A stretch of 64,000 nucleotides of DNA from Petrotoga sp. 9PW.55.5.1 (GTDB lineage Bacteria; Thermotogota; Thermotogae; Petrotogales; Petrotogaceae), in NCBI RefSeq assembly GCF_003265365.1, contig NZ_AUPM01000013.1, positions 1 to 64,000 on the forward strand, given 5' to 3'. The position numbers and the translations under genes were made by a program. Each line of letters begins with the position of its first letter. The stretch's first letter is position 1. This document shows, in pieces, positions 1 to 64,000 of this stretch. The notes under the pieces were generated by a model. The model searched no databases. It saw nothing but the letters and a program-made list of their open reading frames with translations, and was not told where the DNA came from.

Positions 1-1
1 C

Positions 2-199
2 ATGAGGGAAGGAAAAGAGGAAGGTAAGCTGGAAGAAAGGAAAGAATTTACTATTAAGCTATTATCAAAAAAATTTGGTGAAAAGCTGACATCAGAATTA
101 AAAGAAAAGATTAGGAACACAGATGAAAAAACAATAAATTACATAGGAGATAATCTATTAGAAATAACCATAGATGAATTAAAAGAAGTTCTGAAATAA
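2..199 (+). CDS. C-terminal fragment of Rpn/PD-(D/E)XK-type protein (DUF4351-like), cut by window start
   Basis: An open frame runs in from the window edge and ends at TAA 197-199, so the true start lies outside. The visible 65 residues are charged and helical. The segment from LLSKKFGEKL to the final DELKEVL resembles the small C-terminal domain (DUF4351) found after the nuclease domain of Rpn-family recombination-promoting nucleases, also annotated as PD-(D/E)XK transposases. These proteins are multi-copy and mobile-element-like in many AT-rich genomes. No catalytic residues are visible here. The neighbouring IS3 debris fits a mobile-element landing zone. Family assignment is from memory of the C-terminal motif. 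Confidence 0.6.
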   Translation: MREGKEEGKLEERKEFTIKLLSKKFGEKLTSELKEKIRNTDEKTINYIGDNLLEITIDELKEVLK

Positions 200-310
200 A
201 AGTATAAAACTTTCTAAATAAGTATTAATTTACCTCTTGCAATAGATTTAGGTTTAATTCCCCTCTTGAGAGGTATGTGGGTTTAAATTCCCCTTCGAGG
301 AAGGGGAATT

Positions 311-469
311 GAACGTGAGATGTTTTATGGTAAGAAGTTTGATTCTCTTGAAGATTTAGAACAAGCTATTCACGAATACATTGATTTTTATAACAACCGT
401 AGGTTCCAGAAAAAACTCGGATGCCTGGCTCCTGTTGAGTTCAGAAACCAAGCATCCAATTGTATATAG
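311..469 (+). pseudogene. IS3-family (IS150-like) transposase OrfB remnant, copy 1
   Basis: In frame from 311 the sequence reads ERE-MFYGKKFDSLEDLEQ, then HEYIDFYNNRRFQKKLG, then PVEFRNQ and a stop at 467-469. This is the C-terminal end of an IS3-family integrase core, recognisable by the YI-FYN-R-Q-KL-PVEFR pattern. An in-frame stop at 284-286 and the lost DDE core show it is a fragment of about 53 codons. About 30 bases past its stop lies TGTCTACTTGACATGGGGCA, whose reverse complement matches the IS3-type end pattern TGAACTGCCCC...AGTAGACA. Confidence 0.75.
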
Positions 470-550
470 TTTTTTATTAATTTTTGTGTCTACTTGACAT
501 GGGGCAGTTCAGGTATGTGGGTTTAAATTCCCCTTCGAGGAAGGGGAATT

Positions 551-709
551 GAACGTGAGATGTTTTATGGTAAGAAGTTTGATTCTCTTGAAGAATTAGA
601 ACAAGCAATACACAAATATATTAAATTTTATAACGAAGATAGATTCCAGAAAAAACTTGGATGCCTGGCTCCCGTTGAGTTCAGAAACCAAGCATCCAGT
701 TGTATATAG
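551..709 (+). pseudogene. IS3-family (IS150-like) transposase OrfB remnant, copy 2
   Basis: This is the second copy of the transposase C-terminus, in the same relative frame and with the same stop context. It reads HKYIKFYNEDRFQKKLG where copy 1 has HEYIDFYNNRRFQKKLG. The two came from related but different IS copies, or were mosaicised afterwards. No stop interrupts the fragment. It lacks the catalytic DDE residues and cannot be a functional transposase alone. Confidence 0.75.
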
Positions 710-784
710 TTTTTTATTAATTTTTGTGTCTACTTGACATAGGGGAGTTCATTATGATATGAAGCTTTTTATAGAATTAATTAT

Positions 785-1396
785 CTATATTATAGGGTAT
801 TTAATAGCTATTCTATTTAATTTATAAACCACCTTATTGGCATAATATTCGTTACCTCCACCGTTATACCAACCTATTGCTTTGTATGCATCACCATGAC
901 TATCCAGTAAATATTTTATATACGCAGTTCCAACAAATATATTGTATCTGGGATCAAATAATAATCTTTCTTCAATCCAATCTATAGATGTTTCACTATA
1001 ATTTAAAGATTCAAATAGATCATAGTATTTTTGAATAATAAACTGAGCCGTTGTGGGTCTTACTTGCATGTACCCTACCTCTCCATGTGGACCTATTATA
1101 TTTTTAAAATTTGTTTCAGTGTCAATAATAGCTACAATTAACATAGGAGAAACTTCAAAAATTTTTGATGCTTCCATAATTGAATATACTAACTCTTTTA
1201 AACGATCTTCAGGCATATCTTTGCCGACTGCCAATTTGTATTGAGTTGAAATAAAATCATACAAAATGGTTCGAATTGTTATATCTTCATTGGAATTTTC
1301 ATTATTACTGATAAAATTAATATAAGGCGAGTTTGCAAAAAATGTTGAGGATAACAATACAAAGACTAAAGACAAAAAGACTACTCTCATTCGCAC
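785..1396 (-). CDS. Secreted lytic transglycosylase (SLT family)
   Basis: The 203-residue protein has a cleavable-looking signal peptide (residues 1-21, hydrophobic VVFLSLVFVLL then A-N) and an SLT lysozyme-like domain from about residue 70. The probable catalytic glutamate is E94 in IIDTETNF, followed by GYMQV (108-112) and YNGG (177-180), the usual SLT landmarks. It would cleave the MurNAc-GlcNAc bond of peptidoglycan in the periplasm to give 1,6-anhydro-MurNAc, the substrate class handled by anmK elsewhere in this window. GTG at 1396 is preferred because AAAGAGGTG lies 9 nt upstream; ATG at 1390 would be 15 nt away. It is the last gene of the acpP-pyrG-amylase run, 25 nt after the amylase. 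It is a distant paralogue of the transglycosylase at 42014. Confidence 0.85.
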   Translation of the reverse strand: MRMRVVFLSLVFVLLSSTFFANSPYINFISNNENSNEDITIRTILYDFISTQYKLAVGKDMPEDRLKELVYSIMEASKIFEVSPMLIVAIIDTETNFKNIIGPHGEVGYMQVRPTTAQFIIQKYYDLFESLNYSETSIDWIEERLLFDPRYNIFVGTAYIKYLLDSHGDAYKAIGWYNGGGNEYYANKVVYKLNRIAIKYPII

Positions 1397-1421
1397 TAGT
1401 TAAATCACCTCTTTTTAGCGA

Positions 1422-2867
1422 TTATTTTTTCTTTATTATATGCACGCCGAATGGTGCCAAACTTATCACATTGTTTTCAATATAATTATTACCTATTGAT
1501 AATAATTCTTGTCCATTTTGGAGAAAAAACGAGGAAATCGACGATTTTAGGTTGTAATAGGCAATAATTTCATGTAATTGGTCATATCCTCTTAATTCTA
1601 CCACATTTTCATCAAAATTCAAAATTTCAACTTTTGCATTTTCTAGCCATAAATTATTTTTTCGAAATGAAATCAAAGATTTGACAGTATTTAATATAGA
1701 ATTTTTATCTTTTTTTTGTTCTTCAACTGATTCACCAGAGTATGGTGGATTAAACTTATAACCTTTCCACTCTGTTTGACCTGGGCCAAAACCATTTTCG
1801 TACCAATGAAAAGGTTCCTGACTGTCTTCTGTGAAATTGACATCTTTTGGAATACCTTTCATACCTGTTTCTTCACCATAATAGATAAAAGGAACACCTG
1901 GTAAAGTATAAAGAATAGAAAAACCCAGTTTTACTTTTTCTTCATCCTTTAAATCTGATAATATCCTTGTCATATCATGATTCGTTAAAAAATTACCCGA
2001 TTTTGACAAAACTTTTCCATCAGGAAGGTATTCTGGTATACATTTGATTAATGTTTTATTAAATTCTGACGGTGACTCTTTTTTTAAAGTCATTTTTAAA
2101 TCTTCAGCTATTGGAAAATTAAAGCCTATATCGAATATACCTTCATATTTTCTAACTATTTCTGGAGCATCCCAAACTTCGCTTATAACAATAGCGTCTT
2201 CTTTTATAGATTTAATATACTTTGTCATTTCTTTCCAGAATTCAACGTTTTTCTCATGTTGATACTTAAAATGCATTTCTTCAATATCAAAGTCGAAAAT
2301 ATGCTTGGCAGCATCTAGTCTAAACCCATCAAAGCCTGTCTCTAGCCAGAATTTAAATATCTTCTTAATTTCATTCCACAGTTCTGGATTCTCAAAATTG
2401 AGATCAGGAGAAGCAGGACCAAAAATACCATAAAAATATTTATCTCCTATTTTTTGCCATATTTTACTATCATCCCAATGCCTTATTTCATCTAAATCTG
2501 CTTTTTCGTTTGCCCATATGAACCAATTCTTATAGGGTTCTTCTCCTTTCAAAGCCTTTTGGAACCATTCAGAACTGACAGCGACATGGTTTATAGGAAG
2601 ATCCAAGACAAATTTTAAACCTTTTTCGTGGCCTTCTTTCAGAGTATTTTTCAAATGTTCTAAAGTTCCATATACAGGGTTAACTTCATAGAAATCAGAA
2701 ACTGTATATCCATGAAATGCCGGAGATTTCATTATAGGAAGAAGCCAAACATAATCAATACCTAAATTACAAAGATAATCTAGTTTATTTTTTAAACCAA
2801 GGAAATCTCCTAGGCCATCATCGTTAGAGTCGTAAAATGATCGTAGATACAGTTCATAAAAGATCAT
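1422..2867 (-). CDS. Cytoplasmic alpha-amylase family glycoside hydrolase (GH13)
   Basis: This 481-residue enzyme has the four conserved GH13 regions: DLPINH (89-94), GFDGFRLDAAKH (178-189, nucleophile D185), VISEVWD (acid/base E230) and NFLTNHD (transition-state D298). A short C-terminal beta domain follows. There is no signal peptide, so it should act on internal maltodextrin or glycogen-like glucan, as expected for a Thermotogota AmyB-type enzyme. Exact specificity cannot be read from the motifs. ATG 2867 is preceded by a strong GGAGGT. It sits between pyrG (24 nt upstream) and a lytic transglycosylase in one minus-strand transcription unit. The functional link to either neighbour is unclear. 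Confidence 0.88.
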   Translation of the reverse strand: MIFYELYLRSFYDSNDDGLGDFLGLKNKLDYLCNLGIDYVWLLPIMKSPAFHGYTVSDFYEVNPVYGTLEHLKNTLKEGHEKGLKFVLDLPINHVAVSSEWFQKALKGEEPYKNWFIWANEKADLDEIRHWDDSKIWQKIGDKYFYGIFGPASPDLNFENPELWNEIKKIFKFWLETGFDGFRLDAAKHIFDFDIEEMHFKYQHEKNVEFWKEMTKYIKSIKEDAIVISEVWDAPEIVRKYEGIFDIGFNFPIAEDLKMTLKKESPSEFNKTLIKCIPEYLPDGKVLSKSGNFLTNHDMTRILSDLKDEEKVKLGFSILYTLPGVPFIYYGEETGMKGIPKDVNFTEDSQEPFHWYENGFGPGQTEWKGYKFNPPYSGESVEEQKKDKNSILNTVKSLISFRKNNLWLENAKVEILNFDENVVELRGYDQLHEIIAYYNLKSSISSFFLQNGQELLSIGNNYIENNVISLAPFGVHIIKKK

Positions 2868-2891
2868 AATAATTGTACCTCCTCGATATTT

Positions 2892-4481
2892 CTAATTTTT
2901 TTTGTTTTTTTCGACTTCTTCAATAAAATTTTTGAAGATAGGATGGGGTTCTCCTACTTTTGTTTTAAACTCTGGATGGTATTGTATTCCAACATAAAAA
3001 GGATGGTCTGATAACTCTACTGCTTCTACAAAATCTGTCATTGCAGAAATAGTTAGTTTGTTTGGAGTATTATTTCCTTTTTCAAACATATCCTCAAACA
3101 TTTTATAATTTACTTCGTATCTATGTCGATGCCTTTCAAAAATTTCTTTTTTATCTTTATAAATCTTACTAAGTTTCGTGTTGGGTATAATATCTATTTT
3201 TTGGGAACCTAATCTCATAGTTCCTCCAAGATTAAGGCTCTTTTTTTGCTCTTCCATTAAATCAATAACAGGGTAAGGAGTTTTTGGATCGAACTCCGTA
3301 GAATTTGAATCATCATATTTAAGGACATTTCGTGCAAATTCTATAACCATCAACTGCATTCCCAAGCATATTCCTAAAAGGGGCACCTTATTTTCTCTAG
3401 CATATTCTATAGCTTTGATCTTACCTTCAACAGCCCTTCTTCCAAAGCCCCCAGGAATTATGATCCCTTGATATTTTGATAAAAGTATATTCAATTCATC
3501 TTCGTTCATTTCTTCAAGTTCTTCTGCATTGATTAATTCCGGTCTATTAACACCACTTAAAAAAATACTTTCCATGATGCTTTTGTAAGCATCGTCTGTT
3601 CCTAAATACTTAGAAATCATGGCAATTTTTAAATTTTTAAAAGTTTTTGGGCATTTCCACATAAAAGGATTATTATCATTCGAAAGTGTTAATTCAAGCT
3701 TTTTAGAGATTAATTTATGAATGCTTTTTTCATATAATATTTTGGGGACCTCATATACATTGCTTAGATCGGGGAGATTAACTACGTAATCAGATGGTAC
3801 TCCTCCAAAAAGAGCAATCTTCTCAAGACTGGATGGATCAATTTCTTTTTCGGTTCTTACTAAAAGCATGTCTGGTTGTATTCCAATTCTTCTTAATAAT
3901 TGCACTGATTGTTGTGTTGGTTTCGTTTTAAACTCGTTTGTAACATGCAAATATGGAACGAAAGTCACATGTATAAACATGAAATTGTCTCTGCCTTTCT
4001 CAAAAGAAAGCTCTCTAACAGCTTCTAAAAAGATCTCTCCTTCAATGTCCCCTACGGTGCCCCCTATTTCAATAAGAAGAATTTCGGTATCTATCTCTTC
4101 AATTCTTTCTTTGATTCTTTCTGTAACATGTGGCACCATTTGAACGGTTGCTCCTAAATATTTTCCTTCTCTCTCTTTTTCAATAACATGTTTATATACT
4201 TGGCCAGCAGTCATATTGTTAAATTTTTTCATATCAATACCTAAAAATCTTTCATAATGGCCCAAATCTAAATCAGCTTCATAACCATCTTCTGTTACAA
4301 AAACTTCTCCATGCTGATTAGGATTCATAGTTCCAGCATCGACGTTCAAATAAGGATCTACTTTCAAGGAATTAACTTTCAATCCTAATTCTTTGATAAG
4401 TCTTCCGATTGAAGCAGAAACAACCCCTTTACCTATACCGCTTAGTACGCCTCCGGTGACTATAATGTATTTTTTCGCCAT
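2892..4481 (-). CDS. pyrG: CTP synthase
   Basis: PyrG makes CTP from UTP, ATP and glutamine. The N-terminal amidoligase domain opens with YIIVTGGVLSGIGKG (P-loop about residues 13-20). The C-terminal class I glutamine amidotransferase has GGFGRR, the nucleophile Cys in GICLGMQ (around residue 380) and the His/Glu pair in QYHPEF. The frame stays open 23 codons further upstream, but the family starts at MAKKYIIVTGG. ATG 4481 has GAAGG 7 nt upstream, so I place the start there, giving 529 residues. A hairpin followed by a T-run separates it from acpP and may tune expression. Confidence 0.96.
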   Translation of the reverse strand: MAKKYIIVTGGVLSGIGKGVVSASIGRLIKELGLKVNSLKVDPYLNVDAGTMNPNQHGEVFVTEDGYEADLDLGHYERFLGIDMKKFNNMTAGQVYKHVIEKEREGKYLGATVQMVPHVTERIKERIEEIDTEILLIEIGGTVGDIEGEIFLEAVRELSFEKGRDNFMFIHVTFVPYLHVTNEFKTKPTQQSVQLLRRIGIQPDMLLVRTEKEIDPSSLEKIALFGGVPSDYVVNLPDLSNVYEVPKILYEKSIHKLISKKLELTLSNDNNPFMWKCPKTFKNLKIAMISKYLGTDDAYKSIMESIFLSGVNRPELINAEELEEMNEDELNILLSKYQGIIIPGGFGRRAVEGKIKAIEYARENKVPLLGICLGMQLMVIEFARNVLKYDDSNSTEFDPKTPYPVIDLMEEQKKSLNLGGTMRLGSQKIDIIPNTKLSKIYKDKKEIFERHRHRYEVNYKMFEDMFEKGNNTPNKLTISAMTDFVEAVELSDHPFYVGIQYHPEFKTKVGEPHPIFKNFIEEVEKNKKN

Positions 4482-4510
4482 TGTCAATCCTTCGCTCCTT
4501 TCTAAAAAAT

Positions 4511-4546
4511 TCCTTAAAAAATAATGGGGGAGCAAAATAGCTCCCC
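4511..4546 (-). terminator. Intercistronic hairpin with T-tract between acpP and pyrG (terminator or attenuator)
   Basis: On the minus strand GGGGAGC, loop TATTTT, GCTCCCC (4546-4527) is followed by CATTATTTTTT. This is a compact intrinsic terminator shape downstream of acpP and about 30 nt before the pyrG start. It could end most acpP transcripts or act as an attenuator for pyrG. Confidence 0.7.
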
Positions 4547-4562
4547 GCATTTTTAATCAAGA

Positions 4563-4820
4563 TCAGTCTTCGTCGTCGATGTTTAACTTCTCAGCAAGCA
4601 TATTAACGGCAATTTCAACCGTTTTTATTTTTTCTAATTCATCATCTTCAATAGTAACACCAAACTCTGATTCAAAAGCCATTGTTAAATCTACTAACTC
4701 TAAAGAATCTGCATCTAAATCATCTGTAAATGATGCATCTAAAGTAACCTCATTTTCGTCAACACTCAAAGTATCTACTATTACTTCCTTTACCTTTTGG
4801 AATAATTCATCTTTTGTCAT
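4563..4820 (-). CDS. acpP: Acyl carrier protein
   Basis: The 85-residue acidic protein carries acyl chains in fatty acid synthesis. The phosphopantetheine site is Ser39 in the DADSLELVDL motif, and the helix II/III region (FGVTIEDDELEKIKTV) is typical. ATG 4820 follows AAAGGAGG at ideal spacing. It is the first gene after the consensus promoter at 4898-4926. The enzyme that adds its prosthetic group, acpS, is at 19298 in the same window. Confidence 0.97.
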   Translation of the reverse strand: MTKDELFQKVKEVIVDTLSVDENEVTLDASFTDDLDADSLELVDLTMAFESEFGVTIEDDELEKIKTVEIAVNMLAEKLNIDDED

Positions 4821-4897
4821 TTTTTTACCTCCTTTAGACTTTATCCTTTTATTTTAAATGATTCTATGAACCTTGGTCATCTATAAAATTCGTGTCA

Positions 4898-4926
4898 ATT
4901 ATAATGAGTTATTTTTGTTTTGTCAA
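4898..4926 (-). promoter_or_regulatory. Sigma-A promoter of acpP operon
   Basis: On the minus strand TTGACA (4926-4921), a 17-nt spacer and TATAAT (4903-4898) match the consensus exactly. The start codon of acpP is about 80 nt downstream. Confidence 0.85.
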
Positions 4927-5035
4927 GTTTATTATTGTCAATAAAGTAAAATATTTATGAAATTTTATTTTTTTCATGACATGATCGAAGTAGAAAGCTA
5001 TAGCTTTCCGTTGATTAAATACCTTCTTAGATATA

Positions 5036-5044
5036 TGGTATAAT
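5036..5044 (+). promoter_or_regulatory. Extended -10 promoter for the CYTH-rsmI-xse run
   Basis: TGGTATAAT fits an extended -10 (TGnTATAAT) about 34 nt before the TTG start at 5078. No good -35 lies at 16-18 nt, which the extended motif can compensate. Confidence 0.55.
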
Positions 5045-5077
5045 TAACTAGCAGATTTTTTATTAGAGGCGATTGAT

Positions 5078-5626
5078 TTGAAGATAGAAAGAGAAAAAAA
5101 GTTTCGAATTCCAGACTATTATATATTTAAAGAATTGATTTCAAGATCAAAAGATATATCGCTTATAATTCAATGGTACGATAGAAAAGGCAGAAGAACT
5201 CGATTAGAAAAGAAAAATAATAAAGAAATTTGGACTACGAACATAAAAAAAGAAATCAAAAAGGGGCTAAGAGAAGAAATAGAGTATGTAATAAATCCAG
5301 AAAAAGTTGATATTGAAGATATGAAAAATCAAAGAATGGTTATAAAAAATAGATATATACTAAATTATGACCCAGAAATTGTGGTGGATGAAATATTGAA
5401 CCCAGATAATTGTATCAACTACAAAAAAAATTTATCAGAAATACGTTATTTGCTGGAAATCGAAGAAAAATTTGAGAAAGTTGATTTAGAATCTTTTTTA
5501 AAAGATTTTTTACAAGATTTGTATTACAAATTGGAAGATTTAACATATTTAGAAGGATACAATAACTCTGATTTTGCAGGAACACACAACTGCAATTTAA
5601 AGAAGATTGTAGGAAGTAGAAAATAA
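5078..5626 (+). CDS. CYTH-like domain protein
   Basis: The 182-residue protein begins with an ExExK signature (E4, E6, K8 in IEREKKF), the hallmark of CYTH/triphosphate-tunnel proteins, which bind triphosphates or polyphosphate. A second acidic-basic strand (YLLEIEEKF) lies near residue 130. Other tunnel residues cannot be confirmed by eye, and the length is near that of a minimal CYTH fold. The start is TTG 5078 with GAGG about 9 nt upstream. It overlaps rsmI by one base (TAATG). CYTH and CHAD domains are often partners; here the CHAD protein is in the polyphosphate operon at 54932. The CYTH call rests mainly on the N-terminal motif. Confidence 0.55.
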   Translation: MKIEREKKFRIPDYYIFKELISRSKDISLIIQWYDRKGRRTRLEKKNNKEIWTTNIKKEIKKGLREEIEYVINPEKVDIEDMKNQRMVIKNRYILNYDPEIVVDEILNPDNCINYKKNLSEIRYLLEIEEKFEKVDLESFLKDFLQDLYYKLEDLTYLEGYNNSDFAGTHNCNLKKIVGSRK

Positions 5627-6294
5627 TGGGAAAACTTTTTTTGGTCGGTACCCCTATAGGCAATCTTGAAGATATAACTATTAGAGCTTTAAAAACTTTG
5701 GAAAAAGCAGATTTAATTTTAGCTGAAGATAAAAGAGTTACCTTAAAATTAATAAATCATTTTAATTTAGGTAAAAAAGAATTATATACTTTCAATGAAG
5801 TAAATTCCAAAAGAAATCTTCCAGAAGTTTTGACATTAATTAGGAATTACAATAGTATTGTTTTGGTTTCTGATGCGGGAATGCCTGTTTTATCGGACCC
5901 CGGCTACAATCTTGTTAATGCATGCTGGGAAGAAGGAATTGAAATGGAGGTTATTCCAGGGCCTTCCGCTATTACAACTGTATTGGCTATAAGTGGTTTT
6001 CCTGCTTCAAAATTTTTATTTTTGGGTTTTTTGCCAAGAGATAAAAAATTAAGGAGACTGTTAAAGGAAATAAAAGATTTTAAATATCCAGTAGTATTTT
6101 TTGAATCTCCTCATAGAATTAATAAAACACTGAATGAAATACTTGAAAGTTTCGGAGATATAGAACTTTTTGTTGGCCGTGAAATGACAAAAGTTTATCA
6201 GGAGTTTTTTAAAGGTAGAGTGTCGGAAGGGATAACTTTTTTTGAATCCAAAAATCAGGTTAAAGGAGAGCTAACTGTTGTTATTTCCCCATGA
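5626..6294 (+). CDS. rsmI: 16S rRNA 2'-O-ribose methyltransferase RsmI (C1402)
   Basis: RsmI methylates the 2'-OH of C1402 in the 16S rRNA decoding centre using SAM. The N-terminus GTPIGNLEDITIRAL, then LAEDKR, SDAGMPVLSDPG and IPGPSA are the standard tetrapyrrole-methylase-fold signatures of this subfamily. At 222 residues it lacks the roughly 50-residue C-terminal extension of the E. coli protein. ATG 5626 overlaps the preceding stop, implying translational coupling. Its end overlaps xseA by 17 nt. Confidence 0.93.
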   Translation: MGKLFLVGTPIGNLEDITIRALKTLEKADLILAEDKRVTLKLINHFNLGKKELYTFNEVNSKRNLPEVLTLIRNYNSIVLVSDAGMPVLSDPGYNLVNACWEEGIEMEVIPGPSAITTVLAISGFPASKFLFLGFLPRDKKLRRLLKEIKDFKYPVVFFESPHRINKTLNEILESFGDIELFVGREMTKVYQEFFKGRVSEGITFFESKNQVKGELTVVISP

Positions 6295-7681
6295 TGAAGA
6301 GTTTAAATTTGAAAGTATCCAAGCATTAATTGAATATTTGAACAATATATTTTTAAATTCTTCTCTTTACAAACAAGAGATAGAGGTTATAGGTGATGTA
6401 ACTCATTCAAAATATAGTAAAAGAGGGGATTTATACGTTGAATTGTCCCAAAAAGTTGGTGTATCCAATTATTCTATCACGATCTTTTTTAGCAAATCTT
6501 CAGTACCCTATATATTAGACCATTGCAAGGTGAACAACGAGAAAGAACTAATTAACAAAAGATGGAAGTTTCAAGGGATTGTGAATTTTTGGAAAAGGGA
6601 AGCTAAATATGTCATTTTAGGTATAGCGATTATACCTTTAGGTGATTCTGAGATTGAGAAAAAGAGAAAAGAAATATTAAAAAAATTAGCAACAAGAAAT
6701 CTGTTAAGGAAAGTGGAATCAGAATTGGTTGATCTTGATCCTATAAGAAAAATTGCCGTTATAAGTTCTCCAACAGCGGCTGGTTTTGGAGATTTCCAAA
6801 AAAATATTCACCATGCTAGATTTATTCCCATTGTACATTTATATCCCGCTCCAATGCAAGGAGCTGATACGGTCCCCGGAATTAAAAAAGCAATGTTGTC
6901 GATTTTAAAATCTAAAATTGGCTACGATATAGTTGTTATAATAAGAGGTGGAGGATCAAAAAGCGACCTTATGTACTTTGATGATCTAGAATTAGGAAAT
7001 CTTATCGCTAAATTTAATAAAAAAATTCCTGTGCTTACTGGAATAGGCCACGAACAAGATAAGACTATACCAGATTTTGTTAGTTGGAAAAGTTATTCAA
7101 CACCTACAGAGGTTTCTAGAGACATAGTTAATCAGATAAATTTTTTTGTTGATCGTGTTGAAGATTTCGAAAATTATATAACAAATACTTTTTCTACTAT
7201 ATTTGCTCAAACAGAAGGTTTATTATCTTTCAATACAATTAACAATATCAAATACTATATTAACAAAGAGCTAAAGATTACAGATAAGGTTATCGAAGAC
7301 AAAGATATAACTATAAATAAAAAAGTTAATCAAATTATGGAAAAATGCGAGAAAAAACTTTCACCAAATAACTTTGTAAATATTCAAAACAATATAAATT
7401 ATAAAATAAAAAATTATATACGAAGTATTTTATCTAACTCAAAGGAAATTTCTTCTCAGTTTAAAAACAGGTATGAAGTTTCAGAAAGACTATTAATCAG
7501 CACTTTTCAAGGTTTAACAAATGCTAGTCCATTTGCTGCTTTTTTACATAAAGGAGTTTTAGTAAAAAAAGATGATGAGATAATAGATAGTGTAGAAGAT
7601 TTAGTAGAGGATGAAATGGTAAATTTGATATTCAAAGATGGGCAAGCAGATTCTAAAATCGAAAAAATTAAAAAATGGTGA
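6278..7681 (+). CDS. xseA: Exodeoxyribonuclease VII large subunit
   Basis: This is the catalytic subunit of ExoVII, which degrades single-stranded DNA to oligonucleotides. It has an N-terminal OB-fold (about 1-120), a catalytic core with IAVISSPTAAGFGDF and RGGGSKSDLMYFDD, then a long charged coiled-coil region that binds XseB. It is 467 residues, near family size. TTG 6278 is chosen because AAAGGAG sits 9 nt upstream inside rsmI; no in-frame ATG gives a complete OB-fold. xseB follows after 34 nt. Confidence 0.93.
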   Translation: MLFPHDEEFKFESIQALIEYLNNIFLNSSLYKQEIEVIGDVTHSKYSKRGDLYVELSQKVGVSNYSITIFFSKSSVPYILDHCKVNNEKELINKRWKFQGIVNFWKREAKYVILGIAIIPLGDSEIEKKRKEILKKLATRNLLRKVESELVDLDPIRKIAVISSPTAAGFGDFQKNIHHARFIPIVHLYPAPMQGADTVPGIKKAMLSILKSKIGYDIVVIIRGGGSKSDLMYFDDLELGNLIAKFNKKIPVLTGIGHEQDKTIPDFVSWKSYSTPTEVSRDIVNQINFFVDRVEDFENYITNTFSTIFAQTEGLLSFNTINNIKYYINKELKITDKVIEDKDITINKKVNQIMEKCEKKLSPNNFVNIQNNINYKIKNYIRSILSNSKEISSQFKNRYEVSERLLISTFQGLTNASPFAAFLHKGVLVKKDDEIIDSVEDLVEDEMVNLIFKDGQADSKIEKIKKW

Positions 7682-7715
7682 TTATTCAAGAAATTCAACT
7701 GAAGGGAGATAAAAT

Positions 7716-7973
7716 ATGGAAGAGATTATAAAACTTAGTGAAGAAGAAATTAAAAATTTAAGTTTTAAAGAACAGCTATCTCTTTTGGAGAAAATAAACA
7801 ATTACTTTCAGAATGAGCAAGAAGATGAAATAGATATTGAAAAGGCACTAGAAATTTATAAAAAAGCCTTGGATATTCTTACTTATGCCAGAGAAAAATT
7901 AGTAAATTTAAAAGAAGAGAAAATGAAAATCGATGAAAAATACGAAAAAATAAAAAATCAGTTAAGTGAATGA
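7716..7973 (+). CDS. xseB: Exodeoxyribonuclease VII small subunit
   Basis: This 85-residue acidic coiled-coil protein follows xseA directly. LSFKEQLSLLEKINNYFQ, then IEKALEIYKKALDILTYAREKL matches the XseB helical hairpin that wraps on the XseA stalk. AAGGGAG precedes ATG 7716. Confidence 0.88.
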   Translation: MEEIIKLSEEEIKNLSFKEQLSLLEKINNYFQNEQEDEIDIEKALEIYKKALDILTYAREKLVNLKEEKMKIDEKYEKIKNQLSE

Positions 7974-8064
7974 GTATAAGAGGTATAATATTTATGTCAA
8001 CAAAAAATAATATTTTTTTTGTATAATTTATACAGAAAATTATTGAGGAGGAAGTTGAAATTAT

Positions 8065-8367
8065 ATGTTCATATCCGTTGGTAAAGGGGTTTTTGTTCCA
8101 GCAGAAAGGGTACATTCTGTAATACCGGAAACTTTTATACAATTTGGAAAAATAAAAAAAATATATCAAGGTATCGATGTAATTAGCGAGTTAGAGAATG
8201 AAGGAACAGTTAATTCTCAGAATCATATAAAAGGTTCCCTTAATCTGATCGATGCCTCTTATGGAAAGGCTGTTAAATCGGTTATTTACATGGATAGTGG
8301 GCAAATAATTTTAACTCCTCTTGAACCAAAAAAAATCATCGAAAAAATTAAAAAAGGAAGGCGATAA
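8065..8367 (+). CDS. RemA-like (DUF370) protein
   Basis: The 100-residue protein has the DUF370/RemA pattern: an N-terminal VGKGVFVPAERVHSVI and a C-terminal DASYGKAVKSVIYMDSGQIILTPLEP. In Bacillus, RemA is a DNA-binding regulator of biofilm genes that forms ring oligomers; other family members are uncharacterised. This one is slightly longer than the usual 80-90 residues, with extra sequence around residues 45-60. GAGGAGG precedes ATG 8065. It directly abuts clpP, whose start follows its stop without a gap. Confidence 0.75.
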   Translation: MFISVGKGVFVPAERVHSVIPETFIQFGKIKKIYQGIDVISELENEGTVNSQNHIKGSLNLIDASYGKAVKSVIYMDSGQIILTPLEPKKIIEKIKKGRR

Positions 8368-8979
8368 ATGATGTCTATACCAATGCCTGTAGTTATCGAA
8401 AGTGAAGGCAGATACGAAAGAGCTTATGATATATATTCAAGACTTTTGAAAGATAGAATAATTTTTTTAGGAACACCTATTAACGATGATGTGGCAAATT
8501 TAATAATTGCCCAACTCCTTTTTTTGGAATCTCAAGACCCAGATAAAGACATATATTTGTACATAAATTCTCCAGGTGGTTCGGTAACAGCAGGATTAGG
8601 GATATACGATACTATGCAGTATGTTAAACCTGATATTTCAACTATTTGTATAGGTCAAGCCGCATCAATGGGTGCTGTATTACTAGCTGCAGGGACAAAG
8701 GGTAAGAGGTATTCTTTGCCTTACTCAAGAATAATGATTCATCAACCATGGGGAGGAGCTGAAGGTTCCGCCATTGATATACAGATACACGCCAAAGAGA
8801 TCTTGAGGATGAAAGAAGATTTAAATAAAATCCTCAGTAAACATACTAAACAACCATTGGAGAAGATTGAAAAGGACACAGACAGAGATTTCTTCATGAA
8901 TGCACAGGAAGCTCTAAAATATGGGATTTTAGATAAAGTTATAACTACAAAGAGTGAAGCACAAGAGAATAAAAATTAA
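8368..8979 (+). CDS. clpP: ATP-dependent Clp protease proteolytic subunit
   Basis: ClpP is the tetradecameric serine protease that degrades unfolded proteins fed by a Clp ATPase. The triad is S100 (GQAASMGA), H125 (MIHQPWGG) and probably D174 (TDRDFF). The oxyanion strand INSPGGSV is intact. Length 203 is standard. Two ATGs begin the frame (8368 and 8371), and AAGGAAGG upstream serves either. A terminator follows at 9028. Confidence 0.97.
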
Positions 8980-9027
8980 TATTTGAAAAAAGCAGTTTCG
9001 ATTGATTTTTGACAAGTGTTTAAAAAG

Positions 9028-9060
9028 AGGGCGCAGAAAGTTAGGCGTCCTTCTTTTTCT
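9028..9060 (+). terminator. Intrinsic terminator after clpP
   Basis: AGGGCGC (9028-9034) pairs with GCGTCCT (9045-9051), one G-T pair, and is followed by TCTTTTTCT. It lies between clpP and mutS. Confidence 0.75.
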
Positions 9061-9084
9061 AAGTTACGATAAGGAGGCTCAAAG

Positions 9085-11538
9085 ATGAGCAATATTACTC
9101 CGATGATAAAGCAATACCTTCAAATAAAAGAAAAACACAAAGATTCTATACTACTTTTTCGTTTGGGTGATTTTTATGAAACTTTTTTTGAAGATGCTAA
9201 GCTTGTAAGTGAGATTTTGCAAATAGTTTTGACTAAAAGAAACGGTAATCCCATGGCTGGGATTCCGTATCATGCTCTCAATAATTACTTAAAAAAATTA
9301 CTTGATGCCGGATACAAGGTTGCTATATGTGAACAAATGGAAGACCCTCAGACTGCAAAAGGTATTGTAGACAGAGAAGTTACCAAAATATTAACTCCTG
9401 GTACAGTTTTAGAAGAGGGTATGATAGAAGATAATAGCAGATATTCTGCTTTAATTGACGAAAAAAATGGTTTTTTCAACATAGCTATCTTCGATTTTTC
9501 AACCGGAGATTTCTTTTTGGATACATTTGATTTTAAAGAAGAAGAACTCTTAGATTTTATATCATCGTTTGGATTCGTTCAAATTCTGCTTTCCAAGAAT
9601 CTTGAAATTTTATCCAAGAAAATTAAAAATTTATTAAAAGATGTTTATATAGAAACCTTAGATGAATGGTATTTCTCCAATAATTTTAGAGATCACCTAA
9701 AAGAAAGTTACGAAATTTTGAGCTTTGATCATTTAGATTATGATGATAATGAATTAAAATTAGCAGACGCGGTTTTAAAATATCTAGAAACCACACAATT
9801 TACTAAAATTAAACATATGAAATTTCCTAAACGCTTCAAATCCAAAACCCATATGCTTTTAGACGCTAATACCCTAGAAAACTTAGGGGTTATTCCTACC
9901 AGTTCAAATAGAGGGAAGACTCTTTATGATATCTTAAAATTTACAAAAACCAGTATGGGTAGTAGAAAATTAAGAGAATTTCTTATAGCTCCTTTGATAG
10001 ATAAGGAAAAAATAGAAGAAAGATTAGATATAGTTCAGCAACTTATAGAAAATCCGATTTTAATAGAAGAGTTGAAAGAGTATCTTTCTTCTATCAAAGA
10101 TCTGGAAAGAATTTCTTCCAGAATATCTTTGATGAACGCTACCCCAAGAGACTTAATTGCCTTAAAGGACTCTTTGGAAGTACTTCCGTATATTTTGGAG
10201 ATTTTAAATCGTCACCAAAATTTAAAATCTCTTTTCTATAATGTGGAAACTCTCCATGAAATAAAAGAAATCATCAAAAAAACAATATTTGAGGAACCTT
10301 CATTAACCCCTGGAAATGGAAAGGTTATTAAGAAAGGTGTTTCAGAAGAGCTTGATAGCTATAGAGATTTAATAAATAATTTGGATGGGGTATTGAAAAA
10401 AATAGAAAGTCAAGAAAAGGAAAGAACCAAAATTAACAATTTAAGAGTCGGAAGAAATAAGATATATGGATTTTATATTGAAATTTCTAAATCTCAACTT
10501 TCGAAAGTACCTCAAGATTATATCAGAAAGCAGACTTTAGTAAATAGTGAAAGATTTACTATTAGCGATTTAGAAGAGATTGAACAAAAGTTAGCTTTAT
10601 CAGAAGAAAAAATTAGAGCCATTGAAAAAGAGGTTTACACGCAGCTTTTATCTCATTTACATCAATTTGTATATAAAATAAAGATATTATCTGATAAAGT
10701 TGCTGAATTAGACGTTTATAGATCTTTCGCAGAAGTTAGCAAATTATTCAATTATTGTAGGCCATCGTTTGTAAAGAATTATAAAGAAGTTTATATTAAA
10801 GAATCTAGACATCCTGTAGTAGAAAGATTTGTAGATGTTTTTACTCCAAATGATTTTTGTATAGAGAACGAAAAATATTATATAATATTGACGGGACCTA
10901 ATATGAGTGGAAAGTCTACTTATATAAGACAAATTGGGTTGATTAGTTTGATGGCTCAAATTGGGTGTTTTGTGCCTGCAAAGAAAGCTTTGATCCCTAT
11001 TTATGACGGTGTTTTTACGCGGATAGGTGCAAGAGATGATATTGTAACTGGGAAATCCACATTTTTAGTTGAAATGTTAGAAGTTTCGACTATTTTAAAC
11101 AAAGCAACCGATAAAAGTCTTGTTCTTTTGGATGAAGTGGGAAGAGGTACAAGCACTTTAGACGGTATTTCTGTTGCGTGGGCAATTTCTGAATACCTGT
11201 TTCAAATTAAGAAATGTAATACGATATTTGCAACTCACTATACAGAACTAACATACATGTCTCATATATACAAAGAAGTAGTCTCTAAGCGAGTCAAAGT
11301 GCTGGAAACTATGGATGGTGTAGTTTTTCTTCATAAGATAGAAGAAGGAATAAGCGATAACAGTTATGGAATAGAAATTGCAAGGTTAGCAGGATTCCCG
11401 CCAGAAATAATCGGGAGATCGAAAGAGATACTCGAACTGTTATCAGATAGAGTGGATTTAGAGGGTAAGTTTAAAAGTATTAAAAATATAAAAAAGAAAA
11501 AATATGAAGAACATGAAAATCAATTAAAAATGTTTTAA
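9085..11538 (+). CDS. mutS: DNA mismatch repair protein MutS
   Basis: MutS recognises base mismatches and recruits MutL. The N-terminal mismatch-binding domain starts at TPMIKQYLQIKEKHKDSILLF-type sequence with the wedge region FRLGDFYETFFEDA. The C-terminal ABC ATPase has Walker A GPNMSGKST (about residue 610) and Walker B LLDEVGRGTSTLDG. The length (817) is that of MutS1. AAGGAGG precedes ATG 9085. No mutL is in the window. Confidence 0.97.
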   Translation: MSNITPMIKQYLQIKEKHKDSILLFRLGDFYETFFEDAKLVSEILQIVLTKRNGNPMAGIPYHALNNYLKKLLDAGYKVAICEQMEDPQTAKGIVDREVTKILTPGTVLEEGMIEDNSRYSALIDEKNGFFNIAIFDFSTGDFFLDTFDFKEEELLDFISSFGFVQILLSKNLEILSKKIKNLLKDVYIETLDEWYFSNNFRDHLKESYEILSFDHLDYDDNELKLADAVLKYLETTQFTKIKHMKFPKRFKSKTHMLLDANTLENLGVIPTSSNRGKTLYDILKFTKTSMGSRKLREFLIAPLIDKEKIEERLDIVQQLIENPILIEELKEYLSSIKDLERISSRISLMNATPRDLIALKDSLEVLPYILEILNRHQNLKSLFYNVETLHEIKEIIKKTIFEEPSLTPGNGKVIKKGVSEELDSYRDLINNLDGVLKKIESQEKERTKINNLRVGRNKIYGFYIEISKSQLSKVPQDYIRKQTLVNSERFTISDLEEIEQKLALSEEKIRAIEKEVYTQLLSHLHQFVYKIKILSDKVAELDVYRSFAEVSKLFNYCRPSFVKNYKEVYIKESRHPVVERFVDVFTPNDFCIENEKYYIILTGPNMSGKSTYIRQIGLISLMAQIGCFVPAKKALIPIYDGVFTRIGARDDIVTGKSTFLVEMLEVSTILNKATDKSLVLLDEVGRGTSTLDGISVAWAISEYLFQIKKCNTIFATHYTELTYMSHIYKEVVSKRVKVLETMDGVVFLHKIEEGISDNSYGIEIARLAGFPPEIIGRSKEILELLSDRVDLEGKFKSIKNIKKKKYEEHENQLKMF

Positions 11539-11542
11539 TTTA

Positions 11543-11551
11543 TGATATAAT
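11543..11551 (+). promoter_or_regulatory. Possible extended -10 promoter upstream of the Asp23-nusB-dxs run
   Basis: TGATATAAT just after the mutS stop fits TGnTATAAT and lies about 40 nt before ATG 11593. The -35 is poor. Confidence 0.4.
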
Positions 11552-11592
11552 TATTAATTGACAAATAACTTTATCTAAAGGAGGTAAATTCA

Positions 11593-12036
11593 ATGCCGTT
11601 AAATGAAGAAAATGATTATGGAGAAATTATCACTTCTGAAAATGTATTAAAAGATTTAGTTTTTAAAACAGTAGAAACTTTTTTGAAGTCTCAAAAAATG
11701 TACAATGATAAAATTCAAAAAGATTTACAAAAGAGCATTAAAATAGTAGTAAATGATGATCAGAGTGTAAGCGTTTCGTTAAAATTACCTGCAAAATATG
11801 GTGAAAACATTGTTGAATTTTCAAAAGAAGTCCAAAAATCAATCAAAGAGGATCTTGAAAAAATAGCTGAAGCCTATGTATCTAACGTTGATATAGCTAT
11901 AGAAAATCTCGTCAGACCTGAAGAATTGCAAGAGGAATACGAAGAATTGGAAGGCGAAGTTGAAGAAACGAGTGCAGTAAACAAGGAATTAACAGATGAA
12001 GAAGAAGGCGAAGAGCAGAAAAAGCAAGATGAGTAA
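11593..12036 (+). CDS. Asp23/Gls24 family protein
   Basis: This 147-residue protein matches the Asp23 (DUF322) pattern: an N-terminal ITSENVLKDLVFKTVETFL, a central strand pair KIVVNDDQSVSVSLKLPAKYG, and a helix VEFSKEVQKSIKEDLEKI ending in YVSNVDIAIENL. The tail is strongly acidic. Asp23 proteins are small alkaline-stress or envelope-associated proteins of uncertain function, usually next to nusB, as here. AAAGGAGG precedes ATG 11593. Its stop overlaps the proposed nusB start. Confidence 0.75.
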   Translation: MPLNEENDYGEIITSENVLKDLVFKTVETFLKSQKMYNDKIQKDLQKSIKIVVNDDQSVSVSLKLPAKYGENIVEFSKEVQKSIKEDLEKIAEAYVSNVDIAIENLVRPEELQEEYEELEGEVEETSAVNKELTDEEEGEEQKKQDE

Positions 12037-12466
12037 TTCAATTACAAAAAAAAGAGAAATGAGAAAAGTTGTTTTTGAAAGTCTTTTCCAATTAGCCATT
12101 GAAAAAGTTGATCTGGAAAGACTATTTTTCACGTTTGAAACTTTAAATCGTAGATCACCGTTAGAAAAAGCTTATTATGAGGAAGCAAGAACGTATATAG
12201 AAGACATTTACAAGAATTTAAATCAATATGACGAATTGATTGAAAAATACTCAGAAGGATGGTCTTTTGAGCGTATTGGCAATGTTGAAAAAACTGTGAT
12301 GAGAATTTTTATTTATGAATTGTTCAACAAAAAACAAATTCCAGTAAAAGTCATTTTAAATGAAGCAACAGAATTAACTAAGACTTATGCCTCACAAAAG
12401 TCTGCTGCTTTTGTTAATGGTATAATGGATAATGTTGCCCGATCGATAAACCCCATAATTTCTTAA
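12029..12466 (+). CDS. nusB: Transcription antitermination factor NusB
   Basis: NusB pairs with S10 (NusE) on boxA RNA in rRNA antitermination. The family pattern is clear: REMRKVVFESLFQL near the start, then ISPAEK-like spacing with RIGNVEKTVMRIFIYEL and VILNEATELTKTYAS. I place the start at ATG 12029 (145 residues), overlapping the Asp23 stop by 8 nt. The frame is open to 11996, but that would add a basic tail absent from the family. Confidence 0.92.
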   Translation: MSNSITKKREMRKVVFESLFQLAIEKVDLERLFFTFETLNRRSPLEKAYYEEARTYIEDIYKNLNQYDELIEKYSEGWSFERIGNVEKTVMRIFIYELFNKKQIPVKVILNEATELTKTYASQKSAAFVNGIMDNVARSINPIIS

Positions 12467-12480
12467 TTATAAACCGTGAA

Positions 12481-12525
12481 AGGGGGAAGGTAGAGTTAAA
12501 TTTTAAAAACTCTATCGATATTAAA
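12481..12525 (+). promoter_or_regulatory. Distant ribosome site and hairpin in front of dxs
   Basis: AGGGGGAAGG (12481-12490) is 35 nt from the dxs ATG. Between them TAGAGTT (12491-12497) and AACTCTA (12508-12514) can form a 7-bp stem. If folded, the effective spacing becomes 11 nt (TCGATATTAAA), close to normal. Confidence 0.55.
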
Positions 12526-14364
12526 ATGTCACAAAATGAAGTGGCCCTTTATAAAGCCTTGAGAAACATGAATTATAAGGAATTAGAAGAATTTGCTAAA
12601 GAAATAAGAAATTATATCTTTGATGTTGTTTATAACAATAATGGTCATCTTGCTTCTAATTTAGGAATAGTAGAATTAACAATAGCTTTGTACAGGGTGT
12701 TCGATCCTTTTGAAGACGTAATTATATGGGATACAAGTCATCAATCTTATGTTCATAAATTATTGACTGGTAGATGGAAAGATTTTAAAAATATCAGGAA
12801 CACTGGTGGAATAAGCGGGTACACAAACATTTATGAATCTGAAGCGGATCGATTTGGAGCAGGACATGCCGGGACGTCAATTTCGGTTGCTTTGGGATAT
12901 GCTCTATCTGATAAAATAAAAAAAAGAAAAAGAAATATCGTTTCTATTATTGGAGACGGGGCATTGGCTTGTGGAATGGCTCTGGAATCTTTAAACCAAT
13001 TGAATTTTCAAGATGCAAAAGTAAAAATAATACTAAATGATAATAATATGTCAATTTCAAAGAGTGTAGGAACTATAGCTCAATTTTTAAACAATTTCAG
13101 GGTAAGAAAAGAATATACCCAAACCAAAGAGGTTTTGAAATCATCTTTAGAAGATTTTAATATTGGAAAAGATGTTGAAACGATTTTAAAGAAAATGAGA
13201 GATGCCCTAAAATACTCATTATATGAATCACCTGCTTCACTTTTTGAAGATATGGGTATTAAATATTATGGACCAGTCGATGGTCATAATATAAAGAAGA
13301 TGCAAGAGTTTATGGAGTTTGTAAGAGATTATGATGAAAAATCTGTATTGCTCCATGTTATTACTACAAAAGGGAAAGGTTTTGAAGAAACTGAAAAAGC
13401 CCCCACTAAGTTTCACGGTATTTCTCAAAAGCAATCACCACAAGTTTCTTATAGCAAGGTAGTTGGGCATACTTTATTGCATCTTAAAGACTACGAGTAT
13501 TTGGCTTTTACTGGAGCAATGGCAGAAGGTACGGGTCTATGTATTCTCCAAAACGTTGTTCCTGAAAAGGTTATAGATATGGGTATAACCGAGCCAAGTA
13601 TTGTAACAACTGCTTCGGCTCTTTCGTTAGGTGGTGTTTTACCAGTTGTTGATATTTATTCTACATTTATGCAAAGGGCTTTTGATTCTATAATACACGA
13701 TGCTGCACTACAAAGTATACCTATATTGTTCTTGCTTGATAGGGCTGGATTAGTAGGGGAAGATGGACCTACCCATCATGGAGTTTTCGATATTTCATAT
13801 ACCAGACTTATTCCAAACGTTGAAATATGGACTCCTATAAATGCACAAGACCTAGCTAATATGTTATATACATCGATTATAAAAGGTATCTCTAAACCTA
13901 GATTCATTCGTTTTCCAAGAGATGGGGAAAATATAGAATTACAAAGTATTATGAGTGATTTAAAACTAGTTAATAGTGAATGGAAATATTTAAAGAACTC
14001 TAATTCCGATATATATGCCTTAGGAGTGGGAACCATCTCTCAAAATGTGTATGAAGCTCTAAAAGGATATAATATAAATATTATTGGTGTAAGAAGTGTT
14101 AAACCTTTGGACCAATTTATAATGGAAGAGTTGAAAGAAAAAGCTAAGTATATTTTTGTATATGAAGAAGGCAGTTTAAAAGGAGGATTTAACGAAGAAA
14201 TTTTTAAGTTAAAAGATAAAAATATTTTTGCATATGGAGTTAAAGATGAATTTATTTCTCATGCAAGTAGAGAAGAGCAGTTAGAAATTTGTGATCTTTC
14301 AATAAAAGCTATTAAAGAAAATTTTGAGAAAAAAGTCTCGGTTGCTAAATTGAACAAAGAATAA
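12526..14364 (+). CDS. dxs: 1-deoxy-D-xylulose-5-phosphate synthase
   Basis: Dxs condenses pyruvate with glyceraldehyde 3-phosphate to start the MEP isoprenoid pathway and also feeds thiamine and pyridoxal synthesis. The TPP-binding motif GDGALACGM ... NDNNMSIS is present (GDGALTAGM in most members), with NNGHLASNLG near the start and the transketolase-like domains LDRAGLVGEDGPTHHG and VRSVKPLDQ later. Length 612 is typical. ATG 12526 is the only reasonable start codon, yet its ribosome site is 35 nt away with a hairpin between. No upstream in-frame ATG, GTG or TTG exists in the spacer. Confidence 0.95.
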   Translation: MSQNEVALYKALRNMNYKELEEFAKEIRNYIFDVVYNNNGHLASNLGIVELTIALYRVFDPFEDVIIWDTSHQSYVHKLLTGRWKDFKNIRNTGGISGYTNIYESEADRFGAGHAGTSISVALGYALSDKIKKRKRNIVSIIGDGALACGMALESLNQLNFQDAKVKIILNDNNMSISKSVGTIAQFLNNFRVRKEYTQTKEVLKSSLEDFNIGKDVETILKKMRDALKYSLYESPASLFEDMGIKYYGPVDGHNIKKMQEFMEFVRDYDEKSVLLHVITTKGKGFEETEKAPTKFHGISQKQSPQVSYSKVVGHTLLHLKDYEYLAFTGAMAEGTGLCILQNVVPEKVIDMGITEPSIVTTASALSLGGVLPVVDIYSTFMQRAFDSIIHDAALQSIPILFLLDRAGLVGEDGPTHHGVFDISYTRLIPNVEIWTPINAQDLANMLYTSIIKGISKPRFIRFPRDGENIELQSIMSDLKLVNSEWKYLKNSNSDIYALGVGTISQNVYEALKGYNINIIGVRSVKPLDQFIMEELKEKAKYIFVYEEGSLKGGFNEEIFKLKDKNIFAYGVKDEFISHASREEQLEICDLSIKAIKENFEKKVSVAKLNKE

Positions 14365-14385
14365 ATAAGCGAAAAGGGGATCAGG

Positions 14386-14892
14386 ATGATGTCTTTTAAT
14401 AAATTTTTTCTAATTTTTTCTTTTTTTCTAATTATAACTAGTACCATTTATTCGTTTGAATTACTTGTAAACCCATCTTATTCATCAACGTTGAATTCAA
14501 ATTCCACAAATAATTATGATTACGTTGGGGGAAGGGTTTCTTTTCTTATTCCTACCGAAGATAGTGGAGAAATATCTTATGGACCTTACATAGGATTTTA
14601 TTATAATTATAAATTAATAGAAAACGGAATAGTTTCTGAGGATATGGGAGTTTCATTAGGATTGAATATGAAATACAACACTAATATTATAGGTGACTTA
14701 GGATTTATAGTCAACGCTTATGGAGGCGTTCACACAGAAGATTCATTTGAAAGTTTCAAAACAGAAATATTGGTCAACGGAGGAATTAGCTACAACATTC
14801 TTATTTTATCTGTTGGTTATGAAACGAGATATTATGAAGATTTAACGGTTAATTATATTCCGATATCATTGGGAGTGAGTTTTAAATTTTAG
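14386..14892 (+). CDS. Small signal-peptide beta-barrel protein, outer-envelope candidate
   Basis: I do not recognise a named family. The 168-residue protein has a signal peptide (about 1-23, FFLIFSFFLIITSTIYS) followed by alternating strands rich in Y, G and S, for example GPYIGFYYNYKL and GISYNILILSVGYETRYY. It ends in SLGVSFKF with the terminal Phe typical of outer-membrane barrels. Predicted strand number fits a small 8-strand barrel. It is inserted between dxs and mutS2 and overlaps the proposed mutS2 start by 7 nt. The AGGGGAT ribosome site fits ATG 14386 or 14389. Confidence 0.55.
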   Translation: MMSFNKFFLIFSFFLIITSTIYSFELLVNPSYSSTLNSNSTNNYDYVGGRVSFLIPTEDSGEISYGPYIGFYYNYKLIENGIVSEDMGVSLGLNMKYNTNIIGDLGFIVNAYGGVHTEDSFESFKTEILVNGGISYNILILSVGYETRYYEDLTVNYIPISLGVSFKF

Positions 14893-17219
14893 ATAAGACT
14901 TATAAAGATTTAGAAATACAGAAAGTAATAAATTTAATTACTTCATTTAGTCATACAGATTATGGGAAGGAATTTTTGTTACAAAATACAAAAATGTATA
15001 TGGATTATAGCAAATTAGATCGAGAAATTAACGTTTCTCGAGCTTTTTTTGATATGGTTTTAAAAGATGAGATAAAAGATCTATATGGTATGGCTTTTAT
15101 AAATAATATACTAGAGAAAATCGAGAAAAAAGAAATTATTACAGGGGTAGAATTTAGAAAAATAGGAATGTTTTTGGCAGAAGGAAATTCTATATTTAAA
15201 TATTACAGTGAAAAGATAGAGTTTTTAGTTGAGGAACTTAACCATTTTAACCCTTTAATTTATCTAAAAGATAAGATATTTAAAACTTTTTCCGATGATG
15301 GAGAAATCAAAGATACAGCAACGGTGGAGTTGAAAAATATTAGAAATGAGATTAATAATGTAAAAAGCCATATAAGCTCAGAATTTAACAGGATTAAAAA
15401 TAGATATTTAAAATACCTTTCTATAGATAAACCTATAGAGAGAAATAGTAGGGTGTGTGTAGCTTTAAAAAGTGAAAACAGACAGATTTTGAAAGGAATT
15501 GTTGTAGGGAAATCTGATTCTGGAGCGACCATATTTATAGAACCAGAAAGTATACTTATTTTAAATGATAAATTAATAGATTTGATTTCAAAAGAAAAAA
15601 CAGAAATAAATAAAATCCTATCTATTTTAACTTTTGAAATACAAAAAAACATTGACAAATTAAAAGAAAACGTTAAAATCATAGGATATATAGATTCTAA
15701 TATTGCTAAAGCTAGATATGCTCAGCAAATGCAAGGTATTTTTATTAAACCTTCCAAAAAAAGAGAGATATTACTTAAAGAATTAAAACATCCTTTAATA
15801 TCAAAAGAAAAAGTGATCCCAATAGATGTGAAATTAGATAAAAATGGTATGATTATAACAGGTCCAAATACTGGAGGGAAAACTGTATCTTTGAAATCTA
15901 TAGGTCTTGCTTTTTTTATGGCACATGCTGGACTTCCAGTTTTGGTTTTAAAAGGTGAAGTACCTCGAATAAAAGAAATATATACTGATATAGGTGATGA
16001 ACAAGATATATCCCAAAATCTTAGTACTTTTTCTTCGCATCTTGTAAATTTGAAATCTATACTAGAAAATGTTGATGAAGATTCTGTTGTATTAATAGAT
16101 GAATTAGGTACAGGAACCGATCCTATAGAAGGGGCTTCTCTGAGTAAAGCTATAATAAAATTTTTATTAACTAAAGATACTAGGATATTTGCTACATCAC
16201 ATCTTTCTGAAATCAAAGCTTATTCATTAGAAGAAGATCGATTAATTTCTGCTTCTATGTCTTTTGATTTAGAAACACTTCAACCTACATACAGGCTTAT
16301 GGTTGGAGTTCCAGGAGCTTCTCATGCTATAGAGATTGCAGAAAAGTTAGGAATAAAATCTGAAATAATTGAAGAAGCAAGGAGAAATCTAAATAAAGAC
16401 TTTGCAAATAATGAAAAGATATTATATAGTATATCTAGACTTCATAAAGAATACGAGGAAAGAAAAGAAAGAATTAGAAAGAATGAAAAAGAAATAGCTG
16501 AGTTAAAAAGCGAATATCAGACAAAACTTCAAAAATTAAAAGAAAAAGAAATAGAGAAATTAGACTCAGAAATTGATCAACTAAAAGCTCAAGTTAAAAG
16601 TCTTAAAAAACAGATACAGGAATTGTTAGAAATTCTGAATTTTAAAAAAGAGGATTTGAATCCTGAAGATCTCAAAAATATGTTAAAAAAATCTGAAGAA
16701 ATATCCAAAAAACTCTCTGATACTGAAAAATTAATTGAACAAAAACAAAATAAGAAAAAAAAAGCAAATATTTTCTTGAAAGAAGGAATGAAGGTAAAAG
16801 TTCCTGGAAATATGGAAGGCATAGTAAAGAGTATAAATCAATCTAAAATAACTGTTCAAATAAATGATTCTCCAATAGAAATAACTTACAGCCCCTTAGA
16901 AATTGAACCCTTAATAACTCATAAAGAAGACAAAAATAATAAAAAAGAGATTAATGTTAGAATAAATCAAAAAAAAGATATAAAACCTGAAATAGATATA
17001 AGAGGATTTTCTGTGAATGAAGCTATACCAGAGATCGAGAAATTTATTTCAGATTTGATGAGTGCTGGAATTAAAGAAGGACGAATTATTCATGGCAAAG
17101 GAACTGGTAAGTTGGCTGAAGGTGTTTGGGATTTTTTAAGAAAATCTCATTTAATCAAAGATTTCAAAATAGCTAAAACAGAGGAAGGCGGAACAGGAGC
17201 AACTATTATAGAAGTTTGA
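14886..17219 (+). CDS. mutS2: Endonuclease MutS2
   Basis: MutS2 combines a MutS-like core and ABC ATPase with a C-terminal Smr nuclease domain; it suppresses recombination or rescues collided ribosomes, depending on species. Walker A is GPNTGGKT, Walker B is VLIDELGTGTDP, and the Smr domain holds DIRGFSVNEA ... IIHGKGTGKL at the end. The first TTG (14976) would cut off family-like N-terminal sequence. Reading from ATT 14886 restores LDKTYKDLEIQKVI and LITSFSHTDYGKEFLL, a normal MutS2 N-terminus, giving 777 residues. GGGAGTG sits 8 nt before ATT and there is no ATG/GTG/TTG in between, so an AUU start is proposed. It overlaps the previous stop by 7 nt. The N-terminal homology is solid; the exact start codon is inference. 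Confidence 0.9.
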   Translation: MLDKTYKDLEIQKVINLITSFSHTDYGKEFLLQNTKMYMDYSKLDREINVSRAFFDMVLKDEIKDLYGMAFINNILEKIEKKEIITGVEFRKIGMFLAEGNSIFKYYSEKIEFLVEELNHFNPLIYLKDKIFKTFSDDGEIKDTATVELKNIRNEINNVKSHISSEFNRIKNRYLKYLSIDKPIERNSRVCVALKSENRQILKGIVVGKSDSGATIFIEPESILILNDKLIDLISKEKTEINKILSILTFEIQKNIDKLKENVKIIGYIDSNIAKARYAQQMQGIFIKPSKKREILLKELKHPLISKEKVIPIDVKLDKNGMIITGPNTGGKTVSLKSIGLAFFMAHAGLPVLVLKGEVPRIKEIYTDIGDEQDISQNLSTFSSHLVNLKSILENVDEDSVVLIDELGTGTDPIEGASLSKAIIKFLLTKDTRIFATSHLSEIKAYSLEEDRLISASMSFDLETLQPTYRLMVGVPGASHAIEIAEKLGIKSEIIEEARRNLNKDFANNEKILYSISRLHKEYEERKERIRKNEKEIAELKSEYQTKLQKLKEKEIEKLDSEIDQLKAQVKSLKKQIQELLEILNFKKEDLNPEDLKNMLKKSEEISKKLSDTEKLIEQKQNKKKKANIFLKEGMKVKVPGNMEGIVKSINQSKITVQINDSPIEITYSPLEIEPLITHKEDKNNKKEINVRINQKKDIKPEIDIRGFSVNEAIPEIEKFISDLMSAGIKEGRIIHGKGTGKLAEGVWDFLRKSHLIKDFKIAKTEEGGTGATIIEV

Positions 17220-17232
17220 TGGGGGTATGGCA

Positions 17233-19320
17233 ATGATATTTGGACTTGATATAGGTACGCGAACATTGGTAGGCTTATTAGCAGAGTACGATGAAGAAAG
17301 AGAGAAAATAATAATAAAACATTTTGCAGAAATTGAACATGAAAATAGAGCCATGCTTGATGGTCAAATACATGATGTAAATAAAGTTGTTAAAGGTGTT
17401 GCGAGCATAAAAAGAAAATTAGAAGAAGAAAATGAAAATAAACTAACCGAAGTAGCCATAGCAATAGCTGGGAGATTTCTGATTTCTTCCGTAGGGTCAT
17501 ATTCTATAGATATTTCAGAGTACGGATATCTTGATGATGAAATTACTAAAAAAATGGAACTAGAAGCAGTGAAAAATGCAACTAAGAAAAGTAATTATTC
17601 TCAAGAAATGTTTTGCGTAGGATACTCAGTATTATATTACAGTCTTGATGGCCAATGGATTAAACATTTAGAAGGCCAAAGAGGCGATAAAGCTAAAGTT
17701 AAAGTTTTAGCCGCTTTCTTACCTAAAAATGTTGTCGAAGCTATTATGTCAGTATTGGATAAAGTTGGATTAAAACCAATTCATATAACTTTAGAACCTA
17801 TAGCAGCTACAAGTTTAGTGGTTCCTGAGGATTTAAGAAACTTAAATATTGCAATGGTGGATGTTGGAGCTGGAACAAGCGATATAGCTATATCTGATAA
17901 AGGTGTGATAATAGGATATGGGATGGTGCCTTTGGCAGGGGATGAAATAACAGATTGTATTTCAGAACATTTACTTGTAGACTTTAAAACAGCCGAAAAG
18001 ATTAAAAAGCAACTTTCATATCAGAATACAATTACTTACAGCGATATATTGGATAATTTCCAAGAAGTAAAAAGGGAAGAAATTCTTGAAATATTGTCAC
18101 CGGTCATAGATAATATTACAGAAAATATTGCAAAAGAAATAAAAAATTTAAATGGTAAAACCCCAGTTGCTATTTTGGTAGTAGGGGGTGGAGGTAAAGT
18201 TCCTACCTTCACTGAAAAATTAGCTAAGAAGTTTGATTTACCAAAATCAAGAGTGTCATTAAAGACTGCAAAAAATTTTGACAACATAATATTTGAAACA
18301 AAAAGATTAGAAGGAAGTGAATACGTTACTCCTCTTGGTATCGTAAATGTTGCCATAAAAAAACAAGGTAGTGTTTTCAATACAGTGAAAGTCAATGGAA
18401 GAAATGTGAACATGCTTATAATAGGGAAAGATATGAATGTTCTGCAAACTTTACTACAAGCGGGATATGCGGTAGACAAATTAGTTGGGACTCCCTCTCC
18501 AGCAATTGCTTTCGAATTAGACGGAAAATTGCAGATAAAAAAAGGAAATATGGGAGAAAAGGCAAAAATACGGATTAACGGGATAATAGGGGATTTACAT
18601 TCAACTATAAAACCTGGAGATCATATCGAGATTGAAGAGCCAAAAGACGGCCAGCCTGTTACTTTAAAAATAAAGGATATAGTAAAACCGATTCAGTACT
18701 ACTTAAATGGAATTCCAAAAGAAGCATATCCAAAAATAACAAAAAATGATGAGAAAATAGAAGATTTAGAAGAAAAAATTGAAGATGGTGATAAAATTCA
18801 AACAGCACTACCTACGATTGCAGATGTATTTAAAGAGTATAACGAAAAAGTATTCTTCACAATAAACAACCTTCCTTATGAGGTCCCTGTAGGTACTACT
18901 GTATTAAAAGAAGATGAAATCCTAGATAGAGATTATAAAATAAAGAATGGAGACATTTTAAAAACCAGATCGGAAAACTTGCCGAAAATTAAGGATTTTT
19001 TGGATTTAGAAATTCAAAAAATGAAAGTATTTTTAAATGGGAAAGAAGTTGATCTGGACAAGGAAGAAATCATAATTTCAAACAATGGGAAAATATTGGA
19101 TCTTAACGAAAAAATAAGTAATGGAGCAAATTATACAGTAAAAAAGGTTCAAAGAGATGTTCAATTGATTGATGTTTTTTCAAAAGTATCTTTGAATTTA
19201 AATGAAATAGAATCGTATGAACTATATCTAAATGATGAAAGAATTGATAGTTTCTTAAAAAAAATAGAACCTGGAGCGAATGTGAGGCTGTTAATAAATG
19301 ATCAAAGGAATAGGGATTGA
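17233..19320 (+). CDS. FtsA-like actin-fold ATPase with long C-terminal repeat region
   Basis: The N-terminal half (about 1-380) has FtsA/Hsp70-fold signatures: GLDIGTRTLVGLL at the start, the phosphate-2 motif MVDVGAGTSDIAI around residue 210 and the adenosine motif VVGGGGKVPTF near 320. The C-terminal 300 residues are unlike FtsA. They hold about five loosely repeated modules of an hNG turn followed by an h-GD-h or related turn (INGIIGD-KPGDHIEI, LNGIPKE-DGDKI, INNLPYE-KNGDIL, LNGKEVD, LNDERID), suggestive of beta-grasp-like domains. Long proteins of this type next to mutS2 occur in Clostridia and Thermotogota; their role is unsettled. ATG 17233 has GGGGG 7 nt upstream, while ATG 17227 sits only one base after it, so the second is chosen. 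Confidence 0.75.
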   Translation: MIFGLDIGTRTLVGLLAEYDEEREKIIIKHFAEIEHENRAMLDGQIHDVNKVVKGVASIKRKLEEENENKLTEVAIAIAGRFLISSVGSYSIDISEYGYLDDEITKKMELEAVKNATKKSNYSQEMFCVGYSVLYYSLDGQWIKHLEGQRGDKAKVKVLAAFLPKNVVEAIMSVLDKVGLKPIHITLEPIAATSLVVPEDLRNLNIAMVDVGAGTSDIAISDKGVIIGYGMVPLAGDEITDCISEHLLVDFKTAEKIKKQLSYQNTITYSDILDNFQEVKREEILEILSPVIDNITENIAKEIKNLNGKTPVAILVVGGGGKVPTFTEKLAKKFDLPKSRVSLKTAKNFDNIIFETKRLEGSEYVTPLGIVNVAIKKQGSVFNTVKVNGRNVNMLIIGKDMNVLQTLLQAGYAVDKLVGTPSPAIAFELDGKLQIKKGNMGEKAKIRINGIIGDLHSTIKPGDHIEIEEPKDGQPVTLKIKDIVKPIQYYLNGIPKEAYPKITKNDEKIEDLEEKIEDGDKIQTALPTIADVFKEYNEKVFFTINNLPYEVPVGTTVLKEDEILDRDYKIKNGDILKTRSENLPKIKDFLDLEIQKMKVFLNGKEVDLDKEEIIISNNGKILDLNEKISNGANYTVKKVQRDVQLIDVFSKVSLNLNEIESYELYLNDERIDSFLKKIEPGANVRLLINDQRNRD

Positions 19321-19654
19321 CATTGTTAAAGTAGATAGAATAAATGAGAAAAATATTCAAAAAATTCTTTCTCCTAAAGAAAAAGAAGTTTATGAAAGTT
19401 TTAAAGGAGAAAAAAGGAAAAAGGAATACGCTGCTGGACGTTTTGCTGTTAAAGAAGCTATAATCAAATGCTTTAAAAGGTTTGTTCCTTACTCCGAGAT
19501 TACTATTTTAAATAGAGAGAGTGGAGAACCTTATTTAGATAATGAATCAATAAACTTTTTGTTTGAAAGATTTAAAGCTAAAGGTATTATTCATATAACT
19601 ATTGCCCATGAAAGAGAATATGCAGTAGCTTCTGCTATATTTGAAGAAGTCTAA
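19298..19654 (+). CDS. acpS: Holo-[acyl-carrier-protein] synthase
   Basis: AcpS transfers 4'-phosphopantetheine from CoA to Ser39 of AcpP. GIGIDIVKVDRI (Mg-binding Asp) and the helix AAGRFAVKEAIIKC (Glu) are the standard signature, and length 118 is typical. It overlaps the preceding gene by 23 nt. GTGAGG lies upstream of ATG 19298. Confidence 0.95.
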   Translation: MIKGIGIDIVKVDRINEKNIQKILSPKEKEVYESFKGEKRKKEYAAGRFAVKEAIIKCFKRFVPYSEITILNRESGEPYLDNESINFLFERFKAKGIIHITIAHEREYAVASAIFEEV

Positions 19655-19677
19655 CAAATATTATCTATCGCTAATTT

Positions 19678-19704
19678 AGGAGGGAACAACACTTGAGTGT
19701 TCCT
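19678..19704 (+). promoter_or_regulatory. Hairpin enclosing the ligA start codon
   Basis: GGAACA (19683-19688) can pair with TGTTCC (19698-19703), placing TTG 19693 in a 9-nt loop and part of AGGAGGG (19678-19684) in the stem. It could modulate ligA translation. Confidence 0.35.
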
Positions 19705-21699
19705 AAAGACATTAAAGAAAGATATGAAAAATTAAAATCAGAGGTTGAAGAACATAATTACAGGTACTATGTATTAGCCAGTCCTGTCATCTCTGATCAA
19801 GAATATGACAAACTTTTTAAAGAATTAGTAGAATTAGAAAAAAAATATCCAGAATTAAAATCTTCTGACTCACCAACTCAAAGAGTTGGAGGAATTGTTC
19901 TTGAAGGCTTTCAAAAAGTAAATCATTCTGTACTAATGCTCTCCTTAGATAATACGTATAATGAAGAAGAAATATTGGAATTTCATAAAAGGGTTTTAAA
20001 AAATTTAAAAAAAGAAAATGTTGAGTATTTATGTGAATTGAAAATAGATGGTGTTTCTGTAGCATTAAGATATAAAGATGGAGTTTTATCCCAAGCAATT
20101 ACTCGTGGGGATGGGACAGTAGGAGAAGATATTACTGAAAATGTAAAAACAATACCAGCTATTCCATTGAGGTTAAGAAAAAATGTAAGTATAGAGGTAC
20201 GCGGAGAAATATACATGCCAAAAAAAGAGTTTGTAAGAATTAACTCTGAAAGGGAAGAAAAAGGGTTACCTATTTTTGCAAATCCAAGAAATTCAACAGC
20301 GGGCACCTTAAAACTCTTAAATAGCTCAGAAGTTGCGAAAAGAAAACTGAATTGTTTTATGTATTATGTAATTAATCCTCAAAATTATAATCTAAAAACC
20401 CAAGAAGAAGCTTTGAATTTTTTGAAAGAAATAGGTTTTAGAGTAAATCCTAATTATAAAAAGGCTGAAAGTATAGAAGAAGTTGTTGAATTCTGGGAAA
20501 GTTGGAACTCGAAAAGAAAAGAATTGGAATATGAAGTAGATGGAATAGTAGTAAAAGTAAATAACTTTGAATTTCAAAGGCTTTTGGGGGAAACAGTTAG
20601 ATCTCCAAGATGGGCAATTGCTTTTAAATTTAAAGCTGACCAAAAAGAGACAAAGTTGGAGAATATAAAATTTCAAGTTGGAAGTACCGGGATAATAACT
20701 CCTGTAGCTGAATTTGTCCCTATTCAACTTGAAGGAACAATTGTTAGAAGGGCAAGTTTACATAACTTTGATTATATAAAAGAAAGAGATATACGTGCTG
20801 GCGATTACGTAATAGTAAAAAAAGCAGGAGGTATAATTCCTCAAGTAATAGGTCCTGTCAAAGAAAAAAGAACGGGTGAAGAAAAGGTTGTAACCCCTCC
20901 AAAATCGTGTCCAGTTTGTGGAGGAAAAGTCGGTAAGATTAGGGAATCTGAAGTTGCAATAAGGTGTTTGAATCCATCTTGTCCTGAAAAACTTTTAAGA
21001 TCTTTAGAAAATTTTGTTTCAAGAAATGCTATGAATATTCAGGGAATAGGGCCTAAGATTTTAAAAAGGATGGTTGAGTCAAAATTATTAAAAGATGTTT
21101 CTGATCTTTATTATCTAAATGAAGAAAAAATTAGAAGTTTGGGAGAAGGAATCGGAGACAAAACGGTTGAGAATATTTTAAATCAAATAGAGCAATCGAA
21201 AAGTAGGGAATTAGATAGATTGATAAATGGGTTAGGGGTACCGAATATAGGTACAAAAACGGCAAAAGATTTGGCTAACCATTTCAAAACATTGGATAAT
21301 CTTATGAAAGCTAATTTTGATGAACTTATTGAAATAGAGGGGATTGGAGAAGACATAGCAAATTCTATTATTAAGTTCTTTTCACAAGAAGAGGTAAAAA
21401 AAATAATTAAAAAGTTAAAAGAAGCAGGAGTAAAAACAGGACAAAAGGAAATTAAAGAAAAAGAAGGTCCACTAAAAGGATTAATTATTTGTCAGACGGG
21501 AGTACTATCGAGAATGACTAGACAAGAGTTTGCTGAATATGTTGAATCTCTAGGGGCTGTTTTTAATGAAAATTTGACTAAAAGGACTAATTTACTCGTT
21601 GTTGGTGAAAACCCAGGTTCAAAAGTAGAAAAAGCTCAAAAGTATGGAACCGTTATAATGAGCGAAGAAGAGTTTTTTGAAAAATATGAGAAAAATTAA
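19693..21699 (+). CDS. ligA: NAD+-dependent DNA ligase
   Basis: LigA seals nicks using NAD+. The order is Ia domain, adenylation domain with AMP-accepting K117 in CELKIDG, OB-fold, four-Cys zinc finger (SCPVCGGK ... RCLNPSCPEK), helix-hairpin-helix repeats (LGVPNIGTKTA, IEGIGEDIA) and a C-terminal BRCT domain (GLIICQTGVLSRMTR). Length 668 is typical. The start is TTG 19693 with AGGAGGG 8 nt upstream. Confidence 0.97.
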   Translation: MSVPKDIKERYEKLKSEVEEHNYRYYVLASPVISDQEYDKLFKELVELEKKYPELKSSDSPTQRVGGIVLEGFQKVNHSVLMLSLDNTYNEEEILEFHKRVLKNLKKENVEYLCELKIDGVSVALRYKDGVLSQAITRGDGTVGEDITENVKTIPAIPLRLRKNVSIEVRGEIYMPKKEFVRINSEREEKGLPIFANPRNSTAGTLKLLNSSEVAKRKLNCFMYYVINPQNYNLKTQEEALNFLKEIGFRVNPNYKKAESIEEVVEFWESWNSKRKELEYEVDGIVVKVNNFEFQRLLGETVRSPRWAIAFKFKADQKETKLENIKFQVGSTGIITPVAEFVPIQLEGTIVRRASLHNFDYIKERDIRAGDYVIVKKAGGIIPQVIGPVKEKRTGEEKVVTPPKSCPVCGGKVGKIRESEVAIRCLNPSCPEKLLRSLENFVSRNAMNIQGIGPKILKRMVESKLLKDVSDLYYLNEEKIRSLGEGIGDKTVENILNQIEQSKSRELDRLINGLGVPNIGTKTAKDLANHFKTLDNLMKANFDELIEIEGIGEDIANSIIKFFSQEEVKKIIKKLKEAGVKTGQKEIKEKEGPLKGLIICQTGVLSRMTRQEFAEYVESLGAVFNENLTKRTNLLVVGENPGSKVEKAQKYGTVIMSEEEFFEKYEKN

Positions 21700-22816
21700 T
21701 AGACATTTTAGATATTATCTTTTGTTATCTTTTTTATTTTTTAATACTTTATTATTTTCAGAGATAGCAATCAATGAAGATTATCTCTTAAAAAGTATTT
21801 ATGAAGGGGTGAATTTTACCAACGTAACTCCTTATCCTATTTCTTCAAGCGACGAACTTGAAGCGTATCCTGGTTTTTTTTATAAATCTTTTGATCCTTT
21901 GTGGTTAATAGGTGGAGTTTTTCAAAGCAATTGGTCAGATTTAGAAAGGGGAGTTTACCTTTCTGATTCTCTTCCGTATGTAACAGGGTTTATGGGGGGA
22001 TATGACGGAGGAAATCTAAGAGTTATAAGTGGCATGTATTTCTTTGATCCTTTTTTAACAGAAGAGGAATTAGAAAGGCAAATGGACACATCATTTGATA
22101 GAAACTCAGATAGAAAAGGAATATCAAATTTTGGTTACAAAGATCCCTCTAAAAGCTTATTTATTCATCGTGTTGAGTTTCTTTTTTTTAAAAATAGAGT
22201 AAGATTGTCATTGAACGAACTTAATCTAGTTGGTGGGAAATACCCTGATCTTTCTGATGCTAACCTGTTTGGGATAGCTCATAATAACTTTGGAGAAGGT
22301 TTTTCTAACAATATGCTCGGGATTGATTTATCCATAATTCCTTTAGATGGTTGGCAATTATATGGACAATTCGCCATGGATGATTTTCTAGTACCTGGAA
22401 CAGAAAGTGGGGCAATAAATTATAAACCTACAGCTCTTGCGTGGGGACTAGGAACCAGATATGTAACTGAAACTTCAAAATATTATATATCTCCAAAGTT
22501 CGAGTATTATAAGATTTATACTTGGATTTATAATCACTGGTTACCATCTCTAAAATTCACTGCAAAATACAATGGCGAAGAAATACCTATAGGATTTGAT
22601 TATGGAAACGATATGGAAGGGTTTTTAATAGGTTTAGATATTTTCAATGAGAAAATAAAATACAAATTTATTTTAGAGTATTATTTAAAAGGAGAAATAG
22701 ATCTAAATACTTCATACGAAGATGAAAGAAAGTCAGAAGTAGATGGTTGGGCTGGACCTTATGGCGAAACTGAACCTTTTTTTAGTATATCTTTTAAATT
22801 TGAAGTAAAAATTTAG
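21686..22816 (+). CDS. Wzi-like outer-membrane beta-barrel protein, paralogue 1
   Basis: The protein has a signal peptide (about 1-24, YLLLSFLFFNTLLFS) followed by beta-rich sequence with many aromatic and glycine residues. It shares a layout with the protein at 36996: a strand with WIYN or WLYN, then GEIDLNT versus GEVDINT, then GPYGETE versus GPVGETK near the C-terminus. The segment FGIAHNNFGEGFSNNMLGIDLS resembles the GxxxWGxG-type motifs of Wzi/capsule-assembly barrels, so a porin- or Wzi-like envelope role is inferred. ATG 21686 is preferred; TTG 21677 is possible. It overlaps the ligA end by 14 nt. A strong palindromic terminator follows. Confidence 0.6.
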   Translation: MRKINRHFRYYLLLSFLFFNTLLFSEIAINEDYLLKSIYEGVNFTNVTPYPISSSDELEAYPGFFYKSFDPLWLIGGVFQSNWSDLERGVYLSDSLPYVTGFMGGYDGGNLRVISGMYFFDPFLTEEELERQMDTSFDRNSDRKGISNFGYKDPSKSLFIHRVEFLFFKNRVRLSLNELNLVGGKYPDLSDANLFGIAHNNFGEGFSNNMLGIDLSIIPLDGWQLYGQFAMDDFLVPGTESGAINYKPTALAWGLGTRYVTETSKYYISPKFEYYKIYTWIYNHWLPSLKFTAKYNGEEIPIGFDYGNDMEGFLIGLDIFNEKIKYKFILEYYLKGEIDLNTSYEDERKSEVDGWAGPYGETEPFFSISFKFEVKI

Positions 22817-22840
22817 CGGTACAAATGTACCGCTAAATTT
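22809..22840. terminator. Bidirectional palindromic terminator between convergent genes
   Basis: AAATTTAGCGGTAC (22809-22822), loop AAAT, GTACCGCTAAATTT (22827-22840) is a perfect 14-bp stem. It includes the stop codon of the plus-strand gene and touches the stop of the minus-strand phosphofructokinase gene, so it serves both. Confidence 0.85.
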
Positions 22841-23856
22841 CAGAAAAACATTTTAGCCATTTCATAAATATCTTTATTTATTTCTTTATTTTTCAAAATC
22901 TCTTCTGTATAGGGTTTTTCAACTATTTCAAAGCCTTTTAATCCCAATGCGATATTTGATTTCCCTTTCTTTACCTTTTCAATAGCACTGACACCGAATT
23001 TAAAGGCTAAATATCTATCAAAAGCTGAAGGAGTTCCTCCTCTTTGTAAATAATCTAAATTTACAGTCCTACATTCTACATTTTCCAAATTGTTCTTGAT
23101 ATACTCTGTTAATAACTCGGAGGGTCTCATAAAATCACGAATCTTTTCATCACCTATTGAATTTAGAACCTCATCAGGGAGTTTGACTTTTTCTTCCACA
23201 ACGATAATAGAGAATCGTCTTCCAACTGAATATCTTCTTTTTATATTTTCGATCATTTTTTGAGCTTCAAATCCAACCTCAGGAATTATAATATAGTCAG
23301 CACCACCTGCCATACCTCCTATAGTAGCTAACCAGCCTGCTTCATCCCCGCCGGTTTCTACAACAACTACTCTATGTCCAGCGCTAGCAGTAGAGTGGAG
23401 CTTATCTAAAGCATCTGTTACTGTTTGTAAGGCGGTTAAAAAACCAACGCTCAAATCCGTCCAATATAGATCATTATCAACAGTTGCGGGAATAATAATT
23501 GAAGGAATACCTTCATCTGCCAATTTTAACGCTATTTTCGCACCAGTATGACCTGTTAATAATATCAAGCTGGTAAGTTGATATCTTTCAAAATTATTTT
23601 TTAATTTTTTTAAATCATTCGGGTTAGCAGTGGGATCATACTTTGAAGATCCTAATATTATCCCGCCTTCTGGTAATTTTCCCGAAACATGTTCCTTTGC
23701 TAAAATAGTTAATTTATCTTCAACTAATCCCCAAAAACCATCATTCACACCTACCACTTCAATATCTTCATTAGCACCTTTTACAATTAATGCTCTAATT
23801 ACAGCGTTAAGTCCCGGACAATCTCCGCCTACATTTAAAACCGCTACTCTCTTCAC
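22840..23856 (-). CDS. 6-phosphofructokinase family protein with altered catalytic motif
   Basis: The PFK fold is clear from NVGGDCPGLNAVIR at the start, TVDNDL, and LQRGGTPSAFDR late in the chain; length 338 is right. Family members phosphorylate fructose 6-phosphate with ATP or PPi. The usual GGDGS (ATP) or GGDDT (PPi) motif is replaced by TGHTGA, the residue before TVDND is Ala, not Gly or Lys, and the MGR phosphate-contact motif reads TGG. Donor and substrate therefore cannot be assigned by the standard rule. GTG 23856 has GGAGGTG 7 nt upstream. It follows hppA by 29 nt in one operon, which hints at a PPi link but does not prove it. Confidence 0.8.
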   Translation of the reverse strand: MKRVAVLNVGGDCPGLNAVIRALIVKGANEDIEVVGVNDGFWGLVEDKLTILAKEHVSGKLPEGGIILGSSKYDPTANPNDLKKLKNNFERYQLTSLILLTGHTGAKIALKLADEGIPSIIIPATVDNDLYWTDLSVGFLTALQTVTDALDKLHSTASAGHRVVVVETGGDEAGWLATIGGMAGGADYIIIPEVGFEAQKMIENIKRRYSVGRRFSIIVVEEKVKLPDEVLNSIGDEKIRDFMRPSELLTEYIKNNLENVECRTVNLDYLQRGGTPSAFDRYLAFKFGVSAIEKVKKGKSNIALGLKGFEIVEKPYTEEILKNKEINKDIYEMAKMFF

Positions 23857-23885
23857 GAACTTTCACCTCCAGGTCAAAAAAATAT

Positions 23886-25868
23886 TTATTCAAAAAATCT
23901 CATTAAAACAGGAATAATAACTATTGAAACAATAGACATGAGTTTTATTAATATGTTTATAGATGGTCCTGCTGCATCTTTTAAAGGATCTCCTACAGTA
24001 TCTCCAATTACAGATGCTTTATGAGCTAAAGAACCTTTACCTCCATAATTTCCTTCTTCTATATGTTTTTTCGCATTATCCCAAGCACCTCCAGAGTTTG
24101 CCATGAATATTGCCAACATAACTCCGGATGCGGTAGTTCCAGCTAACATCCCGGCTACTGCTTCTTTACCTAAAAATAAAAACACCAAAATAGGGGCTAT
24201 AACAGCAATCAAAGAGGGCAAAATCATATATTTTAGGGCTCCATTGGTTGCAATTTTAACACATTTACCATAATCAGGATCAGCTTTTCCCTCCATTAAA
24301 CCTACAATTTCTTTAAATTGTCTTCTAACTTCTTCTACCATCAGATTAGCTGCATTTCCAACAGCCTTCATTACTAAAGAGGAAAAAAGGAATGGAAGCA
24401 TTCCGCCTATCAAAAGAGCGGTAAACACGTTCGCATTATTCAGATCTACCAAGGATATATTGGTTACTTGCAAGTAAGAAGCGAATAAAGCAAGTGCAGT
24501 TAGAGCTGCTGAACCAATAGCAAAGCCTTTCCCCATTGCAGCGGTAGTATTTCCAACTGCGTCTAACTTATCGGTTCTTTCTCTGACATAAGGTTCAAGA
24601 TGAGCCATTTCAGCAATTCCACCAGCGTTATCAGCAATTGGCCCATAAGCATCTATTGATAAGCTCATTCCCAAGGTAGAAAGCATTCCTACGGATGAAA
24701 TAGCTATTCCGAATAATCCATAGAAATTGAAAGATATGACAATAGCTATCCCTATTAAAAGAATTGGAAAAAAAGTAGATTCCATACCCAATGCGAGACC
24801 ATTAATAATTAATGGCGCAGCACCTGATGGAGAACTTTTTGCTAATTCTTTGACAGGTTTTTTTGCAGTATAATATTCTGTGAAAATACCTATAAGAATT
24901 CCTACTATCATCCCTAAAATTACTATCAAACCAGCATCATAATATCCCAAAAAGAATCTAGACAATAATATAACTACAATTCCTTGAAGAAAAGCTGTAG
25001 TATAAGTACCAAAGTGCAGAGCTTTTTCAGGTTTTAAGTCTTTAGTTTTTTTAATATAATAATTTACGCTAATTATACCTAGAATCGATAATAATAAACC
25101 AGAAGAGGCAACGAAAAATGGAAAAATTGCACCTTTTATCGAAAAAGCTATACCACCCAATACTGAAGCAGAAAATATTGAACCCACGTATGATTCGTAC
25201 AAATCCGCCCCCATTCCAGCAACATCTCCAACATTATCTCCAACATTGTCTGCTATAACTGCGGGATTTCTGGGATCATCTTCTGGAATATTAGCTTCAA
25301 CCTTACCTACTAGATCTGCTCCGACATCGGCTGCTTTGGTAAATATTCCTCCACCAACTCTAGCAAAAAGGGCAACAAAAGAAGCTCCCATTGCATAGCC
25401 ACTCATTAATTCAGTGTTTCCCCCGCCAAGGAAGAAGACTGCACCAAGCCCCATTAATCCAAGGGATGTTACGGTCATTCCCATAACGGCTCCACCATTA
25501 AAAGAAATGGTTAAAGCTTCTTTTAAGCTACTTCGTGCTGCATGAGTGGTTCTTGCATTCGCTCTAGTTGCTATAGACATTCCAAAAAAACCAGCCAAAA
25601 CAGAAAAAATTGATCCGAGAAGAAAAGATAATGCCATTGACAAAGAATTTGCTATCAACAAGAAGAGTGCGAACAAAATTATTACCAAAAAAAGGATCTT
25701 GTATTCAGAAAATAAAAAAGATCTAGCCCCGATTTGAATAATCTTTGAAAGCTTTTGCATAACGTCATTTCCACTTGATTTTTCTAATATATTAAAAACC
25801 AGAAAAAAAGTAAATATAATACCAATCCCACCACTAATAACAGATATCAATTGTGACGTAGCACCCAT
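23886..25868 (-). CDS. hppA: Membrane-bound ion-pumping pyrophosphatase (K+-dependent type)
   Basis: HppA hydrolyses PPi and pumps Na+ or H+ across the inner membrane. The 660-residue protein has about 16 hydrophobic helices and the signature FTKAADVGADLVGK, then EDDPRNPAVIADNVGDNVGD. The GNTTAA motif has Ala where K+-independent enzymes have Lys, so K+-dependence is predicted. The Thermotoga homologue pumps Na+, but the ion cannot be fixed from sequence by eye. ATG 25868 has AGGAGGG upstream. It is divergent from zur. Confidence 0.95.
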   Translation of the reverse strand: MGATSQLISVISGGIGIIFTFFLVFNILEKSSGNDVMQKLSKIIQIGARSFLFSEYKILFLVIILFALFLLIANSLSMALSFLLGSIFSVLAGFFGMSIATRANARTTHAARSSLKEALTISFNGGAVMGMTVTSLGLMGLGAVFFLGGGNTELMSGYAMGASFVALFARVGGGIFTKAADVGADLVGKVEANIPEDDPRNPAVIADNVGDNVGDVAGMGADLYESYVGSIFSASVLGGIAFSIKGAIFPFFVASSGLLLSILGIISVNYYIKKTKDLKPEKALHFGTYTTAFLQGIVVILLSRFFLGYYDAGLIVILGMIVGILIGIFTEYYTAKKPVKELAKSSPSGAAPLIINGLALGMESTFFPILLIGIAIVISFNFYGLFGIAISSVGMLSTLGMSLSIDAYGPIADNAGGIAEMAHLEPYVRERTDKLDAVGNTTAAMGKGFAIGSAALTALALFASYLQVTNISLVDLNNANVFTALLIGGMLPFLFSSLVMKAVGNAANLMVEEVRRQFKEIVGLMEGKADPDYGKCVKIATNGALKYMILPSLIAVIAPILVFLFLGKEAVAGMLAGTTASGVMLAIFMANSGGAWDNAKKHIEEGNYGGKGSLAHKASVIGDTVGDPLKDAAGPSINILIKLMSIVSIVIIPVLMRFFE

Positions 25869-25936
25869 AATTTCCCTCCTGTTTACTTGTGAATAAAAAA
25901 TATTTTCGAAAACGCTAATTCTATCCTTTTTATTAG

Positions 25937-25945
25937 ATTATATCA
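25937..25945 (-). promoter_or_regulatory. Extended -10 promoter of hppA
   Basis: On the minus strand TGATATAAT (25945-25937) fits TGnTATAAT, about 70 nt before the hppA start. The -35 region overlaps the divergent zur -35. Confidence 0.55.
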
Positions 25946-25955
25946 CATTAAAGAG

Positions 25956-25984
25956 TTGACAATAATTCAAATTTGATGTATAAT
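25956..25984 (+). promoter_or_regulatory. Sigma-A promoter of zur-znu operon
   Basis: TTGACA (25956-25961), a 17-nt spacer, TATAAT (25979-25984): exact consensus. The operator dyad begins 5 nt downstream. Confidence 0.88.
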
Positions 25985-25988
25985 AATC

Positions 25989-26022
25989 ATGCAACTCATT
26001 TGCAAATGCAAGTGAATTGCAT
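25989..26022 (+). promoter_or_regulatory. Candidate Zur operator, 34-bp imperfect dyad
   Basis: ATGCAA ... TTGCAAATGCAA ... TTGCAT reads nearly the same on both strands (six mismatched positions including the centre). It spans the expected transcription start, so a bound metalloregulator would block initiation of its own operon. Confidence 0.75.
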
Positions 26023-26045
26023 AAAAAAACATAGGAGTAATCTCA

Positions 26046-26420
26046 ATGAAAAGTACTAAAGCCAGAAAAGATATTTTGGAAATATTAGAAAGATACGATT
26101 TCCCTCTAAATGCTGAAGAAGTTTATGAAATATTGGATGAAGATTACGACAAATCAACCATCTATAGAAACCTTAAAAAATTTGAAAAAGATGGAACGAT
26201 AAAATCTATTGTTTTTTCAGATAAAATTAAATATTTTTACAAAATAGAGGGACACTTTCATTTTATTTACTGTATTAAATGTAAGAAGTTCGAAAAGTTT
26301 GATATTTGTTATTCTGAATCAATGAGTCAATACTTAAAAGAAAAGTTAGGTTACCAAATTATCAGTCACACATTATATTTTGAAGGAATATGCAAAGATT
26401 GTCAAAAAAGTAGTTCATAA
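26046..26420 (+). CDS. zur: Fur-family metalloregulator, probably Zur
   Basis: The 124-residue protein has a Fur-type winged helix (residues 1-70, STIYRNLKKFEKDG recognition helix) and a metal-binding dimerisation domain with HFHFIYC and two CxxC pairs (CIKC, CKDC) for structural zinc. It leads an operon with a ZnuACB-type transporter whose binding protein has a His-rich loop, so zinc sensing is more likely than iron. It is expected to bind the dyad at 25989 with zinc and repress itself and the transporter. The start ATG 26046 has AGGAG upstream. Fur or manganese specificity cannot be excluded. Confidence 0.85.
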   Translation: MKSTKARKDILEILERYDFPLNAEEVYEILDEDYDKSTIYRNLKKFEKDGTIKSIVFSDKIKYFYKIEGHFHFIYCIKCKKFEKFDICYSESMSQYLKEKLGYQIISHTLYFEGICKDCQKSSS

Positions 26421-26455
26421 AATTTAAAATAAAGCAGATGAAGGAGGATAATAAG

Positions 26456-27367
26456 ATGAAAAAATTTTCCGTTATTTTATTATTATTTTTAGTTTCTGTT
26501 GTGACTTTTACGCTAGATGTTTCAACTTCTATATTGCCGTATTACTATATAAGCAAGGAAATTGTTGGAGAAAAGGGAAATGTAAATTTGATAGTTCCTC
26601 CTGGTAAAAGCCCCCACACTTATTCTTTAACTCCAAAGGAATTGATTCCTATATATGATTCCGATGTTCTTATTATAAATGGAATGGGGTTAGAAGTATT
26701 TATTTCTAAGTTATCAGATAATCTGTATAAAGAAGGATTAAAAATAGTAGAAGTTTCGAGTTATATACCAAAAGAAGAGTTTATTTTTTCAAACCATTCT
26801 CATGAAGACGACGACGAACACGAAACTGGTCACAAAGATGATGAAGTATTTGGTTATGATCCACATATTTGGCTTGATCCTTATTTGATGTATAATTATG
26901 TAATACCCTCTCTGACTGAAGAATTTTCTAAATTAGATCCAACAAGTAAAGAATTTTATGAACAAAACGCTCAAAATTTAATTAATAGATTAAAATTACT
27001 TGATAAATATTTAAAAGAGAAGGCTAAAACGATTTCTGGATCAATTTTTACAGTACATAATGCTTTTGAATATTTCGCAAAAAGATATGACATTCCTATA
27101 ATCGGAGTATTACAGATTTCCCCTGGTGTTGATCCTACCCCAAAACAGATAATTGAGTTAACTGAGTTGGCTAATAAAGAGGATGTTAAAGCTATTTTTA
27201 ATGAACCGCAGCTTAGTGATAGGGCAGTAAATACTCTTGCAAAAAGTTTAAATTTAAGAACAGGAGTGTTGGATCCTTTAGGTAGTAATGAAAATATTAT
27301 TGATTTAGAATCTTTGTATTTATATAATTTATACGAGATAATCCGAGTTGTTAACTATGAAAAGTAA
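26456..27367 (+). CDS. znuA: Zinc ABC transporter substrate-binding protein
   Basis: This is a cluster A-I metal-binding protein: signal peptide (1-20), first metal His in the SPHTY motif (about residue 54), a His/Asp-rich loop (about 113-128, HSHEDDDEHETGH), then DPHIWLDP (His about 137) and a final aspartate in the LDPLG region. The His-rich loop is typical of zinc rather than manganese members. No lipobox Cys is visible. AAGGAGG lies 8 nt before ATG 26456, so the earlier ATG at 26438 is rejected. Confidence 0.92.
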   Translation: MKKFSVILLLFLVSVVTFTLDVSTSILPYYYISKEIVGEKGNVNLIVPPGKSPHTYSLTPKELIPIYDSDVLIINGMGLEVFISKLSDNLYKEGLKIVEVSSYIPKEEFIFSNHSHEDDDEHETGHKDDEVFGYDPHIWLDPYLMYNYVIPSLTEEFSKLDPTSKEFYEQNAQNLINRLKLLDKYLKEKAKTISGSIFTVHNAFEYFAKRYDIPIIGVLQISPGVDPTPKQIIELTELANKEDVKAIFNEPQLSDRAVNTLAKSLNLRTGVLDPLGSNENIIDLESLYLYNLYEIIRVVNYEK

Positions 27368-28106
27368 TCCACTAATTTCTGTAAGAAATCTAAATTATAC
27401 AGCGGAGAACAACCATATATTGATGGACATTTCTTTTGATATATATAGAAAAGATTTTGTAGGCATCATTGGTCCTAATGGAGCTGGTAAATCTACTTTG
27501 GTTAAAATTTTAGTAGGAGAGATTGAAAATTACAGAGGTAAGCTTGAGATAAATGGTGAAATTGGATATGTACCTCAATACGAGGAAAAAGAAAAAGATT
27601 TCCCTATAAAGGCATATGAAGTAGCTTTAATGGGCTTATATAAAGAAGTTGGATTGTTTAAAAGGTTCAAAAAAGAACATTACCAAAAAGTTAGAGAGGT
27701 TTTCGATCTCTTAAAGATTGAGAAATTATACGATAGGCAGGTACAAAAATTATCAGGTGGAGAATATAGAAGATTGATGGTTGCCAGGGCTTTGGTTTCT
27801 AATCCTGATATACTTATTTTAGATGAACCCGAGGCAAATATCGATAAAGCAGGCCAAAGTATTTTATATGACACACTCAAAAAAATTAAAAATAACATGA
27901 ATATAAGTATAATTCTTGTGAGCCATGATTTAAACGTTGTTTTTAAAGAAACAAACAAAGTTATGTGTATGAATAAAACTTTACATTGCCACAAAAATAC
28001 AGCTGATCTAAGTATAGAAGACTTAAAAACTTTGTATTCAAAAGATTTTGAACTATTTATACATATAAATGAAAAGATGAAGGTAGTGAGCAACAAAGAT
28101 GATTGA
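27357..28106 (+). CDS. znuC: Zinc ABC transporter ATP-binding protein
   Basis: This ABC ATPase has Walker A GPNGAGKST, Q-loop YVPQYEE, signature LSGGEYRR, Walker B ILILDEPEA and H-loop VSHD. It energises uptake through ZnuB. ATG 27357 overlaps the znuA end by 11 nt; TTG 27348 is a less likely alternative. It overlaps znuB by 8 nt. Confidence 0.92.
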   Translation: MKSNPLISVRNLNYTAENNHILMDISFDIYRKDFVGIIGPNGAGKSTLVKILVGEIENYRGKLEINGEIGYVPQYEEKEKDFPIKAYEVALMGLYKEVGLFKRFKKEHYQKVREVFDLLKIEKLYDRQVQKLSGGEYRRLMVARALVSNPDILILDEPEANIDKAGQSILYDTLKKIKNNMNISIILVSHDLNVVFKETNKVMCMNKTLHCHKNTADLSIEDLKTLYSKDFELFIHINEKMKVVSNKDD

Positions 28107-28914
28107 TATTTTTTACTATCCTTTTATGAGGTATGCGTTGTTTGGAGCGATTCTTTCAGGTTTTGGAAGTGCTTTACTTTCAAATTTTATAGTTCTAAAA
28201 AAAATGGAGTTTATAAGTGACGGAGCAGCACATATTGCTTTTGGAGCTATTGCTCTGGCTTTGTTTTTGGGAATTAATATGAATCTTTTATCGATAATCG
28301 TTGCATTAGTTTTTGCAATATCTATACATTATATGAGTAAGCAAGAAAAGATACAAGAAAGCAGCATTATTGGAATGTTGCTTTCTCTTTCAATGGCCAC
28401 AGGCATAATTCTACTTTCTTTTGTCAAAGGGTATGTCCCGGAAGTTGAAAGTTTTTTGTTTGGAGATATTCTTATGATCACTTTGGAAGATTTAATATTA
28501 TTAAGTATCTCTGATATATTTATCTTATTTTTTATAATCCTTTTTAATAAAGAGCTAAAATATTATGCCTACAATCAAAAATTGAGCAAAATATTTGGTG
28601 TTCCAACTAATATAATAAACTTGATATTTCTATCTATAACTTCTGTTACAATCGTTTTATCGGTTAAAATAGTTGGCATTATACTGATAACATCTTTGCT
28701 TATAACTCCTGGAGTAATTGCAAAACTTTTTTCAAAAAGTATAAACCAAATGATATTAATATCAGTAATAGTAGGTGTGAGTGCCTCAGTTTTTGGTATA
28801 ATTTCTTCTTATTATCTAAATATTCCATCAGGACCAATGATTGTAGTAACTTTATTTACAGTATTTTTAATCTCATATGGTATAAAAAGGTTATCTTTTG
28901 GGGAAAATGATTAA
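28099..28914 (+). CDS. znuB: Zinc ABC transporter permease
   Basis: The 271-residue ABC-3 family permease has about eight hydrophobic helices. SDGAAHIAFGAIAL near residue 36 and the conserved LLITPGVIAKL region late in the chain are family landmarks. It ends the zur-znuACB operon. Its stop codon overlaps the stop of the convergent B12 protein gene (4 nt shared), leaving no room for a separate terminator. Confidence 0.92.
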   Translation: MIDIFYYPFMRYALFGAILSGFGSALLSNFIVLKKMEFISDGAAHIAFGAIALALFLGINMNLLSIIVALVFAISIHYMSKQEKIQESSIIGMLLSLSMATGIILLSFVKGYVPEVESFLFGDILMITLEDLILLSISDIFILFFIILFNKELKYYAYNQKLSKIFGVPTNIINLIFLSITSVTIVLSVKIVGIILITSLLITPGVIAKLFSKSINQMILISVIVGVSASVFGIISSYYLNIPSGPMIVVTLFTVFLISYGIKRLSFGEND

Positions 28915-30530
28915 ATGTTTTCTAATCTTTCTTTTTCTCTTATTACACGTCCATTTTCGTCAACTATTTCGTAGGCTCCATTTATTAGATCTACTTTTAT
29001 TTCACCTTTAGCAACGCTATTTCCTTGTAAACCAGTGGCATCTAAAATGCCTTTTTTAACGGCTAAATAAAGAGTTTCGGGATCAATTAAAGGATCCTTT
29101 GCATTGGAAGAAAAATTTTTAATTTTATCAATAATTGTCATAGCCTCTTCTTTAAGATATGATACTCTTTCTTTTATAACAGGATCACTTAAAAAATCTG
29201 GTAACCCTTGATTCGCTAGAGTGTTTGCCCTTTTTACCATTTTTACACTTTCAATTATTTCTTTAGATGTTGCTCTTCTCATAGCTTCGCAATATGAAAC
29301 AACGTGTATTATATGGGGTTGTAAGTACGATGCATAAAACATTGAAGAAACTAACTGTCCAATCGCACTATTTGGATCTGCGGGAAATGAAAGTAGTCCT
29401 GTTCTTACCATTCTATAGGGAATGAATGTTTCATCTTTAAGAGATTCTACCAATTCTAATTTTGCAATAGCTTTTGCTATATCCATCTTTGGTGAAAGTT
29501 TTGGAGGGGTATTCATCATGTATTGTTGGATATACCATCTGACCCCTATTTTTTTTGCTACATATGCTGCTAGGTATGCAGTTGCAACGGTCAAACTGTC
29601 GTGTGCGTATCTTAACTCCCATTGATGAGAATCGTTAATCTCGACAGGGACTTTGTTTTCCGCATTCCACTTTATACCTTCCATATTTTCTTTTATTGCA
29701 TCAAGCAAATTTCTTTCAGATCTTCTATCTAATTCGGAGTACCAAAAAATTGGTATTGCAGCCCATGCGTTGTTAATACTTTCTTTTAGAAGTTTTGAAA
29801 ACTCTAATATATGTGTTGTACCTGAATAACATCTAACTAAAGGATAGTTCCCTCTTCTACTTGCTTTGTACATCTCAATGAAATCATTTTTGGTTCGTAG
29901 GGGAGCCCCTCCAGCCCCGTCTTGTTTATGATCCATTTTATCTTGATCAAAGAAGTGTTGTTGACAATTTTGATCAGGGGCTAAAGATATTATATCCAAA
30001 AGTTCTGATTCCGCTAATTTTTCTATTTCTACTATAGTTTCCTCGACAGTTTGTAAACCAATATGATGTCTAATTAAAGGGTAAGGAGATTTAAAATTTA
30101 TTCTTTCAGATAAACTTTGAGGGTAATTTATCGTTTCGTCTTCTTTTAATTTTCCTCTTAGGAACAAAACGATTTCATCTTCCTCTTCTGAACCATCGAA
30201 AACTTTTTGAAAAAAATTAGATTTTCTTGCTATTTCTGAAGTTTCTACAGTTCCACCAAAAATGAATTTTAAATTTTTAAAGTCAGGAATATTTTCAATC
30301 CTATTGATAAATTCCTTTAAGAGCTTTTCAAAAGATTCTTCTCCCAAACGATAACTTATAGACACAATCTCAGGCCTTTCTTCTTCTATCTTTTTTATTA
30401 ATAAATCCATGGGAACAGCACTTCCCAAATTGATAACAACATAGCCTTCTTTTCTTGCTAAATTCAAAAAATTAAAAAGGCCGGCGGTATGAACATCGCT
30501 TCCGATTGATGCACCTAAGATCTTTTTCAT
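28911..30530 (-). CDS. Cobalamin-binding mutase-like protein of unknown reaction
   Basis: The N-terminal 130 residues form a B12-binding Rossmann domain with the base-off DxHxxG motif (D12, H14, G17 in SDVHTAGL), so cobalt would be ligated by His14. The remaining 410 residues look like a TIM-barrel mutase domain with GGAPLRTKNDF, RCYSGTTHI and SHQWELRYAHDS segments. It is loosely reminiscent of glutamate mutase E and related carbon-skeleton mutases, but does not match a family I can name. ATG 30530 shares one base with the upstream stop (TGATG), after GAGGAGG; TTG 30533 is possible. It is translationally coupled to an opine-dehydrogenase-family gene, so the pair probably act on an amino-acid derivative. 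No G-protein chaperone or cobalamin riboswitch is nearby. Confidence 0.7.
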   Translation of the reverse strand: MKKILGASIGSDVHTAGLFNFLNLARKEGYVVINLGSAVPMDLLIKKIEEERPEIVSISYRLGEESFEKLLKEFINRIENIPDFKNLKFIFGGTVETSEIARKSNFFQKVFDGSEEEDEIVLFLRGKLKEDETINYPQSLSERINFKSPYPLIRHHIGLQTVEETIVEIEKLAESELLDIISLAPDQNCQQHFFDQDKMDHKQDGAGGAPLRTKNDFIEMYKASRRGNYPLVRCYSGTTHILEFSKLLKESINNAWAAIPIFWYSELDRRSERNLLDAIKENMEGIKWNAENKVPVEINDSHQWELRYAHDSLTVATAYLAAYVAKKIGVRWYIQQYMMNTPPKLSPKMDIAKAIAKLELVESLKDETFIPYRMVRTGLLSFPADPNSAIGQLVSSMFYASYLQPHIIHVVSYCEAMRRATSKEIIESVKMVKRANTLANQGLPDFLSDPVIKERVSYLKEEAMTIIDKIKNFSSNAKDPLIDPETLYLAVKKGILDATGLQGNSVAKGEIKVDLINGAYEIVDENGRVIREKERLENI

Positions 30531-31612
30531 CAATCTTCCTCCTCAACGTATCTTAATATATCTTCTATGCTTTTCCCTTCTAATCCTAAATCCTTTACGG
30601 TTCTTCCTTCCTTCCAAAAATTTTTGTCCATCATTATATTAGCAAGATTTATTATTGAATCAATTGTTTTTGTCTTTACTCCGTATTCTTCACCAAAAGA
30701 GGATATAGGAACAAGACTCATTGGTAGATCTTCTAATATATATCTATTATTGAGTGTTGGCGGAGCGTATATTCCCCTGTATCCAACGTTGTTTCTTATG
30801 GCTTCGTACAAATTACTTCCAGTAACATCGTAAGCATAATTGAGCCATTCTTTGGCGGTCATAGGTACAACATTAAAAAGTTTCATAACATTGCAACGCT
30901 CTTCATCAATTTTTTCTAAAATTTTTGCAACCGAAGGTGAAATACCTTCAAAATAGAATTCAAACTTTCCAGCAGTAGTTTCTACCCTTGCTGAATTTAA
31001 TATCAAAGTAGCGGGATGAAATACCACACCAATATTATTAAAACTTGTATAAATGATGTTCTTAACAATGTTAAACTCAGGCATAACATTGCATAACACT
31101 TCTTCAAGTTCTGAATTTCTTGTAGCTGGCAGTGCAGAAACAGGGACAGCATTTTTAATCCTAAACACTTTTGCAACACCAGGGTTTGACATTCTCGAAG
31201 CAAAGATAAAAGTTTGAGCTTCAGCTATTATTACATCTTTTTCTGTGCCTTCTTCTTTTAAGACTTTTTTGAATTCCAATGCCCCACCCGTTCTTCCAGG
31301 ATTCAAAACAACTATCTGTCCATCTTCTAGAAAAGGTGCCATCTTTCTAGCTATTTCTTTGTGAGCAAAGGCTGGAACAACAACCATTATAAGTTTTCTC
31401 CCTTTTATAGCTTCTTCCATATTTGTAGTTGCAAAAGTAACACTATATTCTCCTTCTACTTGTCCTTCTATTCTTATTGAGTGAGAATCTATTATAGGGG
31501 AGATTCTTCTTTTAGATCTATTATAAAGTGCAACATCGAAACCCTTCATAGCTAAATATCCAGCCAAAGCTTGTCCACCATTACCCGCTCCAACGACTGT
31601 AATCTTAATCAT
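30530..31612 (-). CDS. NAD/NADP octopine/nopaline dehydrogenase family protein
   Basis: The 360-residue enzyme has an N-terminal Rossmann fold with GAGNGG (8-13) and an all-helical C-terminal domain with HPATLILNSARVE, the characteristic His of this family. Opine dehydrogenases reductively condense an amino acid with a 2-oxo acid, or run the reverse reaction; many bacterial members have unknown substrates. It shares an operon with the B12 protein (TGATG junction), so it probably makes or consumes that enzyme's amino-acid substrate. ATG 31612 and TTG 31615 are both served by AAGGAGATG; ATG is preferred. Confidence 0.85.
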   Translation of the reverse strand: MIKITVVGAGNGGQALAGYLAMKGFDVALYNRSKRRISPIIDSHSIRIEGQVEGEYSVTFATTNMEEAIKGRKLIMVVVPAFAHKEIARKMAPFLEDGQIVVLNPGRTGGALEFKKVLKEEGTEKDVIIAEAQTFIFASRMSNPGVAKVFRIKNAVPVSALPATRNSELEEVLCNVMPEFNIVKNIIYTSFNNIGVVFHPATLILNSARVETTAGKFEFYFEGISPSVAKILEKIDEERCNVMKLFNVVPMTAKEWLNYAYDVTGSNLYEAIRNNVGYRGIYAPPTLNNRYILEDLPMSLVPISSFGEEYGVKTKTIDSIINLANIMMDKNFWKEGRTVKDLGLEGKSIEDILRYVEEED

Positions 31613-31703
31613 CAAGACTCATCTCCTTTAATATAGATTTTCAAATATTACTACAATATAATATATTTTACCTTAAATTTCAAAAAAATTAAAAATATTT
31701 AAC

Positions 31704-31732
31704 TTGAATGTACCCTCCAATTGGAGTATAAT
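31704..31732 (+). promoter_or_regulatory. Promoter with palindromic spacer, upstream of TauE/SafE gene
   Basis: TTGAAT (31704-31709), 17 nt, TATAAT (31727-31732). The spacer holds a perfect 12-bp palindrome CTCCAATTGGAG (31715-31726), placed as an operator between the promoter elements would be. Confidence 0.75.
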
Positions 31733-31763
31733 ATTCTAAAAAGAGTTCGAGGGGGAGAAATTA

Positions 31764-32504
31764 ATGGAAACATTATGGTTTTTTATTATAGTTGGATTTT
31801 TGGCTCAAATGGTTGATGGCGCTTTGGGAATGGCGTATGGAGTTATTTCGAATTCTTTATTGTTATCTGTGGGTGTTCCTCCTGCAATATCAAGTGCTTC
31901 AGTTCATTTTGCAGAAATTTTTACCACCCTTATTTCAGGAGTTTCTCATTTTAGATTGGGAAATGTGGAAAAAAATTTATTTAAAAAACTTGTAATCCCT
32001 GGAATAATAGGTGGGGTTATAGGAGCCTATATTCTATCAAATTTGGATGGGGATAAGGTTAAACCATTTATTGGAATATACTTATTAATTATGGGTTTGA
32101 GGATATTATTTAAATCTATTAATTTCCATAAAAAAAGTGAAGAAAAAATCACCAAAAGAAGGCATTACTCTATTTTAGGCCTTTTAGGGGGTTTTTTTGA
32201 TGCTATTGGTGGTGGGGGTTGGGGCCCAATCGTAACCTCAACGTTAGTATCAGATGGTAAGAATCCTCGAAAAACTATAGGATCTGTAAACGCAGCTGAA
32301 TTTTTCGTAACTGTTTCAGAAGTTATCGCTTTTATTGCTTTACTTTCACAGTTTAACTGGAGTGTCATTGTTGGTTTGATAATCGGGGGAGGTTTAGCAG
32401 CTCCCATAGCAGCACTTGTGACAAAGAAAATTCCTGCAAAAGCTCTTATGGTTTCTCTTGGAGGAGTTATAACGATTTTAAGTATCAGAATGATACTTCT
32501 TTAA
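31764..32504 (+). CDS. TauE/SafE family sulfite or anion exporter
   Basis: The 246-residue membrane protein has about eight hydrophobic segments and the family's repeated glycine-rich motifs: GFLAQMVDGALGMAYG in the first half and GGFFDAIGGGGWGPI in the second, reflecting the internal duplication of the fold. Members export sulfite, sulfoacetate or related anions. GAGGGGGAG precedes ATG 31764. It stands alone between divergent and convergent neighbours, so the substrate is not indicated by context. Confidence 0.88.
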   Translation: METLWFFIIVGFLAQMVDGALGMAYGVISNSLLLSVGVPPAISSASVHFAEIFTTLISGVSHFRLGNVEKNLFKKLVIPGIIGGVIGAYILSNLDGDKVKPFIGIYLLIMGLRILFKSINFHKKSEEKITKRRHYSILGLLGGFFDAIGGGGWGPIVTSTLVSDGKNPRKTIGSVNAAEFFVTVSEVIAFIALLSQFNWSVIVGLIIGGGLAAPIAALVTKKIPAKALMVSLGGVITILSIRMILL

Positions 32505-32506
32505 AC

Positions 32507-33838
32507 TTATAAATAGTATTCAACCACAGAATCAAAAAGATCAGTTATAGTTTTAACTTTTAAATTTTTATTATTACTTATAAAAATGCCTTCTTGAGAA
32601 TGATTGGCATCATCAGGACCTATATCATTTTCATGAATATAAAAGTTTTTATGGCCAATTGAACCTTGGCATCTCCAGGATAAATTGTCGAAATAAACAA
32701 TCAAATCAGGAGGAATATTTTTGACTTCTTTATAAATTGACTGAGGTTCAAAAACCTTTGTGTCCATTTTATTTCCATTTTCATCCGTTATTTCTTTCAA
32801 TTCTTTTATCAATTGTTTTTTAAATTTATTCAATTCTTTTTCTGTTATAATCCCCTTCGGTTCTCTATCTTTTATATTGAAAAACAGTTTACCATGGTAT
32901 CCGCCATTTCCCCAAACTTTTGTCCTTTCCCAATCTATTTTTTCATTTTTAATTAGCTTGTTTATTGAAAGGGGTGTTTTAGGATTTTCTTTTAAAATCA
33001 GATAATCTTTACGAATTAGCCAGTCATTTATAGCGATCCCACCATACATGGGTTTTATTCCATGATCGGAAACTACAATTAAGTCATATTCATCTTTGAT
33101 ATTACTTAAAAGTTCTCCTATTTTATTATCCAAATAAACATAGTAATCTTTAATAACGCTATTAAATTTACTCGTTCTATATTTTGGGTGTTTTTTATCG
33201 TGAAAAGCCCAAAAACCATGGTGAATCCTATCGGTTCCCATTTCAACCATTATGGTCAAATCCCAAGGTTTATTCTTAATCATATAATTGAATATTTTAA
33301 AGTGATTATCTGTCATCCTATATATATCTTTGAGAAGCTTTTCTTTATTTTCAATTCTAAACTCTTCAACATCAAAAATAAAAGGTTCAACGTATTTTTC
33401 TAGTTCATATTTTAAATTTTTTGGATAAGTGTACTCCGATTTATGCGAAGGTGCCAGAAATCCACTAACCATATAACCATTTAAAGGTAAAGGCGGATAA
33501 GTCAACGGAACACCAATCACTATACTTTTTCTATCTTTTTCACCAAATATATCCCATATTTTCTTATAAGCTACACTTTTTGAAGAAACTAGAGAATGAG
33601 AATAATAACCATAATCCCGCCTATTAGTAAATCCATATATACCTAATTCACCAGGATCTTTTCCAGTAAACATGCTCATCCAAGCAGGGACAGTAATTGG
33701 TGGAATAGTTGATTTTAGTTCATTGTAGACTCCGTTTTCCATAATATTTCTTAAATTTGGTAAAAAATTATAAAACTCATCAAAAACTAAATTTGGGGAG
33801 GCACAGTCTAGTCCAATAATAATTAATTTTTTATTCAT
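32507..33838 (-). CDS. Alkaline-phosphatase-fold phosphodiesterase/nucleotide pyrophosphatase
   Basis: The 443-residue protein has the metal-site pattern of type I phosphodiesterases: LIIIGLDCASP at the start, the nucleophile Thr in PPITVPAWMSMFTGKDPGE, GTDRIHHGFW in the middle and VVSDHG plus a late His (DDANHSQEG). It has no signal peptide, so it is probably cytoplasmic. Substrate is unknown; relatives hydrolyse nucleotide or phospho-ester bonds. ATG 33838 has AAGGGG 7 nt upstream; the frame stays open to 33880 but without family sequence. It converges on the TauE gene with only 2 nt between stops. Confidence 0.82.
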   Translation of the reverse strand: MNKKLIIIGLDCASPNLVFDEFYNFLPNLRNIMENGVYNELKSTIPPITVPAWMSMFTGKDPGELGIYGFTNRRDYGYYSHSLVSSKSVAYKKIWDIFGEKDRKSIVIGVPLTYPPLPLNGYMVSGFLAPSHKSEYTYPKNLKYELEKYVEPFIFDVEEFRIENKEKLLKDIYRMTDNHFKIFNYMIKNKPWDLTIMVEMGTDRIHHGFWAFHDKKHPKYRTSKFNSVIKDYYVYLDNKIGELLSNIKDEYDLIVVSDHGIKPMYGGIAINDWLIRKDYLILKENPKTPLSINKLIKNEKIDWERTKVWGNGGYHGKLFFNIKDREPKGIITEKELNKFKKQLIKELKEITDENGNKMDTKVFEPQSIYKEVKNIPPDLIVYFDNLSWRCQGSIGHKNFYIHENDIGPDDANHSQEGIFISNNKNLKVKTITDLFDSVVEYYL

Positions 33839-33959
33839 CGAAAAACCCCTTGTTTGAAAATTTCTTTTAAATGATAGCATATTTTTGATAGTTTGAAAAA
33901 TATACCTTAAATAGCTTGATTTAGAGCAAAATTAATTATTGGTCAACAACTTTTCAATT

Positions 33960-33988
33960 TTGTAGAAAAAACAACAAGATGTTATAAT
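33960..33988 (+). promoter_or_regulatory. Promoter of the ribbon-helix-helix gene
   Basis: TGTTATAAT (33980-33988) is an extended -10, with TTGTAG 17 nt upstream of the TATAAT. The transcription start would be about 23 nt before ATG 34019. Confidence 0.55.
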
Positions 33989-34018
33989 AAAAAAAGAACA
34001 ATTCTGGAGTGTGATACG

Positions 34019-34267
34019 ATGAGTGACAAAGTTACTTTGAAAATTCCTAAACCATTGTATGATAAATTGAAATTAATAGTTCAAAACACTGGTTATTCCA
34101 GTGTTACTGAGTTTGTTGTTTACGTTTTAAGAGATTTGGTATCATCTGAAGAAATACAAAAAACGCAGAAAGAAAAAAAGTTAAATGAAGAAATAGAAAC
34201 TCTCACGGAAGAAGAAATAAAAGCAATAAAAAAACGTTTAAAAAATTTGGGTTATATCGATGAATAA
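34019..34267 (+). CDS. Ribbon-helix-helix (CopG-like) DNA-binding protein
   Basis: The 82-residue protein opens with VTLKIPKPLYDKLKLIV, an RHH beta strand plus helix, then TGYSSVTEFVVYVLRDL for the second helix. The C-terminal 35 residues are charged and helical. Such proteins act as dimeric repressors, sometimes of toxin-antitoxin operons. The next gene, a metallophosphoesterase, starts 24 nt later. That protein is larger than usual toxins, so an antitoxin role is only a possibility. GGAGTG precedes ATG 34019. Confidence 0.75.
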   Translation: MSDKVTLKIPKPLYDKLKLIVQNTGYSSVTEFVVYVLRDLVSSEEIQKTQKEKKLNEEIETLTEEEIKAIKKRLKNLGYIDE

Positions 34268-34290
34268 AAGTTATGAATAAGGAATGAAAA

Positions 34291-35019
34291 ATGACAAATA
34301 TAATAGCTGTCTCAGATGAAGAAATTTATATACATAACAGTAATAACAAAAAATTTGATTTGTTAATATGCTCAGGGGATCTTTCTCCAAAATATATTGA
34401 TTATTTGATGAATGAGTTCAAACCTTTTTTTAGTGTTATGGTGCATGGTAACCATGATAAGAAGTATTATAAGAAATATTATGAGGAAGAAAATAATTCT
34501 TTCTCAAAAGTTTACAAGGGAGTTTATGTATTAAACCACAGCATTGTGAACCTAAAAAAATTTATGAAAAAAGATATTGTTTTAAGCGGTTTTTCAGGGG
34601 CTCTATCATACGGATTTAGACCATTTTATTTCAAAGAAAAAGATATAAATAGATTTAAAAGAGAAATACTTTTTAACACCACATTTAAAGGGAATAGGTA
34701 TAGATTAATTGATATAATGGTTTCTCACAATCCTCCTTATGTAAAAAATACCATTAAAAAATATGGCCAATCTCACACACCTTCAAAAGCCCTTGGAGAA
34801 TTCTACATAAAAGCATTCCCAAAGATTTGGATATATGGGCATATTCATCCTAGTTATTATTTTCAAGAGCTAGATTTTGAAATCAGATATCAAAATAAAA
34901 TTTCATATCTTTTGAACGCTGTGCCTTATAAGTTGATTAAATATGATGAAGAAAAAAAACAGGTTATAGAAATTTCAACATTTAAAAGATGTTCACCTAA
35001 AAAAGTTATGTTAAAATAA
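34291..35019 (+). CDS. Metallophosphoesterase
   Basis: The calcineurin-like fold is shown by CSGDLSP (motif II), VHGNHD (motif III), VSHNPP (motif IV) and GHIHPSYY (motif V). The first motif reads AVSDEE instead of the usual D-x-H, so one metal ligand is substituted. Length 242 is normal for class III proteins acting on nucleotides or other phosphodiesters. It probably shares a transcript with the RHH gene. The substrate cannot be inferred. Confidence 0.82.
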   Translation: MTNIIAVSDEEIYIHNSNNKKFDLLICSGDLSPKYIDYLMNEFKPFFSVMVHGNHDKKYYKKYYEEENNSFSKVYKGVYVLNHSIVNLKKFMKKDIVLSGFSGALSYGFRPFYFKEKDINRFKREILFNTTFKGNRYRLIDIMVSHNPPYVKNTIKKYGQSHTPSKALGEFYIKAFPKIWIYGHIHPSYYFQELDFEIRYQNKISYLLNAVPYKLIKYDEEKKQVIEISTFKRCSPKKVMLK

Positions 35020-35108
35020 TAGCCTTTTTTTATCACATAAAATATTAATAAATCTGATGTATATTTTTATATAGTTATGAGAGTATGCAAAAAGAGGGTG
35101 AAGTTAAA

Positions 35109-36986
35109 ATGTACAGAACCTCCAGAAACTTAAGTCGAAGTGAATATGAAAAAGCTTATAGAATGGCAAGAAGAGATTTTTTGACTAATATATCAAACGG
35201 GAAAGATGGTTATTTACCGTGCTTAGAGGACGTTATTCAAAAGGTAGAAATTGTTAAAGAACAGAATCTTGGGTTGATAGATATTCCTATTGAAAGAATC
35301 AAAGGAACGTATTATCATTCTAGGGCAGTGTCTTTCTCTTCAAACTTTTATCCACTAATGAAAACAGATTCTGAATTTGCTAGTAAATGGATCAATTTAT
35401 ACGAATCTCATTTGAATGAAGGTCTTAGAGATCCTATTACTGCTTATGAATATTTAAATTGGTTTTATGTTGTCGAAGGGAATAAGAGAGTTAGTATTTT
35501 AAAATACTCCGATGCCTTTTCTATTAGGGGAAATGTGACAAGATTAATTCCAAAATGGGAAGAAAATGATCAAAATATTCGTATATACTACGAATTTCTT
35601 GAATTCTATGAAAAAACAAAAATTAATATGATATGGTTCAATAAAGAAGGTAAATTCAAAGAATTATATGAATTAATCAAAGATTATCAGAAAAAAAGTG
35701 ATTTTGCAGATAACAAATACGAGGAATTAATTAGTTCTGTTTATCTTCCTTTTAGAAAAGTATACAGAGAAGTTGCAAAAGGCGAATTGTTTGTTTCTGA
35801 AGAAGAAGCTTTTCTGGAGTATCTTAAAAAGTATAGGCTAGAGAATGTACCTCTTATAGAGAGAGAAATGAAAGATCAAGTAAGTGAATTGGTTGAAGAA
35901 ATGAGAGAAGAATCAGAAGTTCCATCAGAACCATTATTTAAACTGCCCCAAATTTTTTTAGGGAAAACATTGAAAGTTGCCTTTTTATACAATACCTCTA
36001 TCGAAGAATCTGCATGGACTTACTCTCACGAATTAGGTAGAAGATATGTTCAAGATAGGCTGGGAAAGGAAATTACTACTAAATGTTTTGAAAATATATC
36101 AGATTTAAAAAAGTATGAAGAAATACTCTCAAAAGTTGAGGAAGAGAAATTTGACTTAATCTTTTCAACGAGTCTTGATTTTTTAAGGGATGAAAAGATA
36201 AATAAATTTCATAACGTTCAATTTATGTATTTTTCAGGTTATAGAACAACAAAAAATATAAATACATATTTTGGAAGAATGTATGAACCTAGGTTTTTAT
36301 CAGGTATGATCGCTGGAAGTATAACAAAGAGCAATAAAATAGGATACGTTGCCTCGTATGGTATACCTGAAGTAATAATGGGAATAAATGCATTTGCATT
36401 AGGGGCAAAAGCGGTTAATTCAAAAGCTCAGGTACACGTTGGGTGGACAAACGTGTGGCGTAACTTAGAATATGAAAGAAACACGGCAGAGTATTTAATA
36501 AACGAAATCGGAGTCGATGTTTTAACTCATCATCAAGATTCTCCTGAAGTTTGTAAAGTTGGAGAGGAAAATAACATATATAATATCGGCTATCATTTCG
36601 ATATGAAAGATTATGCACCGAATACTCATCTAACTTCTGTAGTTTGGAATTGGGGTGTGTATTATGAAAGTATCATAAAAGATGTATTAAGAGGGTCCAA
36701 TTTCTCACTCTTTAGATTGTTTTCAGGTTCAGAAAAAATAGAAAATTTTTGGGGTGGATTAAAAAGTGGTGTAGTATGTTTAGCCCCAATAAGCGATTTG
36801 ATCCCCTCAACAACAAAAAATATAGTAGAAACTATTAAATCTGATATTATAGCAGAAAGGTTTCATCCTTTTAGAGGGAAAATTTTGGATAACTTGGGAA
36901 AAGTAAGAGTTGATGAAGGCGCGGACATTGAAGACGAAAAATTGATGCATATAGATTGGTTCGTTGATAACGTGTTTTATTCCTAA
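35109..36986 (+). CDS. Cytosolic fusion of a ParB-like N-terminal region to a BMP/Med-type ligand-binding domain
   Basis: The C-terminal half (about 290-590) resembles the BMP/PnrA nucleoside-binding lipoprotein domain: LKVAFLYNTSIEESAWTYSHELGR, then YEPRFLSGMIAG, KIGYVASYGIPEV and DVLTHHQDSPEV. Unlike true transporter proteins it has no signal peptide or lipobox. The N-terminal 290 residues include WFYVVEGNKRVSILK, which resembles ParB/Srx-like sequence. The protein therefore looks like an intracellular ligand sensor or enzyme rather than an ABC binding protein. GAGGGTG lies before ATG 35109; an upstream ATG at 35085 lacks a ribosome site. It is followed 9 nt later by an outer-membrane protein gene. 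Confidence 0.7.
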   Translation: MYRTSRNLSRSEYEKAYRMARRDFLTNISNGKDGYLPCLEDVIQKVEIVKEQNLGLIDIPIERIKGTYYHSRAVSFSSNFYPLMKTDSEFASKWINLYESHLNEGLRDPITAYEYLNWFYVVEGNKRVSILKYSDAFSIRGNVTRLIPKWEENDQNIRIYYEFLEFYEKTKINMIWFNKEGKFKELYELIKDYQKKSDFADNKYEELISSVYLPFRKVYREVAKGELFVSEEEAFLEYLKKYRLENVPLIEREMKDQVSELVEEMREESEVPSEPLFKLPQIFLGKTLKVAFLYNTSIEESAWTYSHELGRRYVQDRLGKEITTKCFENISDLKKYEEILSKVEEEKFDLIFSTSLDFLRDEKINKFHNVQFMYFSGYRTTKNINTYFGRMYEPRFLSGMIAGSITKSNKIGYVASYGIPEVIMGINAFALGAKAVNSKAQVHVGWTNVWRNLEYERNTAEYLINEIGVDVLTHHQDSPEVCKVGEENNIYNIGYHFDMKDYAPNTHLTSVVWNWGVYYESIIKDVLRGSNFSLFRLFSGSEKIENFWGGLKSGVVCLAPISDLIPSTTKNIVETIKSDIIAERFHPFRGKILDNLGKVRVDEGADIEDEKLMHIDWFVDNVFYS

Positions 36987-36995
36987 AGGAGTTAA

Positions 36996-38294
36996 ATGGT
37001 GAAAAAGTTATTTCTAGTAATTTTTATTACGATTTTTTTGGTAAACTTAATTTTTTCAAAAGTTAATTTTGATTTTACTTTCTCGCCAAGTATTATCATT
37101 AAAAACTATGAAATAGACGAAGTACCTGATGGAAATGATATCCTTGGTTGGGAAATGTATGATTATCTTCCCCCTTTTTTTGAAATTAAATACTCAGCTT
37201 CTTTTTCAGAAAATGATCTATTTTTTATTTCTGTGCCTATAATTCCAGACGCAAGTATTTTTTATTTAGAAAGTAATAGTTCAAACAATTTACCTCTTAG
37301 TAAAAATTATTCTTTTCAACCTGATTCAAACATCCCTTACGAAGCTTTTTTTGAATTCTCAAACGGTTTTTATGACTTTTCTATGGGAAGAAGAAGATTA
37401 AAATGGGGAGAAGGAATGTATTCTCTTGGAATCAACGATAGGGTTCCAAATATGGACCATATAATGTTTTCATTAGATTGGGATACAAAATTAGGAGATT
37501 TTGGTTACGAATATATACTGGCTTCTCCCCATCCAAAAGCTGCAAATAGGAAGAAAACGTTTGTAACAAGGAAATTATCTTTAGATCTTTTTTCTTCTTT
37601 GTTATTAGAGGTTGGAGAAATAGCACTTATTTATACGCCCGATCTTACTTTTGTTGATATAAACCCATTTTTAGTTTATCATAATATTTACGAAAGTGAT
37701 TCTAATGTTGTTGGATATCTTTCCTCTACTTTTAAAATACAAGATTACACGCTATATTCTGAATTTCTTTTGGATCAGTATCAATTATCAACTGAACCAT
37801 CTGATAGTGATCCAAACGCTTATGGATTTATGATTGGAGGAAAGAAAAAAGTCAATGAATTAATTCTAGGAACTGAATTTTACAAAACTTCTACGTGGCT
37901 TTACAACAAAAATGAAAATTATAAAGATCTAACTTATCCCCTTTGGAGAAATCTAGAAGCACCGATGGGATCAGTTACCATAGACTACTTTCTTGGGTTT
38001 CCATGTGGCCCTGATTCAGAGTTAACTAGATTTTTTATTGAAGGTAAAAAATTTGGAATAAGTTATGAGCATTTATTGCAAGGAGAAGTTGATATAAATA
38101 CACCTTACACAAAAGAAAATTTCAAAAAATATTCCGAAAAAGGACCTGTTGGTGAAACTAAGGTTGAAAACATCTGGAGAGGACATCTTAAATTAGGAAA
38201 TAATCCGACTTTCCTTTGTCAGGCATTGCTTAGAAATAAAGACCTTTGGCTTTTTTTAGGTTTTGAATATGATTTTTCTTTATTAATTCCTTAA
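36996..38294 (+). CDS. Wzi-like outer-membrane beta-barrel protein, paralogue 2
   Basis: The 432-residue protein has a signal peptide (about 1-21, FLVIFITIFLVNLIFS), then beta-rich sequence. FSMGRRRLKWGEGMYSLGIND matches the GR-x-x-x-WGxG pattern of Wzi/capsule-assembly barrels, and WLYN plus GEVDINT ... GPVGETK echo the protein at 21686. A surface-glycan anchoring or porin role is inferred. AAAGGAG precedes ATG 36996. It is likely co-transcribed with the BMP fusion 9 nt upstream, an odd pairing for a cytosolic sensor. Confidence 0.6.
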   Translation: MVKKLFLVIFITIFLVNLIFSKVNFDFTFSPSIIIKNYEIDEVPDGNDILGWEMYDYLPPFFEIKYSASFSENDLFFISVPIIPDASIFYLESNSSNNLPLSKNYSFQPDSNIPYEAFFEFSNGFYDFSMGRRRLKWGEGMYSLGINDRVPNMDHIMFSLDWDTKLGDFGYEYILASPHPKAANRKKTFVTRKLSLDLFSSLLLEVGEIALIYTPDLTFVDINPFLVYHNIYESDSNVVGYLSSTFKIQDYTLYSEFLLDQYQLSTEPSDSDPNAYGFMIGGKKKVNELILGTEFYKTSTWLYNKNENYKDLTYPLWRNLEAPMGSVTIDYFLGFPCGPDSELTRFFIEGKKFGISYEHLLQGEVDINTPYTKENFKKYSEKGPVGETKVENIWRGHLKLGNNPTFLCQALLRNKDLWLFLGFEYDFSLLIP

Positions 38295-38307
38295 CCTTAA
38301 TAAGGAA
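38287..38307. terminator. Possible bidirectional hairpin between convergent genes
   Basis: TTCCTTA (38287-38293), loop ACCTTAA, TAAGGAA (38301-38307). It overlaps the stop of the plus gene and precedes the end of the HAD gene. No strong T-tract, so this is tentative. Confidence 0.35.
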
Positions 38308-38968
38308 CTTCGTCTAAACCAATTTTTTCTATTAGCTGCACAGTGATTTCACTCATCTTTTCTACTACCACATCGGCTTTTGACAAATCCTGACCGAGTG
38401 AATTAGGATTTTTAAAACCTATACACTTCATTCCAGCAGTTTTTGCCGCTTTAACACCGTTTTTTGAATCTTCAATAACAAGGCATTCATTTGGTAGAAC
38501 TTTCAACAATCCAGCGGTATAAATGAATAAATCAGGTTTAGGCTTACCTCGGCTGACAAACTCAGAACTCGTTACAACTTCAAAATACTTTTCTATATCA
38601 AATTTACAAACGATTTCTTTTATTAATCTCAAAGGGGAAGATGAGGCAAGAGCTATCTTAAAATTACTTTCTTTGAGTTTTTGCAACACCTCCACTACAC
38701 CTTCTATAGGTTCTTTTGCATATTTTTTTATATAGTCAAGATTTTCTTGACTTTGCTTCTCAACTAATTCTTCTACGCTTTGAGAAAGATTGAATTCGTT
38801 TTTTAAATCTTGCCACATTTCTTGATTACTAACGCCGATATAATTGCTATATATATTTTTATTTACTGAAATTCCTAATTCTTCAAATATTCTTTTGTTG
38901 GAATCATAATGAATAGGTTCACTATCAATTATAACGCCATCCATATCAAAGATTATTGCTTTTATCAT
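38297..38968 (-). CDS. HAD-superfamily sugar phosphatase or beta-phosphoglucomutase-like protein
   Basis: The 223-residue protein has motif I DMDGVIIDSEP (nucleophile Asp and acid Asp), motif II LASSS, motif III Lys in RGKPKPD and motif IV VIEDSKNG. The cap is the C1 helical type, as in phosphoglycolate phosphatase, sugar phosphatases and beta-phosphoglucomutase. Exact substrate is not readable. It follows ftsH by 17 nt; its ribosome site (GGTTGGGTG) is weak. Confidence 0.85.
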   Translation of the reverse strand: MIKAIIFDMDGVIIDSEPIHYDSNKRIFEELGISVNKNIYSNYIGVSNQEMWQDLKNEFNLSQSVEELVEKQSQENLDYIKKYAKEPIEGVVEVLQKLKESNFKIALASSSPLRLIKEIVCKFDIEKYFEVVTSSEFVSRGKPKPDLFIYTAGLLKVLPNECLVIEDSKNGVKAAKTAGMKCIGFKNPNSLGQDLSKADVVVEKMSEITVQLIEKIGLDEVPY

Positions 38969-38985
38969 CTATTTACACCCAACCT

Positions 38986-40938
38986 TCACGCATTTTCATA
39001 CTTGACATGATTTATTACTTCAATTTTCAAAAACTCATTAATCTCTTTTTCTCCTCCAACATAATCTCTCAGTTCATAAATATCTTTATTCATCATCATT
39101 TTAAATTCATCACCATAAATAGTTTCTTTTTTGAATATATAAGAAGCTAATAGATCTAACCTTTCTTTATTCTCGCTCAAAAGACTTACTGCTCTATCAT
39201 ACATGGAATTGATTATTTTTTTTACTTCTGCATCCAACTCTTTAGCTGTTTCTTCAGAATAATTCTTTTGTTTTGTTAATTCACTTCCAAGGAAAACCTC
39301 TTCTTCTTCACCCTCCCAATATACAGGTCCTAACTTTTTAGACATTCCTAATCTGTAAATCATTGTTTTTGCAAAATCTGTAGATTTTTTTAAATCGTTT
39401 TTTGCACCAGTAGTTGCAAAACCAAAAGTTATTTTTTCACTAGCTCTCCCACCTAATGCTACGACTATTCTGTCAAGAATTTCAGAACGTTTTAATAGAT
39501 ATTTATCTTTTTCGGCTATTTGTAATGTATGACCTAAAGAGCCTGCTCCTCTAGGAATTATTGTGATTTTATAAACGGGATCTGTATTAGGTAACAAAAA
39601 AGCTAAAACAGCATGCCCCATTTCATGGTAAGAAAGCATTTTCTTTTCTTTATCAGAGATTATTCTATACTTTTTAGATGGTCCGGTTAAAATCCTATCT
39701 ATAGCTTCCTCAAAATCTTCCATTTCAATATAAGTTTTTTTCTTTCGTGAAGCAATTAAAGCCGCCTCATTTACCAAATTTTCTAAATCTGCTCCAACAA
39801 ATCCAGGTGTTCTTTTTGCAAGCAATTTTAAATCGACATCACTTCCAATTTTCTTTTCACGTGCATGTATTTGCAAAATTTTTTCTCTTCCAGTAACATC
39901 TGGGGGTCCTACTACAATTTTTTTATCGAATCTACCAGGCCTTAGTAAAGCTTTATCAAGGACATCAGGTCTATTGGAAGCTGCCATTACAACAACACCG
40001 GTAGAAGTGTCGAATCCATCAAGTTCAACTAATAAAGCGTTTAAAGTTTGTTCTCTTTCATCGTTACCCCCACCTAAACCTGCTCCTCTCTGTCTTCCAA
40101 CTGCGTCTAATTCATCAATAAAAATTATAGAGGGGGCATTTTCTTTCGCGGTTTTAAAAAGGTCTCTTACCCTTGATGCACCCACTCCAACGAAAAGTTC
40201 TACAAAATCAGAACCACTTGCATAGTAAAAGGGAACTCCAGCTTCACCCGCTATAGCTCTTGCAGTCAGGGTTTTTCCCGTTCCGGGAGGGCCAACTAGC
40301 AAAGTTCCTTTGGGCATTCTGGCGCCTAAATCTTGAAATTCTTGAGGATTTTTTAAGAATTTTACTATATCTTCGACTTCTTCAATTACTTCTTCTATTC
40401 CAGCTACATCTTTGAAAGTAACTTTTTTACCAATGGGCTCATATTGTTTTGCTTTATTTTTCCCAAAATTCATACTACTTTGAGCACCTGAAGCTGCAGA
40501 TCTATACAGCCACCAGAAAAAAAGAACGATAATTATAATAGGAATTAGATTAATCAGCAGATTAAACCACCATTTAGACGCGATGTTTCTTACATAAGAA
40601 ACTTTTATTCCTTTATCAACCAAACTATTTACATATTGTTTGTCCATTGTAAAGGCGGGAGAAAAAGATTCGTAAACAGATCCCTCGTTGGTAATAACTG
40701 TAATGTTACCGTTTTGGTTAATCTCTATTGATTCTACTTGGTTTTTATTAATCATATCAATTACTTGTGAGTAGGGAATTGAAGGTATGTTTTCCCAATT
40801 TAGTGAAATAATTATGACAGCAAAAACAATGGCAAAAACAATATACACCCAAATAATTTTTGAGAAACTTGATTTTTTATTTTCTTTATTATCTCCATTA
40901 AGATTGGAGTCTTTTTTATCATTATTCTTTTCTGACAT
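38986..40938 (-). CDS. ftsH: ATP-dependent zinc metalloprotease FtsH
   Basis: FtsH is the membrane-anchored AAA+ protease. Two N-terminal membrane helices (about 26-47 and 125-147) flank a small periplasmic domain. The AAA module has [23 protein letters not shown] and the SRH region. The protease domain has HEMGH as zinc ligands. Length 650 is typical. GAGGAGG precedes ATG 40938. Confidence 0.97.
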
Positions 40939-41012
40939 TAATTTGCCTCCTCGAACAAATTCTTAAAAATTTCCTTCAAAATGCGAGTGATGATTAAACT
41001 TTTATATTATTA

Positions 41013-41021
41013 ATTATATCA
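41013..41021 (-). promoter_or_regulatory. Extended -10 promoter of ftsH
   Basis: On the minus strand TGATATAAT (41021-41013), about 75 nt before the ftsH start. No good -35 is seen. Confidence 0.45.
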
Positions 41022-41032
41022 AAAAAAGTTGT

Positions 41033-41824
41033 TCAAAGGAAAATTATGAAAAAACACAGGGTTGAAAAAGAGATAACAAAAACAGAATCTTTAAACTTCC
41101 ATTCAAACTGTTTGTACCTGGTTCTACCTTCCCATCCGCTGTAACCTCTTGCTTCCATAGCGATACTCAGATCCTCTGCCCTTCTTAAGGCGGAAACTAA
41201 CAAAGGAATTATTATAGAAATAGCTCCTTTAATCCTACCTGAAAATTTTCTATCGTCGAAATTTGCTCCTCTGCTCAATTGTGCTTTCATGATTCTATCC
41301 GCTTCGTTTGCTATGACAGGGATAAATCTTAAAGCAATAGTCATCACCATAGATATCTCATGAGCGAACCTCTTTGGAACAAAAAACCACCTTAGAACGT
41401 CCTCAAGTGCATGTGCTAGAGAAGTTGGAGAAGTTGTTAATGTAAGAACAGAAGATAACATTACTGCAAATAGTATTCTAAAGGTTATTATAGCGGCATT
41501 AAACAAACCAGTATCCGTTATCCTTATAAAACCAATTTGAAAGAGAGTATTTCCTCCAATAGTAAATAGTTGAATAAAAAAAGCGAACACGACGATAAAC
41601 CATATTGACTTTAAAGATTTTAAGTAATATCTCAAACTTAACTTAGATAAAACCATTAGGCTTAGAGTATACAAAGTCATAAGAAGAACGTCATAAAAAC
41701 TATTGATAGAGAATGCAAACCCTGCCAAAAGAAACAAGCCTAAAAGCTTACCCCTAGGATCCAAAGAATGCATTATTGAGTCCAGGTCAACATATCTTCC
41801 CAAAGCAACGTTATCTAAAAGCAT
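41033..41824 (-). CDS. ecfT: Energy-coupling factor transporter T component
   Basis: EcfT is the scaffold linking the ECF ATPases to substrate-binding S components for vitamins or metals. The 263-residue protein has about five membrane helices and the two coupling motifs with ARG or SRG: QLSRGANF and EARGYSG. No ecfA or S gene lies beside it, so it should serve ATPases encoded elsewhere, as in group II systems. AAGGAG precedes ATG 41824. Confidence 0.87.
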   Translation of the reverse strand: MLLDNVALGRYVDLDSIMHSLDPRGKLLGLFLLAGFAFSINSFYDVLLMTLYTLSLMVLSKLSLRYYLKSLKSIWFIVVFAFFIQLFTIGGNTLFQIGFIRITDTGLFNAAIITFRILFAVMLSSVLTLTTSPTSLAHALEDVLRWFFVPKRFAHEISMVMTIALRFIPVIANEADRIMKAQLSRGANFDDRKFSGRIKGAISIIIPLLVSALRRAEDLSIAMEARGYSGWEGRTRYKQFEWKFKDSVFVISFSTLCFFIIFL

Positions 41825-41996
41825 TAAAAAACTCCTTAGATAAAATATTTTTTATTGAATTTGCGCAATATATATTGTAACATAATTACTATTTATTTTT
41901 ATTATAAAAGAAAACAGAATAAATAAATTTTGAAAAAAATTATTAAGATCATTAAGTTTTTTTATTAAATATTTATTAAGCTTTTTAGTTAAAAGA

Positions 41997-42005
41997 TGAT
42001 ATAAT
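41997..42005 (+). promoter_or_regulatory. Extended -10 promoter just upstream of the second transglycosylase gene
   Basis: TGATATAAT (41997-42005). The transcript would begin around 42012, within two bases of ATG 42014, which matters for the start choice of the gene. Confidence 0.6.
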
Positions 42006-42013
42006 TAATTAAA

Positions 42014-42646
42014 ATGATATTTTTGGAGGAGATAAAAATAAAACAATCTTTCTCCAGAAAAGTAAAAAGTAATAAGAAATTATTCCTCTTAATTTTATTT
42101 ATTTCAATAACTATTTTAATAGTTATTTTTTTGATTTCAAAGAGTTTCGAACGCAAAACTCAAATCGCTTTTTTTGAGTTCTTTCTAGAAGAAAATTATG
42201 TAATAGAGGAAAACACCTTAAATAAGTTTATTGAGGTTTTCAATCTGCTGTATGAAGAGTTTGACTACATCATGGAGTTCATTTCTCCTATAGAAATATT
42301 AGCAATAGGGATAGTGGAAACGAATTTTCAGAACGTTAAGGGGGATAGTGGAGAAAGTTTAGGATACTTTCAAATACAGGCCCCTACTTATTGGTATTTA
42401 AAACATCATTATCTGGAACTTTATGAAACAATAAACTTCACTCTTCCTTGGTATTGGGATAATGTAAAAGTACGGCCCGATGCTCAATTGATGAGTGCTA
42501 TTTTATATTTATATGATTTAAAAATTCGATTTGGTGAAGAACAAGCATATAGTTTATACAATGGAGGATCACAAGTTTATCAAGATAAAATACTTAAGCA
42601 AATAAATAAGTTAGAGCAAGAGTATGATGAATTTAAAAGGAGGTAA
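42014..42646 (+). CDS. Membrane-anchored lytic transglycosylase-like protein
   Basis: The protein has one N-terminal membrane helix (LILFISITILIVIFLI, no clear cleavage site) after a basic stretch, then an SLT-like domain with VETNFQNVKGDSGESLGYFQIQ and SLYNGG, paralogous to the protein at 785. The likely catalytic Glu is in IVETNF. The start is ambiguous. ATG 42014 lies almost at the predicted transcription start and would be leaderless. GGAGGAG (42025-42031) is inside the frame, 6 nt before an in-frame ATA at 42038. TTG 42023 overlaps the ribosome site. I report the outer bound. It overlaps nothing upstream; manA starts 2 nt after its stop. Confidence 0.78.
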   Translation: MIFLEEIKIKQSFSRKVKSNKKLFLLILFISITILIVIFLISKSFERKTQIAFFEFFLEENYVIEENTLNKFIEVFNLLYEEFDYIMEFISPIEILAIGIVETNFQNVKGDSGESLGYFQIQAPTYWYLKHHYLELYETINFTLPWYWDNVKVRPDAQLMSAILYLYDLKIRFGEEQAYSLYNGGSQVYQDKILKQINKLEQEYDEFKRR

Positions 42647-42648
42647 TT

Positions 42649-43464
42649 ATGAGATTTTCAGAGCCACTAATTTCAAAACCGATTTTTAGTGAAAAAATTT
42701 GGGGTAATGAAGAATTAAATAATATATTTAATTATAATGGAGAAGGGATAATAGGAGAAGTTTGGCTATTTTCTATTATAGAAGGTTTAGAAACAAAATT
42801 AGTTGGAATGAATACGGGCAAAAAGTATGGGAGTGCGAGACAATTTTTTCTTAAATTTCCTTTGCTCTTGAAATTAATAGCAACTTCCTCTTGGTTATCT
42901 ATACAGTTACATCCAGATGATTATATGGCCCGGCTTTTAGAAAATAAGCCATGGGGAAAATCAGAGGCTTGGTATTTTTTAAAAGATGGAGGTCAAATTA
43001 AAGTTTGTAACGACAATGAATCTATTTTAGAAGCGTTTGATAATAATGAATGGGATGACATTTTAGAATATTATAAAATGAACAAATACGATTCAATATT
43101 TCTTCCTGCAGGTACAGTACATACATTAGGACCCAATAGTTTGCTTTTAGAAATTCAACAAAGTTCAGATTTAACATATAGATTGTACGATTGGGGAAGA
43201 CCCCGTGAAATTCATATAGATAAATCCAAAAAAGTCTTAAAAAATATTCAGTCGAGTTATTGTATTTCAAGACAAAATAAAGGTTTACAAACAAAGTATT
43301 TTAGCTATTCGAAATTTTCAGACCAAATTAGAGAAGGTCTTGGATTATATGTAAATCTGGATTCTTTTGAAACAATTATACTTCCCGAAGGAGTTTCATT
43401 AGAATTCAAAGGAGAATATGTTGAATTCAAACTTAATGAAAAAGGTTGGAAATATTTGATTTAA
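42649..43464 (+). CDS. manA: Mannose-6-phosphate isomerase, class I
   Basis: ManA interconverts mannose 6-phosphate and fructose 6-phosphate. The short (271 residues) type I enzyme has the zinc ligands in QLHPDD, KSEAWYFL and LPAGTVHTLG, then YRLYDWGR near the active site. AAAGGAGG overlaps the stop of the preceding gene, suggesting coupling. It could feed surface glycan synthesis. Confidence 0.93.
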   Translation: MRFSEPLISKPIFSEKIWGNEELNNIFNYNGEGIIGEVWLFSIIEGLETKLVGMNTGKKYGSARQFFLKFPLLLKLIATSSWLSIQLHPDDYMARLLENKPWGKSEAWYFLKDGGQIKVCNDNESILEAFDNNEWDDILEYYKMNKYDSIFLPAGTVHTLGPNSLLLEIQQSSDLTYRLYDWGRPREIHIDKSKKVLKNIQSSYCISRQNKGLQTKYFSYSKFSDQIREGLGLYVNLDSFETIILPEGVSLEFKGEYVEFKLNEKGWKYLI

Positions 43465-43533
43465 ATTGACAAAGCAAAGTTATAAAAAAATAAAAAAAGT
43501 TAACAATAACTTTTAATTATGAGCATTTTTGTC

Positions 43534-43542
43534 TGTTATAAT
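43534..43542 (+). promoter_or_regulatory. Extended -10 promoter of korAB
   Basis: TGTTATAAT (43534-43542) fits TGnTATAAT about 37 nt before GTG 43579. No good -35 at the usual distance. Confidence 0.5.
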
Positions 43543-43578
43543 TAATATGAAGATAAAACACAATGGGGAGGTAATATT

Positions 43579-45291
43579 GTGAAAAGAACTATTAAAGAAG
43601 AGATTTCTATTGTTTTATCCGGTGAAGCCGGACAGGGTATCCAAACTATAGAAAGATTGTTGACTTTCATCTTAAAAAGAGAAGGTTATTATGTCTTTGC
43701 TACTAAGGAATATATGTCTAGGATCAGAGGTGGTAGCAATTCAACAGAAATAAGGGTAAGTTCAAAACCTGTAAGAAGTTATACTGAAGGTATAGATATA
43801 CTTATGCCTCTTACCAAAGAGTCAGTAGAGCATTTGGGGAATAGAGTTACTGAAGAAACTCTTATTATAGCAGACAATGAATCGTTAAAACTTGATAATA
43901 AAAATATATTTGATATTCCTATAATTTCAATTGCCAAAGAAATAGGAAATACGATATATTCTAATATTGTAGCTGTGGGGGTAATATTAGGTCTTTTTGG
44001 GATAAAAACAAAAACAATCGAGGATTATCTTCGAGAAAGGTTTGAAGGTAAGGGAGAAGAAATAGTAAAAAATAATATAAAAGCAGCTTCTGAGGGTTAT
44101 AAATTGGGGAAAGAGTTCACTGATAAGGGTGAAATTAAGGTAATTATTGAAAGTGACGAATCTTTAAAAGATGATTTATTAATCAGTGGAACTGATGCAG
44201 TAGCTCTAGGGGCTTTAGCCGGGAATTGTGATTCTATTTTTTCTTATCCAATGACACCAGGAACTGGAGTATTGATAGATTTAGCTAATTTTTCAAAAGA
44301 TTTTGATATTTTGGTTGAGCAAGCTGAAGATGAAATAGCAGCAATAAACATGGCCATTGGGGGTTGGTATGCTGGAGCTAGATCTATGGTAACAACTTCA
44401 GATGGTGGTTTTGCTTTGATGGAAGAAGGGGTGTCTTTAGCTGCTATGGTGGAATCTCCTGTAGTTATTCATCTGGCTCAAAGACCAGCTCCCGCAACAG
44501 GATTACCAACAAGAACTGGGCAAGAGGGATTAAATCTAGTAATTCATTCAGGGCATGGAGAGTTCCCAAGATTAGTTTTTGCACCTGGAACACTTGAGCA
44601 AGCCTTTGAAATAACGCAAAAAGCTTTCAATATAGCAGATAAATATCAAATACCTGTCTTTATACTTACAGATCAATTTTTTGTTGATTCTTATTACAAT
44701 GTAAAAAAATTTGATCTTTCAAAAATTGAAAATAAAAAATATATAGTTGAAACAGATGAGAATTATAAGAGATTTGATCTAAGTAAAGCTGAAAATGGGG
44801 TTTCCCCAAGGGGCATACCAAATTTTGGTAAAGGTTTGGTTGTTGTTGACAGCGATGAACATGATGAAGAAGGCCACCTAACTGAAGACTTGGATATTAG
44901 AGTAAAAATGGTTGAAAAAAGGCTTAAAAAAGGTGAAGTCTTGGTAGAAGATTATATTTCTCCAGAATTGTTTGGAAACGAAAATTATAAATATCTGGTT
45001 GTTTGTTGGGGTTCAAATTATAACGTTGTAAAAGAAGCAATTGCTAGAATCGATAATAAAGATGTGGCTATGTTGCACTTTAGCCAAGTTTATCCGTTAC
45101 CTGATTCAACTGTGAAATACTTGGAAAAAGCTAAAAAAGTTATCGACGTTGAAAACAATGCAACAGGACAATTTGCTAAATTATTAAGAGCTGAAACCGG
45201 CATAAATGTAGATAAAAAAATATTAAAGTATAATGGAATGCCTTTTTCCGTTGAAGAATTAACAGCAAAGATAAGGGAGGAATTAAAATGA
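43579..45291 (+). CDS. korA: 2-oxoacid:ferredoxin oxidoreductase, fused gamma-alpha subunit
   Basis: The enzyme oxidatively decarboxylates a 2-oxo acid (likely 2-oxoglutarate) to acyl-CoA, reducing ferredoxin. The N-terminal gamma domain ([19 protein letters not shown]) is fused to the alpha domain with [22 protein letters not shown] and PTRTGQEGL, the usual KorA layout. Length 570 fits. The start is GTG 43579 with GGGGAGG. It overlaps korB by 4 nt (ATGA). Substrate choice within the family is uncertain. Confidence 0.9.
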
Positions 45292-46166
45292 CCGAAAGAA
45301 AAAATTTATTCAGCCTTGAGAACGAAAAAGAACTTGACATAGCTTGGTGTCCTGGGTGCGGGAATTTCGGTATTTTGAATATATTAAAAAACGTTTTGGA
45401 AGAAATGGAAGAGATTACTCCAAATAATTTTGTTTTAGTGTCAGGAATTGGTCAAGCTGCAAAAATTCCTCATTACTTCAAAAATAATGCTTTTAATGGA
45501 CTTCACGGAAGAGCTTTACCTGTTGCAAGCGCTATAAAAATGGCTAACCCTGAATTATATGTTGTTGCTGAAAGTGGAGATGGAGATATGTATGGAGAAG
45601 GAGGTAACCATTTTATTCACAATATCAGAAGAAACGTTAATATAACTAATATTGTTCATGATAATAGGGTATATGGATTAACAAAAGGTCAAGCTTCTCC
45701 AACCTCTCAAAGAGGTATGGTTACACCTGTTCAAGTAAACGGAGTTATTTTGAATCCTTTCAATCCTATAGCTGTGGCAATAGCAAATGGGGCAACATTT
45801 GTAGCACGTACTTTTGTTGGGGATATAAAAGGTGCAAAAGAAATAATAAAAAAAGCAATAAGACACAAAGGGTACGCGCTAGTTGATTTGTTTCAACCTT
45901 GTGTAACCTTCAACAAGATAAATACTTACGCATGGTTCAATGAACATACTTATAAATTAGGAGAAGAACACGATCCTTCAGACAAAATGAAGGCATTAGA
46001 ATTAGCCTTCCAAGAAGATAAATTACCTTTGGGAATAATCTATGAAGAAAAAGGAAAACCAACTTTTGAAGAACAACTAACTATTTATAAAGAAAATAAA
46101 GACCCGCTTTTTAAACGTAATGTTGATTTAAATAAATTGGAAAGCTTTATAAATTCTATGAGATAA
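45288..46166 (+). CDS. korB: 2-oxoacid:ferredoxin oxidoreductase beta subunit
   Basis: The thiamine diphosphate-binding subunit has [10 protein letters not shown] at the start and [15 protein letters not shown] for Mg-TPP. It pairs with KorA just upstream. Length 292 is standard. The ATGA overlap implies coupled translation. Confidence 0.92.
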
Positions 46167-46177
46167 GAGGTGATAAT

Positions 46178-46633
46178 ATGGCAGTGAAAGTAGGAGATTT
46201 GGCTCCAGAATTTAAATTAAAGGACCACGAAGGTAACGTTTTTTCCTTGAATAATTTCAAAGGTAGAAAAGTTTTAATTTCCTCACACCCTCTTGCTTGG
46301 ACAGGGGTTTGTGAGACACAGATGAAAAATTTAGATGTAAAATACGATGAATTTGAAAAGTTTGGGGTTATACCTGTTGGTTTCAGCGTGGATCCTGCTC
46401 CCTCAAAAAAGGCCTGGGCAGATAATCTAAGGTTAAAAAAGTTAAAATTATTATCAGATTTTTGGCCTCACGGAGAAGTTGCAAAAAAGTACGGTATCTT
46501 TGATGAAAAAAATGGTTTTTCAATGAGAGCAAACATACTAATAGATGAAGAAGGAAAGGTTGAATTTGTAAAAGTCTACGAATTAAGTGAACAGCCAGAT
46601 TTAAATGAGATACTCAACTTTTTGAAAAAATAA
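46178..46633 (+). CDS. Peroxiredoxin (AhpC/TSA family)
   Basis: The 151-residue thioredoxin-fold peroxidase has its peroxidatic Cys in HPLAWTGVCETQM (normally PxxxTxxC). It should reduce peroxides in an anaerobe exposed to oxygen, near the oxygen-sensitive korAB. No second conserved Cys is evident at the C-terminus, so a 1-Cys or partner-dependent mechanism is likely. AGAGGTGAT precedes ATG 46178. A strong terminator follows. Confidence 0.9.
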   Translation: MAVKVGDLAPEFKLKDHEGNVFSLNNFKGRKVLISSHPLAWTGVCETQMKNLDVKYDEFEKFGVIPVGFSVDPAPSKKAWADNLRLKKLKLLSDFWPHGEVAKKYGIFDEKNGFSMRANILIDEEGKVEFVKVYELSEQPDLNEILNFLKK

Positions 46634-46645
46634 AAAGATAAAAAT

Positions 46646-46684
46646 AAAATAAGGCTTCTACCAAAAAGTAGTAAGCCTTATTTT
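46646..46684 (+). terminator. Intrinsic terminator after the peroxiredoxin gene
   Basis: AAAATAAGGCTT plus CTAC (46646-46661), loop CAAAAA, GTAG, one-base bulge, AAGCCTTATTTT (to 46684). A long stem ending in T-rich sequence. Confidence 0.85.
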
Positions 46685-46710
46685 AGAATATAAGGGAGAA
46701 ATTTATTAAA

Positions 46711-47175
46711 ATGAGAAAGAACTTTTTCTGTATAACAGCTTTAATCCTCTTGTTTATCTTTTCTGGAGCCCAAACAATCGAAATCCCTGAATTTCCAAAA
46801 GGAACCTTGATTATCTCTCAAGAAGGAGAACAATTTACTATTCCAATAGAGATTGCTGATGCAGAAGAATTAAGAAGCTTTGGTTTGATGTATAGAAAAG
46901 ATATTCCATTTGAGTATGGTATGCTTTTTGTTTTTCCTACTCCCGGGATTAGATCTTTTTGGATGAAAAACACTTTTGTCGAATTAGATATTGCATTTAT
47001 AAACTCTGAAGGAATCATTATAGATATTCAAAGAATGGAACCCTGCCAAGGGCCTAACTGTCCAATATACACTATTTATAAACCATTTAAATATGCACTT
47101 GAAGTAAAAGCAGGATTTTTTGAAAGATATGGTTTTTCCGAAGGAGCGAAAATTGAATGGATAAAAAGCAAATAA
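46711..47175 (+). CDS. Secreted DUF192 family protein
   Basis: The 154-residue protein has a signal peptide (about 1-20, ITALILLFIFSGA) and the DUF192 pattern: EIADAEELRSFGLMYRKDIP, GMLFVFP, SFWMKNTFVELDIAFI, ending in ALEVKAGFFERYG. Its function is unknown; homologues occur widely in bacteria and archaea. GGGAGAAA precedes ATG 46711. It is followed by an OpuAC-type binding protein gene. Confidence 0.85.
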   Translation: MRKNFFCITALILLFIFSGAQTIEIPEFPKGTLIISQEGEQFTIPIEIADAEELRSFGLMYRKDIPFEYGMLFVFPTPGIRSFWMKNTFVELDIAFINSEGIIIDIQRMEPCQGPNCPIYTIYKPFKYALEVKAGFFERYGFSEGAKIEWIKSK

Positions 47176-47200
47176 ATAAATGAAAAAGGAGGAGTTTTGT

Positions 47201-48094
47201 ATGCGGAAAATTCTTATTTCTACGCTTATTATTCTATTTGGGATCAATTTTATCTACGCGGCTGATAAGGTGGTTGTGGGAGCAAAAGCATTCACCGAAG
47301 GTTATGTTTTATCAAGCATGGTTTCTTTACTTTTGCAAGAGAACGGGATTAAAGTTGAAGAAAAATTTGGTTTGTCTTCATTTCCTTTAAGAAAAGCTAT
47401 AGAAACTGGCCAAGTAGATGCATACGTAGATTATACGGGGACGGCTTGGGCAGCATACTTTGGGCATACAGAAAACATATATGATCCACATAGGTTATTT
47501 GAATTAGTTGCGCAAGAAGATTTAGAAAAACACGATATAATATGGTTGGATATGATTAATTTTAACAACACATATGGTTTAGCTGTTAGACAATCTTTTG
47601 CAAGAGAAAATAACATTAATACTCTAAGTGATTTAGCTGAATATATAAATTCAGGGAAGGGGAAAGATATAATTTTCGGAGTAAACCCTGAGTACTATGA
47701 GAGAAGTGACGGTATATTCGCTGTTATAGACACCTACAATATAGATATTCCCAAGAATAAAGTAAGAACAATGGACGCTGGATTAACTTACGGGGCTTTA
47801 TCAAAAGGAAATATAGATGTAGCCATGATTTACTCAACAGATGCACAAATATTACGCTTTGATTTGAAGATTTTGGAAGATGATAAGGCATTTTTCCCTC
47901 ACTACAATCCGTCTGTATTGGTTAGAAAAGAGGTTTTAGATAAATATCCACAAATTCGAGAGATATTAAGACCATTGACTTTGTATTTAAATGAGGATAT
48001 AATTATAAGGCTGAACTATCTAGTTGATTATGAGGGTCTGGAACCCAAAAATGTTGCAAGAAATTATCTTAGAGGCTTAGGTTTAATAAAATAG
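47201..48094 (+). CDS. Glycine betaine/choline-type (OpuAC) ABC transporter substrate-binding protein
   Basis: The 297-residue protein has a signal peptide (1-20) and the OpuAC domain: KVVVGAKAFTEGYVLSSM at the start, AIETGQVDAYVDYTGTAW, then DAGLTYGALSKGNIDVAMIYSTDA, typical of the ProX/OsmF type. No ATPase or permease gene is adjacent, so its transporter is elsewhere. AAGGAGG is 8 nt before ATG 47201; the earlier in-frame ATG 47180 overlaps that site and is rejected. Confidence 0.87.
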   Translation: MRKILISTLIILFGINFIYAADKVVVGAKAFTEGYVLSSMVSLLLQENGIKVEEKFGLSSFPLRKAIETGQVDAYVDYTGTAWAAYFGHTENIYDPHRLFELVAQEDLEKHDIIWLDMINFNNTYGLAVRQSFARENNINTLSDLAEYINSGKGKDIIFGVNPEYYERSDGIFAVIDTYNIDIPKNKVRTMDAGLTYGALSKGNIDVAMIYSTDAQILRFDLKILEDDKAFFPHYNPSVLVRKEVLDKYPQIREILRPLTLYLNEDIIIRLNYLVDYEGLEPKNVARNYLRGLGLIK

Positions 48095-48116
48095 AATATC
48101 TTGAAATATATTGAGT

Positions 48117-48204
48117 GGAGGCGTGCACCGAATTGGTTAAGGGGCCGGTCTCGAAAATCGGTGGGGTTTTCCCCGTGTGGGTTCGAGTCCCACCGCCTCC
48201 GCCA
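48117..48204 (+). tRNA. tRNA-Ser (CGA)
   Basis: The acceptor stem GGAGGCG pairs with CGCCTCC, then G and an encoded CCA (48202-48204). The anticodon loop CTCGAAA gives CGA, reading UCG. A long variable arm (GTGGGGTTTTCCCCG region) and GGTTCGAGTCC T-arm fit a class II serine tRNA. It lies 22 nt after the binding-protein gene. Confidence 0.96.
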
Positions 48205-48232
48205 TTTATTATTTGAAAGGGGGTAAAAAAAG

Positions 48233-50263
48233 TTGGCTATTCTTTCCGAAATCAATCAGTTTCTTAAGAGTAAAATTCCAGAGGGAAAAGATGATTATGC
48301 TATACCTAAAAGATGGATGCCTGATAATTATACGGGAAAAGTTAAATTATCCGGAAGAAAGTTTTTTGTCAACCCATATGAATTTATCTCAAATATAATC
48401 GACAAATTAAATGAAAACGCAAAAAGCGATGAAGATTATAGCAAGCCTCTCTCTTTTATTATAAAAACAAATAGTCCGGATTGGATTAAAACAAGCATCG
48501 TTTATTCAGCCCATGTAAGGGCAACTGCATCTTATGTTCATGATCAAAGAACTTTGTTTGTTCCCATAGATGAAAAAGGGTATACAGAGTCAGGAACATT
48601 TCTAAAAATGATAATGCTAATTCCATATTTCGCTCGCTACAATGTAGATAGTATCTATTTGTTACCTATAACTCAGTCCAGTAGTAAGTTTAAAAAAGGC
48701 GAAGTTGGATCTCCATATTCAGTAAAAAATTTCTTTCACGTTGAGAAGGATTATCACGACACGCTTTTAGGTAATAATTTTACCCCAGACCAGGAATTCT
48801 CGGCTTTTGTAGAAGCGGCCCATGAGGCAGGTATGAGGGTTTTACTTGATTTCGTTCCTAGAACTGCTGCAAGAGACAACGAACTTATACTAGAACATCC
48901 AGAATGGTTCTATTGGATAGATATAGATGAAATGAATGATTTCGTACCTCCTAAAGTGAAGAATTTAGGATTCGTTCAACCTAGCAATGAAAATTTAAAG
49001 GTAATATATAACGATGAGGAAGTTAAAAAACATTTAAAAAAATTCAGATGGGATCCAAAAACTCAAAATCCACAAAAATGGCTGAACTTTGTTGAAAAAA
49101 ACAAGAACAATCCTGATTTTCTTGATGAGATCGCAAAAGAATTTAAGGTTATAACCGTTCCAGGATTCTCTGATTGGATAAATGATCCTCAACCAGTATG
49201 GGAAGATGTGACGTTCTTAAGGTTATATCTTTCTCACCCTGAAGAAGCTTTGAAGTATATAGATATAGAAAATCAACCACCTTATGTTCTTTTTGATGTT
49301 GTTAAATCAAGTTTGTTTCCTGGAAAAGAAAAGAATCAAGAACTGTGGAATATTATTGCTGATATTATTCCATATTATCAGAAAAATTTTGGCATTGATG
49401 GTGCGAGATTGGATATGGGACATGCTCTACCTGATGAATTGGAGCATGAAATAATAAAAAGAGCCAAAGGGTATGATCCATCTTTTGTTATCATAGCTGA
49501 AGAGTTGAATATGGACAACCATGTTAAAGCTAAAAAGAACGGATACGACGGAATATTAGGTAATTCATGGTGGGCTGAACCAAGAATAAAGGAAGGAAGA
49601 TTTAAAAAATTTATCTCCGAAGTAACTCCAAAATTATTGCTTCCTACTTTTGCTACCTCTGAAACACCAGATACCCCAAGAGCTGTTACAAGAGAAGGAA
49701 AAGAAACTTTCTCAAAATTAACAGCCGTAGTAAATACCTTCTTGCCTAATGGAATTACATTTATTAATTCTGGGTACGAAATTTTTGAACCTCAACCTAT
49801 GAATACAGGGCTAGATGTGGAAGATCCTATTGAAGAAAAATTTGAAAATTTGCCCCCAACAGATCAATTTTATGGTAAACTTGCATTTTTTGATTGGTAT
49901 GTATTACATTGGGATACGGATCATCACATGGTAAAACTACTTACATTGTTAGGACAATTAAAAGAAGAAACGAAAGATCTTTTAAAAAATGTTGAAAATT
50001 ATCATTTTGTGGATTTTTCCCAAAATGCATTTGTAATGTTCTGGTGGAATGGGAAACAAGGTGTTGTTATCCCTATTAACGTTGACTTTGAAAACCCTTA
50101 TTTCTTTGATATCGATTTGGGCTTTTTTACCTGGAAAAGTGATCATAACATATACACAAAACTTGAAAATTATAGAAGAGGAGAAAGTTCTTGGATTGTT
50201 CAAGACGCACATTTGAGAGTAACTATTAATCCGGGTGAAGCTAGGGTGTTTTTTATAGAATAG
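48233..50263 (+). CDS. mmtA: Maltosyltransferase (GH13, Thermotoga MmtA type)
   Basis: This 676-residue enzyme transfers maltosyl units between maltodextrins. It matches the Thermotoga maritima maltosyltransferase along its length: SPYSVKNFFHVEKDYHD, LLDFVPRTAARD, DLINDPQP-like GFSDWINDPQPVWEDVTFLRLYL, FGIDGARLDMGHALP (nucleophile Asp), IIAEELNMDN (acid Glu), ATSETPDTPRAVT and LHWDTD. The NHD of region IV in other GH13 enzymes is replaced by ETPD, as in the Thermotoga enzyme. It has no signal peptide and so acts in the cytoplasm. The start is TTG 48233 with AAAGGGGG 9 nt upstream. Confidence 0.93.
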   Translation: MAILSEINQFLKSKIPEGKDDYAIPKRWMPDNYTGKVKLSGRKFFVNPYEFISNIIDKLNENAKSDEDYSKPLSFIIKTNSPDWIKTSIVYSAHVRATASYVHDQRTLFVPIDEKGYTESGTFLKMIMLIPYFARYNVDSIYLLPITQSSSKFKKGEVGSPYSVKNFFHVEKDYHDTLLGNNFTPDQEFSAFVEAAHEAGMRVLLDFVPRTAARDNELILEHPEWFYWIDIDEMNDFVPPKVKNLGFVQPSNENLKVIYNDEEVKKHLKKFRWDPKTQNPQKWLNFVEKNKNNPDFLDEIAKEFKVITVPGFSDWINDPQPVWEDVTFLRLYLSHPEEALKYIDIENQPPYVLFDVVKSSLFPGKEKNQELWNIIADIIPYYQKNFGIDGARLDMGHALPDELEHEIIKRAKGYDPSFVIIAEELNMDNHVKAKKNGYDGILGNSWWAEPRIKEGRFKKFISEVTPKLLLPTFATSETPDTPRAVTREGKETFSKLTAVVNTFLPNGITFINSGYEIFEPQPMNTGLDVEDPIEEKFENLPPTDQFYGKLAFFDWYVLHWDTDHHMVKLLTLLGQLKEETKDLLKNVENYHFVDFSQNAFVMFWWNGKQGVVIPINVDFENPYFFDIDLGFFTWKSDHNIYTKLENYRRGESSWIVQDAHLRVTINPGEARVFFIE

Positions 50264-50265
50264 TA

Positions 50266-50297
50266 AAAATAAAAAGGGCTTTTGCCCTTTTTATTTT
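50266..50297. terminator. Bidirectional intrinsic terminator
   Basis: AAAATAAAAAGGGC (50266-50279), loop TTTT, GCCCTTTTTATTTT (50284-50297). T-runs on both strands serve mmtA and the convergent ppk1. Confidence 0.88.
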
Positions 50298-52429
50298 AGT
50301 TTTGGAAAATTAAATTTATCTACTTCTTGCGTTTTGAAAAACTTTTTGAATCTTTTCTTTGCTTCTTTCATTAATTCTTCTTGTACAAGCATGGGCTTAG
50401 ATTTACTTTTCTTGTTGGTTACTTTTATGTATTCTCCATTTGGTTGTAATTCTCGGGCTTTAAGATTGTCTTTGAGATATAACTTTAAAATTTCTTCTAA
50501 TCTTGCTTTTAATTCTTCTTTTTCAATAGGTATCAATGTTTCAACCCTTTTATCTAGATTACGTGGCATTAAATCAGCACTTGAAATGAATATTTTATGT
50601 TCACCATTATTTTCAAAGTAATATATTCTACTATGTTCTAAGTATCTTCCAACAATACTTCTTGCTTTTATGTTTTCGCTTATATTTTTTACTCCAACTT
50701 TAAGAGCACATATACCTCTAATAATCAATTGAATTTCAACGCCTGCCATAGAGGCTTTATACAATGCTTTAATTACTGAAATATCAAGTAATGAATTTAC
50801 TTTCATTATTATTCTACCTTTTCCGCCTTTTTTTGTTATATCTATTTCGTTTTCAATCCATCTCAATATAGTATCTTTCAAAGTTGTTGGAGCAACTGAT
50901 AGTTTTTTCAATGTTGGAGGTTTTGAGTAACCCGTCAGAATATTAAAAAGAGCCGACACATCTTGGGCATAACTTTCTTTAGAGGTGAAGAAGTCAATAT
51001 CTTCATATAACTTGGCAGTTATGTAATTGTAATTTCCCGTACTCATATGAACGTATCTTTTGATTCCACTTTCTTCTTTTCGTACTATTAAAAGAAGCTT
51101 TGCATGTACCTTTAATCCAACTAATCCATAAACTACATGGCAACCAGCCTTTTCTAATTCTTTAGCCCATTGAATATTATTCTCTTCATCAAATCTTGCT
51201 TTAACTTCCACCACAACTGTAACTTGTTTCCTGTTTTCCGCAGCTTTTATAAGGTAATCTATTACGGGAGAAGTTTTTCCTACTCTGTATAACGTTTGTT
51301 TAATTGCTAGTACTTTGGGATCTTCTGAAGCTTGCCTTAAAAGATCAATTACAGGTTCAAAAGAATCATAGGGTCTATGTAAGAGCACATCTTCTTCTCT
51401 AATTACTTTAAAAATATCTTCTTTCCCATAAAAACTTGGCGATGGTTGGGGAGAATAATACTCATATTTGAGATGTTGGTAACCTTCTAAATTTGCAACT
51501 TCCATCAAAGAACTCAGATCCAACAAATTCGGTATTTCGTAAATATTCTCTTTTCTCAAATCTAGAGTGCTAAATAAAAAATTCCTTAAATTTTCACCCA
51601 TATTACTAGCAATTTCTAATTTTACAGGAAACCCTGTTCTTCTTTCTTTTAGGGAACTTTCTATTTCTATTAATAAATCTCTTGCTTCATCTTCTTCTAT
51701 TGATAAATCGCCATCTCGGGTTATTCTAAACTCAGAGATTTCATTTATTTTATAACCACTAAAAAATGATTTTGCATGGATTTTTAATAAATCTTCCATT
51801 AAAAACAAAGAGCTTTTTTCTTGGCTGGGAATAATTATAAACCTGGAGAAAATAGTAGGTAAAGGAATGAAAGCAAAAAGTATTTCTCCTTTTTCATTTT
51901 CAAGTTCGACACCGAGGTTTATACCGCTACCGGGTAAAATGGGGAATGGCCTACTTTGATCAACGGCCATTGGAGTAACAACTGGGAATACTGTGCTTTG
52001 AAAATAATTTTCCAAGTATTGCTTTTTCTTTTCATCAAGATCCTTGGATTTAAGAATTTCAATATTCTCTTTTTCAAGTGAGGGCAGAAGTTCATTTTGA
52101 AGACATGCATACTGCTTTTCAACCATCGTATGGACCTTTTCAGAAATTTTTGCTAATTGTTGACTAGCTGTCATTCCAGAAATGTCTCTTCCTGTGAATC
52201 CTGCCTGTAATTGTTCTTCTAACCCAGCAACCCGTATCATAAAAAATTCTTCTAAATTCGAAGAGGTTATAGAAAGGAATTTAATTCTTTCTAAAAGCGG
52301 GTTGGTGGTATCATATGCTTCTTCTAAGACCCTAAAGTTAAAGTCCAACCAACTTAATTCTCTATTATTGTACAAATTATAATCGTTTAAATCTATTTTC
52401 TTTTCTTTTTTTTCATCTGTTTTTGCCAT
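50291..52429 (-). CDS. ppk1: Polyphosphate kinase 1
   Basis: PPK1 reversibly makes polyphosphate from ATP. The N-terminal domain starts NRELSWLDFNFRVLEEA. The catalytic domain has the phosphorylated His in GLKVHAKLLL and the second His in YLEHSRIYYF. Length 712 is standard. It is the last gene of a run headed by sixA. GGTGG precedes ATG 52429. Confidence 0.96.
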   Translation of the reverse strand: MAKTDEKKEKKIDLNDYNLYNNRELSWLDFNFRVLEEAYDTTNPLLERIKFLSITSSNLEEFFMIRVAGLEEQLQAGFTGRDISGMTASQQLAKISEKVHTMVEKQYACLQNELLPSLEKENIEILKSKDLDEKKKQYLENYFQSTVFPVVTPMAVDQSRPFPILPGSGINLGVELENEKGEILFAFIPLPTIFSRFIIIPSQEKSSLFLMEDLLKIHAKSFFSGYKINEISEFRITRDGDLSIEEDEARDLLIEIESSLKERRTGFPVKLEIASNMGENLRNFLFSTLDLRKENIYEIPNLLDLSSLMEVANLEGYQHLKYEYYSPQPSPSFYGKEDIFKVIREEDVLLHRPYDSFEPVIDLLRQASEDPKVLAIKQTLYRVGKTSPVIDYLIKAAENRKQVTVVVEVKARFDEENNIQWAKELEKAGCHVVYGLVGLKVHAKLLLIVRKEESGIKRYVHMSTGNYNYITAKLYEDIDFFTSKESYAQDVSALFNILTGYSKPPTLKKLSVAPTTLKDTILRWIENEIDITKKGGKGRIIMKVNSLLDISVIKALYKASMAGVEIQLIIRGICALKVGVKNISENIKARSIVGRYLEHSRIYYFENNGEHKIFISSADLMPRNLDKRVETLIPIEKEELKARLEEILKLYLKDNLKARELQPNGEYIKVTNKKSKSKPMLVQEELMKEAKKRFKKFFKTQEVDKFNFPKLK

Positions 52430-52441
52430 ATCGTTCCACCT

Positions 52442-53965
52442 TTATTCTTTTTTTTCTAGTATGGGGTTTACTCCAAAGACTTCAAGAAAAAAGTTGTCTT
52501 TCCTTTTAAGGGCCCACTCTTCAAGTAAGGTTTCCCTTTTGGTGTGAGTTGTGATTGTCAAACGATTTTCTTCTAACGATATATCAATATCTCCAAGCTT
52601 TCTTTCATGTGCTACATCAAGTGCATCAGCAAGCCTTAATATTGCAAGCATCTTAGTTATTAAAATCTTATCTTGTTGGTTTTCAACTTGAGCAGAATAA
52701 TCATCAATTTCTAAATCTTGGGCGCTATGAAAGTAAGAGATTCTAGAGATTATATCTAGTTCTCTTGATGTTAGCCCCATAATTTCTGAACTTTTTATAA
52801 TGTTGTGAGAGTGGAGATAATGTTTTTTTATGTTCACGTATTTTCCTATGTCATGTAAAATAGCGGCGACTTGTAAAAGTAACCTTTCTCTTTTTCCCAG
52901 TTTGTGTATTGGCTCTAAGACATCAAAAAGCTTTAAGGCATAATTTTCAACGGTTTGACTGTGCTTTTCTTCATAAAAATATTTCTTCCCTATGTTTCTT
53001 GCTGATATGATGGTGCTTTTTATTAATAGATTGAAAAACCTTCTGTATCTTCTACTTAAAAGTTTTTGGTATAATAAGCTTTTGCTAAGATTCACCATAG
53101 GAAATACTAAAATGTTTTCAGCATTTGAAACTTCTAAAAGCATTTTATAAAAAGCTAGTGCTGAAAGTAAAGAGTTAGCTTTACTTTCAGAAATATTGTA
53201 TTCTCTAGAAAGTTCTGTAGCATTTTTTGATTTTAGTTTCTCAAAGAGTGAATAAAACTCTGAGCGTGAGATATTCATTACTTCTTTATTATCTTTGTTC
53301 AATAAACTTGCCAAAAACTCGATTTCGTTTCCACAAGTCACAAAGGTTCGAATTTTTTTATTGTTCAACCACACCATAATAGGTTGAAAAAATGTACTCA
53401 GATATTCTCTTATCAAATTACTGTAATACAAAGTATCTTCCTCTAGATCTTTAAGCATTTCTGAGACTTTAACAGATCCAATTTTAATATTTTGAGAACT
53501 ATCTATCAAACCTTTTGAATAGGTGGCTAGGCCCATGCTCCCTGTTCCTATATAAACAAATAAAACATCATTTTTTTTGTATCTTCGGTGTTTTTCAAAG
53601 TATCTAATCAATTCCATGTAGATATGAGACTTTTCTTCATAATCGTCTAATACATCAATAACTAATCCTGTTTTTGTTTCAATCTGATCTAAAATAAAAT
53701 CTACATTTTCTGCTTCTCTTAGAGCTGTTGTACCAACGATTTTTAAATTCTTTACTCCATATTCTTCTGCTACCCTTTTGAAACCATTTAACTTCTCACT
53801 CATTATCTCTACTTTTTCAAAAGAAATCCTTCCTAAGGTGAAAGTATCTCTACCTAGAAATAACGGATATTCTAAACTTTCAATTATCTCAACGTCGTTT
53901 TGATTGTTTTGAGCAATATCAAGAGAAATGTTTTCAGATCCTATGTTTATAACTCCAGTAATCAT
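52442..53965 (-). CDS. Ppx/GppA-like protein with altered ASKHA motifs and HD-type C-terminal domain
   Basis: The N-terminal two domains follow the Ppx/GppA fold, with KIVGTTALREAENVDFIL and VIDVLDDYEEKSHIY in register. However, phosphate-1 reads INIGSENISL where active enzymes have DxGSNS, and phosphate-2 reads YIGTGSMGL instead of DIGGGSTE. Both catalytic Asp positions and the Glu are changed. The C-terminal region has HDIGKY and HSHNIIKSSEIMG, the HD-like domain of long Ppx proteins. It may be a polyphosphate sensor or a changed enzyme rather than an exopolyphosphatase. ATG 53965 (2 nt after the glucokinase stop) is preferred over 54016. Confidence 0.75.
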   Translation of the reverse strand: MITGVINIGSENISLDIAQNNQNDVEIIESLEYPLFLGRDTFTLGRISFEKVEIMSEKLNGFKRVAEEYGVKNLKIVGTTALREAENVDFILDQIETKTGLVIDVLDDYEEKSHIYMELIRYFEKHRRYKKNDVLFVYIGTGSMGLATYSKGLIDSSQNIKIGSVKVSEMLKDLEEDTLYYSNLIREYLSTFFQPIMVWLNNKKIRTFVTCGNEIEFLASLLNKDNKEVMNISRSEFYSLFEKLKSKNATELSREYNISESKANSLLSALAFYKMLLEVSNAENILVFPMVNLSKSLLYQKLLSRRYRRFFNLLIKSTIISARNIGKKYFYEEKHSQTVENYALKLFDVLEPIHKLGKRERLLLQVAAILHDIGKYVNIKKHYLHSHNIIKSSEIMGLTSRELDIISRISYFHSAQDLEIDDYSAQVENQQDKILITKMLAILRLADALDVAHERKLGDIDISLEENRLTITTHTKRETLLEEWALKRKDNFFLEVFGVNPILEKKE

Positions 53966-53967
53966 AA

Positions 53968-54909
53968 TTAAGCACCAACTTTTTCTTGTATAAGTGAGAA
54001 TGCTCCGTACAAACATGCATCATCTTTCAATTTTGATAATTTAAATTCACATGTATCAAAGATGTGAGGAATAGAATATTGTTTAGCAGTTTCTATAATT
54101 ATTGGCAAAAGTTCTTCACCTAAAGCTTCCATGATACCCCCACCGTAAAGAATAACGTCGGGATTTAATAGGTTTATTATAGATCCGGCGTTTATTCCAA
54201 GATAAAAAGCAACATCATTTAAAATAGATCTAACAACCTTATCTCCTTCATCATATGCGGATTTAAGTGTAGAACTTTTAACAATATTTTTTAAATCGCT
54301 CTTTTTTATAACCGTCTTTTCTCCTCGTTCTCTTTTGCGAGTAATTTCTCTTTGAATAGCAACTTTAGAAGATAAACTCTCTAAACACCCGCGGAGATTA
54401 CATCCACAAAGAGGCCCTTGCGGATAAACGTTCATATGCCCTATCTCAGCAGCAAAATTGTATGAGCCTCTGTATAGACTATTATTCAATATTAATCCTC
54501 CGCCTATTCCCGTTCCAACAAAATATCCTACTGCATTCTTTGCTCCCTTTGCTGCACCAAATTTCCATTCCCCATACATACTTGCATTCGCATCATTCTC
54601 AACGAAACAATCTATTTTGTATTCTTCTTTCACAAAATCTATTAAATTAAATTCATTCAACGGCATATTGGGAGTAAATGCTATTTTTCCATCTTTTATA
54701 ACCCCAGGTACTCCAATACCAATTCCTTTTACATCTTTGCTATCTTCTAATAATGTATCCAGAACTTTTTTGAGTTGGTCTATTACCTTTTCTTTGCCTT
54801 TTGAACTTTTGGAGCTTTTTTTCTCTGTTTTAATTTTATTGCCTTTATCATCAAACAAGGCACCTAATATCTTTGTCCCTCCGATATCCACACCTATCCA
54901 GTTACTCAT
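53968..54909 (-). CDS. ROK-family glucokinase
   Basis: The 313-residue ROK kinase has GVDIGGTKILGALFD (ATP or phosphoryl-donor loop), the EIGH substrate motif (AEIGHMNV) and the zinc cluster GCNLRGCLE. ROK glucokinases phosphorylate glucose; some use polyphosphate. Its place between the CHAD and Ppx-like genes in a ppk1 operon makes polyphosphate donation worth testing. ATG 54909 has GAAGGTGAAG upstream; the longer frame to 54972 lacks family sequence. Confidence 0.88.
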   Translation of the reverse strand: MSNWIGVDIGGTKILGALFDDKGNKIKTEKKSSKSSKGKEKVIDQLKKVLDTLLEDSKDVKGIGIGVPGVIKDGKIAFTPNMPLNEFNLIDFVKEEYKIDCFVENDANASMYGEWKFGAAKGAKNAVGYFVGTGIGGGLILNNSLYRGSYNFAAEIGHMNVYPQGPLCGCNLRGCLESLSSKVAIQREITRKRERGEKTVIKKSDLKNIVKSSTLKSAYDEGDKVVRSILNDVAFYLGINAGSIINLLNPDVILYGGGIMEALGEELLPIIIETAKQYSIPHIFDTCEFKLSKLKDDACLYGAFSLIQEKVGA

Positions 54910-54931
54910 ATCTTCACCTTCTTTAAAACTT

Positions 54932-55813
54932 TCATATTTGATTATTTTCATTAAGGGTAGAATATAATTCATTTAAAATATTTTGGACATCAACTTTAAT
55001 TTCATTTTCTGTCTTGAAAATTTCGTCATTTATCTCTTCCAAAATAAATGATAACTTTTTATTTTGGAACTTTTTTATTAACCTTTTCTTAAGAATCACA
55101 AGATCGTGATGCTTTCCCAGAATATCTTGAATCAACTTTAGCGATTTTTCTTCCTTTAATTTTTCTTCGTTAAACTCACCTAATATCTCCATCTTATACC
55201 TCAAATTTTTCACTTTTATTCTCAACTTATGTAGCTGTTCATCATTCTGTTTATCTGATTTCTGAAAAGTGTCACATATTGCTTTAAAATCTTCAAAATA
55301 ACTTTCTGTAAAATAATGAGTTTTAGGTTCGAAATTTTTTATAAGTTCAGTAGTCAATATACTCATTGTTTGCTCTAACTCTGTTTCTAATTTTGAAGTA
55401 TTTAATGAACTCAGATAATTTTTTATCTTGTCTTTTTGCTTGTAAAACTTTTTTTCAAAATAATCGATAAACTTTCGGTCTGAATTTTTTAGACCTTTTA
55501 GGTAATCAAGATATACTTGGTAGTCTCTAGCTTTATTACTTTTTTTTAATATTCTTTTTAAATCTTTTATAGTCTCTTTTGGTTGAGAGTGATCTGAAAA
55601 ATGTATTAAAAGATTTATACAAGCCTGTAATCTTCTGCAAGATGTTCTCATATCATGTAGACTATCTTCACCTTTTTCTTCTAGAACACATGAAATGGTT
55701 TCTAAAAGACGTTTATTCATTTTCTCAAAATATTCAAGATAATCCTTTAAAAAAATCCAAGGATTTTTTGAAATATTATCTACAACTCTATAGACTTGGG
55801 ATCCACCATCCAT
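54932..55813 (-). CDS. CHAD domain protein
   Basis: The 293-residue helical protein has the CHAD pattern: VLEEKGEDSLHDMRTSCRRLQACI at about 45-70 and a second half with LHKLRIKVKNLRYKMEIL. CHAD helices carry conserved His and basic residues that bind polyphosphate. There is no fused CYTH domain. It overlaps sixA by 34 nt and precedes glk by 22 nt, so it sits inside the polyphosphate operon. A later ATG (MNKRLLETI, about residue 32) is possible. Confidence 0.8.
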   Translation of the reverse strand: MDGGSQVYRVVDNISKNPWIFLKDYLEYFEKMNKRLLETISCVLEEKGEDSLHDMRTSCRRLQACINLLIHFSDHSQPKETIKDLKRILKKSNKARDYQVYLDYLKGLKNSDRKFIDYFEKKFYKQKDKIKNYLSSLNTSKLETELEQTMSILTTELIKNFEPKTHYFTESYFEDFKAICDTFQKSDKQNDEQLHKLRIKVKNLRYKMEILGEFNEEKLKEEKSLKLIQDILGKHHDLVILKKRLIKKFQNKKLSFILEEINDEIFKTENEIKVDVQNILNELYSTLNENNQI

Positions 55814-56277
55814 TTCAATTTACCTTTCCCAGATAAGATATCTTCAAACGTTTCTCCTTCAATACATATAACCCCTGTCTTTCGTAAATGCAAATCATCA
55901 CCCGTTAATTTTTTAGCAAGCTCATCAAAAGTAGGGTTGTGCCCAAAGATCATCACATTATAATATCCTTTTAAAAGTTCTGAAAGTTTCTCAACAATTT
56001 CTTCAGTGTTACCTTCATATAATAAATCTTCTTCCATTATTTTTACTTTAGATTTGAAAGATTTAGAGAAAATTTCTGCTGTCTCTTTAGCTCTAATAGC
56101 AGGTGAAGTTATAATGAGATCAACTTTTTTCATCATTTTATCTACATAATCTGCTATTTCTTTAGAATCCTTTTTGCCTTTTTTCGTTAACTTTCTATCG
56201 AAATCGTTTACATCATAAGATCTTTTTTCCGCCTTTGAGTGTCTCACTAATATTAAACTTTTTATATCTTTAGACAT
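55780..56277 (-). CDS. sixA: Phosphohistidine phosphatase SixA-like protein
   Basis: The 165-residue protein is a minimal histidine-phosphatase-fold enzyme: LILVRHSKAEKR (catalytic RH), TSPAIRAKETAEIF and MIFGHNPTFDELAKKL. SixA removes phosphate from phosphohistidine in signalling or PTS-linked proteins. It heads the operon. Because PPK1 uses phospho-His intermediates, a link to polyphosphate control is conceivable but not shown. Confidence 0.85.
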   Translation of the reverse strand: MSKDIKSLILVRHSKAEKRSYDVNDFDRKLTKKGKKDSKEIADYVDKMMKKVDLIITSPAIRAKETAEIFSKSFKSKVKIMEEDLLYEGNTEEIVEKLSELLKGYYNVMIFGHNPTFDELAKKLTGDDLHLRKTGVICIEGETFEDILSGKGKLKWMVDPKSIEL

Positions 56278-56336
56278 ATTAATTGAAAATTTCCCTTCCT
56301 TTCATTTTTTTATTTTCAATAATTATTAAGATTATA

Positions 56337-57290
56337 CTACAAATTAAGGAAATTTTGATAATTTTTTTTAAAATATTTAATTATTCTGATTATTCCGTTC
56401 GATCCTAAAACACATCCAAAGGCTATTGTTCCCAACTTCCCACCTCCGCCACCTAAATGTGTATAGCTGTAAACAAAAAAGACAGCTACGAAGAAAGCGA
56501 TCAAAAAAATTTCATAAAAATTTTCTAATCTTTCTTTAGAACTCATGCCCGCAAATGTTGCTGCCATCATAAGAACGGAGAGATTTGAATTACTTTGTGG
56601 AAATATTTGTGGTAAAATTAATGCTCCAATCAAGCTAACTATTGCAGAAGAGCCAACAACGTCTTTTTTCAAGTAAATGTGTAAAAAATAAGTTGATAAG
56701 ACCCCAATTAAACTAATTAAAAAAATTTCAAGGCTTAAAGTTCCAATCATTGTTGGATTAATAAGATTTAAATCTGAGGTGATAAAAAGAATTATCCATG
56801 AACTAAAAGCTATTGTTCCTAACTTTCCACCAATCCCGTTGAAAACTTCATTTGCGAATTCAAAGATTATCCCAGCTATAATACAAGTAATCAATATATG
56901 TGAAAAATCATGTAAAAGTTCTGGAGAGACCATTCCAACAAAAGCTCCGGTATAAATTGCCACAGCTCTTTTATTGACTAAAAGTGCTCCAACTATTCCT
57001 ACAAGGCTTGCGGCTATTATCGCACCTTGGTTCAAATAAATGTTTAATATATATGCCCCATCCCCAAGTATGAGAGATATGAAATTTAAAAAATCAAAAT
57101 TATTTTTTTTGTTTTTTATATTTTTTATGCTTTTAAACTCAACAAAAATAGAATGAAATATACCCAGAGCAAGAAACAACAATAATAAAAATACAAAAAA
57201 ATTATCTCTAATAGAAGATATTGCAGTTAGAAAAAATAAATATAGTGTCACTCCACTTAAAATTCCAAAAGATAAATATTTGTTAATCAT
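56337..57290 (-). CDS. Polytopic membrane protein with an internal repeat, family unrecognised
   Basis: The 317-residue protein has about nine to ten hydrophobic segments. The motif GGKLGTIAF occurs twice, in NGIGGKLGTIAFSS (middle) and GGGGGKLGTIAFGC (near the end). Each is preceded by a similar SLVGIVGALL or SLIGALILP helix and a GAFVGMVSPELL or ATFAGMSSKERL segment. This is a duplicated two-lobe architecture typical of transporters or channels. I do not recognise the family. GAGAGGG precedes ATG 57290. Neighbours are sixA downstream and plsY upstream, both minus strand, with 59- and 70-nt gaps. Confidence 0.65.
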   Translation of the reverse strand: MINKYLSFGILSGVTLYLFFLTAISSIRDNFFVFLLLLFLALGIFHSIFVEFKSIKNIKNKKNNFDFLNFISLILGDGAYILNIYLNQGAIIAASLVGIVGALLVNKRAVAIYTGAFVGMVSPELLHDFSHILITCIIAGIIFEFANEVFNGIGGKLGTIAFSSWIILFITSDLNLINPTMIGTLSLEIFLISLIGVLSTYFLHIYLKKDVVGSSAIVSLIGALILPQIFPQSNSNLSVLMMAATFAGMSSKERLENFYEIFLIAFFVAVFFVYSYTHLGGGGGKLGTIAFGCVLGSNGIIRIIKYFKKNYQNFLNL

Positions 57291-57360
57291 TCTGAACCCT
57301 CTCTTATTTCTTTTTATATAATTTATAAGTGGAATTTCAGTATTTGTTAGTTTAAAATAT

Positions 57361-57954
57361 TTATGGGTTCATCCTTTCATTTATCTTATACTCAGTGCCA
57401 TTAAGAATTTTTTTAAAATTTTCAGTATGTTTTATAAGTATTAATAAAAACAAAAAAAGGATCAAAATTTGATTGAAATTGAAAATGGGGATAAAAGAAG
57501 ATAATAATACTAAAAAAACCGCCATAACTGTTCCAATAGCTATGTATTTAGTTGTTAGAGTTATTAACAAAGCATAAAGGAAAAAAAGTATTCCGGCAAT
57601 ATAGTTAGAAGCAAATATTATCCCCCAAGTTGTGGCCATTCCTTTTCCTCCTTTGAATTTCAAAAACAAACTCCAGTTATGACCAACTACCGCTGCCAAA
57701 CACGAAAAAATAAGCATCCAACCAGACAAATAAAATAAATTTACTGCTAAAAAATACGCAAAATAACCTTTAAAAAAATCACCCAAAAGTGCCAATAGTC
57801 CTATTTTCATACCACTTGTAAAAACAACGTTAGATGTTCCAACGTTATGGCTACCAAGTTTCCTTACATCGTTATTTTTTATAAGCTTTGGAAAAATATA
57901 ACTAAACGGAATAGCTCCTAAAAAATAAGAAACTATCATACTAAGAAACCACAT
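57361..57954 (-). CDS. plsY: Glycerol-3-phosphate acyltransferase PlsY
   Basis: PlsY acylates glycerol 3-phosphate from acyl-phosphate in the membrane. Five membrane helices are visible. Motif 1 reads KLGSHNVGTSNV (usually GSGNxGATN), motif 2 is GHNWSLFLKFKGGKGMATTWG, and the third loop falls near the C-terminus. The Ser/Gly to Ser/His change in motif 1 is unusual but other residues fit. AAGGGGAT precedes ATG 57954. No plsX is in the window. Confidence 0.87.
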   Translation of the reverse strand: MWFLSMIVSYFLGAIPFSYIFPKLIKNNDVRKLGSHNVGTSNVVFTSGMKIGLLALLGDFFKGYFAYFLAVNLFYLSGWMLIFSCLAAVVGHNWSLFLKFKGGKGMATTWGIIFASNYIAGILFFLYALLITLTTKYIAIGTVMAVFLVLLSSFIPIFNFNQILILFLFLLILIKHTENFKKILNGTEYKINERMNP

Positions 57955-58003
57955 AAAATCCCCTTCTTTCTGTTTTGATATGTAATAATTATTAGATTAT
58001 TAA

Positions 58004-58312
58004 TTAAAAAGAATTTACATAATCTTCCAAGGCTTTTCCAATTCTTTCCAAAAGGGAATCCATATCTCTTGTTTTATTAATTTTTTTCAAGGTTGCCCAA
58101 AAAAGGTTTATGCCAATAATGGCTCCAATAAAATTCCCAATAAAATCTGTCATTGTATCAAAAAGGCTGTCTTCCTGAGCCAATCTATAACCAGGGTAAC
58201 CTCTAAACATAAGATCAGATATAAACTCACTGATTTCCCAAAATACTCCTAAAGTCATCACTATTGATAAAGTAATTATAAAAACTTTTAAGTACAAATA
58301 AGGCATTTTCAT
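58004..58312 (-). CDS. C-terminal part of a DUF2238-like membrane protein
   Basis: The protein (102 residues from ATG 58312) has two membrane helices (FIITLSIVMTLGVFWEISEFI and FIGNFIGAIIGINLFW) separated by GYRLAQEDSLFDTMTDF. That pattern, WEI-E then DSxxDTxxD, is the C-terminal third of DUF2238/YjdF-type proteins. Its start overlaps the stop of the upstream frame as ATGA. With that frame it would make a complete six-helix protein, so it is either a split gene with coupled translation or one broken by a -1 shift in an A-run. Confidence 0.6.
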   Translation of the reverse strand: MKMPYLYLKVFIITLSIVMTLGVFWEISEFISDLMFRGYPGYRLAQEDSLFDTMTDFIGNFIGAIIGINLFWATLKKINKTRDMDSLLERIGKALEDYVNSF

Positions 58313-58779
58313 TTTAGCCACATAAGTTCAGAACCCATTACCAAAGGAAATATTAAAAATACTAACCATATACCCCCAGTTACATGAAGGATGAAGTCAT
58401 AAATTTCATAATTATCGTAAAATTGATACCACATTCCAAAAACACTATGCAAAGAAATTTGTATTATAGTTACTGTTCTAATTTCTTCTAAAATCGTGGA
58501 TTTAGTTACCCACTCAAAAACCCAAGTTAAATAGACAGCGAATGCACTTAAAAGATATCCTAAAAAATGAGGAAAATTGAAATTCCAAAAACTCCCAATA
58601 ATTGGTATAAAAACGACAAAAGAAAAAAAGATATTAGTAACTCTCAACGCTGTAAAAATTTTTGAATTTGAAGTAAAAAGTGTTTCTTTTACATAAGGAT
58701 CTTTTGTAAGAAAATTATGAATTTTGTTAAACTCTTCTTTTGCTTTTTTTAGAGTTTTAGAAAGTACTGGTGTATTCAT
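58309..58779 (-). CDS. N-terminal part of a DUF2238-like membrane protein
   Basis: The 156-residue protein has four membrane helices, the last in YDFILHVTGGIWLVFLIFPLVMG with the His in FILHVTGG typical of this superfamily. It stops at TGA 58311-58309, exactly where the next frame begins. A normal DUF2238 protein would continue through the following frame, so this looks like the first two thirds of a single ancestral gene. AAAGGAG precedes ATG 58779. Confidence 0.6.
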   Translation of the reverse strand: MNTPVLSKTLKKAKEEFNKIHNFLTKDPYVKETLFTSNSKIFTALRVTNIFFSFVVFIPIIGSFWNFNFPHFLGYLLSAFAVYLTWVFEWVTKSTILEEIRTVTIIQISLHSVFGMWYQFYDNYEIYDFILHVTGGIWLVFLIFPLVMGSELMWLK

Positions 58780-58829
58780 TGAGCTTTTCTCCTTTAACTT
58801 TTTTTATAACATTATATCATTTAGCAAAA

Positions 58830-58865
58830 AAAATAAAAAAGCAGTGAAATAAAATTCACTGCTTT
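58830..58865 (-). terminator. Intrinsic terminator of tRNA-Asn
   Basis: On the minus strand AAAGCAGTGAA (58865-58855), loop TTTTAT, TTCACTGCTTT (to 58838) followed by TTTATTTTTTT. It lies about 20 nt after the tRNA 3' end. Confidence 0.85.
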
Positions 58866-58885
58866 GAGGGGATGATAATAAAGCG

Positions 58886-58960
58886 TGGCTCCGGGTGAGG
58901 GATTCGGACCCCCAACCTAGTGGTTAACAGCCACCCGCTCTACCGTTGAGCTAACCCGGA
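58886..58960 (-). tRNA. tRNA-Asn (GTT)
   Basis: On the minus strand TCCGGGT ... ACCCGGA-G-CCA forms the acceptor stem, with CTGTTAA giving anticodon GTT and GGTCCGAATCC as the T-arm. The CCA is encoded. It has its own promoter and terminator. Confidence 0.97.
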
Positions 58961-58999
58961 ACAAGGGAAATAATAATTGTCTATCAAAATCCAAGAAAG

Positions 59000-59028
59000 A
59001 TTATATCATCAAAAAACGGTTTTGTCAA
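59000..59028 (-). promoter_or_regulatory. Consensus promoter of tRNA-Asn
   Basis: On the minus strand TTGACA (59028-59023), 17 nt, TATAAT (59005-59000), with TGA before the -10. It overlaps the 3' end of anmK and lies about 40 nt from the tRNA 5' end. Confidence 0.85.
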
Positions 59029-60193
59029 TATTTTTGTTTTTATTTCCGGGAACTATTTGTCCAAGAGTTACATAACTTTTGGCACCAGTTATTTGAGGGA
59101 CGTTGTTATATTGCCCTTTGTAAGTTTTATAAGCTAAGACAGCAAAAGCCACAGCTTCTTTTGCATCACTCGAATAACCTAAATCCTCAAGAACCATAAC
59201 AGAGATTTCTTTATTAATCATTTTCTTTATACAATCTTTTATCATAAAAATTAAAGTTGGGTTATAACTCCCTCCACCAGAAATGATTACTTGATCAATA
59301 TTTTCACCTATAAATCTCATATAAGAATCGACAACAGAATAGGCAGTGAAATATGTGACTGTTGCTACAATATCCTCATCTTTTAATTTCATAATTTTTG
59401 CAATGTTAATAATATTTTGTGCATAATCAAGTCCAAAATCTTCTCTTCCAGTAGTTTTGGGAAAGTCTTTTGTTATAAACGGATGGTTATATAATTTTTG
59501 CAATAATTCATCTGAAATTTCGCCTTTTTTTGCTATTTTTCCATCTCTATCAAAATTTTTTTCTCCATTTGTTAAAATATGAACAACTCCATCAATTAAC
59601 ATATTTCCTGGACCTGTATCAGTACCTTTTATATCTTCTAATTTTGCCTTTTTTGGAAGGTACGTAAAATTCCCTATTCCACCTAAATTTTGCATTACCC
59701 TGTTATATTCATCACTTTTAAATAATATATAATCAACGTAGGGAACTAAAGGTGCTCCTTCCCCTCCAGCAGCTATATCTCTTGTTCTGAAATTATTGAT
59801 AGTAGTAATTTTGGTTCTTTCTGCAATTATTGCTGCTTCTCCAATCTGTAAGCTAGAAACAAAATCTTTTCCAACATCATGATATATAGTTTGACCATGA
59901 GAACCAATCAATTCTACATCTTTTAAATTAAAGCCTTTTTCTTCCACAACCTCTTTTGCTGCTTGAGCCAACATTTCTCCTAATTGAAAATTTAACCTAC
60001 ATATTTTGTCCACTGTTCCTTTGTTTGGATCACAGCATTCTAAAATATTTTCTCTTGTTTCTTTATTATATGGTTTGTTCATAAAATTTAGAACCTTAAC
60101 GTCTAAATTTTCTGGGGACTTTTCTTTTATTTCCACCAAGGCTGCATCAATTCCGTCGATAGATGTACCAGACATCAATCCTATAATTAGCAT
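59009..60193 (-). CDS. anmK: Anhydro-N-acetylmuramic acid kinase
   Basis: AnmK hydrolyses and phosphorylates 1,6-anhydro-MurNAc to MurNAc 6-phosphate in cell wall recycling. GLMSGTSIDGIDAALV at the start, ELIGSHGQTIYHD, LGGIGNFT, GTDTGPGNMLID and ISGGGSYN are the standard motifs; length 394 is normal. AAAGGAG precedes ATG 60193. It is the third gene of the GH84-hydrolase-anmK operon and fits the lytic transglycosylases at 785 and 42014 as sources of its substrate. Confidence 0.95.
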   Translation of the reverse strand: MLIIGLMSGTSIDGIDAALVEIKEKSPENLDVKVLNFMNKPYNKETRENILECCDPNKGTVDKICRLNFQLGEMLAQAAKEVVEEKGFNLKDVELIGSHGQTIYHDVGKDFVSSLQIGEAAIIAERTKITTINNFRTRDIAAGGEGAPLVPYVDYILFKSDEYNRVMQNLGGIGNFTYLPKKAKLEDIKGTDTGPGNMLIDGVVHILTNGEKNFDRDGKIAKKGEISDELLQKLYNHPFITKDFPKTTGREDFGLDYAQNIINIAKIMKLKDEDIVATVTYFTAYSVVDSYMRFIGENIDQVIISGGGSYNPTLIFMIKDCIKKMINKEISVMVLEDLGYSSDAKEAVAFAVLAYKTYKGQYNNVPQITGAKSYVTLGQIVPGNKNKNIDKTVF

Positions 60194-60212
60194 AAATTTA
60201 ACTCCTTTATCA

Positions 60213-61217
60213 TTATTTCGAAAAGACGATATTGTTAATTCTATTTCTTATAACATTTAATTCTGGTTTTTTCAAAAATCTATCGTAGTAAACAGAATTA
60301 GTCAGAAAAATAGAAAATAACCCATCCGTTCTAACCCAAAGGGATGTCCCTGTAAAACCGTTATGACCAAATCCCGAACTATCAAGGGCGTATTGGCAAC
60401 CAGCCACTGGGGGAGCCATATACCCTATATGAGTGATATTTTCCCCTCTCTTAATCAAAGCCTTTGTGAAAAATTCAAAAGTTTCTTTTGAAGCGATATT
60501 ATAGTCTAATAAATTAAAAACAAAAATACTTAAATCATCAACGTTGGAGAACAAACCAGCGTTTCCACTTACTCCACCCATATAATAAGCTATTTCATCT
60601 TCAACTTCTCCTTTTATTCTCTTGCCATCTCTAATAGAAGTAGCTACCGTTTTTTCTTTATTTTTTGGTTTATAGCAAGTGTTTCTCATTCCCAAAGTTG
60701 TAAAAATATTTTCGATGTATTCTTTGAAACTTCTTTGAGTAACCACCTCAATAATTTTCATTAGAGCAACAAAATTCAAGCAAGAATACTCATAACATTT
60801 GTTTGTGTTTTCTTGGGGTTGAAGATTTATTATTCTATCATACAACTCATCCCTACTATACTTTTGCCAAAGTTGTGAATAGGCAGGTATTCCAGAAGTA
60901 TGTGTCAATAATTCAAAAATAGTAACTTTACTTTTTGGGCTTGAAACTTTTATATATTTACCAATTTTATCTTCTAAATTTATCTTATTTTCATCGATTA
61001 ACTTCATTATGCCAGTTGTAGTAGCTATTATTTTTGTTAGACTTGCTAAATCAAAAATATCGCTCTCTGTGAGAACTTCTTCACCATCTTTGGTACCAAA
61101 AAAATTTCTATACAAAACCTTATCTTTTTTCCCTATTAAAATAGATGCACCTGTGTATAATTTATTTAATCCGGAATTTATGACGCTGTTCAAAGTTTCA
61201 ATATCTTCTTTATTCAA
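60213..61217 (-). CDS. Serine beta-lactamase-fold hydrolase, possible muropeptide amidase
   Basis: The 334-residue protein has the SxxK motif in DLASLTKII, a YS motif in CYEYSCLNF and a late H-x-G region (GHNGFTGTS). It has no signal peptide, so it is cytoplasmic. Beta-lactamase-fold hydrolases in peptidoglycan-recycling operons, such as the Bacillus AmiE type, act as MurNAc-L-Ala amidases, and its place between GH84 and anmK suggests the same. An esterase is the alternative. The start is TTG 61217 with GGTG upstream. Confidence 0.78.
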   Translation of the reverse strand: MNKEDIETLNSVINSGLNKLYTGASILIGKKDKVLYRNFFGTKDGEEVLTESDIFDLASLTKIIATTTGIMKLIDENKINLEDKIGKYIKVSSPKSKVTIFELLTHTSGIPAYSQLWQKYSRDELYDRIINLQPQENTNKCYEYSCLNFVALMKIIEVVTQRSFKEYIENIFTTLGMRNTCYKPKNKEKTVATSIRDGKRIKGEVEDEIAYYMGGVSGNAGLFSNVDDLSIFVFNLLDYNIASKETFEFFTKALIKRGENITHIGYMAPPVAGCQYALDSSGFGHNGFTGTSLWVRTDGLFSIFLTNSVYYDRFLKKPELNVIRNRINNIVFSK

Positions 61218-61231
61218 ATCATCACCAACTT

Positions 61232-62920
61232 TTAAAGATTTTTAGCAAATTTTTCTAAAATGCCTCCACAAACTATATATTCTCCTAATCGCTCCATTTC
61301 TTTCTCTAACTTTTCTATATTTTCCTTTTTTTCTTCCGCACTCATGGTAAGCAAGTTTATTACAATAGTAGAAAGTTTGGAGAGTTTGTTTAACCAAGGT
61401 TCGATATCTAGGTATAACGACTTGTCAATATCTTCAAGATTTTTTGAAAGATTTTCTAGTTCTATTAAGTATTCAATTAATCCATTTTTGTTTTTTACAG
61501 GATCAGAATTATAATCTTTTATCAGCTTTTTAAGCTTTGAAGATGTCTCGTTGAATAGTCTTGAATTAAGAAAGTTCTCACTAAATAATTTCATCTGTTT
61601 ATAATACTCAGATCCTACTAAATTAAAAATTGATTTTTTCCAACTTTCCCAGGGTTCGTAACCTTCTGAGTTCCACAAATAATCTGCTATCGTTCCCAAC
61701 GCTATCATAGAAGCACAGGGTTGATTCATAGGATTTGATAGAACTCCTTTAACATTAGATTTGTGTAAATCAGATTCTCTATTCATAACAGGAGCTAAAA
61801 AAAGTTGAGCTTTGTCTGCATCATTCACAGGATAGTTATCCCACAATATTAATTCATGGCCAAATTGGTTAGAAACTTCATCTGCATTTTTTCTACTAAC
61901 TCGTTTTGACCACACCCCGTCTCCTGTCCATATTACAGGGATATTCGTATTTAATGTTTCTTTTATTGTCCGCCTATATAATGAGTCTTCTTTTTGCCAA
62001 TATTCTGTAGGGCAAAAGTATAAGTTAATATTTGAATCTTTTTCTTTTAAAAATTCATACAACTTATTTGTTATATATGTTTGAGCAAGTCCATAATTTC
62101 CTTTGAATTCCTCTTCATCTTCTTCATAAAAAAGCTTTTCTGGAATATCATCGAACAAAATAGCAAAATTTTTAATTCCTTTAGTAAAAAGTTCATAGTA
62201 TTTCTTGCTAAGTAACTCGAATTCCTTTTGATCACTGAATTTTATACTAAGTCCCGGGCTCACACAAAATACAAAATCAACAAAGTTTTCTTTTGAAAGC
62301 TTTATAAGTTCTTCTAATCTTTCCATTTCATTTTGCGGATAATCTTCTCTCCACTTTTCTCTGTGGTATGGATCATCTTTAGGCGCATACCAATACGTAT
62401 TCATCTTATTTTTACCACAAAAATTTAAAATATCCATCCTATTTTTATGGTTCCAGGGTTTTCCATAGAAACCTTCAATTATCCCTCTCATTTCGAAAGA
62501 AGGAAAGTCATATATTTCGACTACTGGTAAACATTTTAACTGCCAATCAATAAGAGATTTAAAAGTTTGAAGTGCATAAAAAAGGCCTCTTTTAGATTTT
62601 GAAAATATTTTTACTTTCTTATCCTTTTCAACTTTAATAAGATAACCTTCAATATTTGTTGAATTAATAGTTAATTCAAAATTGTTAATTTCAATAAAAT
62701 CTTTTAAATCTCTATCAGAATTGGAAACTAAAGTTTCAATATGTAAGTCAGCTTCTACCTTTTCTTTTGAAAATTCAAAAAGCTCTTTAGGGAATACATT
62801 ACCAAAAGATTCTAAATCAAAATTGGTAGAAAGTAACAATTTTGTATTTTCAAAACAAATATTTTCCCCTTCATAAAACATCTTTTTTGGTTGGGGGTTT
62901 ATTTTTGAAATTGAAAACAT
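61232..62920 (-). CDS. Cytoplasmic GH84-type beta-N-acetylglucosaminidase
   Basis: The 562-residue enzyme has the GH84 landmarks: REMRGIIEGFYGKPW-type FEMRGIIEGFYGKPWNH entry, NTYWYAPKDDPYHR and the catalytic double Asp in LFDDIP. GH84 enzymes release terminal GlcNAc by substrate-assisted catalysis. No signal peptide is present, unlike the secreted clostridial hyaluronidase-like members, so it probably acts on imported disaccharides such as GlcNAc-anhydroMurNAc, replacing NagZ. AAAGGAG precedes ATG 62920. It heads the operon and is divergent from the kinase at 63142. Confidence 0.87.
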   Translation of the reverse strand: MFSISKINPQPKKMFYEGENICFENTKLLLSTNFDLESFGNVFPKELFEFSKEKVEADLHIETLVSNSDRDLKDFIEINNFELTINSTNIEGYLIKVEKDKKVKIFSKSKRGLFYALQTFKSLIDWQLKCLPVVEIYDFPSFEMRGIIEGFYGKPWNHKNRMDILNFCGKNKMNTYWYAPKDDPYHREKWREDYPQNEMERLEELIKLSKENFVDFVFCVSPGLSIKFSDQKEFELLSKKYYELFTKGIKNFAILFDDIPEKLFYEEDEEEFKGNYGLAQTYITNKLYEFLKEKDSNINLYFCPTEYWQKEDSLYRRTIKETLNTNIPVIWTGDGVWSKRVSRKNADEVSNQFGHELILWDNYPVNDADKAQLFLAPVMNRESDLHKSNVKGVLSNPMNQPCASMIALGTIADYLWNSEGYEPWESWKKSIFNLVGSEYYKQMKLFSENFLNSRLFNETSSKLKKLIKDYNSDPVKNKNGLIEYLIELENLSKNLEDIDKSLYLDIEPWLNKLSKLSTIVINLLTMSAEEKKENIEKLEKEMERLGEYIVCGGILEKFAKNL

Positions 62921-62962
62921 AAAAAAACTCCTTTCGTTTTTTATATTGTATAATATAAGAAC

Positions 62963-62978
62963 TAAAGTAATTACTTTA
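62963..62978. promoter_or_regulatory. 16-bp palindrome, candidate operator of the recycling locus
   Basis: TAAAGTAATTACTTTA is a perfect palindrome about 43 nt before the GH84 start and just after the predicted start point of the minus promoter. The ATTACTT half recurs at the divergent promoter (63097-63103). Confidence 0.6.
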
Positions 62979-62989
62979 ATATTTATTTA

Positions 62990-62998
62990 ATTATACCA
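62990..62998 (-). promoter_or_regulatory. Extended -10 promoter of the GH84 operon
   Basis: On the minus strand TGGTATAAT (62998-62990) fits TGnTATAAT, about 70 nt before the GH84 start. Confidence 0.55.
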
Positions 62999-63083
62999 CT
63001 TTTTCTGAGTAATTTTTTCCAAAAAAAAAGAATAGAGTTTCTTTAATTAGGTTATTAATGAAAAAAGAAAAAAGTTATTTATA

Positions 63084-63113
63084 TTGACATGTTGTTATTA
63101 CTTAAAGTATAAT
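63084..63113 (+). promoter_or_regulatory. Promoter of the BadF-type kinase gene
   Basis: TTGACA (63084-63089), 18 nt, TATAAT (63108-63113). TACTT-A-AAGTA (63099-63109) overlaps the -10 and may be an operator. Confidence 0.75.
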
Positions 63114-63141
63114 ATAAAATAAAAAATAAGGATGAAAAATT

Positions 63142-64000
63142 ATGAGATATTTAGGAATGGATGGTGGAGGAACTCATTTAGCAGTTACATTAATCGATGA
63201 AAAAAAGAAAATAACTGATAGATTTAAGATTGATACAGGAGTCAATCTTACTTCTGTTGATTTAAAAAGATTAAAATCAATTTTAGAAGATGTTCATTCA
63301 AAATCTCAAGAAGTTAACGGCATTGTAGTTAGTTTTTCTGGAGCTGGTACAGATAAGAGAAAAGAGGTTTTAAGAGATATTCTAATTAATACATTTAATA
63401 CAAATAATGTGATTGTATACAATGACGGAGAATCAATATTAAAATTTCTATTTAGAGAAAAAGAAATAGCTCTTGTGATAGCAGGTACAGGTGCCTTAGT
63501 TATAGGTATGAATCATGATAAAAATATAATCAGGAATGGAGGTTGGGGGCATTTATTTGATGATGTAGGAGGAGGTTTTTGGATATCTACAAGAATAATA
63601 CAAGAAGCTTTTAAGCATCGCGATGGCTTAAGGGAATATGATACTATCTTTGAAAAACTTTTGAAATTCTATTCTGTAGATAAAATCGAAGAACTCACAT
63701 CTCTTCAATTAAAAGAAGATTTTAAAACAATTATTTCTTCTTTCACTAAAGAAGCCTTAATAAACCCTTCCGACGCAGTAATCGAAATAATTCATGATGG
63801 GCTTAATGATCTTTCCTTAAGATGCAAGAAAATTTTGAAACTACTTAATATAAAACAACTTTACTTTACAGGGAGCCTATTCAATTCAGAATATTATCTA
63901 AATGAATTCAAAAAATTTATGCATGGATATTCTTTAATTCGAGTAGATACGGATGTCAGTGAAAAAATGGCTTTCTTAGCCAAAGAATATTTTGCAAAAT
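63142..64000 (+). CDS. BadF/BadG-type kinase, probable N-acetylglucosamine kinase (3' end outside window)
   Basis: The open frame runs off the window end, so 286 residues are visible. It starts MRYLGMDGGGTHLAVTLID, the phosphate-1 loop of the BadF/BadG/BcrA/NAGK family, with GIVVSFSGAGTDKR, VIAGTGALVIG, GGWGHLFDDVGGGFWI and a C-terminal phosphate-2 region. In a locus with GH84 and anmK the likely role is phosphorylation of GlcNAc or MurNAc released by the operon. AAGGATG precedes ATG 63142. A role in another sugar or a 2-hydroxyacyl-CoA activase cannot be ruled out. Confidence 0.8.
   Translation, partial: MRYLGMDGGGTHLAVTLIDEKKKITDRFKIDTGVNLTSVDLKRLKSILEDVHSKSQEVNGIVVSFSGAGTDKRKEVLRDILINTFNTNNVIVYNDGESILKFLFREKEIALVIAGTGALVIGMNHDKNIIRNGGWGHLFDDVGGGFWISTRIIQEAFKHRDGLREYDTIFEKLLKFYSVDKIEELTSLQLKEDFKTIISSFTKEALINPSDAVIEIIHDGLNDLSLRCKKILKLLNIKQLYFTGSLFNSEYYLNEFKKFMHGYSLIRVDTDVSEKMAFLAKEYFAK

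Follow-up and report, generated by a model that had tools for sequence, protein, structure and literature searches.

A fused B12-domain and barrel protein co-inherited with an opine-dehydrogenase-family enzyme in Thermotogota: candidate core of an amino-acid-type pathway

The window, the whole 64,000-nucleotide stretch of Petrotoga sp. 9PW.55.5.1 DNA that was analysed, holds on its minus strand a compact operon of two genes, referred to here as ODH and MUT. ODH comes first, and its stop codon shares one base with the MUT start codon in a TGATG junction; both reading frames were found on that strand where the initial annotation had described two genes joined in this way. The operon and its parts are as follows:

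31623..31627, minus strand: AGGAG, likely ribosome-binding site of ODH (from sequence)
30530..31612, minus strand: ODH, opine-dehydrogenase-family gene (PF02317, E 1.4e-44; PDB 1bg6, E 1e-79)
31016..31018, minus strand: ODH H200, equivalent of octopine dehydrogenase His212 (by alignment; invariant in 15 copies)
30728..30748, minus strand: ODH N290-R-Y-x-x-E-D296, with the equivalents of octopine dehydrogenase Arg324 and, presumably, Asp329 (by alignment)
28911..30530, minus strand: MUT, fused B12-domain/barrel mutase-like gene (domain, profile and conservation searches)
30480..30497, minus strand: DVHTAG base-off motif of MUT (D13-V-H15-T-A-G18), with H15 the expected axial ligand (by conservation)
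30240..30524, minus strand: B12-binding (Rossmann) domain of MUT, residues 4-98 (PF02310, E 9.7e-10, above cut-off)
28938..30083, minus strand: MutE-related barrel of MUT, residues 151-532 (profile-profile alignment to MutE 60-438)

The ODH product has 360 residues from its ATG, or 361 from a TTG one codon upstream at 31615. MUT has 539 residues from its ATG, and its residues are numbered by the 540-residue reading that begins at the TTG at 30533. Upstream of ODH lies a divergent neighbour resembling a small membrane permease, and an Rfam search of the window returned two tRNAs and no riboswitch. In other Petrotoga, MUT is followed by a 375-residue restriction-related gene that has no connection to the module.

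Sequence and predicted active site place ODH in the opine dehydrogenase family. It has the Rossmann and octopine_DH helical domains of that family, aligns end to end with N-(1-D-carboxylethyl)-L-norvaline dehydrogenase (1bg6), matches octopine dehydrogenase more weakly (E 2e-15), and carries both motifs on which the family had been proposed from the sequence, GAGNGG and the octopine/nopaline dehydrogenase helix HPATLILNSARVE. The aspartate of the octopine dehydrogenase relay, which we take to be Asp329, matches D296. Across 15 copies, with identities down to 34%, H200, R291 (the Arg324 equivalent), Y292, E295 and D296 are invariant, so that the family's His-Asp relay (PMC2924402) and NADH-sensing arginine are all in place. 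What sets ODH apart from the 1bg6 enzyme and octopine dehydrogenase, whose active-site His, Arg and Asp it keeps along the whole alignment, is that in Thermotogota it is always paired with MUT.

MUT begins with a B12-binding domain, and the base-off motif DxHxxG that had been noted there is present as D13, H15 and G18. H15 and G18 are invariant in 59/59 MUT copies, and in profile searches the domain lies near those of OraE, corrinoid methyltransferase proteins, MetH and MutS. The Asp of DxHxxG normally hydrogen-bonds the cobalt-ligating His. In 29 of the 59 copies this Asp (residue 13, window 30495-30497) is replaced by Cys, giving CxHxxG, and half of the MUT family would thus have an unusual axial-ligand relay. 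MUT would use adenosylcobalamin (AdoCbl), and the window's genome encodes a PduO-type adenosyltransferase. An AlphaFold model of the window's MUT, built with four relatives, reached a pLDDT of 45 and was unusable.

Which mutase does the barrel belong to? The window's MUT alone matches Pfam MutE weakly (E 0.0025), but a profile of the 59 MUT copies aligned over the entire barrel with a profile of 14 MutE relatives drawn from database sequences (E 1.4e-7 in a single comparison), and MUT relatives in 28 Thermotogota genomes pass the curated cut-off of PF06368. No profile alignment was obtained between the MUT barrel and those of KamD and OraE. In glutamate mutase, R66, R149 and E171 hold the glycyl part of the substrate, and R100 and Y177 the acrylate part (PMC9545868). 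R66 falls in a confidently aligned region, at MUT H157, and R100, which is Arg in 14/14 MutE relatives, at Q188; both replacements are invariant in 59/59 copies. The arginine claw was judged on these two positions, since MUT residues ~190-300 align unreliably with MutE, also with sub-range profiles, which leaves R149 and E171 unplaced and makes R234 a candidate only for the R149 equivalent. K326 is replaced by Val; E330, the ribose contact that has been compared with OAM Glu338 (PMC3958899), is kept as E416 in 59/59 copies. R155, R234, E298 and H303 are further invariant residues of MUT. The PLP of ornithine and lysine aminomutases is held by a Rossmann-domain lysine, named Lys629 (PMC3958899), which in the 3kow sequence lies eleven residues past the axial histidine; MUT has Ala at that position in 56/59 copies and Lys in none.

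With R66 and R100 replaced and the PLP lysine absent, MUT is neither a glutamate mutase nor a PLP-AdoCbl aminomutase, and both assignments were rejected, the first on the unkept claw, the second also on the missing KamD/OraE-type barrel alignment. On profile evidence, the barrel is remotely related, along its full length, to glutamate mutase E and not to the PLP aminomutases, and the make-up of MUT is that of a PLP-free mutase. This bears out the initial annotation, which could assign the barrel to no named mutase: the relation to glutamate mutase E is remote rather than a clear match. MUT shares with glutamate mutase (MutS and MutE) the DxHxxG B12 domain, the barrel related over its whole length, the ribose-contact Glu and the lack of PLP, but it is a single chain, whereas most MutE belong to two-chain enzymes, it has His and Gln in place of claw residues R66 and R100, and its partner is an opine dehydrogenase instead of GlmL or methylaspartate ammonia-lyase; both of the latter occur in the Peptoclostridium glutamate mutase cluster and neither adjoins MUT in the surveyed loci. 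OraE (D-ornithine 4,5-aminomutase) and KamDE (lysine 5,6-aminomutase) have a close B12 Rossmann domain, but MUT lacks their PLP-binding lysine and its loop, its barrel is unalignable with theirs by profile, and relative to OraE its B12 domain sits at the opposite end of the chain.

The two genes travel together. MUT and ODH occur in an identical set of 65 of the 103 Thermotogota genomes, a 65/65 agreement that the kinship of the genomes makes a non-independent count, and a survey of neighbourhoods, as had been suggested, found the pair conserved: the genes are side by side for 58 of 59 surveyed copies, the remaining contig starting inside ODH. The identical genome set and the adjacency together indicate that the pairing is not due to chance. 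Nor is the pair confined to close relatives of Petrotoga, for it is found across the phylum and in four Bacteroidales genomes, among them Seramator thermalis, where the genes are again adjacent. In the MUT tree and in the ODH tree alike, the Bacteroidales copies group with one genome (G007) inside Petrotogaceae with strong support, and this shared placement argues that the pair was transferred as a unit. No relatives of the module were found in the viral contigs or plasmids searched; all genome contigs were scanned with patterns tailored to the window's MUT, which distant relatives in other phyla would escape. A literature search found no paper on an opine dehydrogenase together with a cobalamin mutase.

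A third partner is often present. A D-Ala-D-Ala-ligase-like ATP-grasp protein of ~305-325 residues adjoins the pair in 34 surveyed loci, on either flank or between the two genes, and lies elsewhere in other genomes. By bit score it is found in 57 genomes, of which 54 are MUT-positive and the other three are fragmented assemblies; the 11 of 65 MUT-positive genomes that are without it comprise six Petrotoga, two other Petrotogaceae and three fragmented assemblies. Like D-alanine--D-alanine ligase (Ddl) it belongs to the ATP-grasp family and retains the omega-loop and metal-binding segments, but it lacks the N-terminal SxEREIS motif and scores under every listed curated Ddl cut-off, and the genomes that hold it encode a separate true Ddl with that motif. 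The other flanking genes vary by lineage, which argues that the trio is self-contained.

One operon exchanged its mutase. In one genome (G066; L103, 6925-8829) a divergent 634-residue MUT, 28% identical to the window's, lies within an ODH-ligase operon whose ODH is 64% identical to that of the window and whose ligase is 56% identical to the reference. This MUT retains the key residues and is 53% identical to one on a contig of the G012 assembly. Since the operon tolerated the swap, both forms of MUT probably do the same job, and this exchange and the joint transfer to Bacteroidales are natural experiments that support a functional unit. The G012 contig (contig 198, L093) carries a divergent ODH-MUT-ligase trio along with an ABC transporter and a transposase; it may be foreign to its assembly and come from another phylum, and the trio may be distributed more widely than Thermotogota.

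The best reading is that the module makes or degrades an amino-acid-derived compound. At a probability of about 0.5, we propose that the operon is the core of an amino-acid-type pathway in which MUT is an AdoCbl-dependent carbon-skeleton mutase and ODH, with the ligase where there is one, acts around it. It is from the domain make-up, homology, residue conservation, co-inheritance and operon structure that we infer the mutase chemistry, the substrate class, the order of steps and the direction that follow. MUT would be a single-chain mutase (B12 domain plus barrel) of the glutamate mutase superfamily, binding AdoCbl base-off/His-on at H15; homolysis of the Co-C bond would give the 5'-deoxyadenosyl radical, which would abstract a hydrogen from an amino-acid-like substrate, whose carbon chain would rearrange without PLP. 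Because the arginine that would meet a side-chain carboxylate is a glutamine in MUT, the side chain of the substrate, which would lack the gamma-carboxylate of glutamate, is probably non-acidic. ODH would act on the MUT product or supply the MUT substrate, using NAD(P)H to join an amino acid reductively to a 2-oxo acid (N-alkylation) or catalysing the reverse reaction, and in most genomes the ATP-grasp enzyme would probably form an amide bond. An ATP-using ligase in the module favours synthesis over breakdown. The points that count against this pathway are the structure model at pLDDT 45, the lack of the ATP-grasp partner in Petrotoga, the CxHxxG motif in 29/59 copies and the unreliable alignment of MUT ~190-300.

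The module could instead be catabolic: the cell would take up an opine or N-carboxyalkyl amino acid, ODH would split it oxidatively into a 2-oxo acid and an amino acid, and MUT would rearrange the latter for fermentation, as clostridial glutamate mutase does. The organisms are fermenters, known amino-acid mutases of this superfamily mostly serve fermentation, Petrotoga keep the pair without a ligase, and in two assemblies (L111, L113) polar amino-acid ABC transporter genes converge on the module; yet the ATP-grasp ligase in the same operon at 34 loci suits synthesis better, and across lineages the module has no linked gene for a dedicated lyase, thiolase or transporter, which leaves breakdown a doubtful though serious possibility. 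Distinctly less probable is that MUT is a corrinoid methyltransferase or another B12-binding barrel protein that methylates or demethylates the ODH substrate. Taken alone, its B12 domain matches the corrinoid proteins of methyltransferases about as well as those of mutases, but the entire barrel is homologous to MutE and retains the ribose-contact Glu, and the B12 domain begins at residue 4, leaving no room for the helical cap domain that MetH-type proteins carry. That MUT is a known enzyme whose sequence has drifted, either glutamate mutase or an ornithine/lysine-type aminomutase, seems very unlikely: remote homology to both families is there, but R66 and R100 have given way to other residues that are themselves invariant, the PLP lysine and loop are absent, the barrel is unaligned with KamD/OraE, and neither GlmL nor methylaspartate ammonia-lyase adjoins.

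A role in zinc supply was suggested by the neighbourhood in the window, where a Fur-family regulator gene is followed by ZnuA-, ZnuC- and ZnuB-like genes (26046-28914) convergent on MUT. The operon does run tail to tail into these genes, as first described, the stop codons of MUT and the znuB-like gene sharing the two bases 28912-28913, and the proximity could reflect, for example, an opine-type zinc chelator. Only three of the surveyed loci, however, the window's included and all from Petrotogaceae, have ZnuABC-like genes next to the pair, and the flanks are otherwise different; a functional link is thus extremely improbable, and a zinc-regulated metallophore cluster was rejected on the same count. 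Of the initial annotation's proposal, the conserved coupling of an unassigned B12-barrel protein to an opine-dehydrogenase-family enzyme stands, the rearrangement of an amino acid or an opine is a suggestion drawn from family membership, and the zinc connection proves local; the ATP-grasp partner had not been part of it.

A more specific version of the AdoCbl-mutase pathway proposed above would make it a B12 counterpart of the logic of pyrrolysine synthesis, which is carried out by PylBCD (PMC8225853). The mutase would convert a common amino acid with a non-acidic side chain, such as lysine or ornithine, into a branched one, and ligase and ODH would turn it into a new pseudo-dipeptide or opine in most Thermotogota, a tentative and rather unlikely scheme. 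The likeness is one of outline, a radical mutase, an ATP-dependent ligase and a dehydrogenase acting on an amino acid; PylB differs in being a radical SAM enzyme. PylC and PylD are absent among the NCBIfam matches listed for the ligase and ODH, and PylS scored above cut-off in 0/103 Thermotogota genomes, which makes the comparison an analogy only. If true, the scheme would bring a new cobalamin-dependent reaction together with a new metabolite or cell component.

To our knowledge, AdoCbl carbon-skeleton mutases are few and each defines a pathway. Given that the distributions of MUT and ODH across the phylum are the same and that the two were transferred jointly, they should share a metabolite. 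Their reaction is approachable with two or three thermophile proteins, would add to the B12-dependent reactions and could account for some of the cobalamin that these anaerobes require.

Variation within the family may bear on the substrate. A second ODH subfamily (L037-L042, families f5 and f7), 34-38% identical to the window's ODH, may mark a different one; its partners are MUT copies 46-50% identical to the window's. One genome (G029, L063) holds two copies of the MUT-ODH pair, separated by about 10 kb, at 3956-5593 and 14041-15636, and both adjoin threonine-biosynthesis-like genes (homoserine dehydrogenase, threonine synthase and homoserine kinase); other loci of its group have these threonine-type neighbours once.
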